From positions 248,001 through 312,000 of the forward strand of contig NZ_JALIQP010000003.1 in the NCBI RefSeq assembly GCF_023566055.1: a DNA stretch of 64,000 bases. Reading direction: 5' to 3'. How positions within the stretch are numbered: the first letter of the stretch is position 1; each line of letters opens with the position of its first letter. Below the pieces are notes generated by a model. The model worked only from the letters and a program-made list of their open reading frames with translations. It had not been told where the DNA came from and ran no database searches. Origin of the DNA: Halosolutus amylolyticus. GTDB taxonomy: Archaea > Halobacteriota > Halobacteria > Halobacteriales > Natrialbaceae. The position numbers and the translations under genes are program-made. Below are positions 1-64,000 of this stretch, one piece after another.

Positions 1-99
1 GACGCGATAGCGGAGTGGATGCCAGTCCCGTTCGATACTGTCTGCGTGCGTCGAGAGAGCGGTCCGCCGTCGACCTGCGCGCGTCGATCGCGGGGTTCA

Positions 100-177
100 G
101 ACGGACTACTGTAGTCAGTTTCGGTGCACCCCCAGGACGGTAGCGGTTGTACCGGTACTCCGGTACAGCGGACCGTC
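100..177 (-). repeat. Degenerate 78-bp copy of the stop-codon palindrome family (copy A)
   Basis: This imperfect palindrome lies directly behind the gatB stop codon (TGA on the minus strand at 178-180). Read in the gatB direction it runs from GACGGTCCGCTGTACCGG to CTACAGTAGTCCGTC and aligns base for base with the 80-bp copies at 7718 and 36016, with several substitutions and two bases lost. The left flank on the plus strand (97-99) is again TCA, so a coding-strand TGA sits at both ends. The central hairpin is decayed compared with the other copies, so this is probably the oldest insertion in the window. Confidence 0.75.
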
Positions 178-1674
178 TCAGCTTTCGAGTTCAGCGCGAA
201 ACAGCTGATTGACGTCGCCCGGATCGGCGCTGCCGCCGGTCTTTTGCATCACCTGGCCGACGAGGAAGTTGATCGCGCCGTCGTCGCCCGACTCGTAGTC
301 GTCGACGGCACCCGGGTTCTCGTCGATCGCCTCGACGACGGCCTGCTGGACCTCGTCCTCACCGGTCTTGCCCAGCCCCGCTTCCTCGACGATCGCGTCG
401 GGCGCGGTTCCGTCGTCGAGCATCGATCGGAGGACGGTCTCGCGGGCGTTTTTCGCCGTGATCTCGTCGTCGGCGACGAGTTCGACGAGCCGGGAGATTT
501 CGTCGAGTCGATCGTCGACGTCCGTAATTTCCATGTCGCGGTAGTTGAGTTCGCCCAGCAGGTTGTCCGCGACCCAGGTCGCCGCGAGGTCCGGATCGAA
601 CTCGCCCGCGACGTCCTCGTAGAAGTCCGCGACCTGCTTCGTGGAGGTGAGCTTCGAGGCGGCCTCCTCGCTCAGGCCGTACTCGTCCTGGAACCGCTCG
701 CGGCGAGCAGAGGGGAGTTCCGGGATCGCGATCTCGTCCTTCCAGCCCGAGACGCGAAGCGGCGGGAGGTCGGCCTCCTCGAAGTAGCGGTAGTCCTTCT
801 CCTCCTCTTTCGATCGCATCGAGACCGTGATCCCGCGGGACTCGTCCCAGTGGCGAGTCTCCTGTTCGACCGCGCGCCCGCGCTGGATCGCGTTCTTCTG
901 GCGGGTCTCCTCGTAGGCCAGCGCCTTCTGTGCGCCCTTGTGGCTCGAGATGTTCTTGACCTCGGTTCGGTTGGCCGCCGCGAGCGCCTCGGAACCGATC
1001 TCGTCGGTGTCGTCCCCGTCGATCTCGTCCGCAGGGACGATCGAGAGGTTGGCGTCGATCCGGAGGCTCCCGTCGCGTTCGGCGTCGAAGACGCCCAGGT
1101 ACTCGAGCACCTCCTCGAGTTCGGCGAGGAACGCCCGCACCTCGTCGGGACTGCGGAAGTCCGGTGCCGTGACGATCTCCATCAGCGGCGTCCCCGCACG
1201 GTTGTAGTCGACGAGAGTGTACTCCGCCGAGTCGATGCCGCCACCGCCGCCGACGTGCTGGAGGCTCCCCGGGTCCTCCTCCAGGTGGGCGCGCTCGATC
1301 GCGACGGTGCGGCGCTGGCCCTCGACGGACACCTCGAGTTCGCCGTCGGCGCAGATCGGTTCGTCGTACTGGGTGATCTGGAAGTTCTTGGGCAGGTCGG
1401 GGTAGTAGTAGTTCTTCCGGTGGAATCGGGTCTCCTCCGGGATGTCGGCGTCGATCGCCTTCCCGATCTTGACGGCGGCCTCGACGGCGGCCTCGTTGAG
1501 AACCGGGAGTGCGCCCGGCAGGCCGAGACAGACCGGGCAGACGTTCTCGTTCGGCTCGTCGGTCGCGTCGGTCGAGCAGCCACAGAAGATCTTCGTGTCG
1601 GTCTCCAGCTGGACGTGGACCTCGAGGCCGATGACGGTCACGAGGTCGCCCTGCTGGACGGTCTGGGCAGTCAT
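178..1674 (-). CDS. gatB: Asp-tRNA(Asn)/Glu-tRNA(Gln) amidotransferase subunit B
   Basis: This is the tRNA-binding and kinase subunit of the GatCAB amidotransferase, which converts misacylated Asp-tRNA(Asn) (and Glu-tRNA(Gln) where made) to the amide form in the cytoplasm. The 498-residue product has the family length. The N-terminus carries VIGLEVHVQL and zinc-type cysteines 31, 33, 46 and 49 (CGC...CPVC), then HRKNYYYPDLPKNFQITQYD, and a C-terminal YqeY-like tail ending with VGQVMQKTGG. The reading frame stays open 65 codons further upstream, but the extension is Arg-rich and unlike the family, so ATG at 1674 is chosen. gatA and gatC are not in the window. The stop codon abuts a degenerate copy of the 80-bp palindrome family. 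Confidence 0.97.
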   Translation of the reverse strand: MTAQTVQQGDLVTVIGLEVHVQLETDTKIFCGCSTDATDEPNENVCPVCLGLPGALPVLNEAAVEAAVKIGKAIDADIPEETRFHRKNYYYPDLPKNFQITQYDEPICADGELEVSVEGQRRTVAIERAHLEEDPGSLQHVGGGGGIDSAEYTLVDYNRAGTPLMEIVTAPDFRSPDEVRAFLAELEEVLEYLGVFDAERDGSLRIDANLSIVPADEIDGDDTDEIGSEALAAANRTEVKNISSHKGAQKALAYEETRQKNAIQRGRAVEQETRHWDESRGITVSMRSKEEEKDYRYFEEADLPPLRVSGWKDEIAIPELPSARRERFQDEYGLSEEAASKLTSTKQVADFYEDVAGEFDPDLAATWVADNLLGELNYRDMEITDVDDRLDEISRLVELVADDEITAKNARETVLRSMLDDGTAPDAIVEEAGLGKTGEDEVQQAVVEAIDENPGAVDDYESGDDGAINFLVGQVMQKTGGSADPGDVNQLFRAELES

Positions 1675-1880
1675 TGCACCTCGATTCGGGCCGGCGGGGG
1701 TAAAACGTAACGGGACGGCTCCGCCGTCGGTTCCGGCACGCGATCGCGCGTCACGGCCGTCGTATTTGCGCGTTCGACGATTCGCGCCGGGTTCGAGCGC
1801 CGATCGAGTGATGCCGAACGTACGGTGCCCGGAAATCGAGCGTCCGACCCGGATCCGTCCGGGTCCCACGCGTTACGTTC

Positions 1881-2360
1881 TCACTCGGTCGCAGTGTGGT
1901 CCGGTTCGATCTCCACGTCGGTCGTTCCGAAGGGTTCGAGGGGGTCCTCGAACGTCGCGGTCAGTTCGTTCTCCGGGAAGAACCCGATGATGCGGGCGGT
2001 TTCGTCGCCGCCGTTGTAGATCCCGTGCGGGGCCATCTCCGGAACCACGGCGCACTGTCCGGTCTCGAGATCGATCGTCTCGTCGCCGATCGTCGCCTCG
2101 ACCCGACCCGTGGTCACGACGAGCAGTTCCTCGTTGCTATCCCGGTGGGAGGGGAGGTAGTCGCCGGGTTCGATCTCGATACAGACGATAATCAGGTTCT
2201 CGGCGCCGGCGTCGACGCCGTTCGGCGCGCCGGGCGTCAGCGGGAAGTACCCGCGAAGCCGGGCGTGATCGTCGTGTTCCTGGTAGCAGTCAGTGCCCTC
2301 GAACTGGTACAGATCGACGGCGCGAGCGGTCTCAGTCCTGTCTTTCGATGTCGTAGCCAT
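1881..2360 (-). CDS. Cupin-domain protein
   Basis: A 159-residue single-domain cupin, presumably cytoplasmic because no signal peptide is present. The first cupin motif is visible as PSHRDSNEELLVVTTGRVEA (His72, Glu77/78) and the second around VVPEMAPHGIYNGG (His112), so a metal-binding beta barrel is likely. It resembles the small cupins found across haloarchaea, whose substrates are mostly unknown. The gene is monocistronic and is separated from gatB by about 200 bp. A T-rich promoter-like stretch lies about 50 nt upstream of the ATG. No enzymatic role can be assigned from the sequence. Confidence 0.85.
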   Translation of the reverse strand: MATTSKDRTETARAVDLYQFEGTDCYQEHDDHARLRGYFPLTPGAPNGVDAGAENLIIVCIEIEPGDYLPSHRDSNEELLVVTTGRVEATIGDETIDLETGQCAVVPEMAPHGIYNGGDETARIIGFFPENELTATFEDPLEPFGTTDVEIEPDHTATE

Positions 2361-2716
2361 GCTGTCTCACATCCTGCCTGATTGCGGGCCGTCCTGCGAG
2401 GGCGTGAAAAATACCTGCTCGATCGGGGCGGCCTGAATCGACTGCTAGAACGCCCGCTCGGAGCATAACGGTTTTTCACGCCGATCGGAGACACCGGCCG
2501 ATCGACAGGACCGGACCCCGTCGGAATCGCGGCCGGACGCGACGGAACCACGACTGGGGCCTCTCGACGGCTTCGCGCCGTGCCCGGGGGACTGCGGTAC
2601 GATCGCATTACTCCCCGACCGATCGCGTTACGGACTCGGTTACGCAGTTCCAGTCGTTACAACTGTCTCGTAGTTTTTTGATTCGCGAAATTGAACGAAA
2701 ACGCGAGGTGTGATAC
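2361..2716. other. Intergenic region with two divergent promoters
   Basis: About 356 bp lie between the cupin start and the symporter start. On the minus strand a T-rich box (GTATTTTTCA near 2405-2415) precedes the cupin. On the plus strand a T-rich stretch near 2672-2680 and GAGGTG at 2705-2710 precede the symporter ATG. Nothing else is recognisable; short open frames here have shadow-like Arg/Pro/Ser composition. Confidence 0.5.
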
Positions 2717-4042
2717 ATGGTACCTGATACCGCAACATCGGCGTGGCGACGCTACCGCGCGATCCCGATCGTCTACCGGATCGGCGCGGCGTTCGTGCTG
2801 GGATCGATCGTCGGCCTACTCGTCGGCGACGCCGCGACGGCGCTCCAGCCGCTGGGGGACATCTTCGTCAGGCTGCTTTCCATGATCGTCATCCCGATCG
2901 TCATCTTCACGCTGCTGATGGGGATCCGACGGATCACGCCCTCGACGCTCGGGAAGATCGGTGGGCAGGTCATCGCGCTGTACGCCGTCATGTCGGCGAT
3001 TGCGGTGTTTATCGGGCTGGCGGTGGCCAACCTGGTCAATCCGGGGTCGGGACTGACGCTGGCCGAGGACGTCGAGTTCGAGCCGGAGGAGACGCCGGAC
3101 TTCGTCGAGGTACTGATCGGCATCGTCCCGGAGAACCCGATCGGGGCGATGGCCGAAGGTGACGTGCTCGCGACGATCTTCTTCGTCATCGTCTTCGGCC
3201 TCGCGCTCCTCATGCTCGAGGAGAGCACCGAGGACGAGGCCGTTCGGCGCGGCGTCGAGTCGATTTTCGACATCGTCGAGGCCGGCACCGAGGCGCTGTT
3301 CAAGATCGTCTGGGGCATTATGGAGTACGGGGTCATCGGCGTCTTCGCGCTCATGGCCGCCGTCTTCGGCGAGGCCGGCATCGACGCGATCGTCCCCTTC
3401 GCGCTGTTGATCGGGACCCTGCTCGGTGCGATCCTGATCCACATCGGGGTCGTCTACCTCGGCGGACTCATCGTGGCGCTCACCCGCCAGTCGCCGGTCG
3501 CGTTCCTCACCGGGTCGAAGGACGCGATCGTGACGGCGCTCTCGATCCGGTCATCGAGCGGGACCTTGCCGGTGACGATGGCGAACGCCGACGACAACCT
3601 CCGGATCGACGAGGGCGTCTACGGCTTCTCGCTGCCGCTGGGCGCGACGATCAACATGGACGGGACGGCGATGTACCAGGGCGTCGTCGCGATCTTCGCG
3701 GCGAATCTCGTCGGCGTCCAGTTGACCATCGTCGAGCAGGTGACGGTCGTCCTCATCGCGGTGCTCGCGAGCATCGGTGCCGGGGGCGTCCCGGGAACGG
3801 GGCTGATCATGCTGACGCTGGTGTTGACCCAGCTCGGCCTCCCGCTCGAGGTAGTCGGCTTCGTCGCCGGCGTCGACCCGATCCTCGATCGGCTCCGGAC
3901 GATGACGAACGTGACGGGCGACCTCGCCGTCACCACGGTCGTCGCCCACTGGAACGACGCGATCGACTTCGGCGGTGGCTCGTGGATCGATCCGACTCGC
4001 GGGCTCGAGATCGGCAGCGGAACCGCCTCCAGCAGCGACTGA
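2717..4042 (+). CDS. Dicarboxylate/amino acid:cation symporter (DAACS/SLC1 family)
   Basis: This 441-residue polytopic membrane protein belongs to the glutamate/aspartate/C4-dicarboxylate:Na+ or H+ symporters (GltP/GltPh type). Family signatures are the serine-rich re-entrant loop IRSSSGTLPVTM (around residue 275), GATINMDGTAMYQG (around 310), GAGGVPGTGLIM (around 355) and the last helix region DRLRTMTNVTGDLAVTTVV. The loop between residues 115 and 135 is acidic, as usual in halophiles. GAGGTG a few bases upstream supports the ATG start. The gene is monocistronic and its TGA stop is the left flank of a perfect 80-bp palindromic element. Substrate (Asp, Glu or dicarboxylate) cannot be read from the sequence. 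Confidence 0.94.
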   Translation: MVPDTATSAWRRYRAIPIVYRIGAAFVLGSIVGLLVGDAATALQPLGDIFVRLLSMIVIPIVIFTLLMGIRRITPSTLGKIGGQVIALYAVMSAIAVFIGLAVANLVNPGSGLTLAEDVEFEPEETPDFVEVLIGIVPENPIGAMAEGDVLATIFFVIVFGLALLMLEESTEDEAVRRGVESIFDIVEAGTEALFKIVWGIMEYGVIGVFALMAAVFGEAGIDAIVPFALLIGTLLGAILIHIGVVYLGGLIVALTRQSPVAFLTGSKDAIVTALSIRSSSGTLPVTMANADDNLRIDEGVYGFSLPLGATINMDGTAMYQGVVAIFAANLVGVQLTIVEQVTVVLIAVLASIGAGGVPGTGLIMLTLVLTQLGLPLEVVGFVAGVDPILDRLRTMTNVTGDLAVTTVVAHWNDAIDFGGGSWIDPTRGLEIGSGTASSSD

Positions 4043-4122
4043 TACGGTTTACTGTACGTCAGTTCCGGCGCAACCGCCGCCCGGATCGCGGTTGCGCCGG
4101 TACATCGGTACAGCAATCCGTA
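4043..4122 (+). repeat. 80-bp stop-codon palindrome (copy B)
   Basis: This 80-bp imperfect inverted repeat runs from TACGGTTTACTGTACGTC to ATCGGTACAGCAATCCGTA. Its centre forms a strong hairpin with stem GGCGCAACCG/CGGTTGCGCC. It starts immediately after the symporter stop codon TGA (4040-4042) and is followed by another TGA (4123-4125), which looks like a 3-bp target duplication. It differs from the copy at 30581 by two bases and has the same orientation relative to the upstream gene. Confidence 0.9.
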
Positions 4123-4236
4123 TGAACCCGAGCGCCTCCGGGCGACGACCGATTCCGTTGCGACTCCGGGCGGCGAACGCCGCTCGATCACGGGCCGACG
4201 GGACAAAAGGGGATTACCGGGTGCAGTAGCGGCCGC

Positions 4237-5169
4237 CTAGCGCTCCGCGCGCGGGAGTTCCGCGGTGAGGTACTCGACGAACTTCTCCGGGTGTTCGGCG
4301 TGTGGCAACAGCGTCGAGTAGTCGATGACGACGAGATCCAGGTCGCCCGCGTCGGCGAGATTTCGCCCCTGCCTGAGCGGAATGAGTTCTGCGTCACGAC
4401 CCCAGACCAGCGTCGCCGGCGTCTCGAGGGCCGCCAGTTCCGTCTGGAGGTCGAAGTCCGGATCGAGCGTTCCCGACGCGAACGAGGCCGGCGCGTACCG
4501 GGCTCCCGGCTGGTGGGCGCTCCGCCACGCGTACTCGACCTCCGCCTCGTCGATCCGATCGGCGTCGTAGTAGCCGTCCCGATCGAAGAAGTACCGCATC
4601 GAGGGTTTGCTCGCCAGCAGGTTGAACAGCGTCGTTCCGACGATCGGCGTCCGGATGAGGGTTCGGAGCCACGGTCGCTCCGTGCTCGTCTCGTCGGTCG
4701 GACAGATCAGCACGAGGTGTTCGAAATCGGCCTCGTCGGCCGCGTCGACGACGAACGACCCGGTCAGCGAGGAGGCGACGACGATCGGTTCGTCGGTCAC
4801 GTCGCGGGCGAAGTCCCGGAGGAACTCTGCGTAGAGCGTGGGAGAGTAGACCAGTGGCGGCCGTTCTGACTGGCCGAATCCGGGGAGATCGACGGCGATC
4901 ACGTGGTAGTTCTCGGCGAGCAGTTCGAGGATCGGTTCGAACTCGTGGCTGCTCGCCCCAGCGTGGATGCTGTGACACAGCAGCATGTCCGGGTCGTTCG
5001 GATCCCCCGCGACGGTGTAGGAGACCTCGATCCCGCGCCACCGGTACGTGCGTTCGACGCCCGGCAGCGGGTTCTCGTACTCGCTCGCTCGACCCTTGAG
5101 GAGGCGATTCCCGAGGACGGCACCGCCGACGATCCCGGCGGCTGCACCGAGGACTGTGCGGGCGTTCAT
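4237..5169 (-). CDS. Alpha/beta-fold hydrolase
   Basis: The 310-residue product has an N-terminal hydrophobic/Gly-rich stretch (VLGAAAGIVGGAVLGNRLL) that may anchor it to the membrane. A canonical alpha/beta-hydrolase core follows: the oxyanion-type segment LLCHSIHAGASSHEFEP (around residue 85), VIAVDLPGFGQSERP (around 115), the nucleophile elbow VVASSLTGSF (around 150), where the family G-x-S-x-G appears as A-S-S-L-T, a late acid in LVWGRDAELIPL, and the His in LLPHAEHPEKF near the C-terminus. Most similar in style to haloalkane-dehalogenase/epoxide-hydrolase-like proteins of haloarchaea; the substrate is unknown. Monocistronic, ATG start. Confidence 0.88.
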   Translation of the reverse strand: MNARTVLGAAAGIVGGAVLGNRLLKGRASEYENPLPGVERTYRWRGIEVSYTVAGDPNDPDMLLCHSIHAGASSHEFEPILELLAENYHVIAVDLPGFGQSERPPLVYSPTLYAEFLRDFARDVTDEPIVVASSLTGSFVVDAADEADFEHLVLICPTDETSTERPWLRTLIRTPIVGTTLFNLLASKPSMRYFFDRDGYYDADRIDEAEVEYAWRSAHQPGARYAPASFASGTLDPDFDLQTELAALETPATLVWGRDAELIPLRQGRNLADAGDLDLVVIDYSTLLPHAEHPEKFVEYLTAELPRAER

Positions 5170-5319
5170 ACGGGACGTGTAGACCGCCGATCGTCTTATA
5201 CTGTCGGCCGGACGTCAGTGCGCGGGAGCGACGCGAGCGACGCCGCCGTCGGCGGTCGCCGTGTCGTCGGGCCGCGATCGCGAGCGGGCGACGCGGCGTC
5301 GGCGGTTCGGGAACACCCG

Positions 5320-6387
5320 TCAGGTCCCGTCCACGTCGAGGTCGTCGAGACACGCCTCGACGGGTTCGAGGAGATCGCTCGCGATCGTGTAGGGGTCCGT
5401 CTCGCCCGTTCGGACGCCCTCCGCGAGGTCGTCGATTCCGCCTTCGTCTTCGATCCGGCTCTCGAGCATGGCGTGGACGTCCTCGCGCAGGAGCGTCCGG
5501 ATCTCTTCGGCGTAGCGCTGGCGGGTCATCTCGGCGCGGGTGCCGGAGTCGACCAGGTACTGCTGGTGGGCCGCGAGGTCGTCGATGAACGCCTCGACGC
5601 CCTCGCCCTTCGTCGCGACGGTCTCGACGATCGGCGGAGTCCAGTCCTCGATCGCGTCGCCGTCGTCACCCCAGTCGGCACCGCCCGCGTCCATCGCGTC
5701 GGCGCCGTGATGGCCGGCGTCGCCGCCCATCCCCGGTCCTTCGCCGAGGTGGATCATGTCCCGGAGTTCCTGGACGGTTCGATCGGCGCCCGGTCGATCG
5801 GCCTTGTTGACGACGAAGACGTCGGCGATCTCGAGGATGCCGGCTTTCAGCGTCTGGATGTCGTCACCGGACCCGGGCGGGACGAGCACGGCGACGGTGT
5901 CGGCGGTCCGGACGATGTCGATCTCGTTCTGGCCCGCGCCGACGGTCTCGATGATGATCTTGTCCTTGCCGAAGGCGTCCATCGCCTTCACGGCGTCCGC
6001 CGTCGCGGTCGAGAGCCCGCCCAGCGTGCCGCGGGCGCTCATCGAGCGGACGAAGACGTCCATGTCGCCCACGGTGGAGGCCATCCGGATCCGGTCGCCC
6101 AGCACCGCGCCGCCGGTGAAGGGCGAGGAGGGGTCGATCGCGATGACGCCGACGGTCTCGCCCCGATCGCGGTAGGTCTCGGCCAGTTTGTCGACGAGCG
6201 TGGACTTGCCCGCGCCGGGGCTGCCCGTAATCCCGATCACGTCGGCCGCGCCCGTGTGGGCGTAGAGTTCGGAGACGAGGTCACGGTAGCCCGGCGATCG
6301 GTTCTCGATCTTCGAGATGACGCGGGCGAGCGCGCGGTGTTTCCCCGCGAGCAGGTCCTCGAGTAACGGTTCGTGCTCCGCGTTCAT
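5320..6387 (-). CDS. meaB: Methylmalonyl-CoA mutase-associated G-protein chaperone MeaB
   Basis: This P-loop GTPase (G3E/ArgK family) loads and protects adenosylcobalamin in methylmalonyl-CoA mutase, part of propionyl-CoA/succinyl-CoA interconversion. The 355-residue product shows Walker A GSPGAGKS (55-62), [22 protein letters not shown], the switch/base-specificity motif [14 protein letters not shown], and ETVGAGQNE. Compared with typical MeaB it carries a Gly/Asp/His-rich insertion (about residues 210-245, [20 protein letters not shown] onward) before PPIVETVA. The start codon overlaps the stop of the upstream mcmA2 by four bases (ATGA, 6384-6387), so the two are translationally coupled. 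Confidence 0.95.
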
Positions 6388-6800
6388 CGCTCGGGTGCGT
6401 TCTCGCGGACGAACTCGATCGTCTCCTCGATCGACGTGCCGGGGCCGAAGATCTCGGCGACCCCCAGTTCTTTGAGTTCGTCGCGGTCCTCGTCGGGGAT
6501 CACGCCCCCGGCGAGGACGAGGGTGTCCTCCTTCGCGCCGTACTCTTCGAGGCCGTCCATGATCTTCGGAACGAGCGTGTCGTGGGCCCCCGAGAGAATG
6601 GAGATGCCGAGGACGTCGACGTCCTCCTGGACGGCCGCCTGGACGATCTCCTCGGGTGCCTTGTGGAGGCCGGAGTAGATGACTTCGAACCCGGCGTCAC
6701 GGAACGCGCGGGCGATGACGTGGGCGCCCCGATCGTGACCGTCGAGGCCGACTTTGGCGACGAGACACCGGATCGACTCCTGCTCCTGTTCGCTGCTCAT
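6384..6800 (-). CDS. mcmA2: Methylmalonyl-CoA mutase, cobalamin-binding (C-terminal) subunit
   Basis: The 138-residue product is a stand-alone B12-binding domain. The base-off cobalamin motif DxHxxG is present as D20-G-H22-DR-G25, followed by [20 protein letters not shown] and [11 protein letters not shown], which line the nucleotide-tail pocket. In archaea the mutase is often split into a large catalytic subunit and this small subunit; the large subunit is not in the window. It is the first gene of a two-gene operon with meaB. The 242-bp divergent gap to the HD-domain gene must hold its promoter. Confidence 0.95.
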
Positions 6801-7042
6801 ACACCTCCCTTCCCGTGCCGCCTGTTTGACTTTAACGGATATTGCCTAGACTTGCGTCGCGGTCGGTGCGGGTCGCGACGACGACGAACTGCCCACCGAT
6901 CGCGAAAACCGGACAGTTCCGGCGTCCGACACGGAGATCCGCGACACTGTCAGCGGGTCGCATTCCGAACCAAAGGCCTAAGAGCGAAACTAGCTTACAT
7001 TCTGGCAATGACTATCGTTCGTCTACTGCGGAGGGATCTCTC

Positions 7043-7717
7043 GTGGGCGTCGAAATAAAAGAAACCAGGGTACCAGACGCCGAATTCGAGGAGATGAAAG
7101 GATTCGTCTTCGAGTATCTCGCGGCCAGCGTCGAGAAGGAAGACGAGGGCGGCCGCATGCGCTGGTACCCGTGGCACTCCGCGGAGTACCGGCACAACCA
7201 CATCCTCAACGTGGTCAATCTCGCGGAGGAGATCGCTCGCGAGGAGGGCGCGGACGTCGACGTCACGCGGGTCGCCGCGCTCTTTCACGACGTCGCCAAA
7301 CTCGAGACGGACCAGGAACTCCACGCCGAGGCCGGCGCTCGCGTCGCCCGGGAGTACCTCGAATCCCGCGCAGAGTACCCCGAATCGTTCATCCAGCAGG
7401 TGTGTCGCGCGATCGAACACCACTCCTACCAGGGCGACCTGAACGACCTCTCACTCGAGACGCAGTCGCTCATCGAGGCCGACCTGCTCGACAAGGTCGG
7501 CGCGAACGGGACGGCCCTGATGCTGTTGCGCATGGGTTACGAGGCCCGCACCCACATGGACACCGACGAAATGGTCGATCGGGTCCTCGAACGCGGCTAC
7601 GACGCCGCCTCGCGCGTCCAGAGCGACACAGCCGAGAGCATCGCTCACCAGCGACTCAAGCGCGTGAAGTGGTTCCAGGAGTGGCTCGAGGACGAGATCG
7701 CCGCGATGGGGAACTGA
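7043..7717 (+). CDS. HD-domain metal-dependent phosphohydrolase
   Basis: A cytoplasmic HD-superfamily hydrolase. The HD signature appears as the first His in WHSAEYRHNHILNVVNLA, the metal pair in AALFHDVAKLE, a further His in CRAIEHHSYQG and an Asp in LIEADLLDKVGANG. The substrate is not evident (nucleotides or phosphomonoesters are usual). The frame is open upstream to 6842, but that stretch is Arg/Ser-rich; a GTG at 7043 preceded by GGAGG (7030-7034) gives a sensible 224-residue protein and is chosen here. The TGA stop abuts the 80-bp palindrome at 7718. Confidence 0.85.
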   Translation: MGVEIKETRVPDAEFEEMKGFVFEYLAASVEKEDEGGRMRWYPWHSAEYRHNHILNVVNLAEEIAREEGADVDVTRVAALFHDVAKLETDQELHAEAGARVAREYLESRAEYPESFIQQVCRAIEHHSYQGDLNDLSLETQSLIEADLLDKVGANGTALMLLRMGYEARTHMDTDEMVDRVLERGYDAASRVQSDTAESIAHQRLKRVKWFQEWLEDEIAAMGN

Positions 7718-7797
7718 TACGGATTGCTGTACCGATGTCCCGGCGCAACCGCCGCCCGGATCGCGGTTGCGCCGGAACTGACGTACAGTAAACCGTA
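7718..7797 (-). repeat. 80-bp stop-codon palindrome (copy C, inverted)
   Basis: The same 80-bp element as at 4043 but inverted: it runs from TACGGATTGCTGTACCGATG to TACAGTAAACCGTA with the same central GGCGCAACCG/CGGTTGCGCC hairpin. It begins directly after the HD-hydrolase stop codon (TGA, 7715-7717). Unlike the other copies the far flank is CTA (7798-7800), not TGA. Confidence 0.9.
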
Positions 7798-7929
7798 CTA
7801 GGCGCCCATCGGCGGTTTCCGACCGTTCGCTCCGAGAGCGACGGCGTCACGGACCTGCATCCAGTCACGTCCGCGGATCGATCGATCCTCATTCGGGACG
7901 GCAACGGCGTCGTTAGCCGATTGAGACCC

Positions 7930-8610
7930 TCAGAAGATACCGAGAGCGCCGACGGCGAGAAAGAGCAGGCCGAACCCGGCCAGCACGACGGCGCTCAGGG
8001 CGGCGACGATCGGCGCGAAGGCGTCGACCCGCCGCCCTGCGGCGACCAGCGCGGCGGGGTAGGCGACGATCCAGAGCGCGATGCCGCCGAAGAATCCCAG
8101 CAGCAGGGCCGGCGAACCGGTCTGGACGACGAGCGCTCCCTCGAGGACCGTCCCCGCGCCCGGCACGTGCGAGAAGACGTCGAGGCTGCCCGACTGGAGC
8201 AACCCGACGCCGACGGTGAGCCAGAACCCGATCTGGTAGGGGTTCGTCAGCGCGAGCACGAACGTCTTGCGAAAGCCTTTCGACTCGCCGCGGCCGCCGT
8301 CCGTGAACGAGGCCGCCGATCGGGCCTCCTCGATCGCGCCGACGGCGAAGTAACACATCAGGAGTCCGCCGGCGAAATAGAGGACCGGCCGGACCGCCGG
8401 GTACTGGTCGATGATCGCGACGATGCCGGCGAGCGCGAGGGCGAAGAAGACGACGTCGGCGACCATCGCGCCGAGGCCGGCCCAGAAGCCGGCCGTCCAG
8501 CCGCGGACGACGCTCTCCTCGGCGATAATGGCGTTCATCGGTCCTGGCGGCGCGGCGAGGGCCACGCCGAAGACGATGCCGGCGAGTGCCGTGACGATCG
8601 CGCTGGTCAC
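7930..8610 (-). CDS. LysE-family (RhtB-like) amino-acid exporter
   Basis: This is a 226-residue membrane protein with about six hydrophobic segments. It begins with the LysE signature GVALAAPPGPMNAIIAEESVVRGWTAGFWAGLGAMVADVVFF and contains LALTNPYQIGFWLTVG in the second half. The family exports basic or neutral amino acids by proton antiport. The frame is open 49 codons upstream to 8757, but the extension is hydrophilic and Arg/Pro-rich, so the GTG at 8610 is chosen because it places the first helix at the N-terminus. Substrate unknown; monocistronic. Confidence 0.85.
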   Translation of the reverse strand: MTSAIVTALAGIVFGVALAAPPGPMNAIIAEESVVRGWTAGFWAGLGAMVADVVFFALALAGIVAIIDQYPAVRPVLYFAGGLLMCYFAVGAIEEARSAASFTDGGRGESKGFRKTFVLALTNPYQIGFWLTVGVGLLQSGSLDVFSHVPGAGTVLEGALVVQTGSPALLLGFFGGIALWIVAYPAALVAAGRRVDAFAPIVAALSAVVLAGFGLLFLAVGALGIF

Positions 8611-8745
8611 TGGTAGTCGATATCGAGTCGGGGGAGAAAAGCGCACTGGCTTCGGCAGCGCGAGCCACGGATCGGCGTCGCCCCGTCCGCCCGGTGTCGA
8701 TCGCCGGATCGCCGGACCTATTTCGAGTGCCGACGTACGGCGGGT

Positions 8746-8850
8746 ATGGCCGAGCATCGAATCGCCGGTGTGACGTCGTCGAGGCCGCTCGCCGAATTCG
8801 ACGACGTCTCGACCGGAGCGCGACGACGGATCGAGGCGGAGCGACGATGA
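8746..8850 (+). CDS. Short ORF coupled to the first TlpA-like gene (possible leader peptide)
   Basis: A 34-codon ORF starts at ATG 8746, about 25 nt downstream of a CTATTTCG box, and its TGA overlaps the ATG of the following lipoprotein gene (ATGA, 8847-8850). The peptide is charged and ends in a run of Arg and Glu. It may serve only to couple translation. A similar arrangement precedes the paralogous gene at 10385. Chance occurrence in GC-rich DNA cannot be excluded. Confidence 0.3.
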   Translation: MAEHRIAGVTSSRPLAEFDDVSTGARRRIEAERR

Positions 8851-9518
8851 ATCGGCGCGCCCTCCTCGCGACCGCCGCTGGTGTCGGAACGATCGGTGCG
8901 AGCGGCTGTCTCGACAGCGTGTCGGGCGGGAGCGGGGACAACGAGAGCGACGAGGACGACGAGGACGACGGCCCGCCGTACGAGATCGAACTGATCGACG
9001 CGCCCGGGAGCGAGGCGGGGACGGTCACCGTCCCCCAATCCGGCCAGGTCGTCCTCGTCAACTTCACGCGGCAGTTCTGCCCGACGAGCATCGGCTACCT
9101 CTCGAACGTCGGCGAGGCGTACGATCGCCTCGGCTCGGAGTTCGATCTCGGACCCGACGGCGACGTGTTCGTGCTGTCGGTCATCGACTGGAGCCAGGGC
9201 GCGACGCCGTCGAACGACGAACTGGTCGACTGGTGGGTCGAGAACGACGGCTACTGGCCGATCGGGATCGATCGATCGGGAGCCTTCTTCGACGAGTACC
9301 ACGACACCGATAATTTCCCGGGAACGGCCGCGATCGACGGCGACGGCGAGGTCCACTGGAGCGACCTCGGCGGGACGACGCCCTCAAACATCGTCTCGGG
9401 CGTCAGGGCCACCGTCGAGGCCACGTCCGGCGTCGAGACGGATCCCGACGCGGGCGGGAACGAGACGGAGGCGGTGAACACCGACTCCGACGGAGACGAC
9501 GACCCGAACGCGGACTGA
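8847..9518 (+). CDS. TlpA-like thioredoxin-fold lipoprotein lacking the second active-site Cys
   Basis: The 223-residue precursor starts MNRRALLATAAGVG and has a lipobox ending in Cys21 (GASGC), so it is exported (probably by Tat) and lipid-anchored on the cell surface. An acidic linker (about 28-42) leads to a thioredoxin-like domain: VLVNFTRQFCPTS with a single Cys78 where CxxC would need Cys at 81 (Ser here), WSQGATPSNDELVDWW, and FPGTAAIDGDGEVHW near the usual cis-Pro loop. It is a paralogue of the protein at 10385, which keeps CGQC. Without the second Cys a dithiol reductase role is doubtful. Confidence 0.85.
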   Translation: MNRRALLATAAGVGTIGASGCLDSVSGGSGDNESDEDDEDDGPPYEIELIDAPGSEAGTVTVPQSGQVVLVNFTRQFCPTSIGYLSNVGEAYDRLGSEFDLGPDGDVFVLSVIDWSQGATPSNDELVDWWVENDGYWPIGIDRSGAFFDEYHDTDNFPGTAAIDGDGEVHWSDLGGTTPSNIVSGVRATVEATSGVETDPDAGGNETEAVNTDSDGDDDPNAD

Positions 9519-9562
9519 TCGGCCCGCGACGATCATCGTCGCCACTCCGGAGCCCTCGCTTC

Positions 9563-10195
9563 TTACGCGTCCTCGTGCGGCCGATCGGCGAGCATCGGGT
9601 ACGACTGCACCCCACCGGTGGAGTGTCGCGCGACCAGTGTTGCGACCGCCGCGTGCCCGCCCGACAGCGGTCGCCGTCGCTCCTCGTAGGAGAGCACGGT
9701 CAGGTCCAGGCACGCGCGGAGCAGGTCGTTCGATCGGTACCGGTGGCGATCGCTCGACGGGCCCACGTCGACGGGATCGGTCGTGCGCAGGTGGTGCTCG
9801 TAGACGAGGACGCCGCCCGGCCCGAGCGCCTCTTTCAGGTCCGGGAGCACGTCCAGTCCCGCGAAGAAACTCACCGTCACGAGGTCGTACCGCTCCGACC
9901 CGAACTCGAAGTCGGCGACGTCAGTCCGGTGCCAGTCGATCGACGCGTCGACGTCGTGGGCCGCGGCCCGCTCCCGTGCCTGCGCGAGGGCCTCGTCGGA
10001 GACGTCGATCGCGTCGACCGCGTAGCCGTGCTCGGCGAGGAAGACGGCGTTACGTCCGGTCCCGGTCGCGACGTCGAGGGCTCGCCCCTCGGGGAGCGTC
10101 TCGATCCGGCGCTCGAGAGCCGGGATCGGATCGTCGGGGAGGTCGAAGTCGACGTCCCTGTACTTCTCGTTCCACCGCTCGCGATCGTCCGTCAC
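9563..10195 (-). CDS. Class I SAM-dependent methyltransferase
   Basis: A small Rossmann-fold methyltransferase of 210 residues. Motif I is RALDVATGTGRNAVFLAEHG, followed by the acidic post-I position in VDAIDVSD, motif II/III around WHRTDVADFEFGSERYDLVTVSFFAGLDVLPDLKEALGPGGVLVYEHH. This resembles the TehB/SAM_MT_25-type proteins; the substrate is not known. The frame is open upstream to 10291, but GTG 10195 (VTDDRERWNEKY) aligns with the conserved W-N-x-K-Y start of such methyltransferases. It lies between, and is transcribed against, the two TlpA-like genes. Confidence 0.85.
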   Translation of the reverse strand: MTDDRERWNEKYRDVDFDLPDDPIPALERRIETLPEGRALDVATGTGRNAVFLAEHGYAVDAIDVSDEALAQARERAAAHDVDASIDWHRTDVADFEFGSERYDLVTVSFFAGLDVLPDLKEALGPGGVLVYEHHLRTTDPVDVGPSSDRHRYRSNDLLRACLDLTVLSYEERRRPLSGGHAAVATLVARHSTGGVQSYPMLADRPHEDA

Positions 10196-10289
10196 GTTCG
10201 ATCGGATGGACGCCGGGCGCTTGATAGTTCTCCCGCCGATCGACGATCGAACCAGTGAACCCTTTGGTCGAGGAATCGTATCGTCGCAC

Positions 10290-10388
10290 ATGAGCCGTCA
10301 CACGGACCGTTACGTCGCGGCCGGACGCCGGACCTGCCGGCCCCGAACGCGGCGAGACCGATCGCCGGTCGAGGTGAGAGACCGGTGA
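10290..10388 (+). CDS. Short ORF coupled to the second TlpA-like gene (possible leader peptide)
   Basis: A 32-codon ORF from ATG 10290 ends in TGA that overlaps the GTG start of the TlpA-like gene (GTGA, 10385-10388). The peptide is very basic. Its only support is the overlap and the parallel with the ORF at 8746 before the paralogue. Confidence 0.3.
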   Translation: MSRHTDRYVAAGRRTCRPRTRRDRSPVEVRDR

Positions 10389-11008
10389 GACGCCGGGACC
10401 TCCTGGCCGGAATCGGGAGTGTCGGCATGCTCGGCGGAAGCATTGCGCTCCTTCGAAACGGGATGCCCGACGTCGGCGGCGACGGCGGACCCACGCCTGC
10501 AGACGACGACGTGTCCGATGGCCCCGTCGAGGTCGAGACGATCGACGCCCGCGGGAGCGAGGCCGGGACGGTCGCGGTGCCGGCCGATCGGGTCACGGTC
10601 GTCAGCTTCTTCGTCACGGGCTGTGGCCAGTGTCAGGCGCATATGCCCCACCTCGCCGAGGCTCGCCAGGAACTCCGGGAGGACTACGGCTCCGACGTCC
10701 GGTTCCTGTCGGTCACCTACCAGTCGCTCGGCAAGATGCCGCCCGACGAACTCCGGGACTGGTGGACGGCCCACGACGGCAACTGGGCGGTCGGCTACGA
10801 CCCGGACTCGACGCTCGCGGCGTCGTACGGCGTCGTCGGCTACCCCGTCACGGTCGTGGTCGACGCGGACGGCGAGAACCGGTGGCAGGAGAAGGGAATC
10901 GTCGATCCCGAGACGATCGTCGAGGCCGCTGAACCCGTGCTGGACGCACGACGGGCGGCACCGACCGGGAACGAGACGGCCGACGACGAGTCGACGTCGA
11001 CCGCCTGA
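10385..11008 (+). CDS. TlpA-like thioredoxin-fold protein, membrane-anchored
   Basis: The 207-residue product begins MRRRDLLAGIGSVGMLGGSIALL, a Tat-type or membrane-anchor N-terminus without a lipobox Cys. After a short acidic linker comes a thioredoxin fold with intact active site C80-GQ-C83 (VSFFVTGCGQCQAHMPHL), WWTAHDGNWAVGYDP, and a cis-Pro loop GYPVTVVVDADGENRW. This suggests an extracellular thiol oxidoreductase or a factor in cytochrome/copper-centre maturation, as for other TlpA/ResA proteins. The ELRDWWTAHDGNW segment matches the paralogue at 8847, showing a duplication now interrupted by a methyltransferase. The start codon is GTG. Confidence 0.88.
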   Translation: MRRRDLLAGIGSVGMLGGSIALLRNGMPDVGGDGGPTPADDDVSDGPVEVETIDARGSEAGTVAVPADRVTVVSFFVTGCGQCQAHMPHLAEARQELREDYGSDVRFLSVTYQSLGKMPPDELRDWWTAHDGNWAVGYDPDSTLAASYGVVGYPVTVVVDADGENRWQEKGIVDPETIVEAAEPVLDARRAAPTGNETADDESTSTA

Positions 11009-11061
11009 GGCGATTCAGACAGTGACGACGATTCGTTCCGGACCGACGAGCGACGTGGTTC

Positions 11062-14000
11062 CTACGTGCCGTTCCCGAACCGGGTGAACAGCCCGGAGAT
11101 CGGATCCATCCGGTCTTTCCACGAGGACGTCGCGTCGCCGACGGCGGCGATCCCGTCCTCGTCGACGGTACAGAGTCGGCCGCTCGCGACGGCGATCGCG
11201 GTCAGACCGTCGCCGACCGGGTCGTGGTGCCACCGCTCGGTACCGTCGTCGGTCGCGATCGCGTGAATGCGGTCCTCGTCGGTGCCCAGACAGACGTGGT
11301 CGTCGATGACGACGGGGGCCGTCGCCGCGGCACCGACGGCGACGCGCCAGCGTTCGGTGCCCGCCGCGGCGTCGACGGCGTAGAGGCTGTGGTCGGCACT
11401 CGCGACGAAGACGGTGCCGTCGGCGACGGTCGGTGCGGCCCTGAGTCGGCCGCCGGTTTCGAACCGGAACCGTTCCTCGCCGTCCGCCGCGGCCAGTGCC
11501 ACGAGCCGTCCGCCACTGGCGACGTAGACCGTGCCGTCCGCGACGACGGGCGCGGTACTGACGCCGTCTTCGAGTTCCGTCTCCCAGCGGCGATCGCCCG
11601 CGTCTGTCTCGACGGCGATCACCCGATCGCCACAGCCGGCGAAGACCGCCCCGACGGCGACCGCGAGTCCGGTGACCGCCCCGTCGAGATCGGCCGTCCA
11701 GTCGGGTTGGCCGGTTTCGGCGTCGATCGCGTGGAGCGCGTCGCTGGCGGCGTAGACCGTGCCGTCGACCACGATCGGCGACGTCCGAACGGGTTCGTCG
11801 GTCTGGTAGCGCCACGCGCGCTCGCCGGTCTCGGCGTCGAGCGCGTAGACCGCGCCGTCGTCGGCCCCGACGTAGACGCATTCGTCGACCACTGCGGGAG
11901 CGGTCCGGATCGGGCTCTCCGTCTCGAACGCCCAGCGCTCGCTCCCGTCCTCGAGGGCCAGCGCGGCGGTGGTTCCGTCCGTGCGGGTGACGAAGATCGT
12001 GTCGCCCACCAGCGCCGGCGAGGCCTCGATCGCCGCGTCGATCTCGACGCGCCACTGTTCGCTCGGCCGCTCCTCGAGGGCCTCGCCCGATCGGACGTGG
12101 CCGGTCCCGTCCGGGCCGCCGCGGGCCATCCGCCAGTCGGGGTCGACCGTCTCGGACGGTGCTTCGAGGGGTCGGCGCGACTCCAGTCGCTCCACGGTCT
12201 TGGCCGCGGCAGTCGAGACGCTCGGGACCGGATCGTCGGTCAGCGCCCGGATCTCGGGACGCACCGACAGGGCGTCGATCGCTCCGAGCGTCCGGATCGC
12301 TCGCATCCGCACGCGGGCGTTGGGATCGGTCAGGCACGATCGGAGTTCCGCCGGCAGGGTCGATCCGGCCTCGAGTTCGTCCGCACCGGCCAGTTCGGCG
12401 AGTGCACCGGCGGCGTTCGCCCGGACTGCACAGTCCGGATCCGCGAGCGCGTCGACGAGTGACGGAATCGCGTCGTCGAACCCGGCCGGATCGTCGGCGG
12501 CCATCGTCGCGAGGACGCGCGCGGCCGTCGTCCGGACGATCGCGCTGTCGACGGCGAGTCCGTCCGCGATCTTCGAGACGCCGGTCGGTCGGAGCGTGTC
12601 GGACTCGTCGGCCAGCACCGAGAGCCCGAGGACGGCGAGGCCGCCCGCCCACGGATCGTTGTCGAGGCGGCGGCCGAGCCCCGATAGCTGCTTGTTGATC
12701 GCGTCGGTGTGGGACGGCGTCTCGCCGCCCGCGACGAGCGAGGCGGCGTCGAGCAGTCGATCGTCGACCCGATCGAGTGCGTCGCCGAGCGCCGATCCGC
12801 CGTCGTGGCCGGTCGTCGAGAGCGTCCCGAGCGCGAGCGTCGTGTAGCCGCGGACCGCCTCGTCGTCGGCGTCGAGCAACGCCACCAGGTCGTCCGTCCG
12901 CGACGCCACGTCGTCGGGTTCGGCCGCCGCGAGCCGCGCGATTTCGGCGGCGATCGCCCTCGAGTTCCCCGACTCGATGCCGTCCAGCAGGAGTTCGGTG
13001 ACCGGTCGCCGATCGGTCTCCGCGACGATGCTCGCGAGTGCTCGTATCAGTTCCCGGCGCGTGTCGTCCGGCGCGTCGGTGAGTCGCTCGAGCAACGGTT
13101 TCGCTGCGGACGCGACGAGCGTCGAGTCCGTTCTGGCGAGGTCCGCGATACCCGCGGCGACCGCGGTGGCCCGTTCGTCTCGTTCGTCCACGACGTCGAG
13201 GACTGCGGCCATCGGCGTCGGATCGAGGTCGAAGTCGGCCGAGAGGTACGCTTCGAGCGTTTCGAGCGCCGCGGCCCGGACTGCGGGCGTCGAGTCGACG
13301 AGCAGATCACAGAGCGCGCCGACGCCGGCCTCGACCTCCGCCGGCGTCGTCAGTCCGAGGACCGACAGGGCCTCGCAGGCGGCGATGCGGACCGTCTCGT
13401 CGGCCGCGTTCGTCTCCTCGACCGCGAGCGTGAACGCCGGTCGCCGATCGCGTCCCGAGGCCGGGGCGATCGCGGCGAGGGTCTCGCGGGTCGTCTCCCT
13501 GACGCTCCGGTCGGGATCGTCGAGCGCGCCGAACAGCGTCGCCAGCACGTCGCGGACGTCGTCCGGATAGGTCGCGGCGATCGTCCGGAGCGCGATCGCG
13601 GCGTTGTTCCGGACGCTCGCGTCGTCGTCAGCGAGGCGGTCTGCCAGCGGTTCGACGGCCGGACGGGCGGCGCGGGGCTTCTCGGCGGCGACGCTCGCGA
13701 GGTCCCGCGTCGCCGCTCGGCGAACCGCCGGCGACTCGTCGTCGACCCGTCGGCGAAGCGACCGGATTGCGGGATGGGGCCGCGACGTTCGCGACTGGGC
13801 GACCTCGGCTAGCGCGCGGGCGGCGTACCCCCGGACCCACTCGTCGCCCTCTTCGAGCCGATCGACGAGCGTGGGGACGTCCGGTCGATCGTCCGGGCCG
13901 TCGAGCGCGACGGCCCCCAGGGCCGTCGCCGCGTGGTGGCGAACCGGTTCGTGTGGATCGTCGAGACGATCGGCCAGTTCCGAGACGACCGGGCGGACAC

Positions 14001-15318
14001 ACCCCGGCGTCTCCTCGGCGACGGCCGCGATGGCGCGGGCGGCCTCGTGTCGGACCGTCTCGTCCGCGTCGTCGAGCACGCCCGCGAGGTCGCCGACGAC
14101 CGACTCGACCGCGCCCGGGTGGTCGTCCGCGACGGCGGCGATCGCCGTCACGGCGTGGGTCCGAACCGCGGGGCTCTCGTCAGCGTCGTTCGTCCCGTCG
14201 ACGGCCGCCGGTTCGTCGAGGTCGAGCAGGCCCGCGAGCGGTTCGACGGCGTCCACGACGGCTACGGGAGTTGCCGCCGCGACCGACGCGAGCGTCGCCG
14301 CGGCGTCGGTCCGGACTCCCGGAAGCGAGTCCCCGAGCCGATCGACGAGCGCGTCGACTGCCGGGACGACGTCCGCTGGTGCGGTCTCGGCGACGTCCCG
14401 TAGCGCCCCGACGGTCTCGCGGCGAACCTCGCGATCGTCGGCCAGGCTCGCCGCGAGCGGATCGACGACCTCGCGGAGGGCGTCCGGCCGTTCGCCGGCG
14501 ATCGCGGCGAGCGCCGACCCCGCGTCGACCCGGACCTCGTACCGATCGTCCGCGAGCCGTGCCGCGACGTGATCGGCCGCCGTCGCGACCGCCGACGGCG
14601 TCTCGACGGCGACGGCCTCGAGCGCGCCCATCGCGTTCGATCGGATCGCGGGTTCGTCCGCGAGTCGATCGACGAGCTGGCTGGTCGCGTCGAGCACGTC
14701 GTCCGGGCGGGCCTCGCCGACGGCCGCGAGGATGGCGGTCGCGTTCTCGCGGACGGCGACCGTCTCGTCGTCGGTCGCGGCGGCGACCTCGTCGACGACC
14801 GGGGCGACGGTGTCCGGATGGGCCGTGGCGATCGCGGCGAGGGCGTCCGTCGTTCGGACCCGAACCGCTTCCTCGTCGGCGGTCACGTAGGCCGCGAGCG
14901 CCGCCGTGGAGTCGGTGACCGAATGCGGATGATCGTCGGCGATCGACGCGAGCGCGTCGGCCGCGTCGGCCCGGACGGCGGTCGAGCCCTCGAGCCGTTC
15001 CGTCAGGGCGTCGACGGAATCCCGTACCTCACGGGGATGGGACGCCGCGACGGTCGACAGCGCGGCCGCCGCGTGGGACCTGATCGCCGGGTCGTCGTCG
15101 AGCCGATCGGTCAGCGCCTCGACCGCGGAACAGACGTCCGCGGGTCGCTCCGCCGCTTCCGTCGCGAGCGTTCGGGCCGCGTACTCCCTGACCTCGGGGT
15201 CGTCGGCCGAGAGAAACGATTCGAGCCGATCGATGCCGACCGTCACTTCGATTTCGCCGTCCTGTTCGCCCCGTGTCGGGTCGCTGGAATTGTCACCTGG
15301 TGTATTCATCGTGGGCAC
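11062..15318 (-). CDS. Giant HEAT-repeat / PQQ-type beta-propeller fusion protein
   Basis: The product is 1418 residues. Residues about 25-1050 are tandem HEAT-like repeats of roughly 40 residues with recurrent pieces such as VRxxAAxALxxVA and Pro-Asp at repeat junctions. After the linker DWRMARGGPDGTGHVRSG (near 1060), residues about 1075-1395 form a PQQ-like propeller with repeated A-P-x-V-x-D-G-T-V-Y-V and ALDAxTGxxxWRxxT blades. The N-terminus has no signal peptide or membrane segment, so a cytoplasmic scaffold is inferred; this is odd, because PQQ-like propellers in haloarchaea are usually exported. It is monocistronic, with a tandem 24-bp repeat about 140-180 bp upstream. Enzymatic function: none visible. 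Confidence 0.85.
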   Translation of the reverse strand: MPTMNTPGDNSSDPTRGEQDGEIEVTVGIDRLESFLSADDPEVREYAARTLATEAAERPADVCSAVEALTDRLDDDPAIRSHAAAALSTVAASHPREVRDSVDALTERLEGSTAVRADAADALASIADDHPHSVTDSTAALAAYVTADEEAVRVRTTDALAAIATAHPDTVAPVVDEVAAATDDETVAVRENATAILAAVGEARPDDVLDATSQLVDRLADEPAIRSNAMGALEAVAVETPSAVATAADHVAARLADDRYEVRVDAGSALAAIAGERPDALREVVDPLAASLADDREVRRETVGALRDVAETAPADVVPAVDALVDRLGDSLPGVRTDAAATLASVAAATPVAVVDAVEPLAGLLDLDEPAAVDGTNDADESPAVRTHAVTAIAAVADDHPGAVESVVGDLAGVLDDADETVRHEAARAIAAVAEETPGCVRPVVSELADRLDDPHEPVRHHAATALGAVALDGPDDRPDVPTLVDRLEEGDEWVRGYAARALAEVAQSRTSRPHPAIRSLRRRVDDESPAVRRAATRDLASVAAEKPRAARPAVEPLADRLADDDASVRNNAAIALRTIAATYPDDVRDVLATLFGALDDPDRSVRETTRETLAAIAPASGRDRRPAFTLAVEETNAADETVRIAACEALSVLGLTTPAEVEAGVGALCDLLVDSTPAVRAAALETLEAYLSADFDLDPTPMAAVLDVVDERDERATAVAAGIADLARTDSTLVASAAKPLLERLTDAPDDTRRELIRALASIVAETDRRPVTELLLDGIESGNSRAIAAEIARLAAAEPDDVASRTDDLVALLDADDEAVRGYTTLALGTLSTTGHDGGSALGDALDRVDDRLLDAASLVAGGETPSHTDAINKQLSGLGRRLDNDPWAGGLAVLGLSVLADESDTLRPTGVSKIADGLAVDSAIVRTTAARVLATMAADDPAGFDDAIPSLVDALADPDCAVRANAAGALAELAGADELEAGSTLPAELRSCLTDPNARVRMRAIRTLGAIDALSVRPEIRALTDDPVPSVSTAAAKTVERLESRRPLEAPSETVDPDWRMARGGPDGTGHVRSGEALEERPSEQWRVEIDAAIEASPALVGDTIFVTRTDGTTAALALEDGSERWAFETESPIRTAPAVVDECVYVGADDGAVYALDAETGERAWRYQTDEPVRTSPIVVDGTVYAASDALHAIDAETGQPDWTADLDGAVTGLAVAVGAVFAGCGDRVIAVETDAGDRRWETELEDGVSTAPVVADGTVYVASGGRLVALAAADGEERFRFETGGRLRAAPTVADGTVFVASADHSLYAVDAAAGTERWRVAVGAAATAPVVIDDHVCLGTDEDRIHAIATDDGTERWHHDPVGDGLTAIAVASGRLCTVDEDGIAAVGDATSSWKDRMDPISGLFTRFGNGT

Positions 15319-15454
15319 CCGTCCATCCCCGGCCCGCGTGAGCCACTCACACGCACCTGGTAGTTGGTTGAGAATGTAGACACGTCCAGTTAATTCTATC
15401 TCCGATCCTCCGTTTGCTAACAGATTCGCAGAGACGGGACTGTCGTGACGACGA

Positions 15455-15499
15455 ACGGGTACTCGAAAGACGGTGTCGACGGGTACCCGAAAGACAGTG
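15455..15499 (+). repeat. Two-copy direct repeat, 24-bp period
   Basis: ACGGGTACTCGAAAGACGG (from 15455) is repeated with two changes as ACGGGTACCCGAAAGACAG (from 15479), one copy per 24 bp. It lies between the topA stop and the promoter side of the HEAT/PQQ gene, 137-181 bp upstream of the latter. It could be a paired protein-binding site or a simple duplication. Confidence 0.6.
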
Positions 15500-15565
15500 A
15501 CCAGGGTGAGAGAACGTCGGTGGAACGAGGCGGCCGGCCACGAGGGGGCGGCCGTCTCGATCGCT

Positions 15566-18046
15566 CTACGCCTTCGCCTGCCAGTCGCGGATCCGATCGG
15601 CGCTGACGCCCTCCACGTCGTCCGCGACGGTATCGGGATCGCTCTCGGTCAGGTCGTCGATGCTCTCGATACCCGCGTCGGCGAGTTTTTCGACGGTTTT
15701 CGCGCCGATCCCGTCGAGCGCCTCGAGGTCCGACCCGGTGTCGCTCTCGCGGGCCTGGAACTCCTGGTAGTTACAGATCGGACAGCCCAGTTCCCAGGGC
15801 TCGTCCCCGTTGTGGATCACCAGTTCGGGCAGGTCGTGGTCGTCGCAGTACTCGTCGGTGACCTCGATCTCGCCGCGTCGCGGGAGGGGCAGCGAGTACT
15901 CGCAGTCGGGGTAGCGCGTACAGCCCACCAGTCGGGACCCGCTCTGGAGGGTTTTGACTGCCAGTTCGCCGCCGTGTTCGTCTCCGCACTCCGGACACTC
16001 GCCCAGAATCGGCCCCTCGCCGGCGTCCTCGGCCTTGCACAGCGGACAGCCGTGGACGAACGTCTGGCGGCCGGCCAGCATCTTCACCTCGTTCAGCCCG
16101 TGCTCCTCGCACTCGCTATCGAGGATCAGCGGCTTGCCCGTCGAGGGCAACGGAAGCGTAAACTCGCAGTCGGGGTAGCCGTCACAGCCGACGAAGTACG
16201 AGCCGTGGCGGCTCTGCCGGACGAGCAGGTCCTCGCCGCACTCGGGACAGGGGCCCAGTCGCTTGTCGTCTTTCAGCGACTTCCGCAGGTGATCGCCGAT
16301 CTCCTCTCGCGAGTCCGCGAGGTTGGCGAAGATCTCCTCGAGCATCTCCCGGGACTCGTCCGTGACGTCGTTGAGCGTCGCCTCGCCGCTCGCGATCGCG
16401 TCCATGTCCGCCTCCAGTTGGGCGGTCATCTCCTCGCTGACGACCCGATCAGCGTAGTTCTCGGCGGCGTCGACGACCGCCATCGCGAGTTTCGTCGGGC
16501 GCGGCGGATCGCTCTCGATGTAGCCGCGATCGTACAGTTTCTCGAGCGTATTGTGTCTCGTCGACTTCGTTCCCAGGCCCAGATCCTCCATGGTCTCGAT
16601 CAGCCGCGACTGGCCGTAGCGGCGCGGCGGCTGGGTCTGTTTCTCCTCGAGTTCGACGTCGTCGATCGCCAGTTCCTCGCCCTCGTCGACGTCGGGGACG
16701 AAGTTCTCGCTGGTGTTGAAGTACGGGTAGACGTCGTGGTAACCGGGTTCGACGAGCCGTTTCCCGTTGGACTTGAGTCGGTAGTCGTCGACCTCGGTGA
16801 CGACCTTGAGGTGTTCCCAGACGGCGGCGTCGGCGACGGTCGCGAAGAACCGCCGGACGACGAGTTCGAAGATCTCCCACTCGTCGTCGCTCACGTCGCC
16901 GCGGGAGGGGATCTCGCCCGTCGGGTGGATCGGCGGGTGGTCGGTCGTCTCCTCGTCGCCCTCCGTGGGGACGATCTCGTCGGCCTCCAGCAGGCTCTCC
17001 GCGGACTCGCCCAGCGTCGCGTGGCCGACGAAGTCGTCGAGCAACTCCTCGGGATCGAGGTCGTCGGGGTAGACGGTGTTGTCCGTCCGCGGGTACGTGA
17101 TGTAGCCCGCGGTGTAGAGGTCCTCGGCGATCGACATCGCCCGCTGGGCGGAGTAGCCGATCGCGCTGGCCGCGCGGATGAACTGGGTCGTGTTGAACGG
17201 GGTCGGCGGCGTGTCCGTCCGCGTCCGGCGGTTGACGTCGACGACGGTCGCGGCGTCGCGATCGGCGAGGGTCTCGTAGACCTCGTCGGCGACGGCCTCC
17301 TCCCAGACGCGCTCGGCCTCGTTGTCGTCCTCGTCGCGGTAGAAGTACTGTGCCTCGAAGGTGGTCCCGTTCTTGGCCAGGTCCGCGAACAGCTCCCAGT
17401 AGTCCTCCGGATCGAACGCCTGGATCTCGCGTTCCCGATCGACGATGAGTTTGAGCGTCGGCGACTGCACCCGGCCGACGGAGATGAAGTCGTTGCCCAG
17501 TTGACCCGCCGACAGCGAGAGGAAGCGGGTGAGCGCCGCGCCCCAGACCAGGTCGATGATCTGGCGGGCCTCGCCGGCGGCGGCCAGGTCGAAGTCGAGG
17601 TCGTCGGGTTCGTCGAACGCGTTCTGTACCTCGTTCTCGGTGATCGAGGAGAACCGTACGCGACGGATCGGGACGTCCTCGTTGACGTCGCGGACGATCT
17701 CGTAGGCCTCTTTCCCGATGAGTTCGCCTTCGCGATCGTAGTCCGTCGCGATCGTCACGCGCTCGGCCTTGCGGGCGAGGATCCGGAGCGTGGCGACGAT
17801 GTTCTCCTTCGTGGGGGTCTTCTCGACGCTCGCGTCGATCAGTTCGACGGGTTCGACGTCGCGCCAGTCCGAGTACTCCGGCGGAAAGTCAACGCCGACG
17901 ACGTGGCCCGAGAGCCCGACGCAGCGCTTGCCGCCCCACTCGTAGACGTTGACGCCGTTCTCGCGACTCGAGTCGAACGTGCCGCCGGACAGGATGTCGG
18001 CGATCCGCCGCGCGGCGTTGTCCTTCTCCGTGATTATCAGTTCCAC
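15566..18046 (-). CDS. topA: DNA topoisomerase I (type IA)
   Basis: This enzyme relaxes negatively supercoiled DNA by transient cleavage of one strand. The 826-residue protein has an N-terminal Toprim domain (MELIITEKDNAARRIADILSG; acidic triad region TIATDYDREGELIGKEA), a type IA core with the active-site Tyr in GYITYPRTDNT (around residue 318), and GLGTKSTRH nearby. The C-terminal part has several four-Cys zinc ribbons (CPECGED...CDGYPDC, CPLC...CPECGDE...CTRYPDC, CPIC) and ends in a helix-hairpin-helix-like domain (LEALDGIGAKTVEKLADAGIESIDDL). Monocistronic, ATG start. Confidence 0.97.
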   Translation of the reverse strand: MELIITEKDNAARRIADILSGGTFDSSRENGVNVYEWGGKRCVGLSGHVVGVDFPPEYSDWRDVEPVELIDASVEKTPTKENIVATLRILARKAERVTIATDYDREGELIGKEAYEIVRDVNEDVPIRRVRFSSITENEVQNAFDEPDDLDFDLAAAGEARQIIDLVWGAALTRFLSLSAGQLGNDFISVGRVQSPTLKLIVDREREIQAFDPEDYWELFADLAKNGTTFEAQYFYRDEDDNEAERVWEEAVADEVYETLADRDAATVVDVNRRTRTDTPPTPFNTTQFIRAASAIGYSAQRAMSIAEDLYTAGYITYPRTDNTVYPDDLDPEELLDDFVGHATLGESAESLLEADEIVPTEGDEETTDHPPIHPTGEIPSRGDVSDDEWEIFELVVRRFFATVADAAVWEHLKVVTEVDDYRLKSNGKRLVEPGYHDVYPYFNTSENFVPDVDEGEELAIDDVELEEKQTQPPRRYGQSRLIETMEDLGLGTKSTRHNTLEKLYDRGYIESDPPRPTKLAMAVVDAAENYADRVVSEEMTAQLEADMDAIASGEATLNDVTDESREMLEEIFANLADSREEIGDHLRKSLKDDKRLGPCPECGEDLLVRQSRHGSYFVGCDGYPDCEFTLPLPSTGKPLILDSECEEHGLNEVKMLAGRQTFVHGCPLCKAEDAGEGPILGECPECGDEHGGELAVKTLQSGSRLVGCTRYPDCEYSLPLPRRGEIEVTDEYCDDHDLPELVIHNGDEPWELGCPICNYQEFQARESDTGSDLEALDGIGAKTVEKLADAGIESIDDLTESDPDTVADDVEGVSADRIRDWQAKA

Positions 18047-18420
18047 GGCGGTTCACCTCCGCTGGTGCGGTGGTCGCCCGACCCGGGACGAGTGTCGATC
18101 ATCGTCGCTCGCTACGACTGAGCATCTGATAACGCTTTCGCCCAAAACCGCAAGACTGCGCGGGTGTGCGTGCGGTCGCGCGAGCGGTCGCGTGCGCGAG
18201 GACCATGCCGTCACTCTATCCACGACCGGTACCATTCCCAGGACCAGGTCTGGCTCACTCTCGCGTCCTCGCGCCCCCCGTTCTCGCCCACTGTTGTTCG
18301 ACAGGTCACTCGCTCCGCGAGTTGAACGCGGTTCGGGGCGCACAGGAACCGTTCAATTCCGTTCACACGTCAATGCACGATCAGTAAAATCCATATACGT
18401 CCGTTCGTGTTCTATTCAAG
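18047..18420. other. Intergenic region, divergent promoters
   Basis: About 374 bp separate topA and the coiled-coil gene. The right end holds a clear TATA box (CATATAC, 18392-18398) for the plus-strand gene. The middle (18150-18200) is a GC-rich run of alternating GCG/GTGCG words. No RNA gene or small ORF with protein-like composition is seen. Confidence 0.5.
18392..18398 (+). promoter_or_regulatory. TATA box of the coiled-coil protein gene
   Basis: CATATAC centred 26 nt before the ATG at 18421, in an AT-rich pocket. The spacing implies a leaderless transcript. Confidence 0.55.
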
Positions 18421-20199
18421 ATGGCAATCGGAATCAACGCGATCCCGTCGTGGATCGTCGCGAGTGATGGGGGGCGCGATCGACGGCGAGCCGTCGATGT
18501 CGGTGGCGACGCGTCAGGCGGCCCCTCGTCGCGTCACCTCGAGGGGGTTGGCTCGGGCGTCGAACGCGAGCGGTCGTGTACGACCGATGGCACGCCTGCG
18601 GCGAGCGACACCGGTCCGCGACGCGTGCTGACCGACGGCGGATCCGTACGGAACGCCGACGACGATCGGCAGGCGTCCGGCGAACGGAGCGACGCCCTCG
18701 AGGCCGCGATCGGCAGGGCGGAACGGTCGATCGAATCGCTCGAGGACGACGTCGAGTCGCTCGACGAGCGACTCTCGGCACGGGCCGAGCGCGAGTACGT
18801 CGACGCGCAACTCGACGCGCTCACGTCGGTGATCGACGAGGTGGAGGCGGCGACCGACGACGCCGTCGATGCGGCGACCGTCGAGACCCTGGAAGCCGAC
18901 GTCGAGGCGCTGGCGGACTCGGTCGCCACGCTCGACGAGCGACTCTCCGGCCGACCGGCGCGCGAGGACGTCGACGAGCGGATCGACGACATCGAGACCG
19001 CGATCGACGCGGTCGAGGCGTCCGTCGCAGAACTCGAGGCCGAACTGTCGGCGCTCGCGGAGACTGCAGTCGACGAGTCGGCCCTGGACGCGGCGACCGA
19101 CGGACTGGCCGACGCGGATCGCCTCCGCGATCTCGAGGAGGCGTTCCAGATGATCGCCCACACGATCGACACGCTGGAGGGCGAGGTCACGGCGCGTCTC
19201 GAACGACTCGACGAACTGGACGAGTGGCCCGCCGACGACCGGGTGTCGGACGCCGATCTCGACGCGCTCGAGAGCCGCGTCGAGGACCGGTTCGAGGCGA
19301 TCGACGCCGACCTGTCGACCCTCGAGGGGGAGCTAACGGCGCTTCGCGAATCCGTCGACGCCCTCCCCGAACTGGAACGATCGATCGAGTCGACGGACGA
19401 GGCCGTCGCCGCGATCGAGGAGGAAGTCGTAACGGTCAGCGACGAGGTCGACGCGATCGGCGAAGCGGTCGGAACTGCCACCGAGGAGGTCGAAACGGTC
19501 ACCCGGGCGGTCGCGTCGGCACGGGAGCGACTCGACGCCGTCGAGACACAGGTCGACGATCTCCGGGACGAGATCGAGGAGTCCGCGTCGGTCGACGACC
19601 TCGCCGCGACCGTCGCCGAGCTCCGGTCGGCCGTCGAGACGATCGAACGCGAGTCCGCCACCACGGAGTCGGTGACGTCGCTCCAGGACGACCTTGCCAG
19701 GACGCGCCGGACGACCGAAGACGTCGAAGCGGCCGTGGCGGACCTCGAGCCGACCGTCGCAGAGATCGAACCGGCCGTCACGGAGCTTCGTACGGACGTC
19801 GACGCCCAAAAGCGCCAGCTAGAGACGATCGCGGCCGATCTCGAGGCCCTGGAATCGGAGGTGACGTCGGACGCCGACGTCGCATCGGCCGTCGACGAGA
19901 TCGAGTCGCGCGTCGACGGGATCAACGGTAAACTCGAGTCGGACCTCAAGACACTCCACATCGAACTCGAGGACCTCCGCGAGCAGGTAGACACCGAGGA
20001 CCGGAGCCTCCTCGAGCGGATGGTGACGGACGACGTCTTCGGACTGGTGATGATGGCGTTCGTGACCATTACGGCGATCGGTGCGACGATGGCGTTCTTC
20101 GACGGACAGCAGGTGGTCGCCGCGGTGTTCGCCGCCGTTCCGATCGTGACCGTACTCGGGGCGCACCTCCTTCTCTCCCGACGGTCGGGACGACCCTGA
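18421..20199 (+). CDS. Long coiled-coil protein with C-terminal membrane hairpin
   Basis: The 592-residue product has a low-complexity N-terminus (1-85) and then about 450 residues of heptad-like sequence rich in Ala, Glu, Asp, Val and Leu (for example IESLEDDVESLDERL, VAELRSAVETIERES). Two hydrophobic segments close the protein (about 540-560 FGLVMMAFVTITAIGATMAFF and 565-583), ending with a basic SRRSGRP tail. The topology suggests a cytoplasmic rod tethered to the membrane. The coil repeats near-identical blocks such as LDERLSARAERE and LDERLSGRPARE, so it probably grew by internal duplication. No homologue of known function is recognised. The TATA spacing supports the ATG at 18421. Confidence 0.78.
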   Translation: MAIGINAIPSWIVASDGGRDRRRAVDVGGDASGGPSSRHLEGVGSGVERERSCTTDGTPAASDTGPRRVLTDGGSVRNADDDRQASGERSDALEAAIGRAERSIESLEDDVESLDERLSARAEREYVDAQLDALTSVIDEVEAATDDAVDAATVETLEADVEALADSVATLDERLSGRPAREDVDERIDDIETAIDAVEASVAELEAELSALAETAVDESALDAATDGLADADRLRDLEEAFQMIAHTIDTLEGEVTARLERLDELDEWPADDRVSDADLDALESRVEDRFEAIDADLSTLEGELTALRESVDALPELERSIESTDEAVAAIEEEVVTVSDEVDAIGEAVGTATEEVETVTRAVASARERLDAVETQVDDLRDEIEESASVDDLAATVAELRSAVETIERESATTESVTSLQDDLARTRRTTEDVEAAVADLEPTVAEIEPAVTELRTDVDAQKRQLETIAADLEALESEVTSDADVASAVDEIESRVDGINGKLESDLKTLHIELEDLREQVDTEDRSLLERMVTDDVFGLVMMAFVTITAIGATMAFFDGQQVVAAVFAAVPIVTVLGAHLLLSRRSGRP

Positions 20200-20276
20200 G
20201 AGCGCGATCGTGACGGGCCGTCGATGCAGTTCGTCCCGGACGTTCTGTAGTGTTTTCAACCAATGTCTGACGCAGA

Positions 20277-20282
20277 TTTATA
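20277..20282 (+). promoter_or_regulatory. TATA box of the small membrane protein gene
   Basis: TTTATA, 30 nt before the ATG at 20312, in a locally AT-rich stretch. It fits a leaderless transcript. Confidence 0.55.
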
Positions 20283-20311
20283 CGATAGTGGTAATTATCG
20301 AACGGTCGAAC

Positions 20312-20470
20312 ATGGCTACACCAATCCCGTGTCAGGAGCAACTTACCACCGTCGCGGCGGTGGCGTTCATCCTCAGTGTGGGTGTGGTGAGCACCGTTCA
20401 GTCCGTCGGCACTCACTCACTGCTCGCTCTCAGCGCGGTCGCCTTCGTGACGCTGTACGTGTGCGGGTAG
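20312..20470 (+). CDS. Small membrane protein, 52 residues
   Basis: A short protein with two hydrophobic segments (LTTVAAVAFILSVGVVST and LLALSAVAFVTLYVCG) separated by a brief polar turn. The frame is open upstream to 20210, but the TATA box at 20277 places transcription start near the ATG at 20312. The composition is unlike the Arg/Ser/Pro-rich shadow frames of this genome, which supports a real gene. Function unknown. It is convergent with the family 97 glycosidase gene, 51 bp away. Confidence 0.6.
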   Translation: MATPIPCQEQLTTVAAVAFILSVGVVSTVQSVGTHSLLALSAVAFVTLYVCG

Positions 20471-20521
20471 CCCGGGGCCGACTCCTCGACCCGTTGCGTT
20501 TTCGACGCCGCGAGTCGACTC

Positions 20522-23500
20522 CTAACGACGATCCGAGAGCGGCGTGAACGGGAGCGTGGCACGCTCGCTCTCGTCGTAGGCGAGCGCGTCGGCCTGCTCG
20601 GCGTCCGACGGCGTCAACAGGTCGATGACGCGCGGGGCGTTCTCGACCGCGCCGTCCGTCGCGCCGCCGAAGGTGTACCCACCGGCCTCGACGTCGACGG
20701 GCCGGAACGCGCCGAAGTTCTCGGAACCGACGATCGGGAGGAGTTCGACGGACGCGAGGTCGACGTCCAGCAGATCCTTCTCGACCGAGAGGACGACCGT
20801 GTCCGCGTCGAGGTCGACGAGGGTCTCCGGCGACCCGAGGTCGGTTTCGTCGGCGTCGACGACACCGGTCTCGAACCCGCTCGCGGCGATCCGATAGTGC
20901 CACTCGGCGTCGAAGTCGGCGGTGATCTCCAGGTCGCCGATCTCGGTCGTTCGGCCGCCCGAACGCGACGGATCTCGGAGGTAGACGACGAAATAGTGGG
21001 GCGAGAAGTCGCCGCCGTAGACGTCGTAGAGGGTCTCGACCTCGATCGCGAACAGGTACTCGGCCTCGGACTCGTAGACGGCGACCGATCGCAGGTCGAA
21101 CGCGCCGTCCCGGAAGTCGCCGCTGGTGGGGTAGGTGTACTCGCCGGGGCCGTGATCGTCGCCCGCCGGATCGTCGAGTTCGGCGACGAGGTCGCCGGGT
21201 GCGACGGTGACGGTCGCCGATTCGAGAACGCGCCCGTCGTCGGGATCGCGCAGGACGACGTCGTACGTGCCGATCGACGTGATCGTGTATCCTAGCGCGA
21301 CCGTCTCGTCGGTCGCCCCGGGCGCGAGCCTGACGTTGTCGACCGTCTCGCGGTCGCCGTCGATCTCGATCGCGACGGTCGTCCCGCCGACGAAGTCGCC
21401 GTCGTTCGAGCCGGTGGCCGTGATGAACGGCTCGCCCAGGGACGCCTCCTCGTCGATGCTGTAGCGCACGTCCTGTGTCGGGCGCTCGTAGGTCGGCAGG
21501 TCGGCTCGCCCTCGCGCGGGGCGCAGGCGGATCGCCGTGCCGCCGCTCCTGGCCATCGAGGCGAGGACCGTCGTGCTCGGATCGACGATCGCCTCGTCGA
21601 TCCTGACGGCCTCGGGATCGGACTCGTAGCCGCCGCCGAGACCGTCCGAGTAGATCTCGGCGACGTACGTCGGCCCCTTCGGGCCGGTACCCCGGCCCCT
21701 GTCACCGGACTCGCCCGGGGCGAGGAAGTCGAGCGGGACGTCGATCGCGCGACCGCCCTCGTCGGTCATGGCACCGACGTACCACTCCTCGCCGGTCCGG
21801 CGGGCGGTGACGGTGTAGTCGCCGATCGCCGAGTCGACGACGACGGTCTCGTCCCAGCCGGCCGCCGGTACGTCCTCGATGAACGCGAACTCGGGTTCCG
21901 CGTCGAAGTTCTCGTTCTCGGGGGTGTAACCTTCGTACTCGGCGGGAAGCGGTGACGGCTCCCCGGGTTCGGTGACGGCGATCGCGTTCAGGTTGAAGCC
22001 GCCGACGTCGCCCGCGAACGCGTCGCCCGAATCGTCGTAGTGGAGTTCGATCGCGATCTCGTTGTCGCCGTCTTCCAGTTCGATCTCGGTGGTGAACACT
22101 TCCCACTGGTCCCAGTAGTCGGTGAAACCGGGCTCGACCGTCCGCGTCGAGTCGTTGACGCGCAGGGTCGCCCGGGTCTCGCCCGCCGCCACGACTCGAT
22201 CGGCGTTCGCCTCGGCATCGGCCGCGTGCCGGAGGTGGAGATCGTACGTGCCCGCGTCGGCGTCTCGAACGGTGAACGAGACCGACGACCCCGAGGGGAC
22301 GCGATTGGGGTCGACGGCGACGTAGTTCGTCCCGAAGGCGTTTCGCCACTCGTCGAGCGTGACGAAGCCGTCGATCTCGCCGGCGGTCGCCTGGAGACAC
22401 TCGCCGACCGCGAACCCGCTGTCGACGTAGGCCTCGATGCGATCGGCGGCCATCTGCAGGCCGCTCAGGTAGGTGGGGTAGAGCGCGAGTTGCTTGGCGC
22501 GCGTCGTCTGGATCCGATCGCCCCTGTCGTCGGTGAACGTCGTGTCGAAGATGCCGGGCTGGTAGCTGACCGGGCCGGCGAGGTTCCGGGTGAACGGGAG
22601 CGTGACGTGGTGGTCCGGATCGACGTTCGAGCCCAGTTGTCCGAAGCCGTCGTACTCCTGGGCCTTCACGACCTCGCGGTTGGCCACGTTGGGGTAGGTC
22701 CGGAGCTCCCCGGTCGGCTTGATCCCCTCGTGGATCTCGAGCAACTGTCGATTGGCCGCGGCCTCCTCGATGACGAGCCGGTGGTGGTTGACCGCCAGCT
22801 GGTTGTGCTGGTTGTGCGTCGGCTCGGAGCCGTCGCCGTCGATCCCGAGCCCCGGGTCGGAGACGTAGCCGTTCTTGATGGAGTGAATACCGAGGTCCTC
22901 GTACTGGGCGAAGACCTCGTCCGCGACGATCTGGTCCTCGTAGTGGGGCAGAGCGCCCGCGGTCTCGTTGTGGATCGTCATCTCGACGGGATCGTCGAGC
23001 GATCGGCCGAAGTCGGTGACCTCGCGGACGTCGAAGTCGGGGTACGAGTCGTCGACGCCGAACGCGAGGCCGGTGCCGTCGCCGGGGTAGGTGTCCCAGC
23101 CCTGGTTCCACCCCTCGACGAGGACGCTGTCGATCCCGTTTGCCGCGGCGAAGGCCATGTACCGCTTCATCCGCTCGGTGCGGGCGCCGTGGACGTAGCC
23201 CGCCGGATCCTCCGCCGCGGCGAGGAGTTCCTCGTCGCTCCTGTACTCCCAGTTGGCCGACCCGGCGATCATCGTCCACCAGATGCCGACGTACTTCCGG
23301 GGTTCGATCCAGTCCGTGTCCGGGTCGCCGTCGGCGGTCGGCAGGACCGACTCCTCCAGGGGCGAACTCAGCAGCGGGATCAACTGCGATTCGATCAGGT
23401 CGCCCGGACGGCGGCCGATCTGGATCGTTCGCCACGGCGTCGCGTTCGGAACGGCCAGCGAGGCTTTCGTCCCGTCGGGTAGCGGCGTCAGTTCGGTGGC

Positions 23501-24382
23501 GAAGTCGGTGCCGCCCGCGTCCGATCGGGGCGCGAGCGTCGCCGACGCGTAGTCCTCGAGATCGGCCTCGTGAACGCTCAGGTAGGCGTCGCCGTCGCCG
23601 GCCTCGATCGTCAACGGGGTGTGCGCGCCGGTTCGGACCGCGGTACCCGTCGGTCGCGTCTCCCGCGATCCGCCGGGAATCTCGCTGAGCGGCGTCTCCG
23701 CGTACTCCTGCTCGAACCGGGGGTTGGTGACCTCGTTGCGGATCCACCAGGCCGTGTAGTCGCCCGCGAAGTCGAACCCGGTGTTCTCGGACGTAATCAC
23801 GGCCCTGTCGCTGTTGCTCGCGAACCCCTCGCCGAAGACGAACCGAAAGCCGACTCCGTCGTCGAAGACGCGGAACTCGAGCGTGGCCGATCGACCCGCC
23901 CCGCCGATCTCTTCGAGTCCGATCGCCAGCGCGTTGTACGCGGCTGACACGCGCTCCGTCGCGCCCCAGACGGGGTCCCACTCCTCCGTCTCGGAGACGC
24001 GTTCGCTCCCCGTGACCTCGAGGGTGGTCCCGGACGACCCGTCGGCGCTCGCCCCGAACGAGGGCTGGTTCCGGAAGTCGAACCCGAGCGCCGACGACTC
24101 GACGTAGGTCGTCCCGTCGAACGCGACCTCGTACCTCGGGACGCCGTCCGAAACGTCGATCGTCACCGAAATCGCCCCGTCGGGGGAGTCGATCGTCTGG
24201 ACGGCCGCGTCGTCGCCGTCCGTGACCTGCGCGGCGACGCTCTCGGGAACCGATCGCGTGTACGCGGCCGCGGCCAGCGCCGCGGTAATCCCGCCGAGAA
24301 CCTGTCGACGGTTCGGCCCCGAAAACGTGTGTTGTGATAGTTTATCAAACATCCACTGCCGCGTTTGAACGGTATCGGTCAT
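20522..24382 (-). CDS. Tat-exported glycoside hydrolase family 97 enzyme with added carbohydrate-binding modules
   Basis: The 1286-residue precursor has a twin-arginine signal (NRRQVLGGITAALAAAAYT, about 24-45) and no lipobox. GH97 N-terminal and catalytic domains follow (about 60-720): WIEPRKYVGIWWTMIAGSANWEY, IDSVLVEGWNQGWDTY, the IHNETAG segment that in GH97 carries a catalytic acid, and LEIHEGIKPTGELRTYPN. Next is a CBM35/CBM6-like module (about 790-880, FTVRDADAGTYDLHLRHAADA...GFNLNAIAV), a linker, and a C-terminal glucodextranase-like/DOMON-type module (about 1120-1250, SEAEYLFAIEVETLYDVYGG). Known GH97 members are alpha-glucosidases or alpha-galactosidases. It is monocistronic and nearly twice the usual GH97 length. 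The ATG at 24382 is chosen to put the signal at the N-terminus. Confidence 0.9.
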   Translation of the reverse strand: MTDTVQTRQWMFDKLSQHTFSGPNRRQVLGGITAALAAAAYTRSVPESVAAQVTDGDDAAVQTIDSPDGAISVTIDVSDGVPRYEVAFDGTTYVESSALGFDFRNQPSFGASADGSSGTTLEVTGSERVSETEEWDPVWGATERVSAAYNALAIGLEEIGGAGRSATLEFRVFDDGVGFRFVFGEGFASNSDRAVITSENTGFDFAGDYTAWWIRNEVTNPRFEQEYAETPLSEIPGGSRETRPTGTAVRTGAHTPLTIEAGDGDAYLSVHEADLEDYASATLAPRSDAGGTDFATELTPLPDGTKASLAVPNATPWRTIQIGRRPGDLIESQLIPLLSSPLEESVLPTADGDPDTDWIEPRKYVGIWWTMIAGSANWEYRSDEELLAAAEDPAGYVHGARTERMKRYMAFAAANGIDSVLVEGWNQGWDTYPGDGTGLAFGVDDSYPDFDVREVTDFGRSLDDPVEMTIHNETAGALPHYEDQIVADEVFAQYEDLGIHSIKNGYVSDPGLGIDGDGSEPTHNQHNQLAVNHHRLVIEEAAANRQLLEIHEGIKPTGELRTYPNVANREVVKAQEYDGFGQLGSNVDPDHHVTLPFTRNLAGPVSYQPGIFDTTFTDDRGDRIQTTRAKQLALYPTYLSGLQMAADRIEAYVDSGFAVGECLQATAGEIDGFVTLDEWRNAFGTNYVAVDPNRVPSGSSVSFTVRDADAGTYDLHLRHAADAEANADRVVAAGETRATLRVNDSTRTVEPGFTDYWDQWEVFTTEIELEDGDNEIAIELHYDDSGDAFAGDVGGFNLNAIAVTEPGEPSPLPAEYEGYTPENENFDAEPEFAFIEDVPAAGWDETVVVDSAIGDYTVTARRTGEEWYVGAMTDEGGRAIDVPLDFLAPGESGDRGRGTGPKGPTYVAEIYSDGLGGGYESDPEAVRIDEAIVDPSTTVLASMARSGGTAIRLRPARGRADLPTYERPTQDVRYSIDEEASLGEPFITATGSNDGDFVGGTTVAIEIDGDRETVDNVRLAPGATDETVALGYTITSIGTYDVVLRDPDDGRVLESATVTVAPGDLVAELDDPAGDDHGPGEYTYPTSGDFRDGAFDLRSVAVYESEAEYLFAIEVETLYDVYGGDFSPHYFVVYLRDPSRSGGRTTEIGDLEITADFDAEWHYRIAASGFETGVVDADETDLGSPETLVDLDADTVVLSVEKDLLDVDLASVELLPIVGSENFGAFRPVDVEAGGYTFGGATDGAVENAPRVIDLLTPSDAEQADALAYDESERATLPFTPLSDRR

Positions 24383-24666
24383 AAAAATAAGGGTCGTCGA
24401 CGTTCCGTTAACCCGGTATCGTAACCGAGTGAATACCGTCGTTCGTCCATCGACTTCGGGTCGATTCGAGCGGACGATCGGCCGACTGGGGGACGTCGAT
24501 CGGCCGGTCCGGGGACGATGACCGATCGCCACACCGGGGCGCGGTCCCCGGGTTCCCGGAGCCCGGATACGCCGCGAGAGAGGCCGACGATCGGAAAGCC
24601 GGCAACGACGACTGGGAACGGGAGTGCTTTTCCGTCGCCCGGGCGAGACACGGACGAGAACCGATC

Positions 24667-26163
24667 GTGGCCGAGACGGACGCCTCGACCGATCGCAAAC
24701 GGGTCGACATGACGACGGGGGCGATCCCCCCGAAACTGCTGGCACTCGCGTGGCCGCTCGTCCTCGGGAACCTCCTCCAGACCGTCTACAACCTGGCGGA
24801 CATGTTCTGGGTCGGCCGCGTGAGCGCCGAGGCGGTCGCCGCCGTCTCCCTGATGTTTCCGCTCTCGTGGATGTTCGTCTCGACCGCGATGGGGATCACC
24901 GCCGCCACCATCGCGCTGGTCTCCCAGTACGTCGGCGCGGGAAACGATCGGATGGCCGACCGGGTCGTCGCCCAGACGATCCTGCTCACGCTGGCCGTCT
25001 CGACGGTGCTGGCAGCGATCGGTCTCGCCTTTCGGCGACCCCTACTCTGGCTCATCGGCGCGCGCGACCAGGTGTTCGTCGAGGCACTGGCCTACATCGA
25101 GGTGATCTTCCTCGCGCTCCCGCTTACGTTCCTCTTCTTCGCGTTCCGATCGTCGCTCCAGGGCGCTGGTGACACGAAGACGGCGATGTGGCTCGTCTTC
25201 GTCTCCGCGGGAATCAACGTCGTGCTCGACCCCTTCTTCATCCTGGGCTGGGGGCCGTTCCCGGCGATGGGGACCCGCGGTGCGGCGATCGCGACGTTCA
25301 TCTCCCGCGGCCTGGCGACAGTGGCGGGGATCTACATCCTGCTGGACGGCGGGTTCGGGGTTCGTCTCCGGATCGGCGATCTCGTGCCGGACCTGTCGAT
25401 TCAAAAACAGCTCGTCGACGTCGGCTACCCCGCGACGATCGACGGCTGGGCGCGCAGTTTCGCCGCGGTGGCGATGGCCGGCTTCGTCGCGCGGTTCGGG
25501 GCCGCGCCGACGGCGGCCTACGGGATCGGGGTCCGGCTGATGTCGGTGACGTGGGCGGTCTCGGGCGCGGTCGGGCAGGCGACCGCGACCGGCGTCGGCC
25601 AGAACCTCGGCGCGAAGACGCCCGATCGGGCGGCGGCGGTCGCACGCACCGCGACCGCGGCGACGATGGTCTTCATCTTCGCCGTCGCGGCCGCCCTCGT
25701 CGCGTTCCCGGCGCAGGCGATCCGGCTCTTCGTCGCCGATCCCGCGGTGATCGCGGAGGGCGTCGTCTTCCTGCGGATCACGGCCCCGTTCTGGGCGCTG
25801 TTCGCGGGCGTGATGGTCGTCCAGGGCGCGCTCCGCGGGGCCGGGAACACCAAGGCGGCGATGGCCCTGTCGTTCCTCTCGCGCTGGGTGTTCCGGGTCC
25901 CCGTCGCGATCGTCCTCGCGTTCTCGTGGACGCTCACGCTTCCGGGCACCGGCGTCACGATCGGTGCGCTCGACTGGGGCATCGAGGGGATCTGGTGGGC
26001 CTACTCGTTCGGCATGGCCGTCTCGTTCGTCGTCGCCGTCGCCTGGTTCCGGCGAGGGACGTGGCGTGAGGGCGTGATCGAGGACGAGTCGGGCGAGGAT
26101 CGATCGCCGCGGGACGATCGGACGGCCGCTGGCGGCAGCGAGACGGATTTCGTGGACGACTGA
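24667..26163 (+). CDS. MATE-family multidrug/cation antiporter
   Basis: A 498-residue membrane protein with about twelve hydrophobic helices in two homologous halves. MATE hallmarks: LALAWPLVLGNLLQTVYNLADMFWVGRVSAEAVAAVSL at the start, a second-half counterpart VGYPATIDGWARSFAAVAMAGFVARFGAAPTAAYGIGVRLMS, and GAGDTKTAMW/GAGNTKAAMAL at equivalent positions. It probably extrudes organic cations or dyes against Na+ or H+. The start codon is GTG at 24667; an alternative ATG (MTTGAIPPK) lies 14 codons downstream. The C-terminus is a charged cytoplasmic tail. Monocistronic. Confidence 0.93.
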   Translation: MAETDASTDRKRVDMTTGAIPPKLLALAWPLVLGNLLQTVYNLADMFWVGRVSAEAVAAVSLMFPLSWMFVSTAMGITAATIALVSQYVGAGNDRMADRVVAQTILLTLAVSTVLAAIGLAFRRPLLWLIGARDQVFVEALAYIEVIFLALPLTFLFFAFRSSLQGAGDTKTAMWLVFVSAGINVVLDPFFILGWGPFPAMGTRGAAIATFISRGLATVAGIYILLDGGFGVRLRIGDLVPDLSIQKQLVDVGYPATIDGWARSFAAVAMAGFVARFGAAPTAAYGIGVRLMSVTWAVSGAVGQATATGVGQNLGAKTPDRAAAVARTATAATMVFIFAVAAALVAFPAQAIRLFVADPAVIAEGVVFLRITAPFWALFAGVMVVQGALRGAGNTKAAMALSFLSRWVFRVPVAIVLAFSWTLTLPGTGVTIGALDWGIEGIWWAYSFGMAVSFVVAVAWFRRGTWREGVIEDESGEDRSPRDDRTAAGGSETDFVDD

Positions 26164-26368
26164 GCCGCGTCGGAGAGCGATTCGCGTCGCATCCTTCGTA
26201 GCCGGAAGCGAATCCGTCGATACGTCCACCACGTTATCAGATAAGTGCTAAATTAGCGTGCGATAAGACGAGGATCGACTGGACTCGTCCCGAACGTTGT
26301 TTTTTACTGTCAGAAAGAGTTCGTCCGATCCAAAAAGATCATACTCGGAAATAAGGTCCTCACGGGAA

Positions 26369-27481
26369 ATGAGCGATCGGATACACAGTGTCGATTCGAT
26401 GCGGATAATTGCGATGGCGTTTGTTGTCATGATTCACACAGATCCGTTCAGGGGACTCGGAGTGTACGGCAATATGGTTAATTTTACGATAGATTCGACG
26501 GCCCGGTTCGCCGTTCCGTTCTTTTTCGTGACGTCAGGCTACCTGTTCGCCCGGAAAACGGCGGACCGAGATCCGACTGCCTACCTGGTCAAACAGGCGA
26601 CCACGATCGCTTCGCTATACGCGTTCGGGCTGGCGCTCGCCGCGCCGGTTTTCCTCGCGGGAACCGTCACGCGGGACGGTGGCGAAAATAGCGACCTCGT
26701 TGGCAGCAGTCTCTCCGAACTCGTCAGGTTCCTCTCTCCCCTCGAACTCCTCTACTACGGGAATTCCGTGTCGGTCATCCTGTGGTTCCTTCCGGCCCTC
26801 GCCTTCTCGCTGACGCTCGTCTACTGCTTCGTGCGGGCCGATAAGACGGCGTACGTGGTGCCGGTTTCGCTCTGTTTCCACGCGATCGGTCTCCTGGGGG
26901 CGAGTTACACGATGTTCGTGGACGTGCCGTTCGAGGTCAGGGACGCGCTCTTCTTCGGGTTCTTCTATACGAGTCTCGGCTACTACGTCGGCTCTCGCGA
27001 CTGGCGGCCAAAGCCCGACCGGAGCGGGGTTTACCTCGGTGCGACTGCCCTCTTCGCCGCGCTCCACGTCGGAGAACGGTACGTACTTGGATACGTTATC
27101 GCGGGAGAGACGTTCGCTAACGGCGTGTATACGGCGAGCTACACGATCGGAACGGCGCTCGTTTCGATCTCCCTCTTCGCGTTTCTCCTCTCGCGACCGG
27201 CGCTCGGGAAGGGGACCCCGGTACCGACGTGGGGACGCTACGCCGTCGGAATTTACGTCACCCATCCGACCGTGCTGTTCCTTCTGGAGCGGACGGAAGA
27301 GATTCTGCACGCGATGGGGTACGAGATCGGTACCACGCTCCTGTGGCATCTCGCGTTGACTCCGGCGACCTTCTTCGGGGCGTTGCTCGTCTACGTCGCG
27401 GCGCGCAAATCGGGAGTCATCCGCGAGCGGCGGATTCGTCTGCCGCGACTTCGTTCGGACCGGAGTCACGATCCGAACTAA
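26369..27481 (+). CDS. Acyltransferase 3 family integral membrane protein
   Basis: The 370-residue polytopic protein begins DRIHSVDSMRIIAMAFVVMIHTDPF and contains RFAVPFFFVTSGYLFARK, the acyltransferase 3 (OafA/YrhL-type) pattern with the catalytic His in the first helix region. Such enzymes transfer acyl groups to exopolysaccharide, glycans or lipids at the membrane. The frame is open 24 codons further upstream, but ATG 26369 matches the family start. The 200-bp upstream region is AT-rich compared with its neighbours, and Lys/Phe/Ile use is slightly higher than around it, hinting at transfer. It is convergent with a flippase gene, suggesting a cell-surface glycan function. Confidence 0.85.
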   Translation: MSDRIHSVDSMRIIAMAFVVMIHTDPFRGLGVYGNMVNFTIDSTARFAVPFFFVTSGYLFARKTADRDPTAYLVKQATTIASLYAFGLALAAPVFLAGTVTRDGGENSDLVGSSLSELVRFLSPLELLYYGNSVSVILWFLPALAFSLTLVYCFVRADKTAYVVPVSLCFHAIGLLGASYTMFVDVPFEVRDALFFGFFYTSLGYYVGSRDWRPKPDRSGVYLGATALFAALHVGERYVLGYVIAGETFANGVYTASYTIGTALVSISLFAFLLSRPALGKGTPVPTWGRYAVGIYVTHPTVLFLLERTEEILHAMGYEIGTTLLWHLALTPATFFGALLVYVAARKSGVIRERRIRLPRLRSDRSHDPN

Positions 27482-27529
27482 CCGGGCGCCGGCGGCGATC
27501 CGGCGACTTCTTCGGTCCGTCTCCGACGA

Positions 27530-29050
27530 TCACCGGTTCAGCAGGCTCGCCGGCAACCACTTCTGCAGAGTCGGACTGAACTCGGCGACCATCTGGGCGT
27601 CCTCGTCGGTGAACGCGTCGGTCGCGATCAGCGAGAGGACGAACACGACGATCACGACGATCGGGAGGGTGGCGACGATCACCAGGTCCGAGTCGACGAA
27701 CAGGACGATCGGTGCGCCGGCGATCGTCGCGGGCACGCCGGCACCGACGACCTTCGCGAAGTCCCGCGTGAAGGGGTGAATGCCGTCGAGGTGGTACACC
27801 TCGCCCAGCGTCAGCGCGCCGACCAGGAACAGCGCGGTGGCGGAGCCGATCGCCGCGCCCTCGATGCCGACGATCGGGATGAGCGTCATCGAGACGAGGA
27901 GGTTCGCACCGAACAGCACCAGCGTGTTGGCGAAGACCATCCGCGAGTAGCCGAGTCCCTGGAGGAGCGTCCCGTCGGGACCGCCGAACGTGACGTTGAA
28001 GAGGAACGCGCCGGCCAGCAGGACGACGACGACGTTCGCCGCGGCGTACTGGGGCGTATAGAGGACGGCGAGGTAGGAACTCGCGCCGAGCGAGAGGACG
28101 ATCGCGTACGGCAAGGTGATCCCGACGATCCAGCGGGCCATGACCTGGAACCGTTGCTCGACGAGCGCGGTGTCCTCGCGCGTTTCGGCGATCAGCGGCT
28201 TGAACACCGGCGATAGCGAGTTGAAGATGATCATCAGGCCGGAGCCGAGCATGTAGCCGACGCGGTAGATGCCGACGTCGTCGGAGGAAAGGAAGTAGCC
28301 GAGCAGGAAGTAGTCGACCTGCCCCATCAGGACGAAGACGACGCTGGTCATCGCGAGCGGGACGGAGTACCGCACGAGCGGCCCCGGCGCGACGAGTTCG
28401 ATGTCGGCCGTCAGGAGGTCCCACGCCTTGTAGACGAAGACGGCCGTACCGACAGTAATAGCGACGAACAGTCCGATCACGTAGCCGGCGATCAACCCCA
28501 GCAGACCGAACCCGGCGAGCAGGAGGCCGGCGGTGACGGCAAACCGGACGATCGGGCGCACGAGGTCACGCATGATCACCCGGTACTGGAGCTTCTTGAT
28601 GCTGTAGTAGGAGGTCAGCAGGACCTTGTAGATCGCCAGCATCGGGATGGTGACCGAGAGCAACAGGAGCGCGATCCGCATCGCGGGCTCCTGGAAGAAG
28701 GCACCGATCCGCGCCGTACTGAGCGCGAGCGCGAGCGCGACGAGCGACGAGGTGACGAGGACGGTCGCCGTCACCTGCACGATCACGCCCTTGGCTTTGC
28801 CGCGTTCGCCCGCATCGAGGTACTGCGGGACGAAATAGTCGATCGCGAGCGGCAGGCCGAGGTTCGCGAACACCTGTGTGAAGAGGATCACGGACGTCGC
28901 CAGGACGAACAGCCCGTAGACCGACGGACTGACGAACCGCGTCATCAGCATGACGATCGCGAACCCGAGCACGCCCTTGACGACGTTCCCGACGAACGTG
29001 ATGCCGCCCTGTTTCGCGAGCGTCGAGACGCCTTCGTCGTGATCCGTCAT
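27530..29050 (-). CDS. Polysaccharide/lipid-linked oligosaccharide flippase (Wzx/RfbX-type)
   Basis: A 506-residue MVF-superfamily transporter with about 14 helices. It begins [49 protein letters not shown], the standard polysaccharide-flippase N-terminus. Further family features are the helices [18 protein letters not shown] and [24 protein letters not shown]. In haloarchaea this family includes AglR-like proteins that move dolichol-linked sugars outward for S-layer glycosylation. The C-terminal cytoplasmic tail ([16 protein letters not shown]) is short. It sits 15 bp downstream of a lipoprotein gene on the same strand, so the two may be co-transcribed. Confidence 0.92.
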
Positions 29051-29065
29051 GGGACTGGTGTCCGA

Positions 29066-29455
29066 TCAGACTCCCGTCGCCGGTTCGAGTTCGTAGCTCT
29101 CGACCTCGGCGGCCGCCTCGCCGAACTGTGGGAATTCGACGTCGAACGGCCATTCCTCGCCCGAACTGACGTCTTCTTCGACGTTCTCGATGACCGTCTC
29201 GAGTTCCTCGCCCTCGGCGTCGAGGAACGTCGCCCGGATCTCGACGTAGCTCAGTTCGCGGTCGCCGACGTTCCTGACGATCCCCCAGACGTAGACGCGT
29301 TCGTCCTCGGTACCGGGGCTTTCCCGCACGAGGTCGTCGTAGACGATTTTCACGTCGCCAGGTTCGGTGATCTCCTCGCCGTTCTCCTCGAAGTAGCTGA
29401 GACAACCGCCGAGCGAGACCAGGGCGGCAACGCCGAGAAACCCGCGACGATCCAT
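29066..29455 (-). CDS. Small FxLYD-like lipoprotein
   Basis: The 129-residue precursor starts [18 protein letters not shown], a Tat-type signal with lipobox Cys18, so it is predicted to be lipid-anchored outside the cell. The mature part ([15 protein letters not shown]...[33 protein letters not shown]) has the beta-sandwich pattern of FxLYD domains, with V-x-N-x-G/D and a following V-x-F-x-D-x-x-G. The role is unknown, probably binding or scaffolding on the surface. It lies directly upstream of the flippase gene (15 bp). Confidence 0.8.
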
Positions 29456-29611
29456 CGACCCTGCCTACGTGACCGCGAGGCTTCAGCGTTCGGGACGCGG
29501 GGTGGGCTACCGCTGGACGGTCTCCCAGTCGACCTCGTCGATCGGCTGGATCGATCGGAACTGCTCCTCGCCCGGGGCGGCGAACACCGATCACCGGGCG
29601 ACCGGACAACA

Positions 29612-29648
29612 CGATACACTTTTCACCACTGGTTGCTACCACCTAGTT
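29612..29648 (+). promoter_or_regulatory. thi4 promoter with a short palindrome
   Basis: CGATACACT (29612-29620) lies about 33 nt before the thi4 ATG. Downstream, TGGTTGCTACCA (inverted repeat TGGT/ACCA, around 29630-29641) sits in the presumed transcription start region. It is a candidate for the ThiR operator, but the assignment rests only on position. Confidence 0.35.
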
Positions 29649-29650
29649 GT

Positions 29651-30580
29651 ATGAGCGACTTCGATCAGTTCAGCGACGTCGGCGAAGCGGACGTAACGCG
29701 CGCGATCGGCCAGGAGTGGACCGAGGAGTTCATGGACTTCTCGGACTCGGACGTCATCATCGTCGGCGGCGGTCCCTCGGGGCTGACCGCGGCGAAGGAA
29801 CTCTCCGAGCGCGGCGTGAAGACGATGGTCGTAGAGAAGAACAACTACCTCGGCGGCGGCTTCTGGCTCGGCGGGTTCCTGATGAACAAGGTCACGGTTC
29901 GGGATCCTGCCCAGCAGATTTTGGACGAACTCGAGGTGTCCTACAAGCAGTCCGAGGACAGCGAGGGGCTCTACGTCGCCAACGGGCCGGAGGCCTGTTC
30001 CGGCCTCATCAAGGCCGCCTGCGACGCCGGCGCGAAGATGCAGAACATGACCGAGTTCACGGACATCGTCATCCGAGAGGATCACAAGGTCTCGGGGATC
30101 GTTATGAACTGGACGCCGGTCCACGCCCTGCCCCGCGAAATCACGTGCGTCGACCCGATCGCCGTCGAGGCGGACCTGGTCATCGACGCGACCGGTCACG
30201 ACGCCATGGCCGTCAAGAAACTCGACGAGCGCGGCGTGCTCGACGCGCCCGGCATCGGCGACGCCGAGGCCAACGCTACCGGAATGGACCAGACCGGTGA
30301 CGACAGTTACGGCGCGCCCGGCCACGACTCGCCCGGTCACGACTCGATGTGGGTCGGCAAGAGCGAAGACGCCGTCGTCGAACACACCGGCCTCGTCCAC
30401 GACGGCCTGATCGCGACGGGGATGGCGACCGCGACGACCTACGGTCTCCCGCGGATGGGCCCGACCTTCGGGGCCATGCTCGTCTCAGGCAAGCGCGCCG
30501 CCCAGGAAGCGATCGACGAACTCGGCGTCGACGCCGACCCCGTCGACATCACCAGTCGCGCGACCCCCGCCGACGACTGA
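29651..30580 (+). CDS. thi4: Thiamine thiazole synthase Thi4 (Cys-type, single turnover)
   Basis: Thi4 makes the adenylated thiazole precursor of thiamine from NAD and glycine. The 309-residue protein shows the dinucleotide-binding motif [17 protein letters not shown] (35-51), [16 protein letters not shown], and the late [21 protein letters not shown]. Cys166 in REITCVDP aligns with the sulfur-donating active-site Cys of yeast Thi4 and the equivalent Cys in Haloferax, so this is probably the suicide form, unlike the sulfide-using His-type enzymes of methanogens. It is monocistronic. A ThiR-type regulator is encoded 8 kb away (38587). Its TGA stop abuts an 80-bp palindrome, which is thus placed to act on the thi4 3' end. 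Confidence 0.95.
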
Positions 30581-30660
30581 TACGGTTTACTGTACGTCAG
30601 TTCCGGCGCAACCGCCGGCCGGATCGCGGTTGCGGCGGTACATCGGTACAGCAATCCGTA
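30581..30660 (+). repeat. 80-bp stop-codon palindrome (copy D)
   Basis: The element begins at the base after the thi4 TGA (30578-30580), runs from TACGGTTTACTGTACGTC to GTACAGCAATCCGTA, and is followed by TGA (30661-30663). It has the same orientation as the copy at 4043 and differs from it at two positions that both fall in the central hairpin (one of them weakens the stem). Confidence 0.9.
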
Positions 30661-30813
30661 TGAGCGGTTCTGACCGGCGGACGAAGGGCACGTGACACGA
30701 TCGTAATCTTTCCTGGTCCGGAATCGAAACTCGCGACTAGCCCGCTTTCCGCCCCTCGAGATCGGCGATCGCTTTTCGGAAACGCCCAGTTCGTGGGAAT
30801 CACCGAAACCCAT

Positions 30814-30838
30814 ACTATATTTTTAGGTCGACCTAAAA
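30814..30838 (+). promoter_or_regulatory. TATA box plus DtxR/Idr-like operator
   Basis: ACTATATTTT (30814-30823) is followed by the perfect 18-bp palindrome TTTTAGGTCGACCTAAAA (30821-30838), ending two bases before the ATG at 30841. The TTAGG...CCTAA form resembles the sites of DtxR-family iron/manganese-dependent repressors (Idr/SirR in haloarchaea). Covering the transcription start, it would block initiation when metal is plentiful. The regulator itself is not in the window. Confidence 0.65.
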
Positions 30839-30840
30839 CT

Positions 30841-32331
30841 ATGCCAACGAGACGAACCGTCCTGGCGGTCGCCACGGCGATGGCGGGAGCGGGTATTGCG
30901 GGCTGCACCGACGAACAGAGTACGAATTCGGACGATGACGATCCGGAAGCCGGTGACGAGAACGGAAACGGCGGCGCCGAACTCGGCGTCGCGGCCGAGT
31001 GGAACGCCATCCGTGCACGCGTCCACGACGCGCTCGCGCTCGGAATCGCCGACGAGTTCTCGACCGGGGCGGCGATCGTCGGCGACATGCTGGCCCGGTT
31101 CGAGGGCGCGACCGGCGAGTGGGGTGCCCACGAGCAACTCGAAGCGACCGACCACGAAGCCTACGAGGAATTCGAGGAGGCGCTCGAAGAACTTCGTCTG
31201 GAGGGGCTCGAAACGGCGTCGCTCGACCGGACGCGCACGGAAACCGGGATCGCCGACGAACAACTCCGGACCGCCCAGCGCGAGCGACTCGCACACCGGA
31301 ACGCGATCGCGCTCGAGATGGGGCTGTTCGCGGCCCGGATCGCCGACGTCGCGGCGCTCGCGCGTGCGAACCGGTTCGACGCGGCCGAGACAGTCGCCGG
31401 AGAGGCCGACGAGCGGTGGGAGGACTCGATCGCGCACGACGAACTCAGCGCCGCCGACGCGGACCTGTACGTGGCCTTCGAGGGAGAACTGCCGGGACTG
31501 GCGTCGGCCGCGGCCGACGAGGACGTCGATGCAGTCGTGGACGGTGCCGAGGCCGCGATCGATGCGGCGATCGACGCGGCGTACGTCCTCGCGGAGGACG
31601 AGTCGGCCGCCGACGCGGCCGCACTTGCGACGTTCCAGGCCCAGGGGTGGGACGCGGCGGCCCTGGCGTCGCTCTCGGACGTCGATCCGGACGGGGCCGC
31701 GGCCGTCGCGCGAGACGCGCTCCAGCGGTTCGAGGGGGCTCGCGTCCACGACGCGGTCGAGGACGCCGACCACGCCACCTACGAGGCCTTCGAGAGCGAA
31801 CTCGAGGCGTACGCCGAGGCTCTCGAAGCCGACGACGGCGTCGACGAGGCGGCCGCCGATTTCGCGGCGGCGGCGCTCCGGGCGCAGTTCGCCGTCGCGG
31901 GCGCGCTCGAGGAGGCTCCGGGCGACGACCACGGCGGCGGACACGATCACGACCACGACGACCTCGCGGGTGGGCCGAACGTCGTCGACGGCGTTCCCGA
32001 GGACGTCGATCACGTCGTCGAGATGCACGCTGCGAGCTTCGAACCGGACGAGTTGACGATCGAGGCCGGCGAGACCGTCGCGTTCGAACACGTCGAGGGC
32101 GAACCCCACACGGTCACCGCCTACGAGGACGCCATCCCCGACGACGCTCCGTACTGGGCGTCGGGCGGGTTCGACGACGAGGATGCGGCCCGTGAGGGGT
32201 GGGACGACGGCCGCGGCGCCGTCGTCTCGGGGCAGTCGTACGTACGAACGTTCGAAGTAGCGGGGACCCACGAGTTCTGCTGTATCCCCCACGAGGCCGC
32301 CGGTCACGTCGGGCGCATCGACGTGGAGTGA
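30841..32331 (+). CDS. Metal-regulated lipoprotein with C-terminal halocyanin-type copper domain
   Basis: The 496-residue precursor starts MPTRRTVLAVATAMAGAGIAGC, a Tat-like signal with lipobox Cys22. Residues about 45-360 form two or more similar alpha-helical units (EFSTGAAIVGDMLARFEGATGEWGAHEQLEATDHEAYEEFEEALEEL; a later version AAAVARDALQRFEGARVHDAVEDADHATYEAFESELEAY). A His/Asp-rich linker (DDHGGGHDHDHDD) then leads to a cupredoxin domain with copper ligands in EPHTVTA and FCCIPHEAAGH. The usual axial Met (PHxxxGM) is His here. The family is annotated in haloarchaea as DUF5059/halocyanin-like. With the DtxR-like operator, a role in metal uptake or surface redox chemistry is inferred. Confidence 0.88.
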   Translation: MPTRRTVLAVATAMAGAGIAGCTDEQSTNSDDDDPEAGDENGNGGAELGVAAEWNAIRARVHDALALGIADEFSTGAAIVGDMLARFEGATGEWGAHEQLEATDHEAYEEFEEALEELRLEGLETASLDRTRTETGIADEQLRTAQRERLAHRNAIALEMGLFAARIADVAALARANRFDAAETVAGEADERWEDSIAHDELSAADADLYVAFEGELPGLASAAADEDVDAVVDGAEAAIDAAIDAAYVLAEDESAADAAALATFQAQGWDAAALASLSDVDPDGAAAVARDALQRFEGARVHDAVEDADHATYEAFESELEAYAEALEADDGVDEAAADFAAAALRAQFAVAGALEEAPGDDHGGGHDHDHDDLAGGPNVVDGVPEDVDHVVEMHAASFEPDELTIEAGETVAFEHVEGEPHTVTAYEDAIPDDAPYWASGGFDDEDAAREGWDDGRGAVVSGQSYVRTFEVAGTHEFCCIPHEAAGHVGRIDVE

Positions 32332-32405
32332 CGAATCGACGACGTCGATCGCAAGCCACCGTCGAAATCCACACGGTTTTCGCCGTTCAGGTGCAGGGAT
32401 CGGAC

Positions 32406-33296
32406 ATGAAACTCGTCGTCACCGGCGCGACCGGCGGAGCGGGCAGTTGGATCGTCGATCACGTCGCGAGCGAGGGCCACGACGTCGTCGGCGTCGACCT
32501 CGAGCGCCCCCCGGGCGAGCGCGAGAACGTCACCTTTCTCGCGGCCGACCTCACCGACCAGGGGCAGGCCTGGGAAGCGATCCTCTCCCAGGATCCGGAC
32601 GCGGTGGTCCACCTCGCGGGGATTCCGCGGATGGGCGAGACGACCGGTACCGAGACGTTCCTGACCAACGTCGAGAGCGCCTACCACGTCTTCGAGGCCG
32701 CGGGTCGGACCGGCGCGGACGTGGTCTGGACCTCGAGCGAGAGCCTCTACGGGATGCCTTTCGCCGCGGAGCCGTTCCTCCCGGACTACCTCCCGATCGA
32801 CGAGGCCCATCCGCAACGTCCGGAAGACGGCTACGGCGCGTCGAAACTCGTCGGCGAGGAACTCGCCGCGAAGACGGTCCGCAAGCACGGCATCTCGATC
32901 GCCTCGATCCGGCCGTCGTGGATCCAGTACCCCGGCGAGTACCAGGCCCGCGAGGTCGCCGCGGCGTTCGATCCCGAGACGGCCGATCGGAGCGGCAACT
33001 TCTGGTCGTACGTCGACGTCCGCGACGTGGTCTCGATCGTCGACGCCGTCCTCCACGCCGACATCGACGGCCACGAGGCGTACCACGCGATGGCCGCGGA
33101 CAACTACCTCGGCCGGCCGACCGCGGACGCGATCGAGACCGTCTTCGGTGCGCTCCCGGAACAGTGTGACCTCGGGGGCGAGGAATCGGCGTTCTCCACG
33201 GCGAAAGCCCGAACGGAACTGGGCTGGGAGCCCGATCACACCTGGCGTGAGGCCGAGGACGAGACCGTCGAGGGGCCGGCGTTTCTGGACGGGTAG
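32406..33296 (+). CDS. NAD(P)-dependent epimerase/dehydratase (extended SDR)
   Basis: The 296-residue product has the extended-SDR cofactor motif VTGATGGAGSWIVDHV (5-20), an acidic residue after beta-2 (GVDLE) favouring NAD, VVHLAGIPRMGET, the catalytic Ser region VVWTSSESLYGM and Y-x-x-x-K in DGYGASKLVGEEL. Substrates of related haloarchaeal proteins include sugar phosphates, uronates and nucleotide sugars (the Azf glucose-6-phosphate dehydrogenase belongs to the same superfamily), but the specific activity cannot be told here. Start ATG 32406; the upstream 69 codons of the open frame overlap the halocyanin gene and are rejected. Monocistronic. Confidence 0.9.
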   Translation: MKLVVTGATGGAGSWIVDHVASEGHDVVGVDLERPPGERENVTFLAADLTDQGQAWEAILSQDPDAVVHLAGIPRMGETTGTETFLTNVESAYHVFEAAGRTGADVVWTSSESLYGMPFAAEPFLPDYLPIDEAHPQRPEDGYGASKLVGEELAAKTVRKHGISIASIRPSWIQYPGEYQAREVAAAFDPETADRSGNFWSYVDVRDVVSIVDAVLHADIDGHEAYHAMAADNYLGRPTADAIETVFGALPEQCDLGGEESAFSTAKARTELGWEPDHTWREAEDETVEGPAFLDG

Positions 33297-33422
33297 CGTC
33301 GATACGGTCGGCTGGATCGCCATCATCGACGTCCGTCTCCGGGCGGGGCTGAAACCGGGCGGCGAACGGGATACTCGCCTGCGACCGCAACAGTTTCACC
33401 GGGTGGTACGACTAGATCATAC

Positions 33423-34190
33423 ATGGTCGACAGCGTCATCTGCTATCGCGCCCCGACGACCGTCGTCGACGTCGATACGATCGCGGACTGGCTCGCGGAA
33501 CGCGTCGACGCGACGGTGACGGTCCGCGATCGGTTCCTCGAGGAGCACCGCGCCGACGACCTGCCGGAACGGTTCGCCGAGGCGCGGGTGCGATCGCCGT
33601 ACGATCGCGAGACGGGGAACACGATGCTGGGGACGACCCGCTACGAGGAACGTGCGCTCGACGATCCCGATCGAGAGGGCGGCGTCCTCTACGACGGGAT
33701 CCAGGTCCAGCGGGCGCTCAACACCGTCTTGCCCGGCGACGAACGCGACCTGGAGACGCTACACGTGCCGGTCCTCGATCGGGCGATCGGGACGTGGGGC
33801 GACCACGACGGCCGCTGGCACAAGCGGGTGAACGTCCTCGGCCAGCCCGCGCTCGTCTCGGTACCGGGTCTCTACGAGGCCCCGGCGAAGCCCGAGGAAT
33901 ACTACAAGGAGAAGCAACGGCACTCGCTGCTCTCCGGCGACACGCCGCCGCGCGAGGTGCTCGAGAACCGCGTCGAGGGCGAGTTCCTGATCGAGGACGA
34001 CCCTCGATCGACCGACGCGCTGAAAGGATACGTCCTGCAGGCCGTCCACTACCTCGAGACCGGGGAATCGTTCTGCGATCGAGAGGGGTGTCGACTCTTC
34101 AACGCCCATTACCACGGGGACCTGATCGAGGCACAGCTTCGCGAGCCAGCGTTCTGCGACGAGCACGCGCGGCTTTACGGGACGGACTGA
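33423..34190 (+). CDS. Conserved haloarchaeal protein with Cys/His-rich C-terminus
   Basis: I do not recognise this 255-residue protein with certainty. It has no signal peptide or membrane segment. The N-terminal part (VVDVDTIADWLAERVDATVTVRDRFLEE) looks like a small alpha/beta unit; the middle has HVPVLDRAIGTWGDHDGRWHKRVNVLGQPALVS, which resembles the segment before the active site in some archaeal metallopeptidase-like families. The C-terminus has clustered potential metal ligands, CDREGCRLFNAHYHGDLIEAQ and CDEH. A metal-binding or peptidase-like role is possible but not demonstrated: I see no HExxH. The start is ATG, with 126 bp of upstream spacer. Confidence 0.75.
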   Translation: MVDSVICYRAPTTVVDVDTIADWLAERVDATVTVRDRFLEEHRADDLPERFAEARVRSPYDRETGNTMLGTTRYEERALDDPDREGGVLYDGIQVQRALNTVLPGDERDLETLHVPVLDRAIGTWGDHDGRWHKRVNVLGQPALVSVPGLYEAPAKPEEYYKEKQRHSLLSGDTPPREVLENRVEGEFLIEDDPRSTDALKGYVLQAVHYLETGESFCDREGCRLFNAHYHGDLIEAQLREPAFCDEHARLYGTD

Positions 34191-34343
34191 GTCGCGGGAC
34201 GGATCACGACCGGTCGCGAGCCGTCTCTCAGTACCGTGGCGAGCGCTGGTGATCCCGGGGGCGATCCGCGATCGGGTTCGCGAGTACGAGGGATTCGAAG
34301 CATCGGCCCCCTGAACAGGTGATCGCGGCGGGGCGATCGGGAG

Positions 34344-34362
34344 TGTTTCGTTTGCCGAAACA
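34344..34362. promoter_or_regulatory. Inverted repeat TGTTTCG-N5-CGAAACA
   Basis: A perfect 7-bp inverted repeat with a 5-bp spacer lies about 100 bp upstream of the small secreted protein gene at 34465, in an otherwise featureless 274-bp gap. It has the form of a dimeric regulator site; no matching regulator is recognised. Confidence 0.4.
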
Positions 34363-34464
34363 ACGTATCCGGCGGGCAAATCGCCGATATCGGACGAAAA
34401 CCGGCGCAAAACGGCGACAACATGTGACTGGTTGAAGAACCATCCCGCCATCTATCCGATCGTC

Positions 34465-34701
34465 ATGAGTCGACACGTATTACTCGCGATCGTGGTCAGC
34501 GTCGCCCTGCTCGTCGGGGCGGCCGGAACAGCAACGGCAACGCCGGGCGAGGGCCCGCCGGAGGACCTCCCGGAGCCGGTGCCCGACTTCGTTTCGGATC
34601 TGCACGAAACGATCAGTAGCTTCCTCGACGGTGCGATCGACTCGCTCGGGGACGCCGTGTCCGAGATCACGCCCGGTGCGGTCGTGCCGACGACGAAGTG
34701 A
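34465..34701 (+). CDS. Small secreted protein, 78 residues
   Basis: The product begins MSRHVLLAIVVSVALLVGAAGTATA, a clear Sec-type signal peptide with a likely cleavage after ATA. The remaining 50 or so residues are Pro-rich then helical and acidic (PEPVPDFVSDLHETISSFLDGAIDSLGDAVSEITPG). No domain is recognised. The next gene also encodes an exported protein, 195 bp downstream; the region 34465-37788 is a run of exported proteins on one strand. The frame is open 11 codons upstream, but the signal peptide favours ATG 34465. Confidence 0.65.
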   Translation: MSRHVLLAIVVSVALLVGAAGTATATPGEGPPEDLPEPVPDFVSDLHETISSFLDGAIDSLGDAVSEITPGAVVPTTK

Positions 34702-34896
34702 TCGGGCCGGGACCCGAGCGGGACTCGCGGATTCTTCAGCGGGGTCATATTTTTCGAAAGCGATCAAAAAGCGTATTAGAGTGCCATAGTATACTGAATT
34801 TCGTGATTCGACGGATGCGTCTCCGACGTCTCTTTCCCCGTTTTTCTCCCCTAGATAGATCGCAAACGGATCGGCGTCGTCGGGACCCGAACGAGA

Positions 34897-36015
34897 ATGA
34901 CCGACCGTAACCCTCGATCGATCGGCCGGCTGCTGATCATTGCCCTCGCGCTCTCGCTGGTCGTTTCCGGACCGCTTTCGGTCGCCGGTGCGGCCGCGAG
35001 CGGGTCGGGGTATCACGCCGCCGAATCTCCGGATGGCTTCTCGGCGGCCCCCGAAGACGTCGATCCCGACCGGGTCCGGATGAACGTCGCCCTGGCGGCC
35101 GACGGCTCCGCCGAGTGGACCGTGGAGTTCTGGGTCGAACTCGACGACAACGAGTCGACCGAGGCCTTCGAGTCGGTCGCGGCCGAGATCGACGAGGATC
35201 CGGAGCCCTACCTGACGCGCTTTGCCGATCGGATCGATTCGACGGTCGCCGTGGCGACCAACGCGACCGATCGGGAGATGTCGACCGACGGGTTCGCCGT
35301 CGAGACGGAACGGCAGTCGCTGGCCCGCGAGTACGGCATCATCAGGTACACGTTCGACTGGCACGGCTTCGCCGCTACGGATGGGACCGAACTGCGCGCC
35401 GGGGACGCGATCGAGGGCTACTATCTCGACGACGGAATCCGATTGATCGTCTCCTGGCCCGAGGAATACGAACTGACGAGCGCGAGCCCTGAACCGGACG
35501 ATCATCGAGAGAACGCGGTCATCTGGAGCGGGTCGCAAACGGAGTTCGTCTCCGGCGAACCCCGGGTGGTCGTCTCGACCGGGACGACCGGATCGGGACC
35601 GTCGCTCTCGACGATCGCGATCGGCGTCGCGGTTCTCGGCGTCGTCGGACTCGGCGTCGCAGCGTGGTATCGCCGGCGGGGATCGGGCGGCGTTCCCGCG
35701 CCGATTCCGGGTGGCGACGACGACGGGGATGGACCGGCGGCGACGACCGACGAGGATGTGGACGACGAACCCGTTCCCGAGGAGTTCCTGAGCAACGAAG
35801 AGCGCGTCCTCCGCCTCCTCGAGGAACGGGGCGGCCGCATGAAACAACAGGACGTCGTCTCGGCACTCGACTGGACGGACGCGAAGACGAGCAAGGTCGT
35901 CAGCAGGCTGCGCGAGGAGGGGAAACTCGAGTCGTTCCGGCTGGGTCGCGAGAACGTTCTCACCCTGCCCGAGGCGGAGGACGCGGTGATCGAGTCCGGA
36001 GAGCGACAGGACTGA
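34897..36015 (+). CDS. Membrane-anchored sensor-like protein with cytoplasmic winged helix
   Basis: The 372-residue protein has a signal peptide (LLIIALALSLVVSGPLSVAGA), an extracellular beta-rich domain (about 48-225; VRMNVALAADGSAEWTVEFWVELD...FADRIDSTVAVATNATDREM), one membrane helix (about 232-250, STIAIGVAVLGVVGLGVAAW), an acidic linker, and a cytoplasmic winged-helix domain (about 295-355; NEERVLRLLEERGGRMKQQDVVSALDWTDAKTSKVVSRLREEGKLESFRLGRENVLTL). An outside sensor wired directly to DNA binding is inferred. The ectodomain is homologous to that of the protein at 37066. The TGA stop abuts the 80-bp palindrome at 36016. Confidence 0.88.
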   Translation: MTDRNPRSIGRLLIIALALSLVVSGPLSVAGAAASGSGYHAAESPDGFSAAPEDVDPDRVRMNVALAADGSAEWTVEFWVELDDNESTEAFESVAAEIDEDPEPYLTRFADRIDSTVAVATNATDREMSTDGFAVETERQSLAREYGIIRYTFDWHGFAATDGTELRAGDAIEGYYLDDGIRLIVSWPEEYELTSASPEPDDHRENAVIWSGSQTEFVSGEPRVVVSTGTTGSGPSLSTIAIGVAVLGVVGLGVAAWYRRRGSGGVPAPIPGGDDDGDGPAATTDEDVDDEPVPEEFLSNEERVLRLLEERGGRMKQQDVVSALDWTDAKTSKVVSRLREEGKLESFRLGRENVLTLPEAEDAVIESGERQD

Positions 36016-36095
36016 TACGGATTGCTGTACCGATTTACCGGCGCAACCGCCGCCCGGATCGCGGTTGCGCCGGAACTGACGTACAGTAAACCGTA
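36016..36095 (-). repeat. 80-bp stop-codon palindrome (copy E, inverted)
   Basis: The element starts directly after the TGA stop of the winged-helix sensor gene (36013-36015) and ends before a second TGA (36096-36098). It is in the same orientation as the copy at 7718 and differs from it at only two or three positions (around ACCGATTTACC). Confidence 0.9.
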
Positions 36096-36277
36096 TGAGA
36101 GGTGGGCACCGCGATCGAGGGGCGAACCGCCGTAATCGCACGACGGCGTCGGACCGTTTCGCCGAATTTACGACCGTTTCCGGGGGTCGCCGACGGTGTC
36201 AAACGTCGTTAATAGTCGTTGAACCGGAGTGATAATCGACCCTGTATATGGAGCGAGAGCGCCACGTCTCAATCGTC

Positions 36278-37063
36278 ATGAGACGACCAACGAAGATCGT
36301 ACTCGCACTGCTACTCGCCGTCTCGATGGCGGCGATGCCCCTCGCGGCTGCCGACGTCGGCGCGGCCGCGAACGCACAGGAACAGGACGCCGAGGACGAG
36401 GAATCCGTCGCGCCCGGCGAACAGCTGGCCGCCGTCGTCGGCGTCCAGGAGGCCGAACTGGACGGTGAAGTCTCGGAACGTGCGTACGGGATCAAGGTCG
36501 CCGCCGCGCAGACCGAGGACGCCAGAGCCGATGTCGTCCTGGAACAGCAGGCCGACGTCGAGAAGCGCATCGCGGACCTCGAGAACCGGACCGCGGAACT
36601 GAACGCCGCCTACGAGGACGGCGAACTCACCCGCGGCCAGTACGAGGGCCGGATGGCCGCGATCGCGGCGGAACAGCGGACGGCCGAGCGGCTGGCCAAC
36701 GGCACGGCGGCGACCGCAAGTGAACTGGAGAACCCCGAAGCGCACGGGATCGACGTCGACGCGATCCAGACGCTCGCGGAAACCGCGAGCGAACTCACCG
36801 GACCCGAGGTCGCCGAAATCGCCCGATCGATCGCCGGCGAGGGCGTCGGCCAGCCGGTCGACGCGGACCGCGAACCCGGCGCGCCGATCGAACCGCCCGC
36901 CGCAGATGGCGACGCGCCCGAGGACGCCGACGATCCGGAGACGCCGGACACCGACGGTGACGAGGACGAGTCGGACGCGGACGAGCAGAACGGGACGGAT
37001 ACCGAAGAGCCGGCGTCCGAAGCGGGCGACGAACAGGCCCAGGACGACGCCGGGAGCCAGTAA
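36278..37063 (+). CDS. Exported protein with helical region and acidic disordered tail
   Basis: The 261-residue precursor starts MRRPTKIVLALLLAVSMAAMPLAAADVGAAANAQ, a Sec-type signal. The mature protein has a predicted helical or coiled segment (about 85-150; VVLEQQADVEKRIADLENRTAELNAAYEDGELTRGQYEGRMAAIAAEQRTAERLA) and a long low-complexity tail of Asp, Glu, Pro and Ala from about residue 190. An ATG 10 codons upstream (36248) is an alternative start. The next gene follows after two bases, so they form an operon with the PGF-CTERM protein. A related arrangement of a helical exported protein next to the ectodomain family suggests they act together, but the function is unknown. Confidence 0.75.
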   Translation: MRRPTKIVLALLLAVSMAAMPLAAADVGAAANAQEQDAEDEESVAPGEQLAAVVGVQEAELDGEVSERAYGIKVAAAQTEDARADVVLEQQADVEKRIADLENRTAELNAAYEDGELTRGQYEGRMAAIAAEQRTAERLANGTAATASELENPEAHGIDVDAIQTLAETASELTGPEVAEIARSIAGEGVGQPVDADREPGAPIEPPAADGDAPEDADDPETPDTDGDEDESDADEQNGTDTEEPASEAGDEQAQDDAGSQ

Positions 37064-37065
37064 GA

Positions 37066-37788
37066 ATGGAACGAAGGATCGTCGCTCTCGGCGTCGTACT
37101 CGTGCTTTCGGGTCTCCTGGCCGCTCCGGCTTCCGGTGCCGGTGTGGCGGCCAGCGATCCCGCCGATGCCGACGAACCGATGTTACACGTCGAACTGACG
37201 GCCGACGGTGACGCCACCGTGTCGCTCGTCAGCGTGTACGACCTCTCGGACGAGGACGAACGTGACGCGTTCGCGTCGCTCGAATCCGACGACGAGACCC
37301 GTGCAGAATTGCTCGATCGGTTCGCCGATCGAACGGGGTCGGTCGCCGCGAACGCGAGCGAGGAGGTCGACCGCGAGATGACGGTCACGGCGGATTCGAT
37401 CGACGTCCGCACGACGGACGACGAGCGCGGCGTCGTCGTGCTCTCGGTGACCTGGGAGAGGCTCGCGGCGGTCGAGGACGATCGGCTCGTCGTGACCGAA
37501 CCGTTCGCGAGCGGGTACGAGCCCGATCGAACGGTCGTCGTCTCCGGCCCGGACGGGTCGACGGTCGAGACGACGACACCGACGCCGGACGCCGAGACGG
37601 ACGGGCAGGCGAGCTGGAACGCCGGCACGTCGCTCGACGGATTCGAAGCGACGTTCTCACTGTCCGGCGAGGAGTCAGCGGCGGAGGACCCCGCCGACGA
37701 CTCGCTTCCCGGGTTCGGCGTTCCGGTGACGGCCGCCGCCCTGCTCGCGGTTCTCGGAATCGCGATCGGGCGCCGTCACGACGGCTAA
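37066..37788 (+). CDS. PGF-CTERM-anchored surface protein, paralogue of the sensor ectodomain
   Basis: The 240-residue precursor has a signal peptide (IVALGVVLVLSGLLAAPASG) and a beta-rich domain (MLHVELTADGDATVSLVSVYDLSDEDERDAF...RFADRTGSVAANASEEVDREM) that matches the ectodomain of the winged-helix protein at 34897. The C-terminus has Pro-Gly-Phe, a hydrophobic helix and RR (LPGFGVPVTAAALLAVLGIA...GRR), the PGF-CTERM signal that the archaeosortase ArtA processes before lipid attachment in haloarchaea. It is the second gene of an operon, two bases after the preceding stop. It could be a partner or decoy for the sensor. Confidence 0.87.
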   Translation: MERRIVALGVVLVLSGLLAAPASGAGVAASDPADADEPMLHVELTADGDATVSLVSVYDLSDEDERDAFASLESDDETRAELLDRFADRTGSVAANASEEVDREMTVTADSIDVRTTDDERGVVVLSVTWERLAAVEDDRLVVTEPFASGYEPDRTVVVSGPDGSTVETTTPTPDAETDGQASWNAGTSLDGFEATFSLSGEESAAEDPADDSLPGFGVPVTAAALLAVLGIAIGRRHDG

Positions 37789-37873
37789 CGAACGGTTGCG
37801 GTCCATTCTGGCGTTTTTCGGTCCCCGAACTGACGCCCGGCTCCGTACCGCTCCGATCGGGACCGGATCGCGG

Positions 37874-38569
37874 TCACTCGATCCGCCCGCCGGTCAGTCG
37901 AACGACGCCGAAGACGTGCGTCTCGTCAGCGATCGCGGCCGATCGATCGCGCAGTCGCGCGTGGGCGGCGTCGACCTTCGCGTCGAGTCGCCGGTGGGGG
38001 TCGTCCTCGTAGCGCAGTTTCGTCGTGGGCGGCGTCGAGAGGACGACGATCGCCCGGAAGGCGGCGTTGACCGGCGGGGCGTACCACGCGTCGCTGCTCG
38101 CGGCGTTGGCGAGGACGACGCGACCGCCCGGGCCGACGAGGTCACACCAGTCGTCGACCGCGCCGGCCGGATCCGCGAGCATCCCGACGACGAAGGTGGC
38201 GAGAATCGCATCGACACTGCCGTCCACGGTCGGGCCGTCCGCGTTCGCGCGGCCGATCGGCGGCCGCGTCGCGTCCCCGCGGACGACGTGGACGTTGTCG
38301 TACTCGGCGGTGTGTTCGCGGGCGCGATCGAGGACCGGTCGGGTGAAGTCGACGCCGATAACGGTTCCCTCGGGACCGACGCGCTCGCGCAGGTACGGCA
38401 GGTTCGCGCCGGTTCCACAGCCCATCTCCACGACGGTGTCGCCGCGATCGAGTCGACAGGCGGCGGCCGCCCGTCGGCGAAGTCGCGGGATGCCCGGCGT
38501 TCGACGCGCGATCAGGTCGTAGAGTGACGCCCAGCGACCGTAGAACTCCTGTGCAGTTTCCGAGCCCAT
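37874..38569 (-). CDS. Class I SAM-dependent methyltransferase (UbiE-like)
   Basis: This 231-residue methyltransferase begins FYGRWASLYDLIARRTPGIPRLRRRAAAACRL. Motif I is DTVVEMGCGTGANLPYLRERVGPEGTVIGVDFTRPVLDRARE, and post-motif segments NVHVVRGDATRPP and VDAILATFVVGMLADPAGAVDDWCDLVGPGGRVVLAN follow. The UbiE/MenG style suggests a quinone or lipid substrate, but many haloarchaeal proteins share this form. The stop of thiR's neighbour region is close: thiR ends 17 bp upstream of this start, so the two may be transcribed together from the thiR promoter. Confidence 0.9.
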   Translation of the reverse strand: MGSETAQEFYGRWASLYDLIARRTPGIPRLRRRAAAACRLDRGDTVVEMGCGTGANLPYLRERVGPEGTVIGVDFTRPVLDRAREHTAEYDNVHVVRGDATRPPIGRANADGPTVDGSVDAILATFVVGMLADPAGAVDDWCDLVGPGGRVVLANAASSDAWYAPPVNAAFRAIVVLSTPPTTKLRYEDDPHRRLDAKVDAAHARLRDRSAAIADETHVFGVVRLTGGRIE

Positions 38570-38586
38570 GCGTGCATCCCCGGCGA

Positions 38587-39486
38587 TTAGAGGAGCGATC
38601 GGGTGGTGTCCGCGATCGTCTCCGCGTCCGGTCCCAGCAGGTAGATGAGCGGTTCGATCCCCATGCCGCCGGTCTGGTAGAGGACGGTCGCGTCCGGTTC
38701 GTCCTCGAGGGCCGCGCCGACGCTCGAGGGGACGTCGTCGGCTTCGTCGAACTCGGCGGTGACGTGGCCGCGCTCGGTCAGTTCGGCGAGCAGTTTCGGG
38801 TCGTATCTGATATTGATCGCCGCGGCGGCGTCTACATCGTGGCGCCGCGCCGCGAGCAGGACGGTCGCGACGTGTTCGGAGACGCCGAACTCGGGATCGG
38901 CCGGCACCGTCGCCTTCCCCTTCACGTCGAAGATCCGGCCGGGGACGCCGGCGACGTCGTCGATGTCGTCGGCGTCCGGCGTGCAGGCGACGAGGTTCGA
39001 GCCGACGGCGGGGATCAGGCCTGCGAAGCCGCTCGCGTTCTCGAGGAGTCGCAGGCCGCGCCGAAGCGAGGAGAGCACACGCTCGCTGGTCCGGAGGTCG
39101 CTCTCGGGGTCGTGGACCCGAAAGCTCGCGCCGTGGTCGGCGAGTTCCGGGACGGCCTCCTCGTGCAACTGGGCGAGCAGGTCGCCGCCCTGTTCGAGTT
39201 CCCGGATCAGGACCTCGATCTCGATCAGCGCCCGGACCGGCCGAACGTCGCCGGCCGCGAGTCCGTCGGCGAGTTCCTCGACGAGGGCCTCGACGCGATC
39301 GTCCGTCGCGACCCGCTCGTTGACGGTGACGTCGCCGTGGGCGTACTTCGACACTGCGCTCTGGCTGATCCCGAGGACGTTGGCCACCTCGCTCTGGGTC
39401 AGCCCGCGCTCGCGGAGCGCGCCGGCGAGCAGTGACCGGACGGTCGGGAGAAATTCATCGACGACGATCTCTTCGACGAATCGCAT
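38587..39486 (-). CDS. thiR: Thiamine-responsive transcriptional repressor (HTH plus ThiN domain)
   Basis: The 299-residue protein has an N-terminal Cro/XRE-type helix-turn-helix (ALRERGLTQSEVANVLGISQSAVSKYAHGDV, about 23-53) and a C-terminal ThiN-like domain (about 135-295; GFAGLIPAVGSNLVACTPDADDIDDVAGVPGRIFDVKGK...INIRYDPKLL...TVLYQTGGMGIEPLIYLLG). ThiN alone is a thiamine-phosphate synthase; fused to HTH it serves as the sensor in haloarchaeal ThiR, which represses thi4 and thiC when thiamine phosphates are present. thi4 is in this window (29651), supporting the assignment. A methyltransferase gene follows 17 bp downstream. Confidence 0.9.
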   Translation of the reverse strand: MRFVEEIVVDEFLPTVRSLLAGALRERGLTQSEVANVLGISQSAVSKYAHGDVTVNERVATDDRVEALVEELADGLAAGDVRPVRALIEIEVLIRELEQGGDLLAQLHEEAVPELADHGASFRVHDPESDLRTSERVLSSLRRGLRLLENASGFAGLIPAVGSNLVACTPDADDIDDVAGVPGRIFDVKGKATVPADPEFGVSEHVATVLLAARRHDVDAAAAINIRYDPKLLAELTERGHVTAEFDEADDVPSSVGAALEDEPDATVLYQTGGMGIEPLIYLLGPDAETIADTTRSLL

Positions 39487-39634
39487 CTGTTGCCCGACCG
39501 TACGAGTGCCCGGCGGATAACTGTACTGTCATCGCGAGCGATCGCGCTCCGCGTCGCTCGCCGGTTTCCCTGCCGGGACGACACGAGCGGACTCCGGCCC
39601 CGATCGCTCGCCGGCGCGGAGACGCGACGCACGA

Positions 39635-39640
39635 TTTATA
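39635..39640 (+). promoter_or_regulatory. TATA box of the four-helix membrane protein gene
   Basis: TTTATA lies 27 nt before the ATG at 39667 and implies a leaderless transcript. Confidence 0.55.
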
Positions 39641-39666
39641 CGGCCAGGAAAACGTACGAGAGAACG

Positions 39667-40047
39667 ATGACGGGCAAATCTATCGTCCTCGCGATCGCGT
39701 CGGGCGTCGCCACGTTCCTGGTCGTCGCGACGCTCGTCTCCGAACTCGCACACGGCTGGGGCGGATTTGCCGTCGTCCTCGGGCTCTTCGTCGGCGCGAT
39801 CGCCGGTGCCATCGCGACGGCCGGCGTCACCTCGGATCTCACCGGCGACGCGCCGCCGCGACGCCGTCGCATCACCGGCGCGTTCGCCGGCTTCATGATC
39901 GGGCTCGTCGCCGGAATCGTCCTGGCGACGCTGGTCGCGGACCTCGCTGCGAACGCGTCGATCGGGGTCGGCGTCGTCGCCGGTCTCCTCCTCGGCGCGT
40001 GGGTCGCTCTCCGGGGACCGGCGGCGACGGGCGAAGGAAAGCTATAG
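39667..40047 (+). CDS. Small polytopic membrane protein, 126 residues
   Basis: Four hydrophobic segments are visible: SIVLAIASGVATFLVVATLVS, FAVVLGLFVGAIAGAIATAG, GAFAGFMIGLVAGIVLATLVA and IGVGVVAGLLLGAWVAL, with a basic cytoplasmic-type loop PPRRRRI between the second and third. The Gly-rich helices resemble DUF-type small haloarchaeal membrane proteins; no function is recognised. The frame is open 59 codons upstream, but the TATA box at 39635 places the transcript start near ATG 39667. It is convergent with dcd. Confidence 0.7.
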   Translation: MTGKSIVLAIASGVATFLVVATLVSELAHGWGGFAVVLGLFVGAIAGAIATAGVTSDLTGDAPPRRRRITGAFAGFMIGLVAGIVLATLVADLAANASIGVGVVAGLLLGAWVALRGPAATGEGKL

Positions 40048-40100
40048 CGTGACGGTCTCTGCAGGACGGTTCGACGTACCGGTTCCGCCGATTCTCGTCG

Positions 40101-40703
40101 TCAGTCCTCGCGATCGAGTTGATCGCCGCCGAACTCGTCGTCGCTCTGGATGCGCGAGGCCTGCGGCCCGTCCTGGTCCTGGTACTTCGAGCCGCGATCG
40201 CTCCCGTACGGGCGATCGGCGGGGGTTTTGAGTTCGGTGAAGGTGAGCTGTGAGATACGCATCCCCGGCGTGAGCGCGACGGGCGCGGTACCGAGATTGG
40301 AGAGTTCGAGGGTGATCTGGCCGCGGTAGCCGGGGTCGCACAGCCCCGCCGTCGCGTGGACGACGACGGCGAGTCGGCCCAGCGACGATCGCCCCTCCAC
40401 GTGGGCGATCAGGTCGGCCGGGATCTCGACGCGCTCGTAGGTCGTCCCGAGCACGAAGTCGCCGGGGTGGAGGATGAAGTCGTCGCCGTCCTCGACGATC
40501 GTCTCGGTGACGTACTCGTCGACCTCCTGTTCGGAGTTGGGGTGGATGCAGGGGATGTTCGTCCGCTGGAACTCGAGGAACTCCCGTCCCAGTCGAAGGT
40601 CGATGCTTGCAGGCTGGATCTGCAGGTCCGGATCGTCCAGCGGTTCGACGACGAGGTCGCCGGCCTCGAGGCGATCGAGGATGTCCGCGTCGGAGAGGAT
40701 CAT
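40101..40703 (-). CDS. dcd: dCTP deaminase
   Basis: This enzyme makes dUTP from dCTP for thymidylate synthesis; some archaeal members are bifunctional deaminase/dUTPases. The 200-residue product has the trimeric dUTPase-like fold signatures [75 protein letters not shown] (nucleotide-binding motifs, with the catalytic Glu in the last segment) and ISQLTF. The C-terminus [17 protein letters not shown] is the usual flexible tail. Monocistronic; pth2 is transcribed divergently 83 bp away. Confidence 0.95.
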
Positions 40704-40786
40704 TACGCTGGCAGTGGAATCGGCAGGTCGTAAAACCGTCGGACTGGATCACCGGGATTATAGACGCGGGTCGCGTCGGTTCCGCC

Positions 40787-41125
40787 ATGAAACAGGCCAT
40801 CGTCGCCCGCACCGATATCGGGATGGGGCAGGGAAAACTCGCCGCGCAGGTCGCCCACGCGTCGCTGTCGGCCTACGAGAAGGCGGACAGTCAGCGACAG
40901 CGCCAGTGGAAAGACGGCGGTCAGAAGAAGGTCGTCCTCAAGGGCGAGAGCGAACGCCAGCTGCACGAACTCTCGGAAATCGCGGACGGCCAGGGCGTTC
41001 CGAACGCGCTCATCCGCGACGCAGGGCACACGCAACTCGAACCGGGCACCGTCACCGCGCTGGCCGTCGGCCCGGCCGCGGACGACCGCGTCGATCGGAT
41101 CACGGGCGATCTCTCGCTGTTCTAG
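40787..41125 (+). CDS. pth2: Peptidyl-tRNA hydrolase (archaeal Pth2 type)
   Basis: The 112-residue Pth2 releases tRNA from peptidyl-tRNA that drops off ribosomes. Conserved blocks are [46 protein letters not shown] and [22 protein letters not shown], with the catalytic residues typical of Pth2 (Lys in [10 protein letters not shown], Asp in IRDAG). Length is exactly that of the family. The frame is open 60 codons upstream, over dcd, and those codons are not used. A carboxylesterase gene follows about 60 bp downstream. Confidence 0.96.
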
Positions 41126-41186
41126 GTGTCCGCCGTCGTTCGCCGCGTCACCAACGACTTTTCCGTCGGCCCCCGTGCCTACGGGT

Positions 41187-41870
41187 ATGGTATCCGGACC
41201 ACACGCCGACCAGCCGATCGAACGCGCGGGTCCCGACCTCGCCGACGCGTCGGCGGCGATGATCCTCGTCCACGGCCGCGGCGCACGCGCCAGCGGCATG
41301 CTCGGTCTGGCGGACGAGATCGGCCGCGACGACGTCGCATACGTCGCACCGCAGGCCCAGCGGGGAAGCTGGTACCCGAACTCCTTTCTCGCGGATCTCG
41401 AGGCCAACCAGCCCCACCTCGACTCCGCGCTCGAACTGCTCGACGAGACGGTCGCCGGCGTGACCGCGGGCACGCTCGACGACGCGGGGACGGGCGACGA
41501 CGCGAACGGCGACGGGATCCCGCTCGATCGGGTCGTCCTGCTGGGGTTCTCGCAGGGGGGCTGTCTCGCGACCGAGTACGCGGCCCGGAACGCCGATCGG
41601 TACGGGGGCGTGGTCGCGCTCAGCGGGGGACTGATCGGTCCCGAGGGGACGCCGCGGGAGTACGACGGCTCGATGGACGGGACACCGGTGTTCATCGGCT
41701 GTGGCGACCAGGATCCGCACATCCCGGTCGATCGGGTCGAGGAGTCGGCGCGGGTGTTCGAGGACCTCGACGCCGAGATGGAGACACGGATCTACGAGGG
41801 CGTCGGCCACACGGTACTGGAGGACGAACTCGAGTACGTCCGGGCGCTCGTGGCGGACGTGGCCGATTGA
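41187..41870 (+). CDS. Phospholipase/carboxylesterase-type alpha/beta hydrolase
   Basis: The 227-residue cytoplasmic protein belongs to the YpfH/carboxylesterase-2 group. It shows AMILVHGRGARASGML (oxyanion region), APQAQRGSWYPNSF, the nucleophile elbow VVLLGFSQGGCLATEYAA (Ser in G-F-S-Q-G), the catalytic Asp in FIGCGDQDPHIPVDRV and the His in VGHTVLEDE. Small ester substrates are usual for this family. The start ATG 41187 is preferred over one four codons upstream (MPTGMVSG). It lies 61 bp after pth2 and may be co-transcribed with it. Confidence 0.9.
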   Translation: MVSGPHADQPIERAGPDLADASAAMILVHGRGARASGMLGLADEIGRDDVAYVAPQAQRGSWYPNSFLADLEANQPHLDSALELLDETVAGVTAGTLDDAGTGDDANGDGIPLDRVVLLGFSQGGCLATEYAARNADRYGGVVALSGGLIGPEGTPREYDGSMDGTPVFIGCGDQDPHIPVDRVEESARVFEDLDAEMETRIYEGVGHTVLEDELEYVRALVADVAD

Positions 41871-41949
41871 TCGCCGACGGGCCGATTGATTGCCGACGGT
41901 GATCGGCCCGCGCGTCGCCGGAGAACCAGTTCGATGGCCCCTAGGAGTA

Positions 41950-41957
41950 GTTATACT
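41950..41957 (+). promoter_or_regulatory. TATA box of the zinc alcohol dehydrogenase gene
   Basis: GTTATACT lies about 30 nt before the ATG at 41984; a CTAG site just upstream (41940) is one of few in the window. Confidence 0.5.
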
Positions 41958-41983
41958 GCGAGAGGTGGTACCGTACTTCACCC

Positions 41984-43057
41984 ATGCAAGCAGCAACGTA
42001 TCACGGTCGAGAGGACATCCGCGTCGAGGACGTAGAGGACGGAACCGTCGCCCCGGAGCAGGTTCGGATCGACGTCGAGGTCTGCGGGATCTGTGGCTCG
42101 GATCTCCACGAGTACGCCGCCGGGCCGATTTTCGTTCCCGAGGGCGACCCGCACCCGGTTTCGGGAGAGACGGCACCGATCAGGATGGGCCACGAGTACA
42201 GCGGCACCGTCACCGAGGTCGGATCGGCGGTCGAGGACCTGGACCAGGGGGACGCCGTCGCCGTCAACCCCGTCCTCTACTGCGGAGCGTGTCGACAGTG
42301 CCGACGAGGGGACTACCACATCTGCGATTCGGTCGGGTTCCTCGGCCTCTCGGGCGGCGACGGCGGGTTCGCCGAGAGCGCCGTCATCGACGCGGAGCAC
42401 GCCGTTCCGCTCGGCGACGACGTCCCGGTCGAACACGGCGCGCTGGTCGAGCCGCTGGCCGTCGGATTGCACGCGGTTCGTCGTTCGGGACTTCAGGCCG
42501 GCGACGCGGTCGCGGTGTTCGGGAGCGGCCCGATCGGGCTGGCCGTGATCCAGTGTGCCCGGGCGGCCGGCGCGGGAACGATCTACGTTTCCGAGCCGCG
42601 GGACGCGAGGCGCGAACGCGCGAGCGACTGCGGCGCCGACGAACTCGTCGACCCGTCGAGTACGGACGCCGTCGAGCACATCGTGGTTGCGACCGGCGGC
42701 GGCGTCGACGTCGCGTTCGAGGTCGCGGGCGTCGAAGCCTCGTTCAACGCGGCGATCGAGAGCACGGCACCGGGCGGCCGGACGACGATCGTAAGCATCT
42801 GGGAGGAGACGGTGAACACGCACCCGAACGATCTCGTCCTCGCCGAGCGGACGCTGACCGGGACGCTCGCGTACCTCGGCGGGCCGCGAGCCGACGAGGA
42901 GTACGGGATGGTGATCGAGATGCTCGGTGACGGACGGCTCGACCCGGACCCGTTCATCACCGGCCGCATCGGGCTCGAAGAGATCGTCGAGGACGGGTTC
43001 GAACAGCTTCTCGATCCCGGGAGCGATCACGTGAAGATCCTCGTCAAGCCGAACTGA
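41984..43057 (+). CDS. Zinc-dependent alcohol dehydrogenase, (R,R)-butanediol dehydrogenase-like
   Basis: The 357-residue MDR-family oxidoreductase has catalytic zinc ligands in VCGICGSDLHEY and RMGHEYSG (Cys, His, Glu), the structural zinc set in YCGACRQCRRGDYHIC, and the NAD(P) motif VAVFGSGPIGLAVIQCARAAG. The insert AAGPIFVPEGDPHPVSGETAPIRMGHE is typical of butanediol/threonine-type dehydrogenases, so a vicinal diol or acetoin-type substrate is likely but unproved. Monocistronic, with its own TATA box. It ends 14 bp inside a possible small gene on the other strand. Confidence 0.92.
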   Translation: MQAATYHGREDIRVEDVEDGTVAPEQVRIDVEVCGICGSDLHEYAAGPIFVPEGDPHPVSGETAPIRMGHEYSGTVTEVGSAVEDLDQGDAVAVNPVLYCGACRQCRRGDYHICDSVGFLGLSGGDGGFAESAVIDAEHAVPLGDDVPVEHGALVEPLAVGLHAVRRSGLQAGDAVAVFGSGPIGLAVIQCARAAGAGTIYVSEPRDARRERASDCGADELVDPSSTDAVEHIVVATGGGVDVAFEVAGVEASFNAAIESTAPGGRTTIVSIWEETVNTHPNDLVLAERTLTGTLAYLGGPRADEEYGMVIEMLGDGRLDPDPFITGRIGLEEIVEDGFEQLLDPGSDHVKILVKPN

Positions 43058-43232
43058 CGAGTCGTCGTCCCGCGGCGGGGTTCCGACCAGCAGTTGCGCC
43101 AGAACGCGTCGGCCGGAGTTCGAGCAACGGCCCGAACACGAGTGCCAGCGGGACGAGTGGTTCGTGTAGAACGGCGGCGACCGCGATCGCGAGGCCGACG
43201 ATCGCCGTCTGGTGTTTCTCGCTCCGGTTCAC
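43044..43232 (-). CDS. Possible small membrane protein (62 residues)
   Basis: From GTG 43232 the product reads with a charged start (NRSEKHQTAI), a hydrophobic stretch (VGLAIAVAAVLHEPLVPLALVFGPLL) and an Arg-rich end. A TTG at 43295 gives a longer form. The hydrophobic composition is unlike shadow frames, but the gene overlaps the dehydrogenase 3' end by 14 bp and start choice is weak. Function unknown. Confidence 0.4.
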   Translation of the reverse strand: MNRSEKHQTAIVGLAIAVAAVLHEPLVPLALVFGPLLELRPTRSGATAGRNPAAGRRLVSSA

Positions 43233-43302
43233 TGTCGGCTCGGAGTGGTCCCGCTCGAAAATCGACGGGATATCGGCGATCGAATCGCGAACCAATCAGC
43301 AG

Positions 43303-43310
43303 TACTATAT
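43303..43310 (+). promoter_or_regulatory. TATA box of the 74-residue membrane protein gene
   Basis: TACTATAT, about 25 nt before ATG 43335, in an AT-rich pocket that could serve a divergent transcript as well. Confidence 0.5.
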
Positions 43311-43334
43311 TTTCCGTCGAGAGACGTCTCGCGT

Positions 43335-43559
43335 ATGGCGACCGACAATCGCGAATCCGATCGACTGGTCCCCGATAGCGTCCTGCTGACGGTTCTCGGC
43401 TTGCTCGCCGGGCTATTCGTCGGCGGCCCTGTCGCGGCCGGCCTGTTCGGCGCGTTCGGACTCGTCGTGGGTACTCGGCTGGACGACCTTCGGGACCTCG
43501 AAACGGAACTGGCACGGCTCGAGGACCGGCAGGACGGACGGACCGAGACCGATCGGTGA
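43335..43559 (+). CDS. Small membrane protein, 74 residues
   Basis: The product has a short polar start, a Gly-rich hydrophobic region ([34 protein letters not shown], possibly a hairpin of two helices) and an amphipathic acidic helix ([23 protein letters not shown]). No domain recognised. The TATA box at 43303 supports ATG 43335 rather than the upstream start of the open frame. truD follows after 46 bp on the same strand. Confidence 0.6.
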
Positions 43560-43605
43560 GAACGAACCGCTTTACCGCGAGCACCCGAAACGGACGACAA
43601 TCAGC

Positions 43606-44967
43606 ATGCGTCCAGCCCATCCCACAGAGCAGGCCGTCGGTATGGAGTCCTACGTCACCGACGCCGACGGCGTCGGCGGTCACCTGCGCGAGGACGACGA
43701 GCACTTCCGGGTGCGCGAACTCGAACGGTTCGACACGGAACCCGTCGACGCGGGGACGGACGCCTACCCGCACCTGGTGTTCCGGGCGACCCTGCGCGGA
43801 TGGGACACGAACGACTTCGCCGCCCGCCTCTCGGACGCGATCGGCGTCTCGCGGGAGCGGGTCAACTGGGCCGGAACGAAGGACAAGTACGCGGTGACGA
43901 CGCAGCTCTTCTCGATCTACGGGGCCGACCCCGAGGACCTGCCGGACGTCGACGGGGCCGAGATCGAGGTCCTCGGCCGGGCCGGCCGATCGATCGAGTT
44001 CGGCGACCTCGCGGGCAACGCCTTCGAACTCGTCGTCAGCGGTCCCGATCGGCCCGAGAACGCGGACGCGATCACCGACGAGTTGTGCGCGTTCGGCGGC
44101 CTCGACAGCGGAGACGATAGCGAGGGTGATACAGCGACGCCGATCGGCGTGCCCAACTTCTTCGGCCAGCAGCGGTTCGGCAGCCGGCGGCCGATCACCC
44201 ACGAGGTCGGCCTCGAAATCGTCCGCGGCGACTGGGAAGAAGCGGTGATGGCGTACCTCGGACGGCCCACGGAGGCGGAACCCGAGGACACGCAAGAAGC
44301 CCGGACGTTCGTGGAGGAGACGAGAGACTGGCAGGACGCCCTCGATCGCCTTCCGAACCGGTTGCGCTACGAGCGATCGATGCTCCACGAACTGGCCGCC
44401 TGCGACGGCGACCCCGGCCCGGAGACGTTCCGGGCCGCGCTCGAGCGGGTCCCGTCGAACCTCCAGCGGTTGTTCGTCCACGCCGTCCAGTCGTACGCGT
44501 TCAACCGGATGCTAAGCGAGCGCCTGGAGCGCGGTCTGCCGTTCGATCGGCCCGTCGCAGGCGACGTGGTCTGTTTCGCGGACACCGACGCGCCCGAGGG
44601 ACTCGTCCTTCCCGACGCCGATCGACTCCAGCGGGTCGACGATCGCCGCGTCGACTCGGTGACGCGCCACTGCGAGCGCGGGCGAGCGTTCGTCACCGCG
44701 CCGCTGGTCGGCACCGAGACCGACCTCGCCGACGGCGAGCAGGGCGAGATCGAACGCGCCGTCCTCGACGACCTCGACCTCGACCCCGGCGACTTCGATC
44801 TCCCCGGCGAGTTCTACTCCAGCGGGACCCGGCGCGCGATCCTCGTCCGGACCGCCCTCGACGTCGAGCACGACCCGCTTACGCTCTCGTTTGCGCTCCC
44901 CAAGGGATCCTACGCGACGGTCGTGCTCCGCGAGTACCTGAAGGTCGATCCGATCGATCTCGGCTGA
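43606..44967 (+). CDS. truD: tRNA pseudouridine(13) synthase
   Basis: TruD forms pseudouridine at position 13 of tRNA. The 453-residue protein has FRVRELERF (family motif near 30), [19 protein letters not shown] with the catalytic Asp in GTKDK (about residue 90), [34 protein letters not shown], and the archaeal-type insertion between residues about 210 and 310. The end, [22 protein letters not shown], is the family signature. Start ATG. The length is normal for the archaeal enzyme. Confidence 0.97.
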
Positions 44968-45010
44968 GTGCGATTGATCGCGCCCTGCCGATCGCTATTC
45001 TCGCCGCCGC

Positions 45011-45528
45011 TCACGCGAAGTAGTCCTGAAGCACCGTTCCGAAACCGGTGGCGCCGATCGCGAACGCGAGGAGCCCGCCGACGCCGGAGAGCGCGAGCAG
45101 GCCGTTATCGCCGCACCCACCAGCAACGGCTTCAGCCGCCCGTCATCGCGACCGACCAGTCGCTCTCCGATCGCGAGGTACGCGACGACGGAGCCGATCG
45201 CCCACACCACGTAGGCCACCAGCAGGAGCGGGAGCGCGACGAGGATACCGACGATCGTGATCGACAGCACGACGGCCAGGAACAGGACTGCGAGCAGCGA
45301 CAGGAAGCCGTAGAGAAACGAACCGAGGGGCTCCTCGAGGACGGTCGTCGTCATTCGATCGACGTAGTCCGGGGCGACCGCGACCATGATCGCCCCGACG
45401 GCCAGCGTCGTCAGGAAGGCACCGATCGCGCTGCCGACGAGGCCGTCGGTTACGGCGACATCGGTACCGATACCGTCGGGTCGTGCGACCTGCGTGACTG
45501 TCGCGACGGCCTGCAGGAGTCCGGTCAT
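45011..45528 (-). pseudogene. Polytopic membrane protein gene with a C-terminal frameshift
   Basis: The frame starting at ATG 45528 (preceded by GGAG) encodes about 135 residues with several helices (GSAIGAFLTTLAVGAIMVAVA, FLYGFLSLLAVLFLAVVLSITIVGILVALPLLLVAYVVWAIGSVVAYLAIG), then changes abruptly to Arg/Ser-rich sequence after VGAAI. In the adjacent frame the sequence continues as GLLALSGVGGLLAFAIGATGFGTVLQDYFA before a TGA at 45011, a normal membrane-protein end. A single missing base near 45105-45110 explains this. It is either a recent mutation or a sequencing error. In the unshifted frame the ORF ends at 44995. Confidence 0.75.
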
Positions 45529-45667
45529 ACTCCTCTCGCGCACTGGAGGAACGTAAGGGCACGCATCGATCGCCGGGGGAAGGCGGGTAGCGATCGTCCG
45601 TCAACCGATTCGGACTGTCACTCGGGCGCGAAGCTTATCTGCCCCCGTCGCCTCCGGACGGCAGTCT

Positions 45668-45940
45668 ATGACCAACGATGCGTTTACGGCCCCCGAAACG
45701 ACTGCTGACGAGTGGATCGACGTCCGAATGACCGACCCCGAGCACGGCGAGTGGGACGTCGACGTCGTCGTGGCTGGCGGTCGCGTCGAGTACGTGGACC
45801 TCCGAATCAAGCCCGCCCTCTGCGGCAGATTCGTCGACTGCCTTCTCGATGACGTCGACAAGGATCGCGCCGCGTCGATCCTGCACGCGGCCGCGAGCCG
45901 ACGCGGGGTCGATCTCGACGTCGATCGGGCGGGCGAGTAG
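45668..45940 (+). CDS. Small acidic protein of unknown function
   Basis: A 90-residue soluble acidic protein, MTNDAFTAPETTADEWIDVRMTDP at the start. The core DVDVVVAGGRVEYVDLRIKPALCGRFVDCLLDDVDKDRAASILHAAASRRGV suggests a small alpha/beta fold. I recognise no family. It has its own ATG, and a run of T follows the stop codon (45943 onward). Neighbouring genes are unrelated. Confidence 0.6.
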   Translation: MTNDAFTAPETTADEWIDVRMTDPEHGEWDVDVVVAGGRVEYVDLRIKPALCGRFVDCLLDDVDKDRAASILHAAASRRGVDLDVDRAGE

Positions 45941-45943
45941 CCA

Positions 45944-45950
45944 GTTTTTC
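45944..45950 (+). terminator. T-run terminator after the small acidic protein
   Basis: AGTTTTTC follows the stop codon at 45940 within a few bases. Archaeal transcription ends at such U-runs without needing a hairpin. Confidence 0.4.
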
Positions 45951-46072
45951 GCGTCGACGCCGCCGCGTCTCACACGCCCGCCCCGTCACGCAGGATTGAT
46001 CGGCTCGATCGAACTGACTGTCGCCGCGATCGGCAGGAACGGGTTTTGTCCGTCCACGTCCTACGTACCCAT

Positions 46073-46510
46073 ATGCGAAGCAAACGCCTGCAACGCGAGA
46101 TCGACGATCTGGTGGCTCAGGGCTGGCGGATCGAAACGGAAACTCCCGATCGGGTCGTGATGGTCGACCGCAAGTTCGGCTCGGTGGCCTCGCACGTCCT
46201 GGTCGCGATCCTGACGTTCTGGTGGACGATGGGACTCGGAAACCTCGTGTGGGGCGCGTACAACTACGTCTCGAAGTCCCGGCGGCGGGTGCTCTGGGAT
46301 CGGCAGGGAACCTGTCCGGAGTGCGGGGCGAGGGTCTCCGAGGACGCGGCGTACTGCCCCTCCTGCGGCACGGACGTCGAGGACGAACCGGTGACCACGA
46401 CCGACGAGGGGATGGTCTGCCCCGACTGTCAGGCGATCGTCTCCGAAGGATCGCGGTACTGCCGGGCCTGCGGGGCGAAACTCGCCGACGCGAGGGAATC
46501 CGCGAGCTAA
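46073..46510 (+). CDS. Zinc-ribbon membrane protein
   Basis: The 145-residue product has a basic N-terminus (MRSKRLQREIDDLVAQGW), a membrane-like segment (ASHVLVAILTFWWTMGLGNLVWGAYNYV, about 45-70) and two C4 zinc ribbons near the end: CPECGARVSEDAAYCPSCG and CPDCQAIVSEGSRYCRACG. The zinc ribbons are expected to face the cytoplasm. This resembles a conserved haloarchaeal zinc-ribbon family without known role. Start ATG 46073; the 9 upstream codons of the frame are poorly supported. The next gene begins 72 bp later. Confidence 0.85.
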   Translation: MRSKRLQREIDDLVAQGWRIETETPDRVVMVDRKFGSVASHVLVAILTFWWTMGLGNLVWGAYNYVSKSRRRVLWDRQGTCPECGARVSEDAAYCPSCGTDVEDEPVTTTDEGMVCPDCQAIVSEGSRYCRACGAKLADARESAS

Positions 46511-46582
46511 CCCGTCGACGCCGGTCGTCGACGACCGGCCGAAAAACACGCCCGTTTTACCACCGTAGCCAGAACGTCCGAT

Positions 46583-47335
46583 ATGGAGTGTCGTCACTGC
46601 GCCTCGCCGCTCGAGAAACCCGGGGACTTCTGTCTGGTCTGCCGGGAGGCAAACACCGAGGCCGTGGTGCTCGACGCGACGCGCGATCGGGCGAGGCTGA
46701 CGATGCTCGCAGGTGACGATACGGGCCGCGATCCCGCCGCCGGCGCGACGGACGACGTCCTCGGGGAGACGACGGTGACGACGACGCCGGAGGACGGCGA
46801 GAACGAGGTCGTCGAACTGCGGAACTTCGCAGGCCTGATCGGCGACGAGATCCGGCGCAAGCGGCCCGAGGAAGTCTACGCAGGTGGGTCGCGCGCGGTG
46901 ATCCGGGCCGTTCGCGAGGACATTCACCACCAGTTCTACCGCGTCGACGACGAGGACCCGGTCCAGGCGGTTCTCGAACGGCGCGGGAATCGCGCGCTCG
47001 ACGTGGTCGAGACCCCGCCAGCGGAGAAGATCGGCGGGAGTCACTCGACGCTCATCGGCGGCCGGACCGGTATGCGGGCCATCCAGACCGTGGCTGGCCA
47101 CCCACACGTCAAGAAGGTGATCCCCGGCCCGATCGACGCCGGTGGGAAGGGCTCCCAGTCGGGTCTCCGGGCGAAGGTGACCCGCGCCGACGACGGCGGC
47201 AACGTCCGGATGCTCCTGCGCGACGGGTCGAGCGTCCAGGAGAACCGCGTCGTGACGACGGCCCGCGATCGGGAGATGGGCGAGCGGATCCGGGCGGATC
47301 TCAACGACGTCCTGACCGAGGCGGAGTTCCAGTAG
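46583..47335 (+). CDS. DUF2103-family metal-binding protein
   Basis: The 250-residue protein has an N-terminal zinc ribbon (CRHCASPLEKPGDFCLVC, residues 3-20) and a DUF2103-type C-terminal domain (about 140-245; EKIGGSHSTLIGGRTGMRAIQTVAGHPHVKKVIPGPIDAGGKGSQSGLRAKVTRADDGGNVRMLLRDGSSVQENRVVTT). Conserved His and Gly residues suggest metal binding. The function is unknown; the S-H-S-T-L and H-P-x-V-K-K-V motifs are those of the predicted metal-binding family. Monocistronic. Confidence 0.88.
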   Translation: MECRHCASPLEKPGDFCLVCREANTEAVVLDATRDRARLTMLAGDDTGRDPAAGATDDVLGETTVTTTPEDGENEVVELRNFAGLIGDEIRRKRPEEVYAGGSRAVIRAVREDIHHQFYRVDDEDPVQAVLERRGNRALDVVETPPAEKIGGSHSTLIGGRTGMRAIQTVAGHPHVKKVIPGPIDAGGKGSQSGLRAKVTRADDGGNVRMLLRDGSSVQENRVVTTARDREMGERIRADLNDVLTEAEFQ

Positions 47336-47380
47336 CCCATCCCCGCCGAACTGGACGGGTCGTCTCTCGATGGTCGCCAC

Positions 47381-47416
47381 AGATAGTGTCACGGACCGAT
47401 GGAAGTGACACTGTCT
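47381..47416. terminator. Strong stem-loop between DUF2103 gene and the next membrane gene
   Basis: AGATAGTGTCAC (47381-47392) and GTGACACTGTCT (47405-47416) pair over 12 bp with one mismatch around a 12-nt loop. It lies 45 bp after the DUF2103 stop. It could be a terminator or a symmetric protein site near the next promoter. Confidence 0.5.
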
Positions 47417-47466
47417 GCCCCTTGTCCGGCCCTTATCCGATCGGGTGTAATTAGATATAATTAGCT

Positions 47467-47670
47467 ATGCTCGATCGTCCCGACCTCATCCTGGCCGCGA
47501 TCCCGCTCCTCAGCGTGAGTGGTCTCGCCCTCCAGTCGGTCGTCGTTGCGGGAATCGGGACGGGGCTGCTCACGGGGCCGCTATCGGTCGCCGGCTATCT
47601 CGCCGCGTTCGCGCTGATCCTCCGGGAGTTGCTCGCGGGACCGCTCGCCGACCGATCGGGGGAGTCGTAA
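47467..47670 (+). CDS. Small membrane protein, 67 residues
   Basis: The protein is largely hydrophobic: LILAAIPLLSVSGLALQSVVVAGIGTGLLTG and LSVAGYLAAFALILRELLAGPLA form two helices around a short turn, with a polar end. The region just upstream (GTGTAATTAGATATAATTAGCT) is unusually AT-rich and probably contains the transcription start. The family is not recognised. It precedes the L37Ae operon by 42 bp on the same strand and may share its transcript. Confidence 0.65.
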   Translation: MLDRPDLILAAIPLLSVSGLALQSVVVAGIGTGLLTGPLSVAGYLAAFALILRELLAGPLADRSGES

Positions 47671-47712
47671 CTCAACAGGTTTAAGAATCCGCTAGCGATA
47701 GACAGCAGTACT

Positions 47713-47976
47713 ATGGCCAAGAAAGGAACGGTCGGCAGCGCGGGCCGGTTCGGCGCTCGCTACGGTCGCGTTGCTCGACGGCGTGTCAGTGAGATCGAAG
47801 ACGACATGGAGAGCGCGCAGGTCGACGGCGACGACGTGACGCGCGTCGGCACCGGTATCTGGAAGAACGAGGAGACCGGCGAGGTCTTCACCGGCGGCGC
47901 GTTCCGTCCGGAGACCCCCGCCGGCCGGACCGTCAAACGGTCGATCCGTGCTGCACTGGCCGACGACGAGGAGTAA
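47713..47976 (+). CDS. rpl37ae: 50S ribosomal protein L37Ae, zinc-less variant
   Basis: The 87-residue protein begins [32 protein letters not shown] and continues with [38 protein letters not shown], matching the L37Ae family over its whole length. The four zinc-binding Cys of the standard CxxC...CxxC finger are absent: the segment between residues 33 and 58 holds Val, Asp, Asn, Glu and Thr instead. The fold may be kept without zinc. It is the first gene of the conserved archaeal cluster rpl37ae-rpoP-pcc1-pfdB-DUF3194. Confidence 0.93.
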
Positions 47977-47999
47977 CCTCCCCGCTCACACACTCACGC

Positions 48000-48134
48000 A
48001 TGAGCTACAAGTGTTCTCGCTGTAAGCGCGACGTCAAGCTCGACGAGTACGGCGGTGTCCGCTGTCCCTACTGTGGCCACCGCGTGCTCCTGAAAGAACG
48101 CAGCCGCGACGTCAAGGAAGTCGACGTCGAATAG
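48000..48134 (+). CDS. rpoP: DNA-directed RNA polymerase subunit P (Rpb12)
   Basis: This 44-residue protein is a small zinc-ribbon subunit of archaeal RNA polymerase that binds the platform between subunits D and L. Both CxxC pairs are present: CSRC near the N-terminus and CPYC in the middle ([19 protein letters not shown]...CPYCGHRV). Length is normal for the subunit. It starts 23 bp after the L37Ae stop and is followed after four bases by pcc1, so it is in an operon. Confidence 0.97.
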
Positions 48135-48138
48135 GCCG

Positions 48139-48411
48139 GTGTCTTCTCACGACGCGACCCTCGAGTTCGAGTACGAGACCGCGTCTCGCGCACGGATCGT
48201 CGCCGAGAGCGTCGCCCGCGAGATCGGCGAGATCGACGACGATCGCTCCCGGACGACGATCGATCGGGACGATACGATCGTCCGGATCGAGATCGACGCG
48301 GCCGACGTCGTCGCCCTGCGGGCGGCGCTGAACACCTGGTTCTCGCTGATCGACGTGGCGGAACGGACGGCGGACGTCGGGGCCGCGGTAACGGCCGACG
48401 GCGATCGATAG
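48139..48411 (+). CDS. pcc1: KEOPS complex subunit Pcc1
   Basis: Pcc1 is the small dimerising subunit of the KEOPS complex that makes t6A37 in tRNA. The 90-residue protein has LEFEYETASRARIVAESVAREIGEIDDDRSRTTIDRDDTIVRIEIDAADVVALRAALNTWFSLIDVAERTADV, the usual Pcc1 pattern (N-terminal beta hairpin, then helix, with the L-R-A-x-x-N-x-W motif). The start codon is GTG, four bases after the rpoP stop. The gap to pfdB is about 80 bp. KEOPS partners Kae1/Bud32 and Cgi121 are not in the window. Confidence 0.92.
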   Translation: MSSHDATLEFEYETASRARIVAESVAREIGEIDDDRSRTTIDRDDTIVRIEIDAADVVALRAALNTWFSLIDVAERTADVGAAVTADGDR

Positions 48412-48490
48412 GGATGGACCTCGATTCCCCACCCGGTGCTCGTGATCGCCAAAGCTTGCCTTTATCAGTGCGGAGGGCGACGGTCGAAAC

Positions 48491-48892
48491 ATGCAAGGTA
48501 ATCTGCCGCCGGAAGCACAGGAGAAAATCGAAGAACTGCAGGGTCTGCAGGAGACCGCACAGGAGGTCGCCGTCCAGAAGCAGGAGGCCGAGTCGAGCCT
48601 CACCGAGGCCCAGAACGCGCTCGACGAACTCGAGAACATCGACGAGGACACGACGATGTACCGCAACGTCGGCGAACTCCTCGTCGAGACCGAGTACGAC
48701 GAGGCCGAGGAGGACCTCGAGGACAAGGTCGACACGCTCGAGATCCGCCTCGAGACGCTCGAAAAGCAGGAAGACCGCGTCCAGCAGCAGTTCGAGAGCC
48801 TCCAGGAGGAACTCGAGGACCTGCTCGGCGGCGGCGGTGCGATGGGCGGCGGCCCGGCCGGTCCCGGCGGCCCCGGTGCTGGCGGCGCGTAA
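48491..48892 (+). CDS. pfdB: Prefoldin subunit beta
   Basis: Prefoldin beta forms, with alpha, the hexameric jellyfish-shaped co-chaperone that delivers unfolded protein to the thermosome. The 133-residue product is a long coiled coil with a central beta hairpin: [77 protein letters not shown], and a Gly/Ala/Pro-rich tail. The helices and the [10 protein letters not shown] hairpin match the family. The DUF3194 gene starts at the base after the stop codon. Confidence 0.96.
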
Positions 48893-49147
48893 ATGACGGC
48901 CGACGAACCGTCCGACGAAACGATCGTTCGGACGGCGGCCGAGGCCGCGGAAGGCCTCATCTTCTCGCGGTACAAGCAGTCAGCGGTGCGTGACTTCGAC
49001 GTCACCGTCTCCTTCGAGGACGGCGTCCTCGAGGTCGACGTCTACCTGAACGCACCCGACGATGAAGACGGTCCGGATCCCGATCAGGTCGCCGACGACG
49101 CCGCCCTCGCCGCACGGGAAGCCGTCGACGACCTGTTCGACGAGTAG
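48893..49147 (+). CDS. DUF3194 family protein
   Basis: An 84-residue acidic protein starting with the ATG immediately after the pfdB stop, hence translationally coupled. The core ETIVRTAAEAAEGLIFSRYKQSAVRDFDVTVSFEDGVLEVDVYLNAP matches DUF3194, a haloarchaeal/archaeal family found next to prefoldin beta. Its function is unknown; neighbours suggest a role in protein folding or translation. It is the last gene of the cluster begun at rpl37ae. Confidence 0.88.
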   Translation: MTADEPSDETIVRTAAEAAEGLIFSRYKQSAVRDFDVTVSFEDGVLEVDVYLNAPDDEDGPDPDQVADDAALAAREAVDDLFDE

Positions 49148-49431
49148 CGGTCGTCCGACGACCGCGACTTCTCCGCTACGTATCGCCGATCAGTCGGCGG
49201 TCCGGCGTTCTCCCGGGCCGCGAAGCGTTCGCGACACAAGTAATTAGTACCGCTTCCTCGAAACGAAACACGAGGACGATGGAGACCGCTTCTCAGTAAC
49301 TCGGCGCTCCCGATCGTCGCGGTAGACGTGAGTAGCGAGGGAGAGCCGGATCCACTTCTGACAGTCCGCGCGGAGCCATCGCGCCGGACCCGGTACAGCC
49401 GAACGACAGCCATGAGACCACTATCGACAAC

Positions 49432-50775
49432 ATGTCACGAACGCGGACGCGAACCGAGCGGAGACGAACAGTCGTCGCGAACCGATCGCAGACCACCCCC
49501 GTCGAGACGAGCGAGATTCGCGCACTCGTCCGGGCGGCGGGCGACGCGGTCGTCGCCGACGTAACACAGTCCGGCCCGGACGACTCCGGGACGTACTTCG
49601 GTCGCGGCACGGTCGCAGAACTCGCCGAAACCGTCGCCGAAACCGATGCCCAGCGGGTCGTCGTCGACGACGAACTCGATCCGGGTCAGCACCACGCCCT
49701 CGAGTCGGCGATGCCCGACGGGACGACGGTCCTCGATCGGTACCGGCTCGTACTCGAACTCTTCGAGGCGGGCGCGGGGTCGCGACGGGCGAAACTACAG
49801 GTCGAACTGGCGCGGCTCCGATACGAATTGCCGCGCTTGATCGAGTCGGCGGACGAGGGGCTGCTCAACGAAGTGACCGAGAAGGGGTCGCCGGTCTACG
49901 ACGTGCGCGACCGGATCGATCGACTCGAGCGGAAGCTCGACGAACTGCCGAATCCGGCGGACCAGTTCCGTCAGCGTCGCCGCGAGGAGGGGTTCGACCT
50001 CGTCACGATCGCGGGCTACACGAACGCCGGCAAGTCGACGCTGCTCCACCGGCTCGCCGACGACATGTCGCTCGCCGATTCGGAGCCGTCGGCGGGGACG
50101 AACGTGACCGACGAACCGACGGATGCAACGGGACCGTCCAAAGACGGCACCGCGGCCGTCGGAGATCGGCTGTTCGAGACCCTCGAGACGACGACCCGAC
50201 GGGCGACGCTCGCGGGCCGACCGGTGCTCGCGACGGACACGGTCGGGTTCGTCGACGACCTGCCACACGATCTGATCGAGTCGTTCAGTTCGACGCTCTC
50301 GGAGGCGGGTGCAGCCGACGTCGTCGTGCTCGTGGTCGACGCGAGCGATCCCGAGTCGCGATTCCGGGATCGCCTCGACGTTTCGCTCGAGGTGCTCGGG
50401 ACACAGGGTGTCGACGACGACCGGATCGTGACCGCGCTGAACAAGGTCGATCGCCTCTCGGGAGCGGAGCGAACACGACGCCGCGAGATCGCCGCGGAGC
50501 GGCTACCGTCGGCCGCGACCCGTCCGATCACGGTGAGCGTGCTCGAGGGGACGAACCTCGGGACGGTACGAGACGCGATCGTCGATCGACTGCCGACGGA
50601 ACGCGCGACCCTCCGTCTCCCGAACTGTGACGAGGCGATGGCACTCGTCTCCCGAGCGTACGATCGGACCCACGTGGAGACGGTCGATTACGACGGGACC
50701 GACGTGACGCTCGTCTGTCGCGGTCGGCCAGCCGTTGTCGAGCGATTACGGAGAGCGGCCGAGCGACTCCAGTGA
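49432..50775 (+). CDS. hflX: Ribosome-associated GTPase HflX
   Basis: The 447-residue product has an N-terminal HflX domain (DSGTYFGRGTVAELAETV, VVVDDELDPGQHHALESAM, GSRRAKLQVELARLRYELPRL, about 50-150), a coiled linker, and a G domain with P-loop G195-YTNAGKST, switch DTVGFVDDLPHDLIESFSSTLSEA, NKVD and a C-terminal region. An acidic/Ser-Thr-rich insertion (about 210-240) sits just after the P-loop. HflX binds ribosomes and splits or rescues stalled ones. Start ATG 49432 with a 284-bp upstream gap. Monocistronic. Confidence 0.94.
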   Translation: MSRTRTRTERRRTVVANRSQTTPVETSEIRALVRAAGDAVVADVTQSGPDDSGTYFGRGTVAELAETVAETDAQRVVVDDELDPGQHHALESAMPDGTTVLDRYRLVLELFEAGAGSRRAKLQVELARLRYELPRLIESADEGLLNEVTEKGSPVYDVRDRIDRLERKLDELPNPADQFRQRRREEGFDLVTIAGYTNAGKSTLLHRLADDMSLADSEPSAGTNVTDEPTDATGPSKDGTAAVGDRLFETLETTTRRATLAGRPVLATDTVGFVDDLPHDLIESFSSTLSEAGAADVVVLVVDASDPESRFRDRLDVSLEVLGTQGVDDDRIVTALNKVDRLSGAERTRRREIAAERLPSAATRPITVSVLEGTNLGTVRDAIVDRLPTERATLRLPNCDEAMALVSRAYDRTHVETVDYDGTDVTLVCRGRPAVVERLRRAAERLQ

Positions 50776-50805
50776 TCCGTACCTGAGTGCGCGCTGGACC
50801 GACGG

Positions 50806-51711
50806 TCACTGCATCGCCTTGACCCAGCCAGGCACCGATGCCATTCCGTCTTTGTCCTCCCACCCGTTTTCACGGAGATACGCCTCGAGGTCCGTGAATT
50901 CGATGCCGAATCGATCCTCGAGGGCGTCGACGTCGGCGCTGTAACCGACCTCGTTGAACCACTCGCACATGATCGTAAACTCCTCGCCGAACGAGTCGTA
51001 GGCGTCCTCGATCGGAACGTGGACGGGTTCGACGTCGACGCCGGTGACGTCCGAGAGAACCTCGGCCGTCTCGGCGAGCGTCTTCTCGTCGCCAGCGAGT
51101 TCGATGCGATCGTCGACGTACTCCTCGGGGTTCTCGAAGGCGACCGCAGCGGCTCGACCCACGTCCTGCACGTCGATCATCTGTAGCGAGACGTCCTCCT
51201 CGAGCGGCAGGGCAATCTGGCCGTCCTCGACGACGTCCTCCGCAAACGCCTCGAAGTTCTGGTAGAAGAACACGGGCTGGAGGACCGTCAGCGGCAGGTC
51301 GAGTTCCTGGGCGTGCTGGTCGATTTCCCACGCCGAGTCGAAGTGCGGGACGCCGGTATCGCGCTCGTGACTGCCGACGCCGCTGAGAACGAACTGGTCG
51401 ACGCCCTCCTCGGCGGCGACCTCGGCGATGTTCCTCCCCTGCTGGACCTGCTGGTCGTAGCCCTGCGTCCAGAAGTTCGTCACCGCGAAGACGGCGTCGA
51501 CCTCGCCGACGTGGGGTGCGAGCGACGCCTTCTCGTTCAGGTCGCCCTCGACCATCGTCACGCCGCGATCGGCCAGGTCTCGAGCAGTTTCGCTCGAGGC
51601 GTCGCGAGTCAGGCCGTAGACGTCGAAGTCGGTCTCGGCGGCAAGCAGGTGATCGACCACGGCACCGCCCTGGTTCCCGGTCGCACCGGTGACGAGAACG
51701 CGTTCGACCAT
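50806..51711 (-). CDS. NmrA-like NAD(P)-binding protein
   Basis: The 301-residue atypical SDR starts with the dinucleotide motif VLVTGATGNQGGAVVDHLL (5-23). Typical NmrA/HSCARG segments follow: VTMVEGDLNEKASLAPHVGEVDAVFAVTNFWTQGYDQQVQQGRNIAEVAAEEGVDQFVLSGVGSH and LPLTVLQPVFFYQNFEAF. Such proteins sense the NADPH/NADP ratio or act as reductases. A strong GGAGGTG ribosome-binding site lies at 51719-51725, in the end of a short leader ORF (51713-51787) whose stop overlaps by a few bases with this start region (TGAGATG). Confidence 0.9.
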   Translation of the reverse strand: MVERVLVTGATGNQGGAVVDHLLAAETDFDVYGLTRDASSETARDLADRGVTMVEGDLNEKASLAPHVGEVDAVFAVTNFWTQGYDQQVQQGRNIAEVAAEEGVDQFVLSGVGSHERDTGVPHFDSAWEIDQHAQELDLPLTVLQPVFFYQNFEAFAEDVVEDGQIALPLEEDVSLQMIDVQDVGRAAAVAFENPEEYVDDRIELAGDEKTLAETAEVLSDVTGVDVEPVHVPIEDAYDSFGEEFTIMCEWFNEVGYSADVDALEDRFGIEFTDLEAYLRENGWEDKDGMASVPGWVKAMQ

Positions 51712-51712
51712 C

Positions 51713-51787
51713 TCAGTTCACCTCCAGTTCGTCGGTGGGGACAGTCGGAGTCGATACCGTCGTCGCCGCGACGGAAACTGGTTTCAT
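51713..51787 (-). CDS. Leaderless 24-codon leader ORF before the NmrA-like gene
   Basis: ATG 51787 lies 26 nt after the TATA box at 51813-51820, so it would be the 5' end of the transcript. The peptide (24 residues, Thr/Val/Pro-rich, beginning MKPVSV and ending ELEVN) stops one base before the ATG of the NmrA-like gene (TGAGATG). Its last codons contain the GGAGGTG ribosome-binding site of that gene. It probably controls or couples translation. Confidence 0.5.
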   Translation of the reverse strand: MKPVSVAATTVSTPTVPTDELEVN

Positions 51788-51812
51788 TACGTTATCTGGT
51801 TCGCTCTGTAAC

Positions 51813-51820
51813 CTATATAT
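51813..51820 (-). promoter_or_regulatory. TATA box of the NmrA leader operon
   Basis: CTATATAT (ATATATAG on the minus strand) lies 26 nt before the leader ORF start at 51787 and implies a leaderless transcript. Confidence 0.6.
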
Positions 51821-52092
51821 CTGTTTGGCGACAAGAATGCAACCACGTAACACCGGCGTCAGCGGGAACGGGTGACAGGTCGATCTCCTGTCAGTTCCGG
51901 TGACCGACTTCGAGAGTGCGACCCCGTCGATCGACGACGGTACCGGCACCGTCGGCATCGATCGCGGACCGAGACCGTCCCGGTCGCGACAGGTTCGCGT
52001 AGGTGCAGTCGTCACCCCGACCTGGGCGCTCTAGAAGGGCAGCAAGTCAGTAGCCGACGCGAGCGGGCTCTATCTTTAAATAGCGAGAGAAT

Positions 52093-52110
52093 CCCGCCGT
52101 TTACGGCGGG
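52093..52110 (+). repeat. Left-end hairpin of the tnpB element
   Basis: A 7-bp GC stem with TTTA loop near the left boundary. It matches the right-end hairpin in loop and stem core (GCCG/CGGC). Confidence 0.7.
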
Positions 52111-52222
52111 CGTGAATCGCGTCACTTGACTACGCAACCCACCGTCTACGGCAGTCTGAATACCAAACAGAATCTATTAGTACCAAAATAACGTACAAGG
52201 AATTGTGCGAACTGAAATCGAT

Positions 52223-52348
52223 ATGGAGCGGGGAAGTGAACTCCATGAGCGAGTGAAAAACTACGCTCGTGACAATGGTATCCGTCATCCCCGTGCCTAC
52301 GCTGAACTAATCGAAAAAGGATTAGACGCCAGTGACGACGATAACTAA
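52223..52348 (+). CDS. Small ORF of the tnpB element (41 residues)
   Basis: ATG 52223 to TAA 52348 encodes a basic, helical peptide (MERGSELHERVKNYARDNGI, then HPRAYAELIEKGL). Its last 17 bases overlap the GTG start of tnpB in another frame, suggesting coupled translation. It may be an accessory regulatory protein (ribbon-helix-helix-like) of the element; function is inferred only from position. Confidence 0.6.
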   Translation: MERGSELHERVKNYARDNGIRHPRAYAELIEKGLDASDDDN

Positions 52349-53588
52349 GACGCTTCAAGCGACGTTTGCCCCGCCCACCGCGCACAAGCAGTCGAAACTG
52401 AACGACCTGCTTGAAACGTACCGTGACGGTCTGCAAGAGGCGTTCGATGCCGGGGCGAGTACCATGTCAGCAGTCAGCGACATCGTGACGCCCTACGACC
52501 TGCCGTATCAGGCGAAGGCAGCTCTGTGCAACTACGTCCCGAAACTCCACAAGACGTACAACGCCAAGGAGTTGGACGACGAACACCCGATACGGCTCAC
52601 GAATCAGGCTGCGAAGTTCGACCACTCCAACAAACGCGACTACGAATTCACGTGGTGGGTTCCACGTCCCGGTCGGGGAACGAACTTCTGGATTCCGCTC
52701 CGGATCAATCCCGAACAGGAAGACCTCTGGCACGACCTCGTATCGGAGGACGCGAAGGCTGGCGAGATGCGGCTTCAACAGCACCGGAAAAACTGGGTAC
52801 TGCACGTCACCGTCGAGTACCCGATCGAAGAACCAGAGACAGACGGTGACGCCACGCACATCGGCTTAGACATCGGAGAAACCGCCCTCATCACGGGCTG
52901 TGCCCTCAAGGACGGTTCTCCGACTAACCCATTCGTGTGTAGCGGAAGCAGAGCGAAGCATCTCCACAAAGAGATGCACACCACCCTGAAACGACTCCAA
53001 GAGCGTGACGCATCCGAGTGGCGGATTGAAGACCGCTTCTCGCACTACCAGAACGCGCTCACCGACATCGTGGAGAAGGCGTCCCGGGAAGCCGTCGAGT
53101 ACGCCAAGCAGTTCGAGAATCCGGTGTTGGTGATGGAGAATCTGACGTACATCCGTGAACGTCTCGATTACGGGAAGTACATGAACCGTCGCCTCCACTC
53201 GTGGGCGTTCGCCCGACTCCAAGGACGCATCGAGGACAAGGCGACGGAAGCAGGCATCCCGGTCGAGTACGTGAACCCGGCGTACACGAGTCAGATGTGC
53301 CACTCGTGCCACCGTATCGGTCGGCGGGACTCGCAGGCCGAGTTCCGGTGTCCGAACGACGACTGCCACGTTTCGACGTTTCAGGCCGACATCAACGCTT
53401 CCGCGAATATCGCACGACGGGTTGACCCGTGGGGAGAGAGCGTCCCGCTTGACAAGGCGGAACGCGATGACTCGCCTCGGGATGGGAGCGGTAGTGACAC
53501 CGCCACGACTTACCGTGAGAAGAGCGTACCAGCGCAGATGACGCTCACAGCGTTCCAAGAGTCGGAACCCTCTGCCAGCGACGACTAA
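52332..53588 (+). CDS. tnpB: RNA-guided endonuclease TnpB (IS1341-type)
   Basis: The 418-residue product has the full TnpB layout: N-terminal wedge/recognition region, a split RuvC-like nuclease with Asp180 in HIGLDIGETALITG, Glu269 in VLVMENLTYIRE and Asp353 in FQADINASANIARR, and the zinc finger with Cys323, 326, 340 and 345 (CHSC...CPNDDC). All catalytic residues are intact, so it may be active. TnpB cuts DNA using a guide RNA made from the element's right end. The start codon is GTG, overlapping a small upstream ORF. No tnpA is present, so movement would need a transposase in trans. Confidence 0.94.
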   Translation: MTTITKTLQATFAPPTAHKQSKLNDLLETYRDGLQEAFDAGASTMSAVSDIVTPYDLPYQAKAALCNYVPKLHKTYNAKELDDEHPIRLTNQAAKFDHSNKRDYEFTWWVPRPGRGTNFWIPLRINPEQEDLWHDLVSEDAKAGEMRLQQHRKNWVLHVTVEYPIEEPETDGDATHIGLDIGETALITGCALKDGSPTNPFVCSGSRAKHLHKEMHTTLKRLQERDASEWRIEDRFSHYQNALTDIVEKASREAVEYAKQFENPVLVMENLTYIRERLDYGKYMNRRLHSWAFARLQGRIEDKATEAGIPVEYVNPAYTSQMCHSCHRIGRRDSQAEFRCPNDDCHVSTFQADINASANIARRVDPWGESVPLDKAERDDSPRDGSGSDTATTYREKSVPAQMTLTAFQESEPSASDD

Positions 53589-53640
53589 CTGGTATTCCCC
53601 ATGCGTGGGAAGCCTCGCCGTTTACGGCGAGGAGGATGTC
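53589..53640 (+). ncRNA. Presumed 3' part of the TnpB guide (omega) RNA
   Basis: In IS200/IS605 elements the guide RNA scaffold is transcribed from the tnpB 3' end through the right-end hairpin, and the guide is the flanking DNA just beyond. Here the segment ends in CCTCGCCG-TTTA-CGGCGAGG and GAGGATG, and the following 16-20 bases are the 3' end of guaAA. The exact 5' end, probably inside tnpB, cannot be set. Confidence 0.45.
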
Positions 53641-54193
53641 ACACCGATTCGCAGATCTCGATGAAGTTCTCGAAGACTTCCTCGCCGTCCTCGGTGTGGG
53701 CGACCTCCGGGTGCCACTGGACGCCGTAGAGGTCGCGATCGGTGTCGCTCATCGCCTCGACGTCGCAGACGTCGCTCCTGGCGGTCAACGCGAATCCCTC
53801 GGGGAGTTCCTTCACCTCGTCGGCGTGGCTCGCCCAGACGCGGGTTTCCGGGTGGAGCGACCCGGTGAGCGGATCGTCCTCGTCGACGATGTCGACGGAG
53901 ACGTCGGCGTAGCCGCCGTAGTCGCCGTTCCCGACGCGGCCGCCGAGTTCCGCGGCGATCAACTGCATCCCCAGACAGATGCCGAGCACCGGCACGTCCG
54001 CCTCGAGATACTCGGCCGATCGGCCGATCCGATCCATCTCCGGGCCGCCCGAGAGCACGACGCCGTCGGCGTCGACCTCGCTCGGTGGCGTGTCGTTGTC
54101 GATCAACTCCGTGTCGACGCCGAGATCGCGAAGCGCCCGGCGTTCGAGGTGCGTAAACTGCCCGTGGTTGTCCACCACGACGATTCTCGTCAT
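53639..54193 (-). CDS. guaAA: GMP synthase subunit A (glutamine amidotransferase)
   Basis: In archaea GMP synthase is split; this 184-residue subunit supplies ammonia from glutamine for XMP to GMP conversion by subunit B (not in the window). Class I amidotransferase triad: Cys in GICLGMQLIAAELGG (about residue 75), and His/Glu in VQWHPEVAHTEDGEE (about 165). The start IVVVDNHGQFTHLERRALRDLGVDTELIDND is typical. A tnpB element ends at the stop codon; the coding sequence appears complete. Confidence 0.95.
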   Translation of the reverse strand: MTRIVVVDNHGQFTHLERRALRDLGVDTELIDNDTPPSEVDADGVVLSGGPEMDRIGRSAEYLEADVPVLGICLGMQLIAAELGGRVGNGDYGGYADVSVDIVDEDDPLTGSLHPETRVWASHADEVKELPEGFALTARSDVCDVEAMSDTDRDLYGVQWHPEVAHTEDGEEVFENFIEICESV

Positions 54194-54346
54194 TGCGTGT
54201 TCGTAGCCGATCGATCGGTAAAAACCGTCCGAAAACCGCGCTCACATTGGGGCACGGAAATTCGACCGCGACAGATCGGCGATGCCGTGGCAACGTTCAC
54301 GTTCTTCAGAAAAACTTAACAATTAATGGGTAAGAGTTCTGTTCCA

Positions 54347-54847
54347 ATGGTAGTCAATACCTTTCGCGCCGTGACCCGGTGGATGGTTCTGTTGTCCGTC
54401 GCGGGGATCGCGCTGGGGATCGTGGGATACGTTGCGATCGAGTGGACGATCCAGTCGATCGAGGCCGGTGGTGTCGCCGCCGACTTCGCGCCACTGGTCG
54501 CCGTCTTCGTCACCTTGCTGGTCGCGCCGGTACTCACCGCAGTGATCGGTCTCAGCGAGGGCCGACGGGCAACGGACAGGCGCGTTTTCCTCGAGACGGC
54601 GGTCGGATCGCTGATCGGGTCGGTCCTCTACGTCATCATCGCGGTCACGCTGACCAGTCGGATCATGGCCGCCGGTGCGGGACCGGGCCTGTTCGACATC
54701 GTCTCGATCGCCGGACTGATCGCCATCACCGGCGTTCTCACTGCGATCGTCGGCGGTGCCGTCGTCTTCGCCCCGGACGACGAGGTGGACGCGCCGGAAC
54801 AGTCACAGACTACTCCCCTGCCGAAGAAAACCGACTCGACGAACTGA
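54347..54847 (+). CDS. Four-helix membrane protein, 166 residues
   Basis: The helices are WMVLLSVAGIALGIVGYVAIEW, FAPLVAVFVTLLVAPVLTAVIGL, FLETAVGSLIGSVLYVIIAVTL and IVSIAGLIAITGVLTAIVGGAVVF, followed by an acidic/polar tail. No functional family is recognised. An AACTTAACAA box near 54313-54322 precedes ATG 54347 by about 30 nt, preferred over ATG 54326. A T-run just after the stop may end the transcript. Confidence 0.75.
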   Translation: MVVNTFRAVTRWMVLLSVAGIALGIVGYVAIEWTIQSIEAGGVAADFAPLVAVFVTLLVAPVLTAVIGLSEGRRATDRRVFLETAVGSLIGSVLYVIIAVTLTSRIMAAGAGPGLFDIVSIAGLIAITGVLTAIVGGAVVFAPDDEVDAPEQSQTTPLPKKTDSTN

Positions 54848-54852
54848 GTCGT

Positions 54853-54859
54853 CGTTTTT
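54853..54859 (+). terminator. T-run terminator after the four-helix membrane protein
   Basis: CGTTTTTCG about 10 nt after the stop codon; archaeal termination at U-runs. Confidence 0.4.
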
Positions 54860-54953
54860 CGCGGTTCGATGCCGGGGGAGAGGCCGGACACTTCGTTCGG
54901 CGCGATCGCCGAGTCGCCGGACGCCTCCCGAGTCGGACGGACCGCGCACCGTA

Positions 54954-55826
54954 CTATTCGTCGCCGTTCTCCGGGGACTCCTCGAACCCCTCGAGGTCGA
55001 ACCAGAGTTCGATCTCGAACTCGTTGTCGCCCGATTCTTCGGCGGGAAGGCCGAACTCGTCGGCCGCGGAGCCACAGACGGGACCCACGCCGTCGACGGT
55101 ATCGAACCCGGGGACTGCGAAGGTGTCGTCGACGAGCGTCGCGGTGGCGGTTCCGCTCTCTGCGTCGACCTCGAACGGCGTTCCTTCGAGTCCGTTGTCG
55201 CTGGTCCCGGTCGTCATCTCGAGTTCGGTCTCGGTCACGCAGGTCGAGTCGGGCGCGATGCCACGGAGCGGACCGATGACCTCGGACTCGATTTCGAAGT
55301 CCGCCTCGGCGGTCATCTCGCCGGTTTCGGGATCGATCGTTCCCTCGAACCCGTTCGGCGCGCTCATCTGGACCTCGGCGCGATCCGCGTCGACGTTGAA
55401 CGAGGTGATCAGCGGGATGGCGACGTCCTCGGCGTCGGCCTCCCACGTTCCTTCCTCGAGGTCGACGTCCGCGTCGATGACGAACGACTCGTCCTCCCAC
55501 TCGACGTTTTCGGGCGCGTTCTCGGGTTGTGGCTCGTCCTCGTCGCTCTCCGGGAAGACGACCTCTCGATCCCCGCCGAGGATGATCGTCCCTTCCTGGC
55601 CGTAGGCGGTGAACGATGCGTCGCCGTTCGTATCGTCCTGTGCATGGGCGGCTACCGATGCGTCGGCGTCGTTCGTGCCGTCTCCATCGATCGGCGGTCG
55701 ATCGGCGGCATCGGTCGTCGGGTTCGCTGCCCCGGCGGCGGCCAGACCCGTTCCGACGATCGAACACAGCACGATCGCCGCCAGCGCAACTGCGAGGGCG
55801 TTCGTTCGGCTACGGTCTCCGGTCAT
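54954..55826 (-). CDS. Secreted acidic protein, unknown function
   Basis: The 290-residue precursor has a Sec-type signal (ALAVALAAIVLCSIVGTGLAAAGAA, about 10-34), a low-complexity Asp/Ala/Asn-rich stretch to residue 65, then a beta-rich region (SFTAYGQEGTIILGGDREVVFP... SFVIDADVDLEEGTWEADAEDVAIPLITSFNVDADRAEVQMSAPNGFEGTIDPETGEMTAEADFEIESEV). Two Cys residues in the mature part (CVTETELEM and GPVCGSAAD) could form a disulfide. The N-G-F-E-G-T-I-D-P-x-T-G motif suggests a surface beta sandwich. No C-terminal anchor is seen, so it is probably released. No family recognised. Confidence 0.72.
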   Translation of the reverse strand: MTGDRSRTNALAVALAAIVLCSIVGTGLAAAGAANPTTDAADRPPIDGDGTNDADASVAAHAQDDTNGDASFTAYGQEGTIILGGDREVVFPESDEDEPQPENAPENVEWEDESFVIDADVDLEEGTWEADAEDVAIPLITSFNVDADRAEVQMSAPNGFEGTIDPETGEMTAEADFEIESEVIGPLRGIAPDSTCVTETELEMTTGTSDNGLEGTPFEVDAESGTATATLVDDTFAVPGFDTVDGVGPVCGSAADEFGLPAEESGDNEFEIELWFDLEGFEESPENGDE

Positions 55827-55992
55827 GGCTCATGTACTCATACTACACGAATACGACCGCTGGCTTATACCCCAGTTCACGGGACGATGGTAGTCCGTTT
55901 CGAGAGAACGCACACCGTCTCGTACGGCATGACGGGCCGCAAAAACGGCGCAAAACCCTGAACGGGTTGGTTTCCAGTGGCCGTTCCGGTAC

Positions 55993-56000
55993 GTTTATAC
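55993..56000 (+). promoter_or_regulatory. TATA box of the 45-residue membrane protein
   Basis: GTTTATAC, about 24 nt before ATG 56024; leaderless transcript. Confidence 0.55.
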
Positions 56001-56023
56001 TCCGTTCGGAGAACGGTACTCCC

Positions 56024-56161
56024 ATGGCAGTCGATCTCAGCGAGTTCGAGCACCCGGCGTGGACCGCTGCGGCAGGAACAGGCGTCGGCTATCTATTGAT
56101 TCTCGCGCTGTTGACGGTCGCCCTGTTCGTCGTCCCGTGGCTCATCTTCACGACGCTCTAA
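56024..56161 (+). CDS. Single-span membrane protein, 45 residues
   Basis: The protein has an acidic N-terminus (MAVDLSEFEHPAWTAA) and one long hydrophobic region (GVGYLLILALLTVALFVVPWLIF) to the C-terminus. A TATA box at the right distance supports the ATG. No family recognised; it is convergent with the pan gene. Confidence 0.6.
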   Translation: MAVDLSEFEHPAWTAAAGTGVGYLLILALLTVALFVVPWLIFTTL

Positions 56162-56263
56162 CCGGCCCGCGTCGCTTTTCTGACGGTAGAATCGGTCCGC
56201 CTGGGACTGCGTTCGATCGGACGACGTCGAGAACGGGTATCGAGAAAACCGAAGCGACTGCGA

Positions 56264-57481
56264 TCAGGCGAACGTCTTCGAGACGTCCTCGGTGTCCTCG
56301 GAGTCGGCCTGCACCTTCTCCCAGGCGTTCCGGAAGTCCTCCATCCGGATCTCGGTCCGATCGTCACGGATGGCGAACATCCCGGCTTCCGTACAGACGG
56401 CCTTGATGTCCGCGCCGGATGCCTCCGCGGCGTCTTCGGCCAGTTCCGCGAAGTCGACGTCGTCGGAGACGTTCATGCCGCGCGTGTGGATCTCGAAGAT
56501 GATCTCGCGACCCTCCTGGTTCGGCTTGGGCACCTCGATGAGGCGATCGAAGCGGCCGGGGCGGAGGATGGCGCGATCGAGCATGTCGAAGCGGTTGGTG
56601 GCGGCGATGATGCGGATCTCGCCGCGGTCCTCGAAGCCGTCCATCTCCGAGAGCAGTTGCATCATCGTCCGCTGGACCTCGGCGTCGCCGGAGGTCTTCG
56701 ATTCGGTCCGCTTGGCCGCGATCGCGTCGATCTCGTCGATGAAGATGACGGCGGGTTCGTGTTCGCGGGCGACCTCGAACAGGTCGCGGACCAGTTTCGC
56801 GCCCTCGCCGATGAACTTGTGGACCAGTTCCGACCCGGCCATCTTGATGAAGGTGGCGTCGGTCTGGTTGGCGACGGCTTTCGCGAGCATCGTCTTCCCG
56901 GTGCCCGGCGGGCCGTGGAGCAGGACGCCGCTCGGCGGATCGATGCCGACGTCCTCGAACATGTCGGGCTTCTCGAGGGGCATCTCGACGGTCTCGCGGA
57001 CCTCCTGCATCTGTTCTTCGAGGCCACCGATGTCCGCGTAGCTGACGTCGGGACTCTCGGTGACTTCCATCACGCGGGCACGCACGTCGGTCTCGCTGGA
57101 GAGACTCTTGACGATAGAGAGGGAGTTGTTGACCGCGACGCGTGCGTCGGGTTCGAGGTCCTCTCGCATCTCCTCGGTGACTTCCGTCAGCGCTTCCTGG
57201 TTGTTTCCGTGCTGTTTGATGATGACGCCCTCGTCCGTCATCTCCTGGACGGTGGCGACGAACAGCGGCGACTGCTTGAGCTTCTTGTTCTCGTGGGTCA
57301 GTCGCTCGAGTTTCTGCTGGTACTTGTTGTTCTCGGCGTTCGCGTCGAGGAGTTTGTCGCGCATCTCCTCGTTTTGGGTCTCGAGGATCTCCAGCCGTTC
57401 CTCGAGCGCCTGGATTTTCTCCTGTTGGGACGCCTCGTCCTCGTCGTATGGGAGGTCGACGTCGTCCACAGTGTCACTCAT
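56264..57481 (-). CDS. pan: Proteasome-activating nucleotidase (PAN)
   Basis: PAN is the archaeal hexameric AAA+ ATPase that unfolds substrates and opens the 20S proteasome gate. The 405-residue product has an N-terminal coiled coil (about 14-75), an OB domain, the AAA domain with Walker A GPPGTGKTMLAKAVANQTD, Walker B EPAVIFIDEIDAIA, sensor ATNRFDMLD, arginine finger region RPGRFDRLIEVP, and C-terminal helices ending DVSKTFA. The last residues lack the HbYX motif in its strict form (Phe-Ala end). ATG 57481 is chosen; GTG 57484 adds one codon. Confidence 0.96.
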   Translation of the reverse strand: MSDTVDDVDLPYDEDEASQQEKIQALEERLEILETQNEEMRDKLLDANAENNKYQQKLERLTHENKKLKQSPLFVATVQEMTDEGVIIKQHGNNQEALTEVTEEMREDLEPDARVAVNNSLSIVKSLSSETDVRARVMEVTESPDVSYADIGGLEEQMQEVRETVEMPLEKPDMFEDVGIDPPSGVLLHGPPGTGKTMLAKAVANQTDATFIKMAGSELVHKFIGEGAKLVRDLFEVAREHEPAVIFIDEIDAIAAKRTESKTSGDAEVQRTMMQLLSEMDGFEDRGEIRIIAATNRFDMLDRAILRPGRFDRLIEVPKPNQEGREIIFEIHTRGMNVSDDVDFAELAEDAAEASGADIKAVCTEAGMFAIRDDRTEIRMEDFRNAWEKVQADSEDTEDVSKTFA

Positions 57482-57616
57482 CACCCGTGGTTTGGGTGTT
57501 GGTTCATAAGAGGCTTCGGGTCGGTGTACCGGGGTAGGACTGATAAGAATGATAACTCTGATGAATAAAATGAAACAGAAAATATTATCACTCCGTATTC
57601 GGTATGTGGTGATACG
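57482..57616. promoter_or_regulatory. AT-rich divergent promoter between pan and the winged-helix gene
   Basis: A 135-bp gap with a marked AT-rich core (57540-57600) that contains TATA-like words on both strands (for example ATATTATC near 57582). It should serve both pan and the small regulator at 57617. Confidence 0.5.
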
Positions 57617-57880
57617 ATGAGTGCATCAGTACAGCAAGAGACCAGCCAGCGGGGAACGTGGGACGACGTGCGCGATCTCCCACCGAGCGCCAAACTCGTC
57701 GCGAAGGTGCTCGAGTACAACGACACGATGACCCAGCAACAGATCGCCGACGAGACGCTGCTGCCGGCCCGGACGGTCCGGTACGCGCTCAACCGCCTCG
57801 ACGAGCAGAACGTCGTCGACTCCCGGTTCTCGTTCTCCGACGCCCGCAAGCGCCTCTACAGCCTCGACATCGAGGCGTAA
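57617..57880 (+). CDS. MarR-type small winged-helix regulator
   Basis: The 87-residue protein has one winged helix: SAKLVAKVLEYNDTMTQQQIADETLLPARTVRYALNRLDEQNVVDSRFSFSDARKRLYSL. The recognition helix (about 52-64) and wing are of MarR/TrmB style. It has no dimerisation extension beyond the domain. It is transcribed divergently from pan and could regulate it, but this is inference. A T-run terminator follows at about 57939. Confidence 0.87.
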   Translation: MSASVQQETSQRGTWDDVRDLPPSAKLVAKVLEYNDTMTQQQIADETLLPARTVRYALNRLDEQNVVDSRFSFSDARKRLYSLDIEA

Positions 57881-58188
57881 TCGGCTGTCTGTCGCGGCGA
57901 CGCGGATCTCGAAGCGTCGACGGTCGATCTTCTCCCTCGGTTTTTTATTCGGATCGACGGGTACCGACGCGACCGCCGAGTGACCGAATCCGCGGAGCCG
58001 ACGCGGCCGGTTCTCGTCGCGAGGACAAGCCCAGTACGTAATCGAGGTCGCCGTATTCGGGCGAACACCGGACGGTACGGCGGGTACAGAAAGTTCATTG
58101 CGCACCCGTTCGCTATCCGGGGTATGTCCAGCACGAAAACGATCGTGCGCGTTTCGACGGCGCTCTCCCGGACTGGTCGTGATCTCTC
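57881..58188. other. Intergenic region
   Basis: This 308-bp gap holds the T6 run GGTTTTTTATTC (57938-57949), which probably ends the winged-helix transcript, and then GC-rich DNA without a recognisable gene. The promoter of the lipoprotein gene at 58189 is not obvious; weak AAGTTCATT lies near 58089. Confidence 0.4.
57940..57947 (+). terminator. T-run terminator after the winged-helix gene
   Basis: GGTTTTTTATT about 60 nt downstream of the stop at 57880, the longest T-run in the area. Confidence 0.5.
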
Positions 58189-60294
58189 GTGAGCGAGGAC
58201 TCGAGAATCGATCGCCGGACCGTCCTCGGTGCACTCGCCGGCGTCGGTGGCGCCACGCTGGCCGGTTGTTCGGCGTTCGACCGCGACGCTGACGGTGAGA
58301 CGAGTCGGCTAGACGACGACGCGGCTCGAGAGTTGGCGACGCGGTTCGCCCCGACGCTGTACTTCGACGTTTACGAGCGGTGGTTTCCGACGGACCCGCG
58401 GCCCTACGCCAGCGAACGCGACGACGAGACGATCGTCACCGGATTCGACGCCCTCGACGGCTACCACGAGCAGTACGGCGAAGGGGACCCGCCGAACCCG
58501 GCGGTGTTCTACCACGCGGTCGAGTACGAGAGGGCGCCACTCGCCGTGATCCAGTTCTGGTTCTACTCCGTGTTCGACCAGTTCACGACCAACTTCCACT
58601 GGCACGACTGGGAGGTGCTCCACGTCTTCGTCGACACCGAAACCGGCGACCCACAACTGTACGTCGCCAGTTCTCACTCCCGGACGGTCCCGAACAACGA
58701 GTTTCTGGACCCGGACCCGGAGCTGGTTCCCCGCATCCTCTCGGAACTCGGCTCCCATTCGAGTGCGCTCTCGGTTAACGACGTCCCCGATCGCTTCCAG
58801 CGCGTCACCATCGACGATCTGCTGGCGGACATCACGAACACGGCGCTTGAAGGCGTCGAGGACCTCGCGGATATCGAACTCCCGCTCGCGTACGGACTGC
58901 CGCGAGACGAGGGATCACGGCTCCCCTACGTCGTTCCGGAGTACGACGGCGGTCCGATATACGACCACGAGCGGTTACCCTCCGTCACCCGCGAGTCGCT
59001 GGTCGACGACGCACTGACCGTCCGATCCTACGACGCAGTGACGTCGCCGCCGACGAAACTGCCGACGCGCGAGACGGGGCTCGTCTTCGGGCACCGCGAA
59101 CGACGGGGCGACGCCGATATCGACGTCGCGTACGAACTCGTCCCGAGCGACGAACTCGAGCACATCTCGTCGTTCACCGGCCCGCAGTTGAGCTTCGAGT
59201 TCGCCGTTCCGGGCGTGATCGAGGACGCCATCGCGGGCCACATCACGACGACCGGGACGCCGTGGGGTCAGCCCCGGTACGAGAATCCGGCGGCGGATAT
59301 CTCCGTTCCGAACCACCGGATGGCGCTGGCCGACCGCTACGACGCCATCGGCGACGCGGCACCGATCAATACCGTGTTCGCCCGTCTCACGGAGACGATC
59401 ACCGACGACGACGCGCCGGAGAACGAAGGGCTGACCACGACGGAAACGACCCTCGAGTCGGTCGTCTTGCTCGAGAGCGATCCGGAAGCCGTCCCGACGT
59501 TCGGCGGCGTCGCGGTCCTCCAGGACGTCCCGGCCGGCGACCATCGACTGACGGTCAACGGTGCCGGTCGAGCGCCACACAGCGAACGTCTCAGCGTCCC
59601 GGACGACGGGACGCCGACGGCGGCCGGCGTCGACGGCGAGATTCCACTGGTCGACCGCGAGGAGGCAACTAAGCTGGAAGTGCTGGGCGAGAACGCGTCG
59701 AGCGACCTTTCGACGGTAGCCGTCGAAGACGACTTCGCCGGGCGACTGTACGAGTCGCCGGTCGACGGTAACGACGCGATATACGTCCACACGGGCGGGG
59801 CCTACACGACCGAGGTTCGGGACAGCGACGACGCCGTCGGCGCCTACCGGATCAACCCGTCCCCCGAGGCCGAGACACCCGTCCGCATCGAGCGTCCCGA
59901 GACCGGCAAAGCCCCGCTTGCCGCGTTCGTGGCGGACATCGCCGACGAGACGCGGACTGCGATCGCAGCGGCCGGCGACGACGATGACGCCGACGAAGGG
60001 GATGACGACGATGGGGACGGAGACGACGGGGCGTCGAACGCCGTCGCGGGTCTCGAGCGCGCCCTCGCCGCCGTTGCCGAGGCCGCGCGGGCAGCCGCCG
60101 AAGGGGCACGCGGCGGCGACCGAGCGAATACCGACCGACGGCTCGAGACCGTCACCGAACGACTCCGACGGGTCGAAGAGCGCCTCGCGGAGGCGAGCGA
60201 CGACCTCCCGCGATCGCTCTCGAAGGCGACCCGAAACAGACTGGCACAGGCCGATCGGCGCACGGAACAGGCCCGGGCCGCCGAAAAACTGTAA
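58189..60294 (+). CDS. Tat-exported lipoprotein with Vps62-like domain and helical C-terminus
   Basis: The 701-residue precursor has IDRRTVLGALAGVGGATLAGC, a twin-arginine signal with lipobox Cys about 28. Residues about 40-230 contain FAPTLYFDVYERWFP, IQFWFYSVFDQFTTNFHWHDWEVLHVFVDTETGDPQLYVASSH, a pattern like the Vps62/necrosis-inducing-type domains (Y-W-x-Y, H-x-x-D-W-E). The middle has no recognised fold. A very acidic linker (GDDDDADEGDDDDGDGDD, about 598-616) precedes a basic helical C-terminus (about 630-700, TNRRLETVTERLRRVEERLAEASDD). The start codon is GTG. Function unknown. Confidence 0.78.
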   Translation: MSEDSRIDRRTVLGALAGVGGATLAGCSAFDRDADGETSRLDDDAARELATRFAPTLYFDVYERWFPTDPRPYASERDDETIVTGFDALDGYHEQYGEGDPPNPAVFYHAVEYERAPLAVIQFWFYSVFDQFTTNFHWHDWEVLHVFVDTETGDPQLYVASSHSRTVPNNEFLDPDPELVPRILSELGSHSSALSVNDVPDRFQRVTIDDLLADITNTALEGVEDLADIELPLAYGLPRDEGSRLPYVVPEYDGGPIYDHERLPSVTRESLVDDALTVRSYDAVTSPPTKLPTRETGLVFGHRERRGDADIDVAYELVPSDELEHISSFTGPQLSFEFAVPGVIEDAIAGHITTTGTPWGQPRYENPAADISVPNHRMALADRYDAIGDAAPINTVFARLTETITDDDAPENEGLTTTETTLESVVLLESDPEAVPTFGGVAVLQDVPAGDHRLTVNGAGRAPHSERLSVPDDGTPTAAGVDGEIPLVDREEATKLEVLGENASSDLSTVAVEDDFAGRLYESPVDGNDAIYVHTGGAYTTEVRDSDDAVGAYRINPSPEAETPVRIERPETGKAPLAAFVADIADETRTAIAAAGDDDDADEGDDDDGDGDDGASNAVAGLERALAAVAEAARAAAEGARGGDRANTDRRLETVTERLRRVEERLAEASDDLPRSLSKATRNRLAQADRRTEQARAAEKL

Positions 60295-60402
60295 TCCGAC
60301 GTTCGGCCCTCGGCTCGGTCGTCGGGATGTCGCCGTCCGGTCGAAGTAACTTTCACTCCGGTCACGGAATCCCTTTAGGAGAGGCACTCGAACCACGGTC
60401 CA

Positions 60403-61740
60403 ATGACGCGGGTGATACACACGGGCGATACCCACATCGGGTACCAGCAGTACAACTCGCCCGATCGCCGTCGGGACTTTCTCGAGGCGTTTCGACAGGT
60501 CGTCGACGACGCGGTCGCCGAGGACGTCGACGCGGTGATCCACGCCGGGGACCTGTTTCACGATCGTCGACCGAGTCTGATCGATCTGCAGGGGACCGTC
60601 GAGATCCTCCGAACGCTCGCCGACGCCGACGTCCCGTTTCTCGCCGTCGTCGGCAACCACGAGGGCAAACGCGACGCCCAGTGGCTCGATCTCTTCGCCG
60701 ATCTCGGACTCGCAACGCGACTCGACGCGAGCCCCCACGTGATCGACGACGTGGCACTATACGGACTGGACTTCGTCCCCCGATCGCGCCGGGACGACCT
60801 CGAGTACGGATTCGAACCGGTACCGGACGAGGCCGATCACGCCGCCCTCGTGAGCCACGGCCTGTTCGAACCGTTCGCCCACGCCGACTGGGACACCGAT
60901 CGACTCCTCGCGGAGTCGACGGTCGACTTCGACGCCGTTCTGCTCGGGGACAACCACGAACCCGGCACCGCCGAGGTACGGGACGCGTGGGTCACCTACT
61001 GCGGCTCGACCGAGCGCGCGAGCGCGAGCGAACGCGAGGCCCGCGGCTACAACCTCGTCGAATTCGACGACGAGGTCTCGATCCGCCGCCGCGGGCTCGA
61101 CGCCACCCGCGAGTTCGTCTTCGTCGACCTCGAACTCGCCGGGGACGAGGGGATCGATCGCGTCCAGGAGCGCGTCCGCCAACACGACCTGGAAGACGCG
61201 GTCGTCATCGTGACGATCGAGGGCGAAGGCGATCCGATCACGCCCGCGACGGTCGAGGAGTTCGCCCTCGATCGGGGCGCGCTCGTCGCCCGGGTGAACG
61301 ATCGCCGGGACCTCCCCGACGACGCGGGCGAGGTGTCGGTGAGTTTCGCCGATCCCGACGCGGCAGTTCGCGAGCGGGTTCGGGACCTGGGGCTGAGCGA
61401 CGCCGCCCGCGACATCGACGAGACCGTTCGGAACGACGACCTGCCGGACTCGAACGTCCGCGAGACGGTCGAGCGGCGGGTCCGTGACCTGCTCGAGGAC
61501 GACGAAGCGGCGTTCGACCCCGCCGCCGACGGCGATCACGAGACCGACGCGGACGACGCGTCGGACGAGGCGACGACGGTCGCCGACGCAATCGCGGAGG
61601 ACGGCGGCGAACCGACGACCACCGACGGTTCCGCCGAGACGGGCGACGACACGGCGGTCGAGAGCGAGCCGTCCGGAGACGCGAAAGCGGACGACGAACC
61701 CGCCGACGCCGACACCGCCTCGCTGGGTGATTTCGCGTGA
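60403..61740 (+). CDS. mre11: DNA double-strand break repair nuclease Mre11
   Basis: Mre11 is the phosphodiesterase/nuclease of the Mre11-Rad50 complex that processes DNA ends. The 445-residue protein has all metallophosphatase motifs: [11 protein letters not shown] (5-15), [35 protein letters not shown] capping domain follows and the last 80 residues are an acidic low-complexity tail. The stop TGA overlaps the GTG start of rad50 (GTGA, 61737-61740), so the two are translationally coupled. Confidence 0.96.
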
Positions 61741-64000
61741 GGGTCGACCGCGTCCGGCTCCGGAACTTCAAGTGCTACGGCGAGGCCGACCTCTCGCTCG
61801 ATCGGGGCGTCACCGTCGTCCACGGCGTCAACGGGAGCGGGAAGTCGACGCTGCTCGAGGCCGTGTTCTTCGCCCTCTACGGCTCGAAGGCCCTCGACGA
61901 TCGCACGCTCGACGACGTCGTCACGATCGGCGAGGAGGAGGCGGAGGTCGAACTCCACTTCACCCACGACGGGCGTTCCTACAACGTCGAACGCCACCTC
62001 AAACTGCGCGGCGACCGCGCGGTGACGACGAAGTGCGTCCTCGAGACGCCGTCGGAGACGATCGAGGGAGCACGCGACGTCCGCGGAGAGGTCACCAGAC
62101 TCCTGCGGATGGACGCCGACGCGTTCGTCAACTGCGCGTACGTCCGGCAGGGCGAGGTGAACAAGCTCATCCACGCCTCGCCGAGCGATCGCCAGGACAT
62201 GATCGACGACCTGCTCCAGCTCGGCGCGCTCGAGGAGTATCGCGAACGGGCGAGCGACGCCCGACTGGGCGTCGACGACGTGCTTCGCGAGGTCCGTGGC
62301 GAACTGAAGAACCTCGAGGAGCAGATCGAACAGAAGGAAGCGAAGGACCTCCACGAGCGGCTGAACGGACTGGAGTCCCGACGCCAGGAGACGATCGACG
62401 AGATCGACCACTACGAGCGCCAGCGCGAGCAGGCCGAGTCGACGCTCGAAGCCGCGACGGACGTCCTCGAGCGCCACGAGGAGACGCGCGAGGAGATCGA
62501 GACGCTCGACGAGGAAATCGAGGCGCTCCGATCGAAGATTTCCGAGACCGAGAGCGAACGCGAGGAGGCCAGCGCCGAGATTCGGGACCTCCAGGACCGG
62601 CGGGAGGAACTCGAAGCCGAGCGCGACGAACTGCTGGCCGAACTCGACCTCGACGAGACGGGCGAGGAGGCGGTCGAGAGCCGGATCGACGACCTCGAGG
62701 CGCGGGACGACGACCTCCGGGACGACCTCGAGGACGTCCGGGTGACGATCACCGAGAAAAGCGGGACCGTCGAGCGGCTTCGCGAGGAGGCTGCGGACCT
62801 CGACTCGCAGGCCGACGAGGCCCGCGAGGAGGCGGACGCGCTCGAGAGCCAACTCGACGACGACGAGGCGACGATCGCCGATCGGGAGGAGAAACTGGAA
62901 GAACTCGACGAGGCGATCGACTCGGCGCGCGAGAAATTCGAGGACGCGCCGATCGCGTTCGGCGAGGCGGCCGATCACGTCGCGGAACTCGAGCGCGAAC
63001 GCGAGGGGGTGACCGACGAGACCGGCGACGTGACGGCCGACGTCAGGGCCGCCGAGAACGCGATCGAGGAGGCCGAAGCGCTGCTCGAGGAGGGGAACTG
63101 TCCCACCTGCGGTCAGCCGGTCGCGGACTCGCCACACGTCGACGTGCTGGACGAGAAACGCGAGGAACTCGCGACGCTCGAAGAGCGGCGTGCGGAACTC
63201 GAGGCCGAACGCGACGACATCGACGAGCGACTCGATCGCGCCGAGGCGTTGCGCGAGGCCGAACGGGAGGTCGAGCGACTCGAGACGAAGCGCGACGACG
63301 TCGACCGACTGCTCTCGGAGAAACGCGAGACGGTCGCGGAGCGCCGTGAGAAGTGCGATCAACTGCGCGAGTCGGCCGCGGAATACGAGCGCGAGGCCGA
63401 GACGAAACGCGCCGAAGCGGACGACCTCGAGGACGACGTCGCCGCCGCGCGGGAGGAACTCGGCGAGATCAACACCGAGCGCGGGGCGCTCAAAGCGACG
63501 CTGGAGACGCTCGAACGGATCGCCGAGATCGACGGCGAGCGGGCCGACCTCGCGACCCGGATCGAGTCCCTGCGGGACCGCCGATCGGACTGGGAGACGA
63601 TGAACGACGAGCGCCGGGAGACCCTCTCGGCGAAACGCGAGCGCAAGCGCGACCTCGAGTCGGAGTTCGACGAGGACCGGGTCGAGGAAGCACGGACCGA
63701 CCGACAGAACGCAGCGAACTACATCGAGAAGGTCGACGAGAAACTCGCCGAACTCGAGGAGCGACGCGACGAACTCGGGAACGCGATCGGTGCGGTCGAG
63801 AACGAGATCGAGGAACTCGAGGCCCGACGCGAGGAGCTAGAGACGGTCGAAAAACGGTGTGCGAAGCTGGAGTCGCTCTACGAGGAGGCCGAGACGCTCC
63901 AGGGAACGTACGGCGAACTCCGATCGGAGCTGCGCCAGCAGAACGTCGAGACGCTCGAACGGCTGTTGAACGAGACGTTCGATCTCGTCTACCAGAACGA
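61737..64000 (+). CDS. rad50: DNA double-strand break repair ATPase Rad50 (partial, runs off the end)
   Basis: The first 754 codons are present and open to the window end. The N-terminal ABC ATPase half begins [40 protein letters not shown] with Walker A at residues 30-38, then the Q-loop-like [12 protein letters not shown] long coiled coil follows with the zinc hook C455-PT-C458 ([16 protein letters not shown]), which dimerises two molecules. The second coil and C-terminal ATPase half (Walker B, signature) lie partly beyond 64000. Start GTG 61737 overlaps the mre11 stop. Confidence 0.96.

Follow-up and report, generated by a model that had tools for sequence, protein, structure and literature searches.

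A predicted transmembrane winged-helix receptor encoded with a helical secreted protein and an anchored copy of its sensor domain in haloarchaea

Architecture of the three encoded proteins

The window analyzed here, a stretch of 64,000 nucleotides from Halosolutus amylolyticus (contig NZ_JALIQP010000003.1, positions 248,001 to 312,000), encodes on its forward strand a winged-helix receptor (R), a helical exported protein (H), and an anchored ectodomain (A). R (P0001, 372 aa; 34897..36015, +), delineated from Pfam matches, an AlphaFold2 model (mean pLDDT 81.9), and Foldseek comparisons, comprises in order a signal peptide, a DUF7345 ectodomain (residues 64–191; 35086..35469, +; PF24036, E 2e-27), one membrane helix (residues 237–261; 35605..35679, +) with YRRR after it on the cytoplasmic side, a disordered linker, and a DUF7343 winged helix (residues 298–358; 35788..35970, +; PF24034, E 5e-29, 100.3 bits) whose recognition-helix segment is WTDAKTSKVVSRL. 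At 96.4 bits against a Pfam gathering score of 27.5, the ectodomain belongs to the DUF7345 family. The membrane helix is supported by the AlphaFold2 model, hydropathy, and the positive-inside rule, and it recurs in 62 of the 65 receptors from complete R-H-A modules, lysine and arginine being richer after the helix than before it in 57. The model, computed from a 64-sequence alignment of loci from our genome scan, places the signal helix at residues 7–22, the ectodomain at 59–227, the membrane helix at 237–261, and the winged helix at 300–356, the last with high confidence (pLDDT about 96). Foldseek matched this winged helix to those of DNA-bound HsmR, PcaV, and DprA at 1–4 Å (1.1 Å over 61 residues for HsmR), and the receptor profile had no match among PDB sequences. 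The initial annotation of this DNA had proposed a membrane helix joining an exported domain to a DNA-binding winged helix, which the DUF7343 match and the modeled helix at 237–261 bear out; the winged helix, which it had wanted checked in structure models, proved canonical, with matches to DNA-bound HsmR and MarR-type regulators. Just 5' of R, a 75-aa exported ORF (window 34474-34701) carries a signal peptide and has no Pfam match.

Behind the membrane helix lies a 35-residue linker modeled with low confidence (pLDDT < 50 at residues 264–289). This linker could be cut, and regulated intramembrane proteolysis might release the winged helix and so activate R, a possibility already raised in the initial annotation. 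However, a conserved cleavage motif was not seen in the linker alignment, and ToxR and CadC bind DNA while in the membrane (PMC10269533). Activation by this route strikes us as improbable; taken by themselves, membrane-tethered DNA binding by R and proteolytic release of its winged helix are equally possible.

H (P0003, 261 aa; 36278..37063, +) lies between the two ectodomain genes, where the initial annotation had correctly placed a helical exported protein. It was classed as a secreted coiled-coil protein from its likeness to DUF7096 (PF23379) and its conserved adjacency to A and R, and is predicted to be helical, with a signal peptide, an acidic disordered tail, and no anchor. H itself scores 19.5 bits with PF23379, below the gathering threshold of 27 and hence outside the family as curated, and the same profile is matched by 19 of 24 H relatives at E ≤ 0.01 (best 3.5e-10). 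H proteins of type I are short (about 260–340 aa), and those of type II reach 500–800 aa, the long ones having PepSY-, Ig-, and Fn3-like domains.

A (P0002, 240 aa; 37066..37788, +), delineated from PF24036, TIGR04126, and AlphaFold2 (pLDDT about 95 over residues 40–200), combines a signal peptide, a DUF7345 ectodomain (residues 42–162; 37189..37551, +; PF24036, E 1e-20, 74.7 bits against the gathering score of 27.5, hence within the family), and a PGF-CTERM-like anchor (37696..37785, +) assigned from TIGR04126, family support, and the presence of ArtA. The C-terminal tail of A, PGFGVPVTAAALLAVLGIAIGRRHDG, resembles substrates of the PGF-CTERM/ArtA system (TIGR04126, TIGR04125) in having the PGF motif (PGFG), a hydrophobic membrane segment, and a basic C-terminus (RRH), and in that the same genome encodes archaeosortase A (ArtA, TIGR04125, 332.8 bits); it differs from them in scoring 19.4 bits with TIGR04126, below the curated cutoff of 24.5. 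TIGR04126 is matched by 17 of 25 sampled A relatives at E ≤ 0.01 (best 2e-9), and PGF occurs in the last 60 residues of 53 of 83 family members, about a third having another hydrophobic C-terminal tail. The earlier proposal of a sortase-processed anchor is thus upheld as regards a PGF-CTERM-like tail in an ArtA-encoding genome, but the tail is sub-threshold and the correct term is archaeosortase. Halorubrum-type A proteins without PGF (L147, L156, L160) end in (S/P)LPTPL(A/V)PTLALL...GYAGWRR, perhaps another sorting signal.

Ectodomain family and gene neighborhood

The ectodomains of R and A can be aligned over 198 residues with 29% identity (BLASTP, E 3e-16). As the initial annotation had claimed for the products starting at 34897 and 37066, they are homologous: both are DUF7345, and the RFADR-(I/T)-x-S-x-(V/A)-A and DREM motifs on which it had relied were confirmed. 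This likeness is that of a real duplication: in a FastTree phylogeny of 271 ectodomains, built without bootstrap and with some long end branches, 95 anchored copies fell on one side of a branch with a local support of 100. DUF7345 was found in 145/145 haloarchaeal genomes sampled, and a search for viral copies found none. For both ectodomain models, Foldseek returned no solved structure above a TM-score of 0.5; the Fenna-Matthews-Olson protein, LppM, and zinc proteins all came out below this value, and therefore no fold is assigned. Matches to DUF4897 (E 0.005 and 0.012) were weak and are not claimed as relationships. In terms of Pfam families, R consists of DUF7345 and DUF7343, A of DUF7345, and H is a weak DUF7096 relative; our literature search on DUF7345, DUF7343, DUF7096, DUF7094, and Cmi2 found no papers, and the association of DUF7345, DUF7343, and DUF7096, the anchored architecture, and the candidate operator presented below seem not to have been reported before.

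Gene neighborhoods were surveyed at 82 anchored-copy loci, including 80 fetched from a 391-genome sample and two in this genome (the window and a second module). With H identified by a profile from three seeds, A also by a small profile, and start codons picked by rule, H adjoined A in 77 of these loci and R stood beside them in 65, i.e., R, H, and A occurred together in 65, H and A only in 12, and A alone in 5. R is divergent from H-A in 39 loci, and R-H-A is collinear in 22. This grouping is not due to chance, and the rare co-occurrence of the two ectodomain architectures that would have spoken against the initial annotation was not seen. Between the stop codon of H and the start of A, the median gap is 2 bp, with many 4-bp overlaps; since most loci have the two genes overlapping or almost abutting, they are probably co-transcribed as one operon. 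Correlations of 0.6–0.85 between R, A, and H distances were considered as evidence of contact and set aside, as they are expected from co-inheritance.

When an independent set of 80 loci was fetched with receptors as bait, which biased it towards type I receptors, H was found beside R in 75 and A in 12, and H was a neighbor in 24–25 of 30 loci of a third receptor clade, here called core receptors, as scored with a small profile. Loci with the R-H pair include L199, L200, L206, L209, and L216 in Haloferax. Strong matches to the profile of A were listed in about 78 of 391 genomes (20%). One-component surface signaling through a receptor and an anchored partner, as first suggested for this DNA, gains from the adjacency (65 of 82), the canonical winged helix, and the candidate operator, but the emphasis has to shift: H had been undervalued, being the near-invariant partner of R (75 of 80), and A is present in about 20% of genomes.

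This distribution also bears on whether A and H might be surface-structure proteins (e.g., S-layer accessory or adhesion proteins) whose amount R merely tunes, the A ectodomain having been borrowed from R without a signaling role. A is missing from about 80% of genomes and R and H are common, so that signaling does not need A, as this explanation would have it. Against it, where A does occur, H almost always adjoins it and R usually does, and the A copies all belong to one clade, co-inherited with the module. On balance, a purely structural role appears doubtful to us.

The H. amylolyticus genome encodes a second complete R-H-A module (C3:189776-193506), and one of its two modules is divergent, the other collinear. 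It also encodes a core receptor, oriented divergently from the gene for a DUF7096-DUF7094-Fn3 protein, and two lone receptors. These two DUF7345-DUF7343 receptors (L010, L011) have no adjoining H, and L011 is located next to argG. A type IV pilin-like archaeal gene (Pilin_N, E 2e-9; L009:8765-9262) comes after the H partner of the core receptor. Four more DUF7343 winged helices above the cutoff (L017, L018, L019, L020) are found in ORFs of 147–216 aa without DUF7345, which are possible soluble or differently anchored relatives.

A candidate operator of 10-bp repeats

Upstream of H lies an array of 10-bp direct repeats (36199..36238, +), a candidate operator delineated by lag-10 analysis with controls and by a repeat model. 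Its units are TCAAACGTCG, TTAATAGTCG, and TTGAACCGGA, plus a degenerate GTGATAATCG, and 49 bp separate the end of the third unit from the H start codon. The H-A operon has a predicted TATA box (TGTATATG; 36243..36250, +), read from the sequence and with a spacing also seen in relatives, which lies 28 bp upstream of the H ATG at 36278; this ATG is probably leaderless. Other examples of the repeat read from intergenic regions are TGCAAACCGC, TGCAAATCGC, and TGCAAACGAC. Type I loci have the repeat unit TtAAaCcgcG and type II loci TGcAAccGgc, and the repeat model reaches about 25 bits per sequence versus 7–9 in shuffles. In type I, the array ends about 49 bp before the H start, immediately upstream of TATA; alternative starts of H, or its recent loss, blur these positions.

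In the best 30-bp window, lag-10 identity averaged 19.5 in divergent and 16.9 in collinear loci, versus about 11.8 in shuffles. Across 60 dereplicated module loci, the maximum 30-bp identity was 18.4, compared to 12.5 for the controls, 207 intergenic regions of those loci, and 82% of the module loci versus 7% of the controls scored at least 16 (Fisher 2e-29, with shared descent of the loci inflating this and all other P values of the array statistics). A harmonic was present at lag 20, there was no excess at lags 7–9 or 11–13, and in the comparison with shuffles no further lag stood out. The score of 16 was reached in 59% of R-H loci, most of them without A, and in 0 of 16 core receptor loci; sequences upstream of R in collinear loci are without the array (9%). 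In this genome, strict patterns for the two arrays were each found only at their own module.

The class of repeat follows the subtype of the winged helix. Of the loci whose receptor has a WS recognition helix, 22 show GCAA repeats and 2 TTAA repeats, and of those with a WT helix, all 15 scored show TTAA repeats and none GCAA repeats; because the sequences are related by descent, these counts represent about three clade-level contrasts and not 39 independent ones. TTAA repeats accompany a WT helix in two divergent loci, so it is the helix, and not the gene order, that the match tracks. The core clade displays a different site in its R-H region, the near-palindrome AAAACG[CT]TTTC(CATC) (loci L029–L058), with AAAACG[CT]TTTC present in 20 of 30 loci and absent (0) from 2.3 Mb of background strand. 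The best match to this site in our genome falls in the core R-H region (C2:995314), and AAAACG[CT]TTTC is probably the operator of the core receptor. Among the H-A loci without a neighboring R, 9 of 12 keep a lag-10 score of at least 16, and in most genomes with such loci a strong type I receptor is encoded at another place, frequently paired with an H of its own. Three genomes in which A has no H or R next to it (G110, G317, G346) lack such a receptor.

Phasing of AA/TT at 10 bp is a known cause of DNA curvature, and the repeats could instead be A-tracts phased so as to bend DNA, or serve as a site for a different regulator or a general factor, with R acting elsewhere and sharing no more than an export or surface function with its neighbors H and A. 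Retention of the array in loci without a neighboring R would agree with such a role, as would the ability of this phasing to curve DNA. Yet the other intergenic regions of the same loci are without the array, core receptor loci are without it and have a site of their own, the repeat class tracks the winged-helix subtype (including in the two divergent WT/TTAA loci), and a type I receptor is usually available in trans where H-A has no neighboring R. We consider this explanation quite unlikely, and the 10-bp repeat array looks like R's own binding site.

An interspersed imperfect palindromic repeat of about 94 bp was also observed, at window positions 4048-4069, 7771-7792, 30575-30668, and 36010-36103. 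With up to 2 mismatches allowed, its 22-base end (TTTACTGTACGTCAGTTCCGGC) has 4 copies in the window and 75 in the genome, versus 0 for a control pattern, and the copy between R and H has no counterpart at this position in the nearest relative (L091). The element is MITE- or REP-like.

Proposed circuit and comparison with known regulators

Taken together, we think it probable that R, H, and A form one regulatory module, in which a transmembrane one-component regulator would control H-A and A may serve as an accessory competitor or co-receptor. R would be a single-pass regulator of this kind, with DUF7345 outside and a MarR-like winged helix inside, and would bind the helically phased 10-bp repeats just upstream of the H-A TATA box, thereby controlling the operon. 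We infer binding of the array by R, the direction of control, and contact between R and H. In archaeal promoters, a regulator positioned just upstream of TATA points to activation, and because the array is located there, its position suggests that R activates H-A. Given the conserved R-H pairing, H would be the standard extracellular partner of R, as a ligand, co-sensor, or inhibitor. A would be an archaeosortase-anchored second copy of the R sensor domain that either pairs with R or competes with it for one and the same extracellular partner, leading to feedback; this decoy or co-receptor role, proposed because A carries the sensor domain of R, is speculative and the least certain step. A fully specified receptor-and-decoy circuit, in which the tethered regulator activates both a ligand and an anchored sensor copy and the copy soaks up the ligand as negative feedback, is a tentative proposal that we would not expect to hold in all its parts.

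The near-invariant R-H pairing would also be compatible with an envelope-stress monitor, in which a chaperone-like H occupies the R ectodomain and is drawn off by misfolded surface protein, and with A, a receptor for H at the surface, setting the threshold, a system working like CpxP-CpxA or ToxS-ToxR. H is helical, secreted, and without an anchor, and the PepSY-, Ig-, and Fn3-like domains of type II H are typical of surface proteins, all of which would fit. However, H displays no detectable homology to CpxP or Spy: its NCBIfam match is at chance level only (E 1.4), leaving it outside these families. We regard stress monitoring of this kind as unlikely.

Considered as a regulatory module, R-H-A has its closest parallels in the transmembrane transcription regulators (TTRs), which include ToxR, TcpP, and CadC, as well as ArnR/ArnR1 in Sulfolobus (Demey et al. 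2023, PMC10269533). In these, too, a single chain combines a DNA-binding domain, a membrane helix, and an external sensor domain, and an accessory partner, exported or in the membrane, is encoded alongside (ToxS, TcpH), as H is alongside R. With a predicted DNA-binding domain and transmembrane region in the same chain, R fits the structural part of the TTR definition, and it would also regulate transcription from the membrane in response to an external signal, for which the candidate operator is circumstantial evidence. Unlike in these regulators, the winged helix of R is MarR/IclR-like and C-terminal, behind a signal peptide and ectodomain, and not an N-terminal cytoplasmic OmpR-type domain with a periplasmic domain at the C-terminus, which places R outside the ToxR-like family, and no sequence relation of R to ToxR or ArnR is shown. 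The module further differs in that the partner is a secreted coiled coil and in the presence of the archaeosortase-anchored sensor copy. The ToxR operator, a direct repeat TNAAA-N5-TNAAA with a 10-bp period (PMC4829181), is analogous to the R array in consisting of 10-bp direct repeats, but the arrays here have three or more units, and the likeness is apparently a case of convergence. CsmR of Haloferax (PMC13286277) was considered as a relative of R and rejected, as it is a 13-kDa soluble winged-helix protein.

DUF7345 is present in every one of 145 sampled haloarchaeal genomes, yet these receptors are still unnamed, and their conserved partner and clade-specific operators would provide a concrete circuit for the flow of information from surface to promoter in haloarchaea. 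To our knowledge, haloarchaea have no periplasm in the bacterial sense. The presence of an anchored sensor-domain copy points to a decoy or co-receptor at the cell surface, and we know of no archaeal one-component system described as built in this way. A third H paralogue in this genome (L028, G000:C5, about 118.7 kb) adjoins a soluble ArsR-type regulator with an HTH_Cmi2_C domain, which there stands in place of the DUF7345 receptor.
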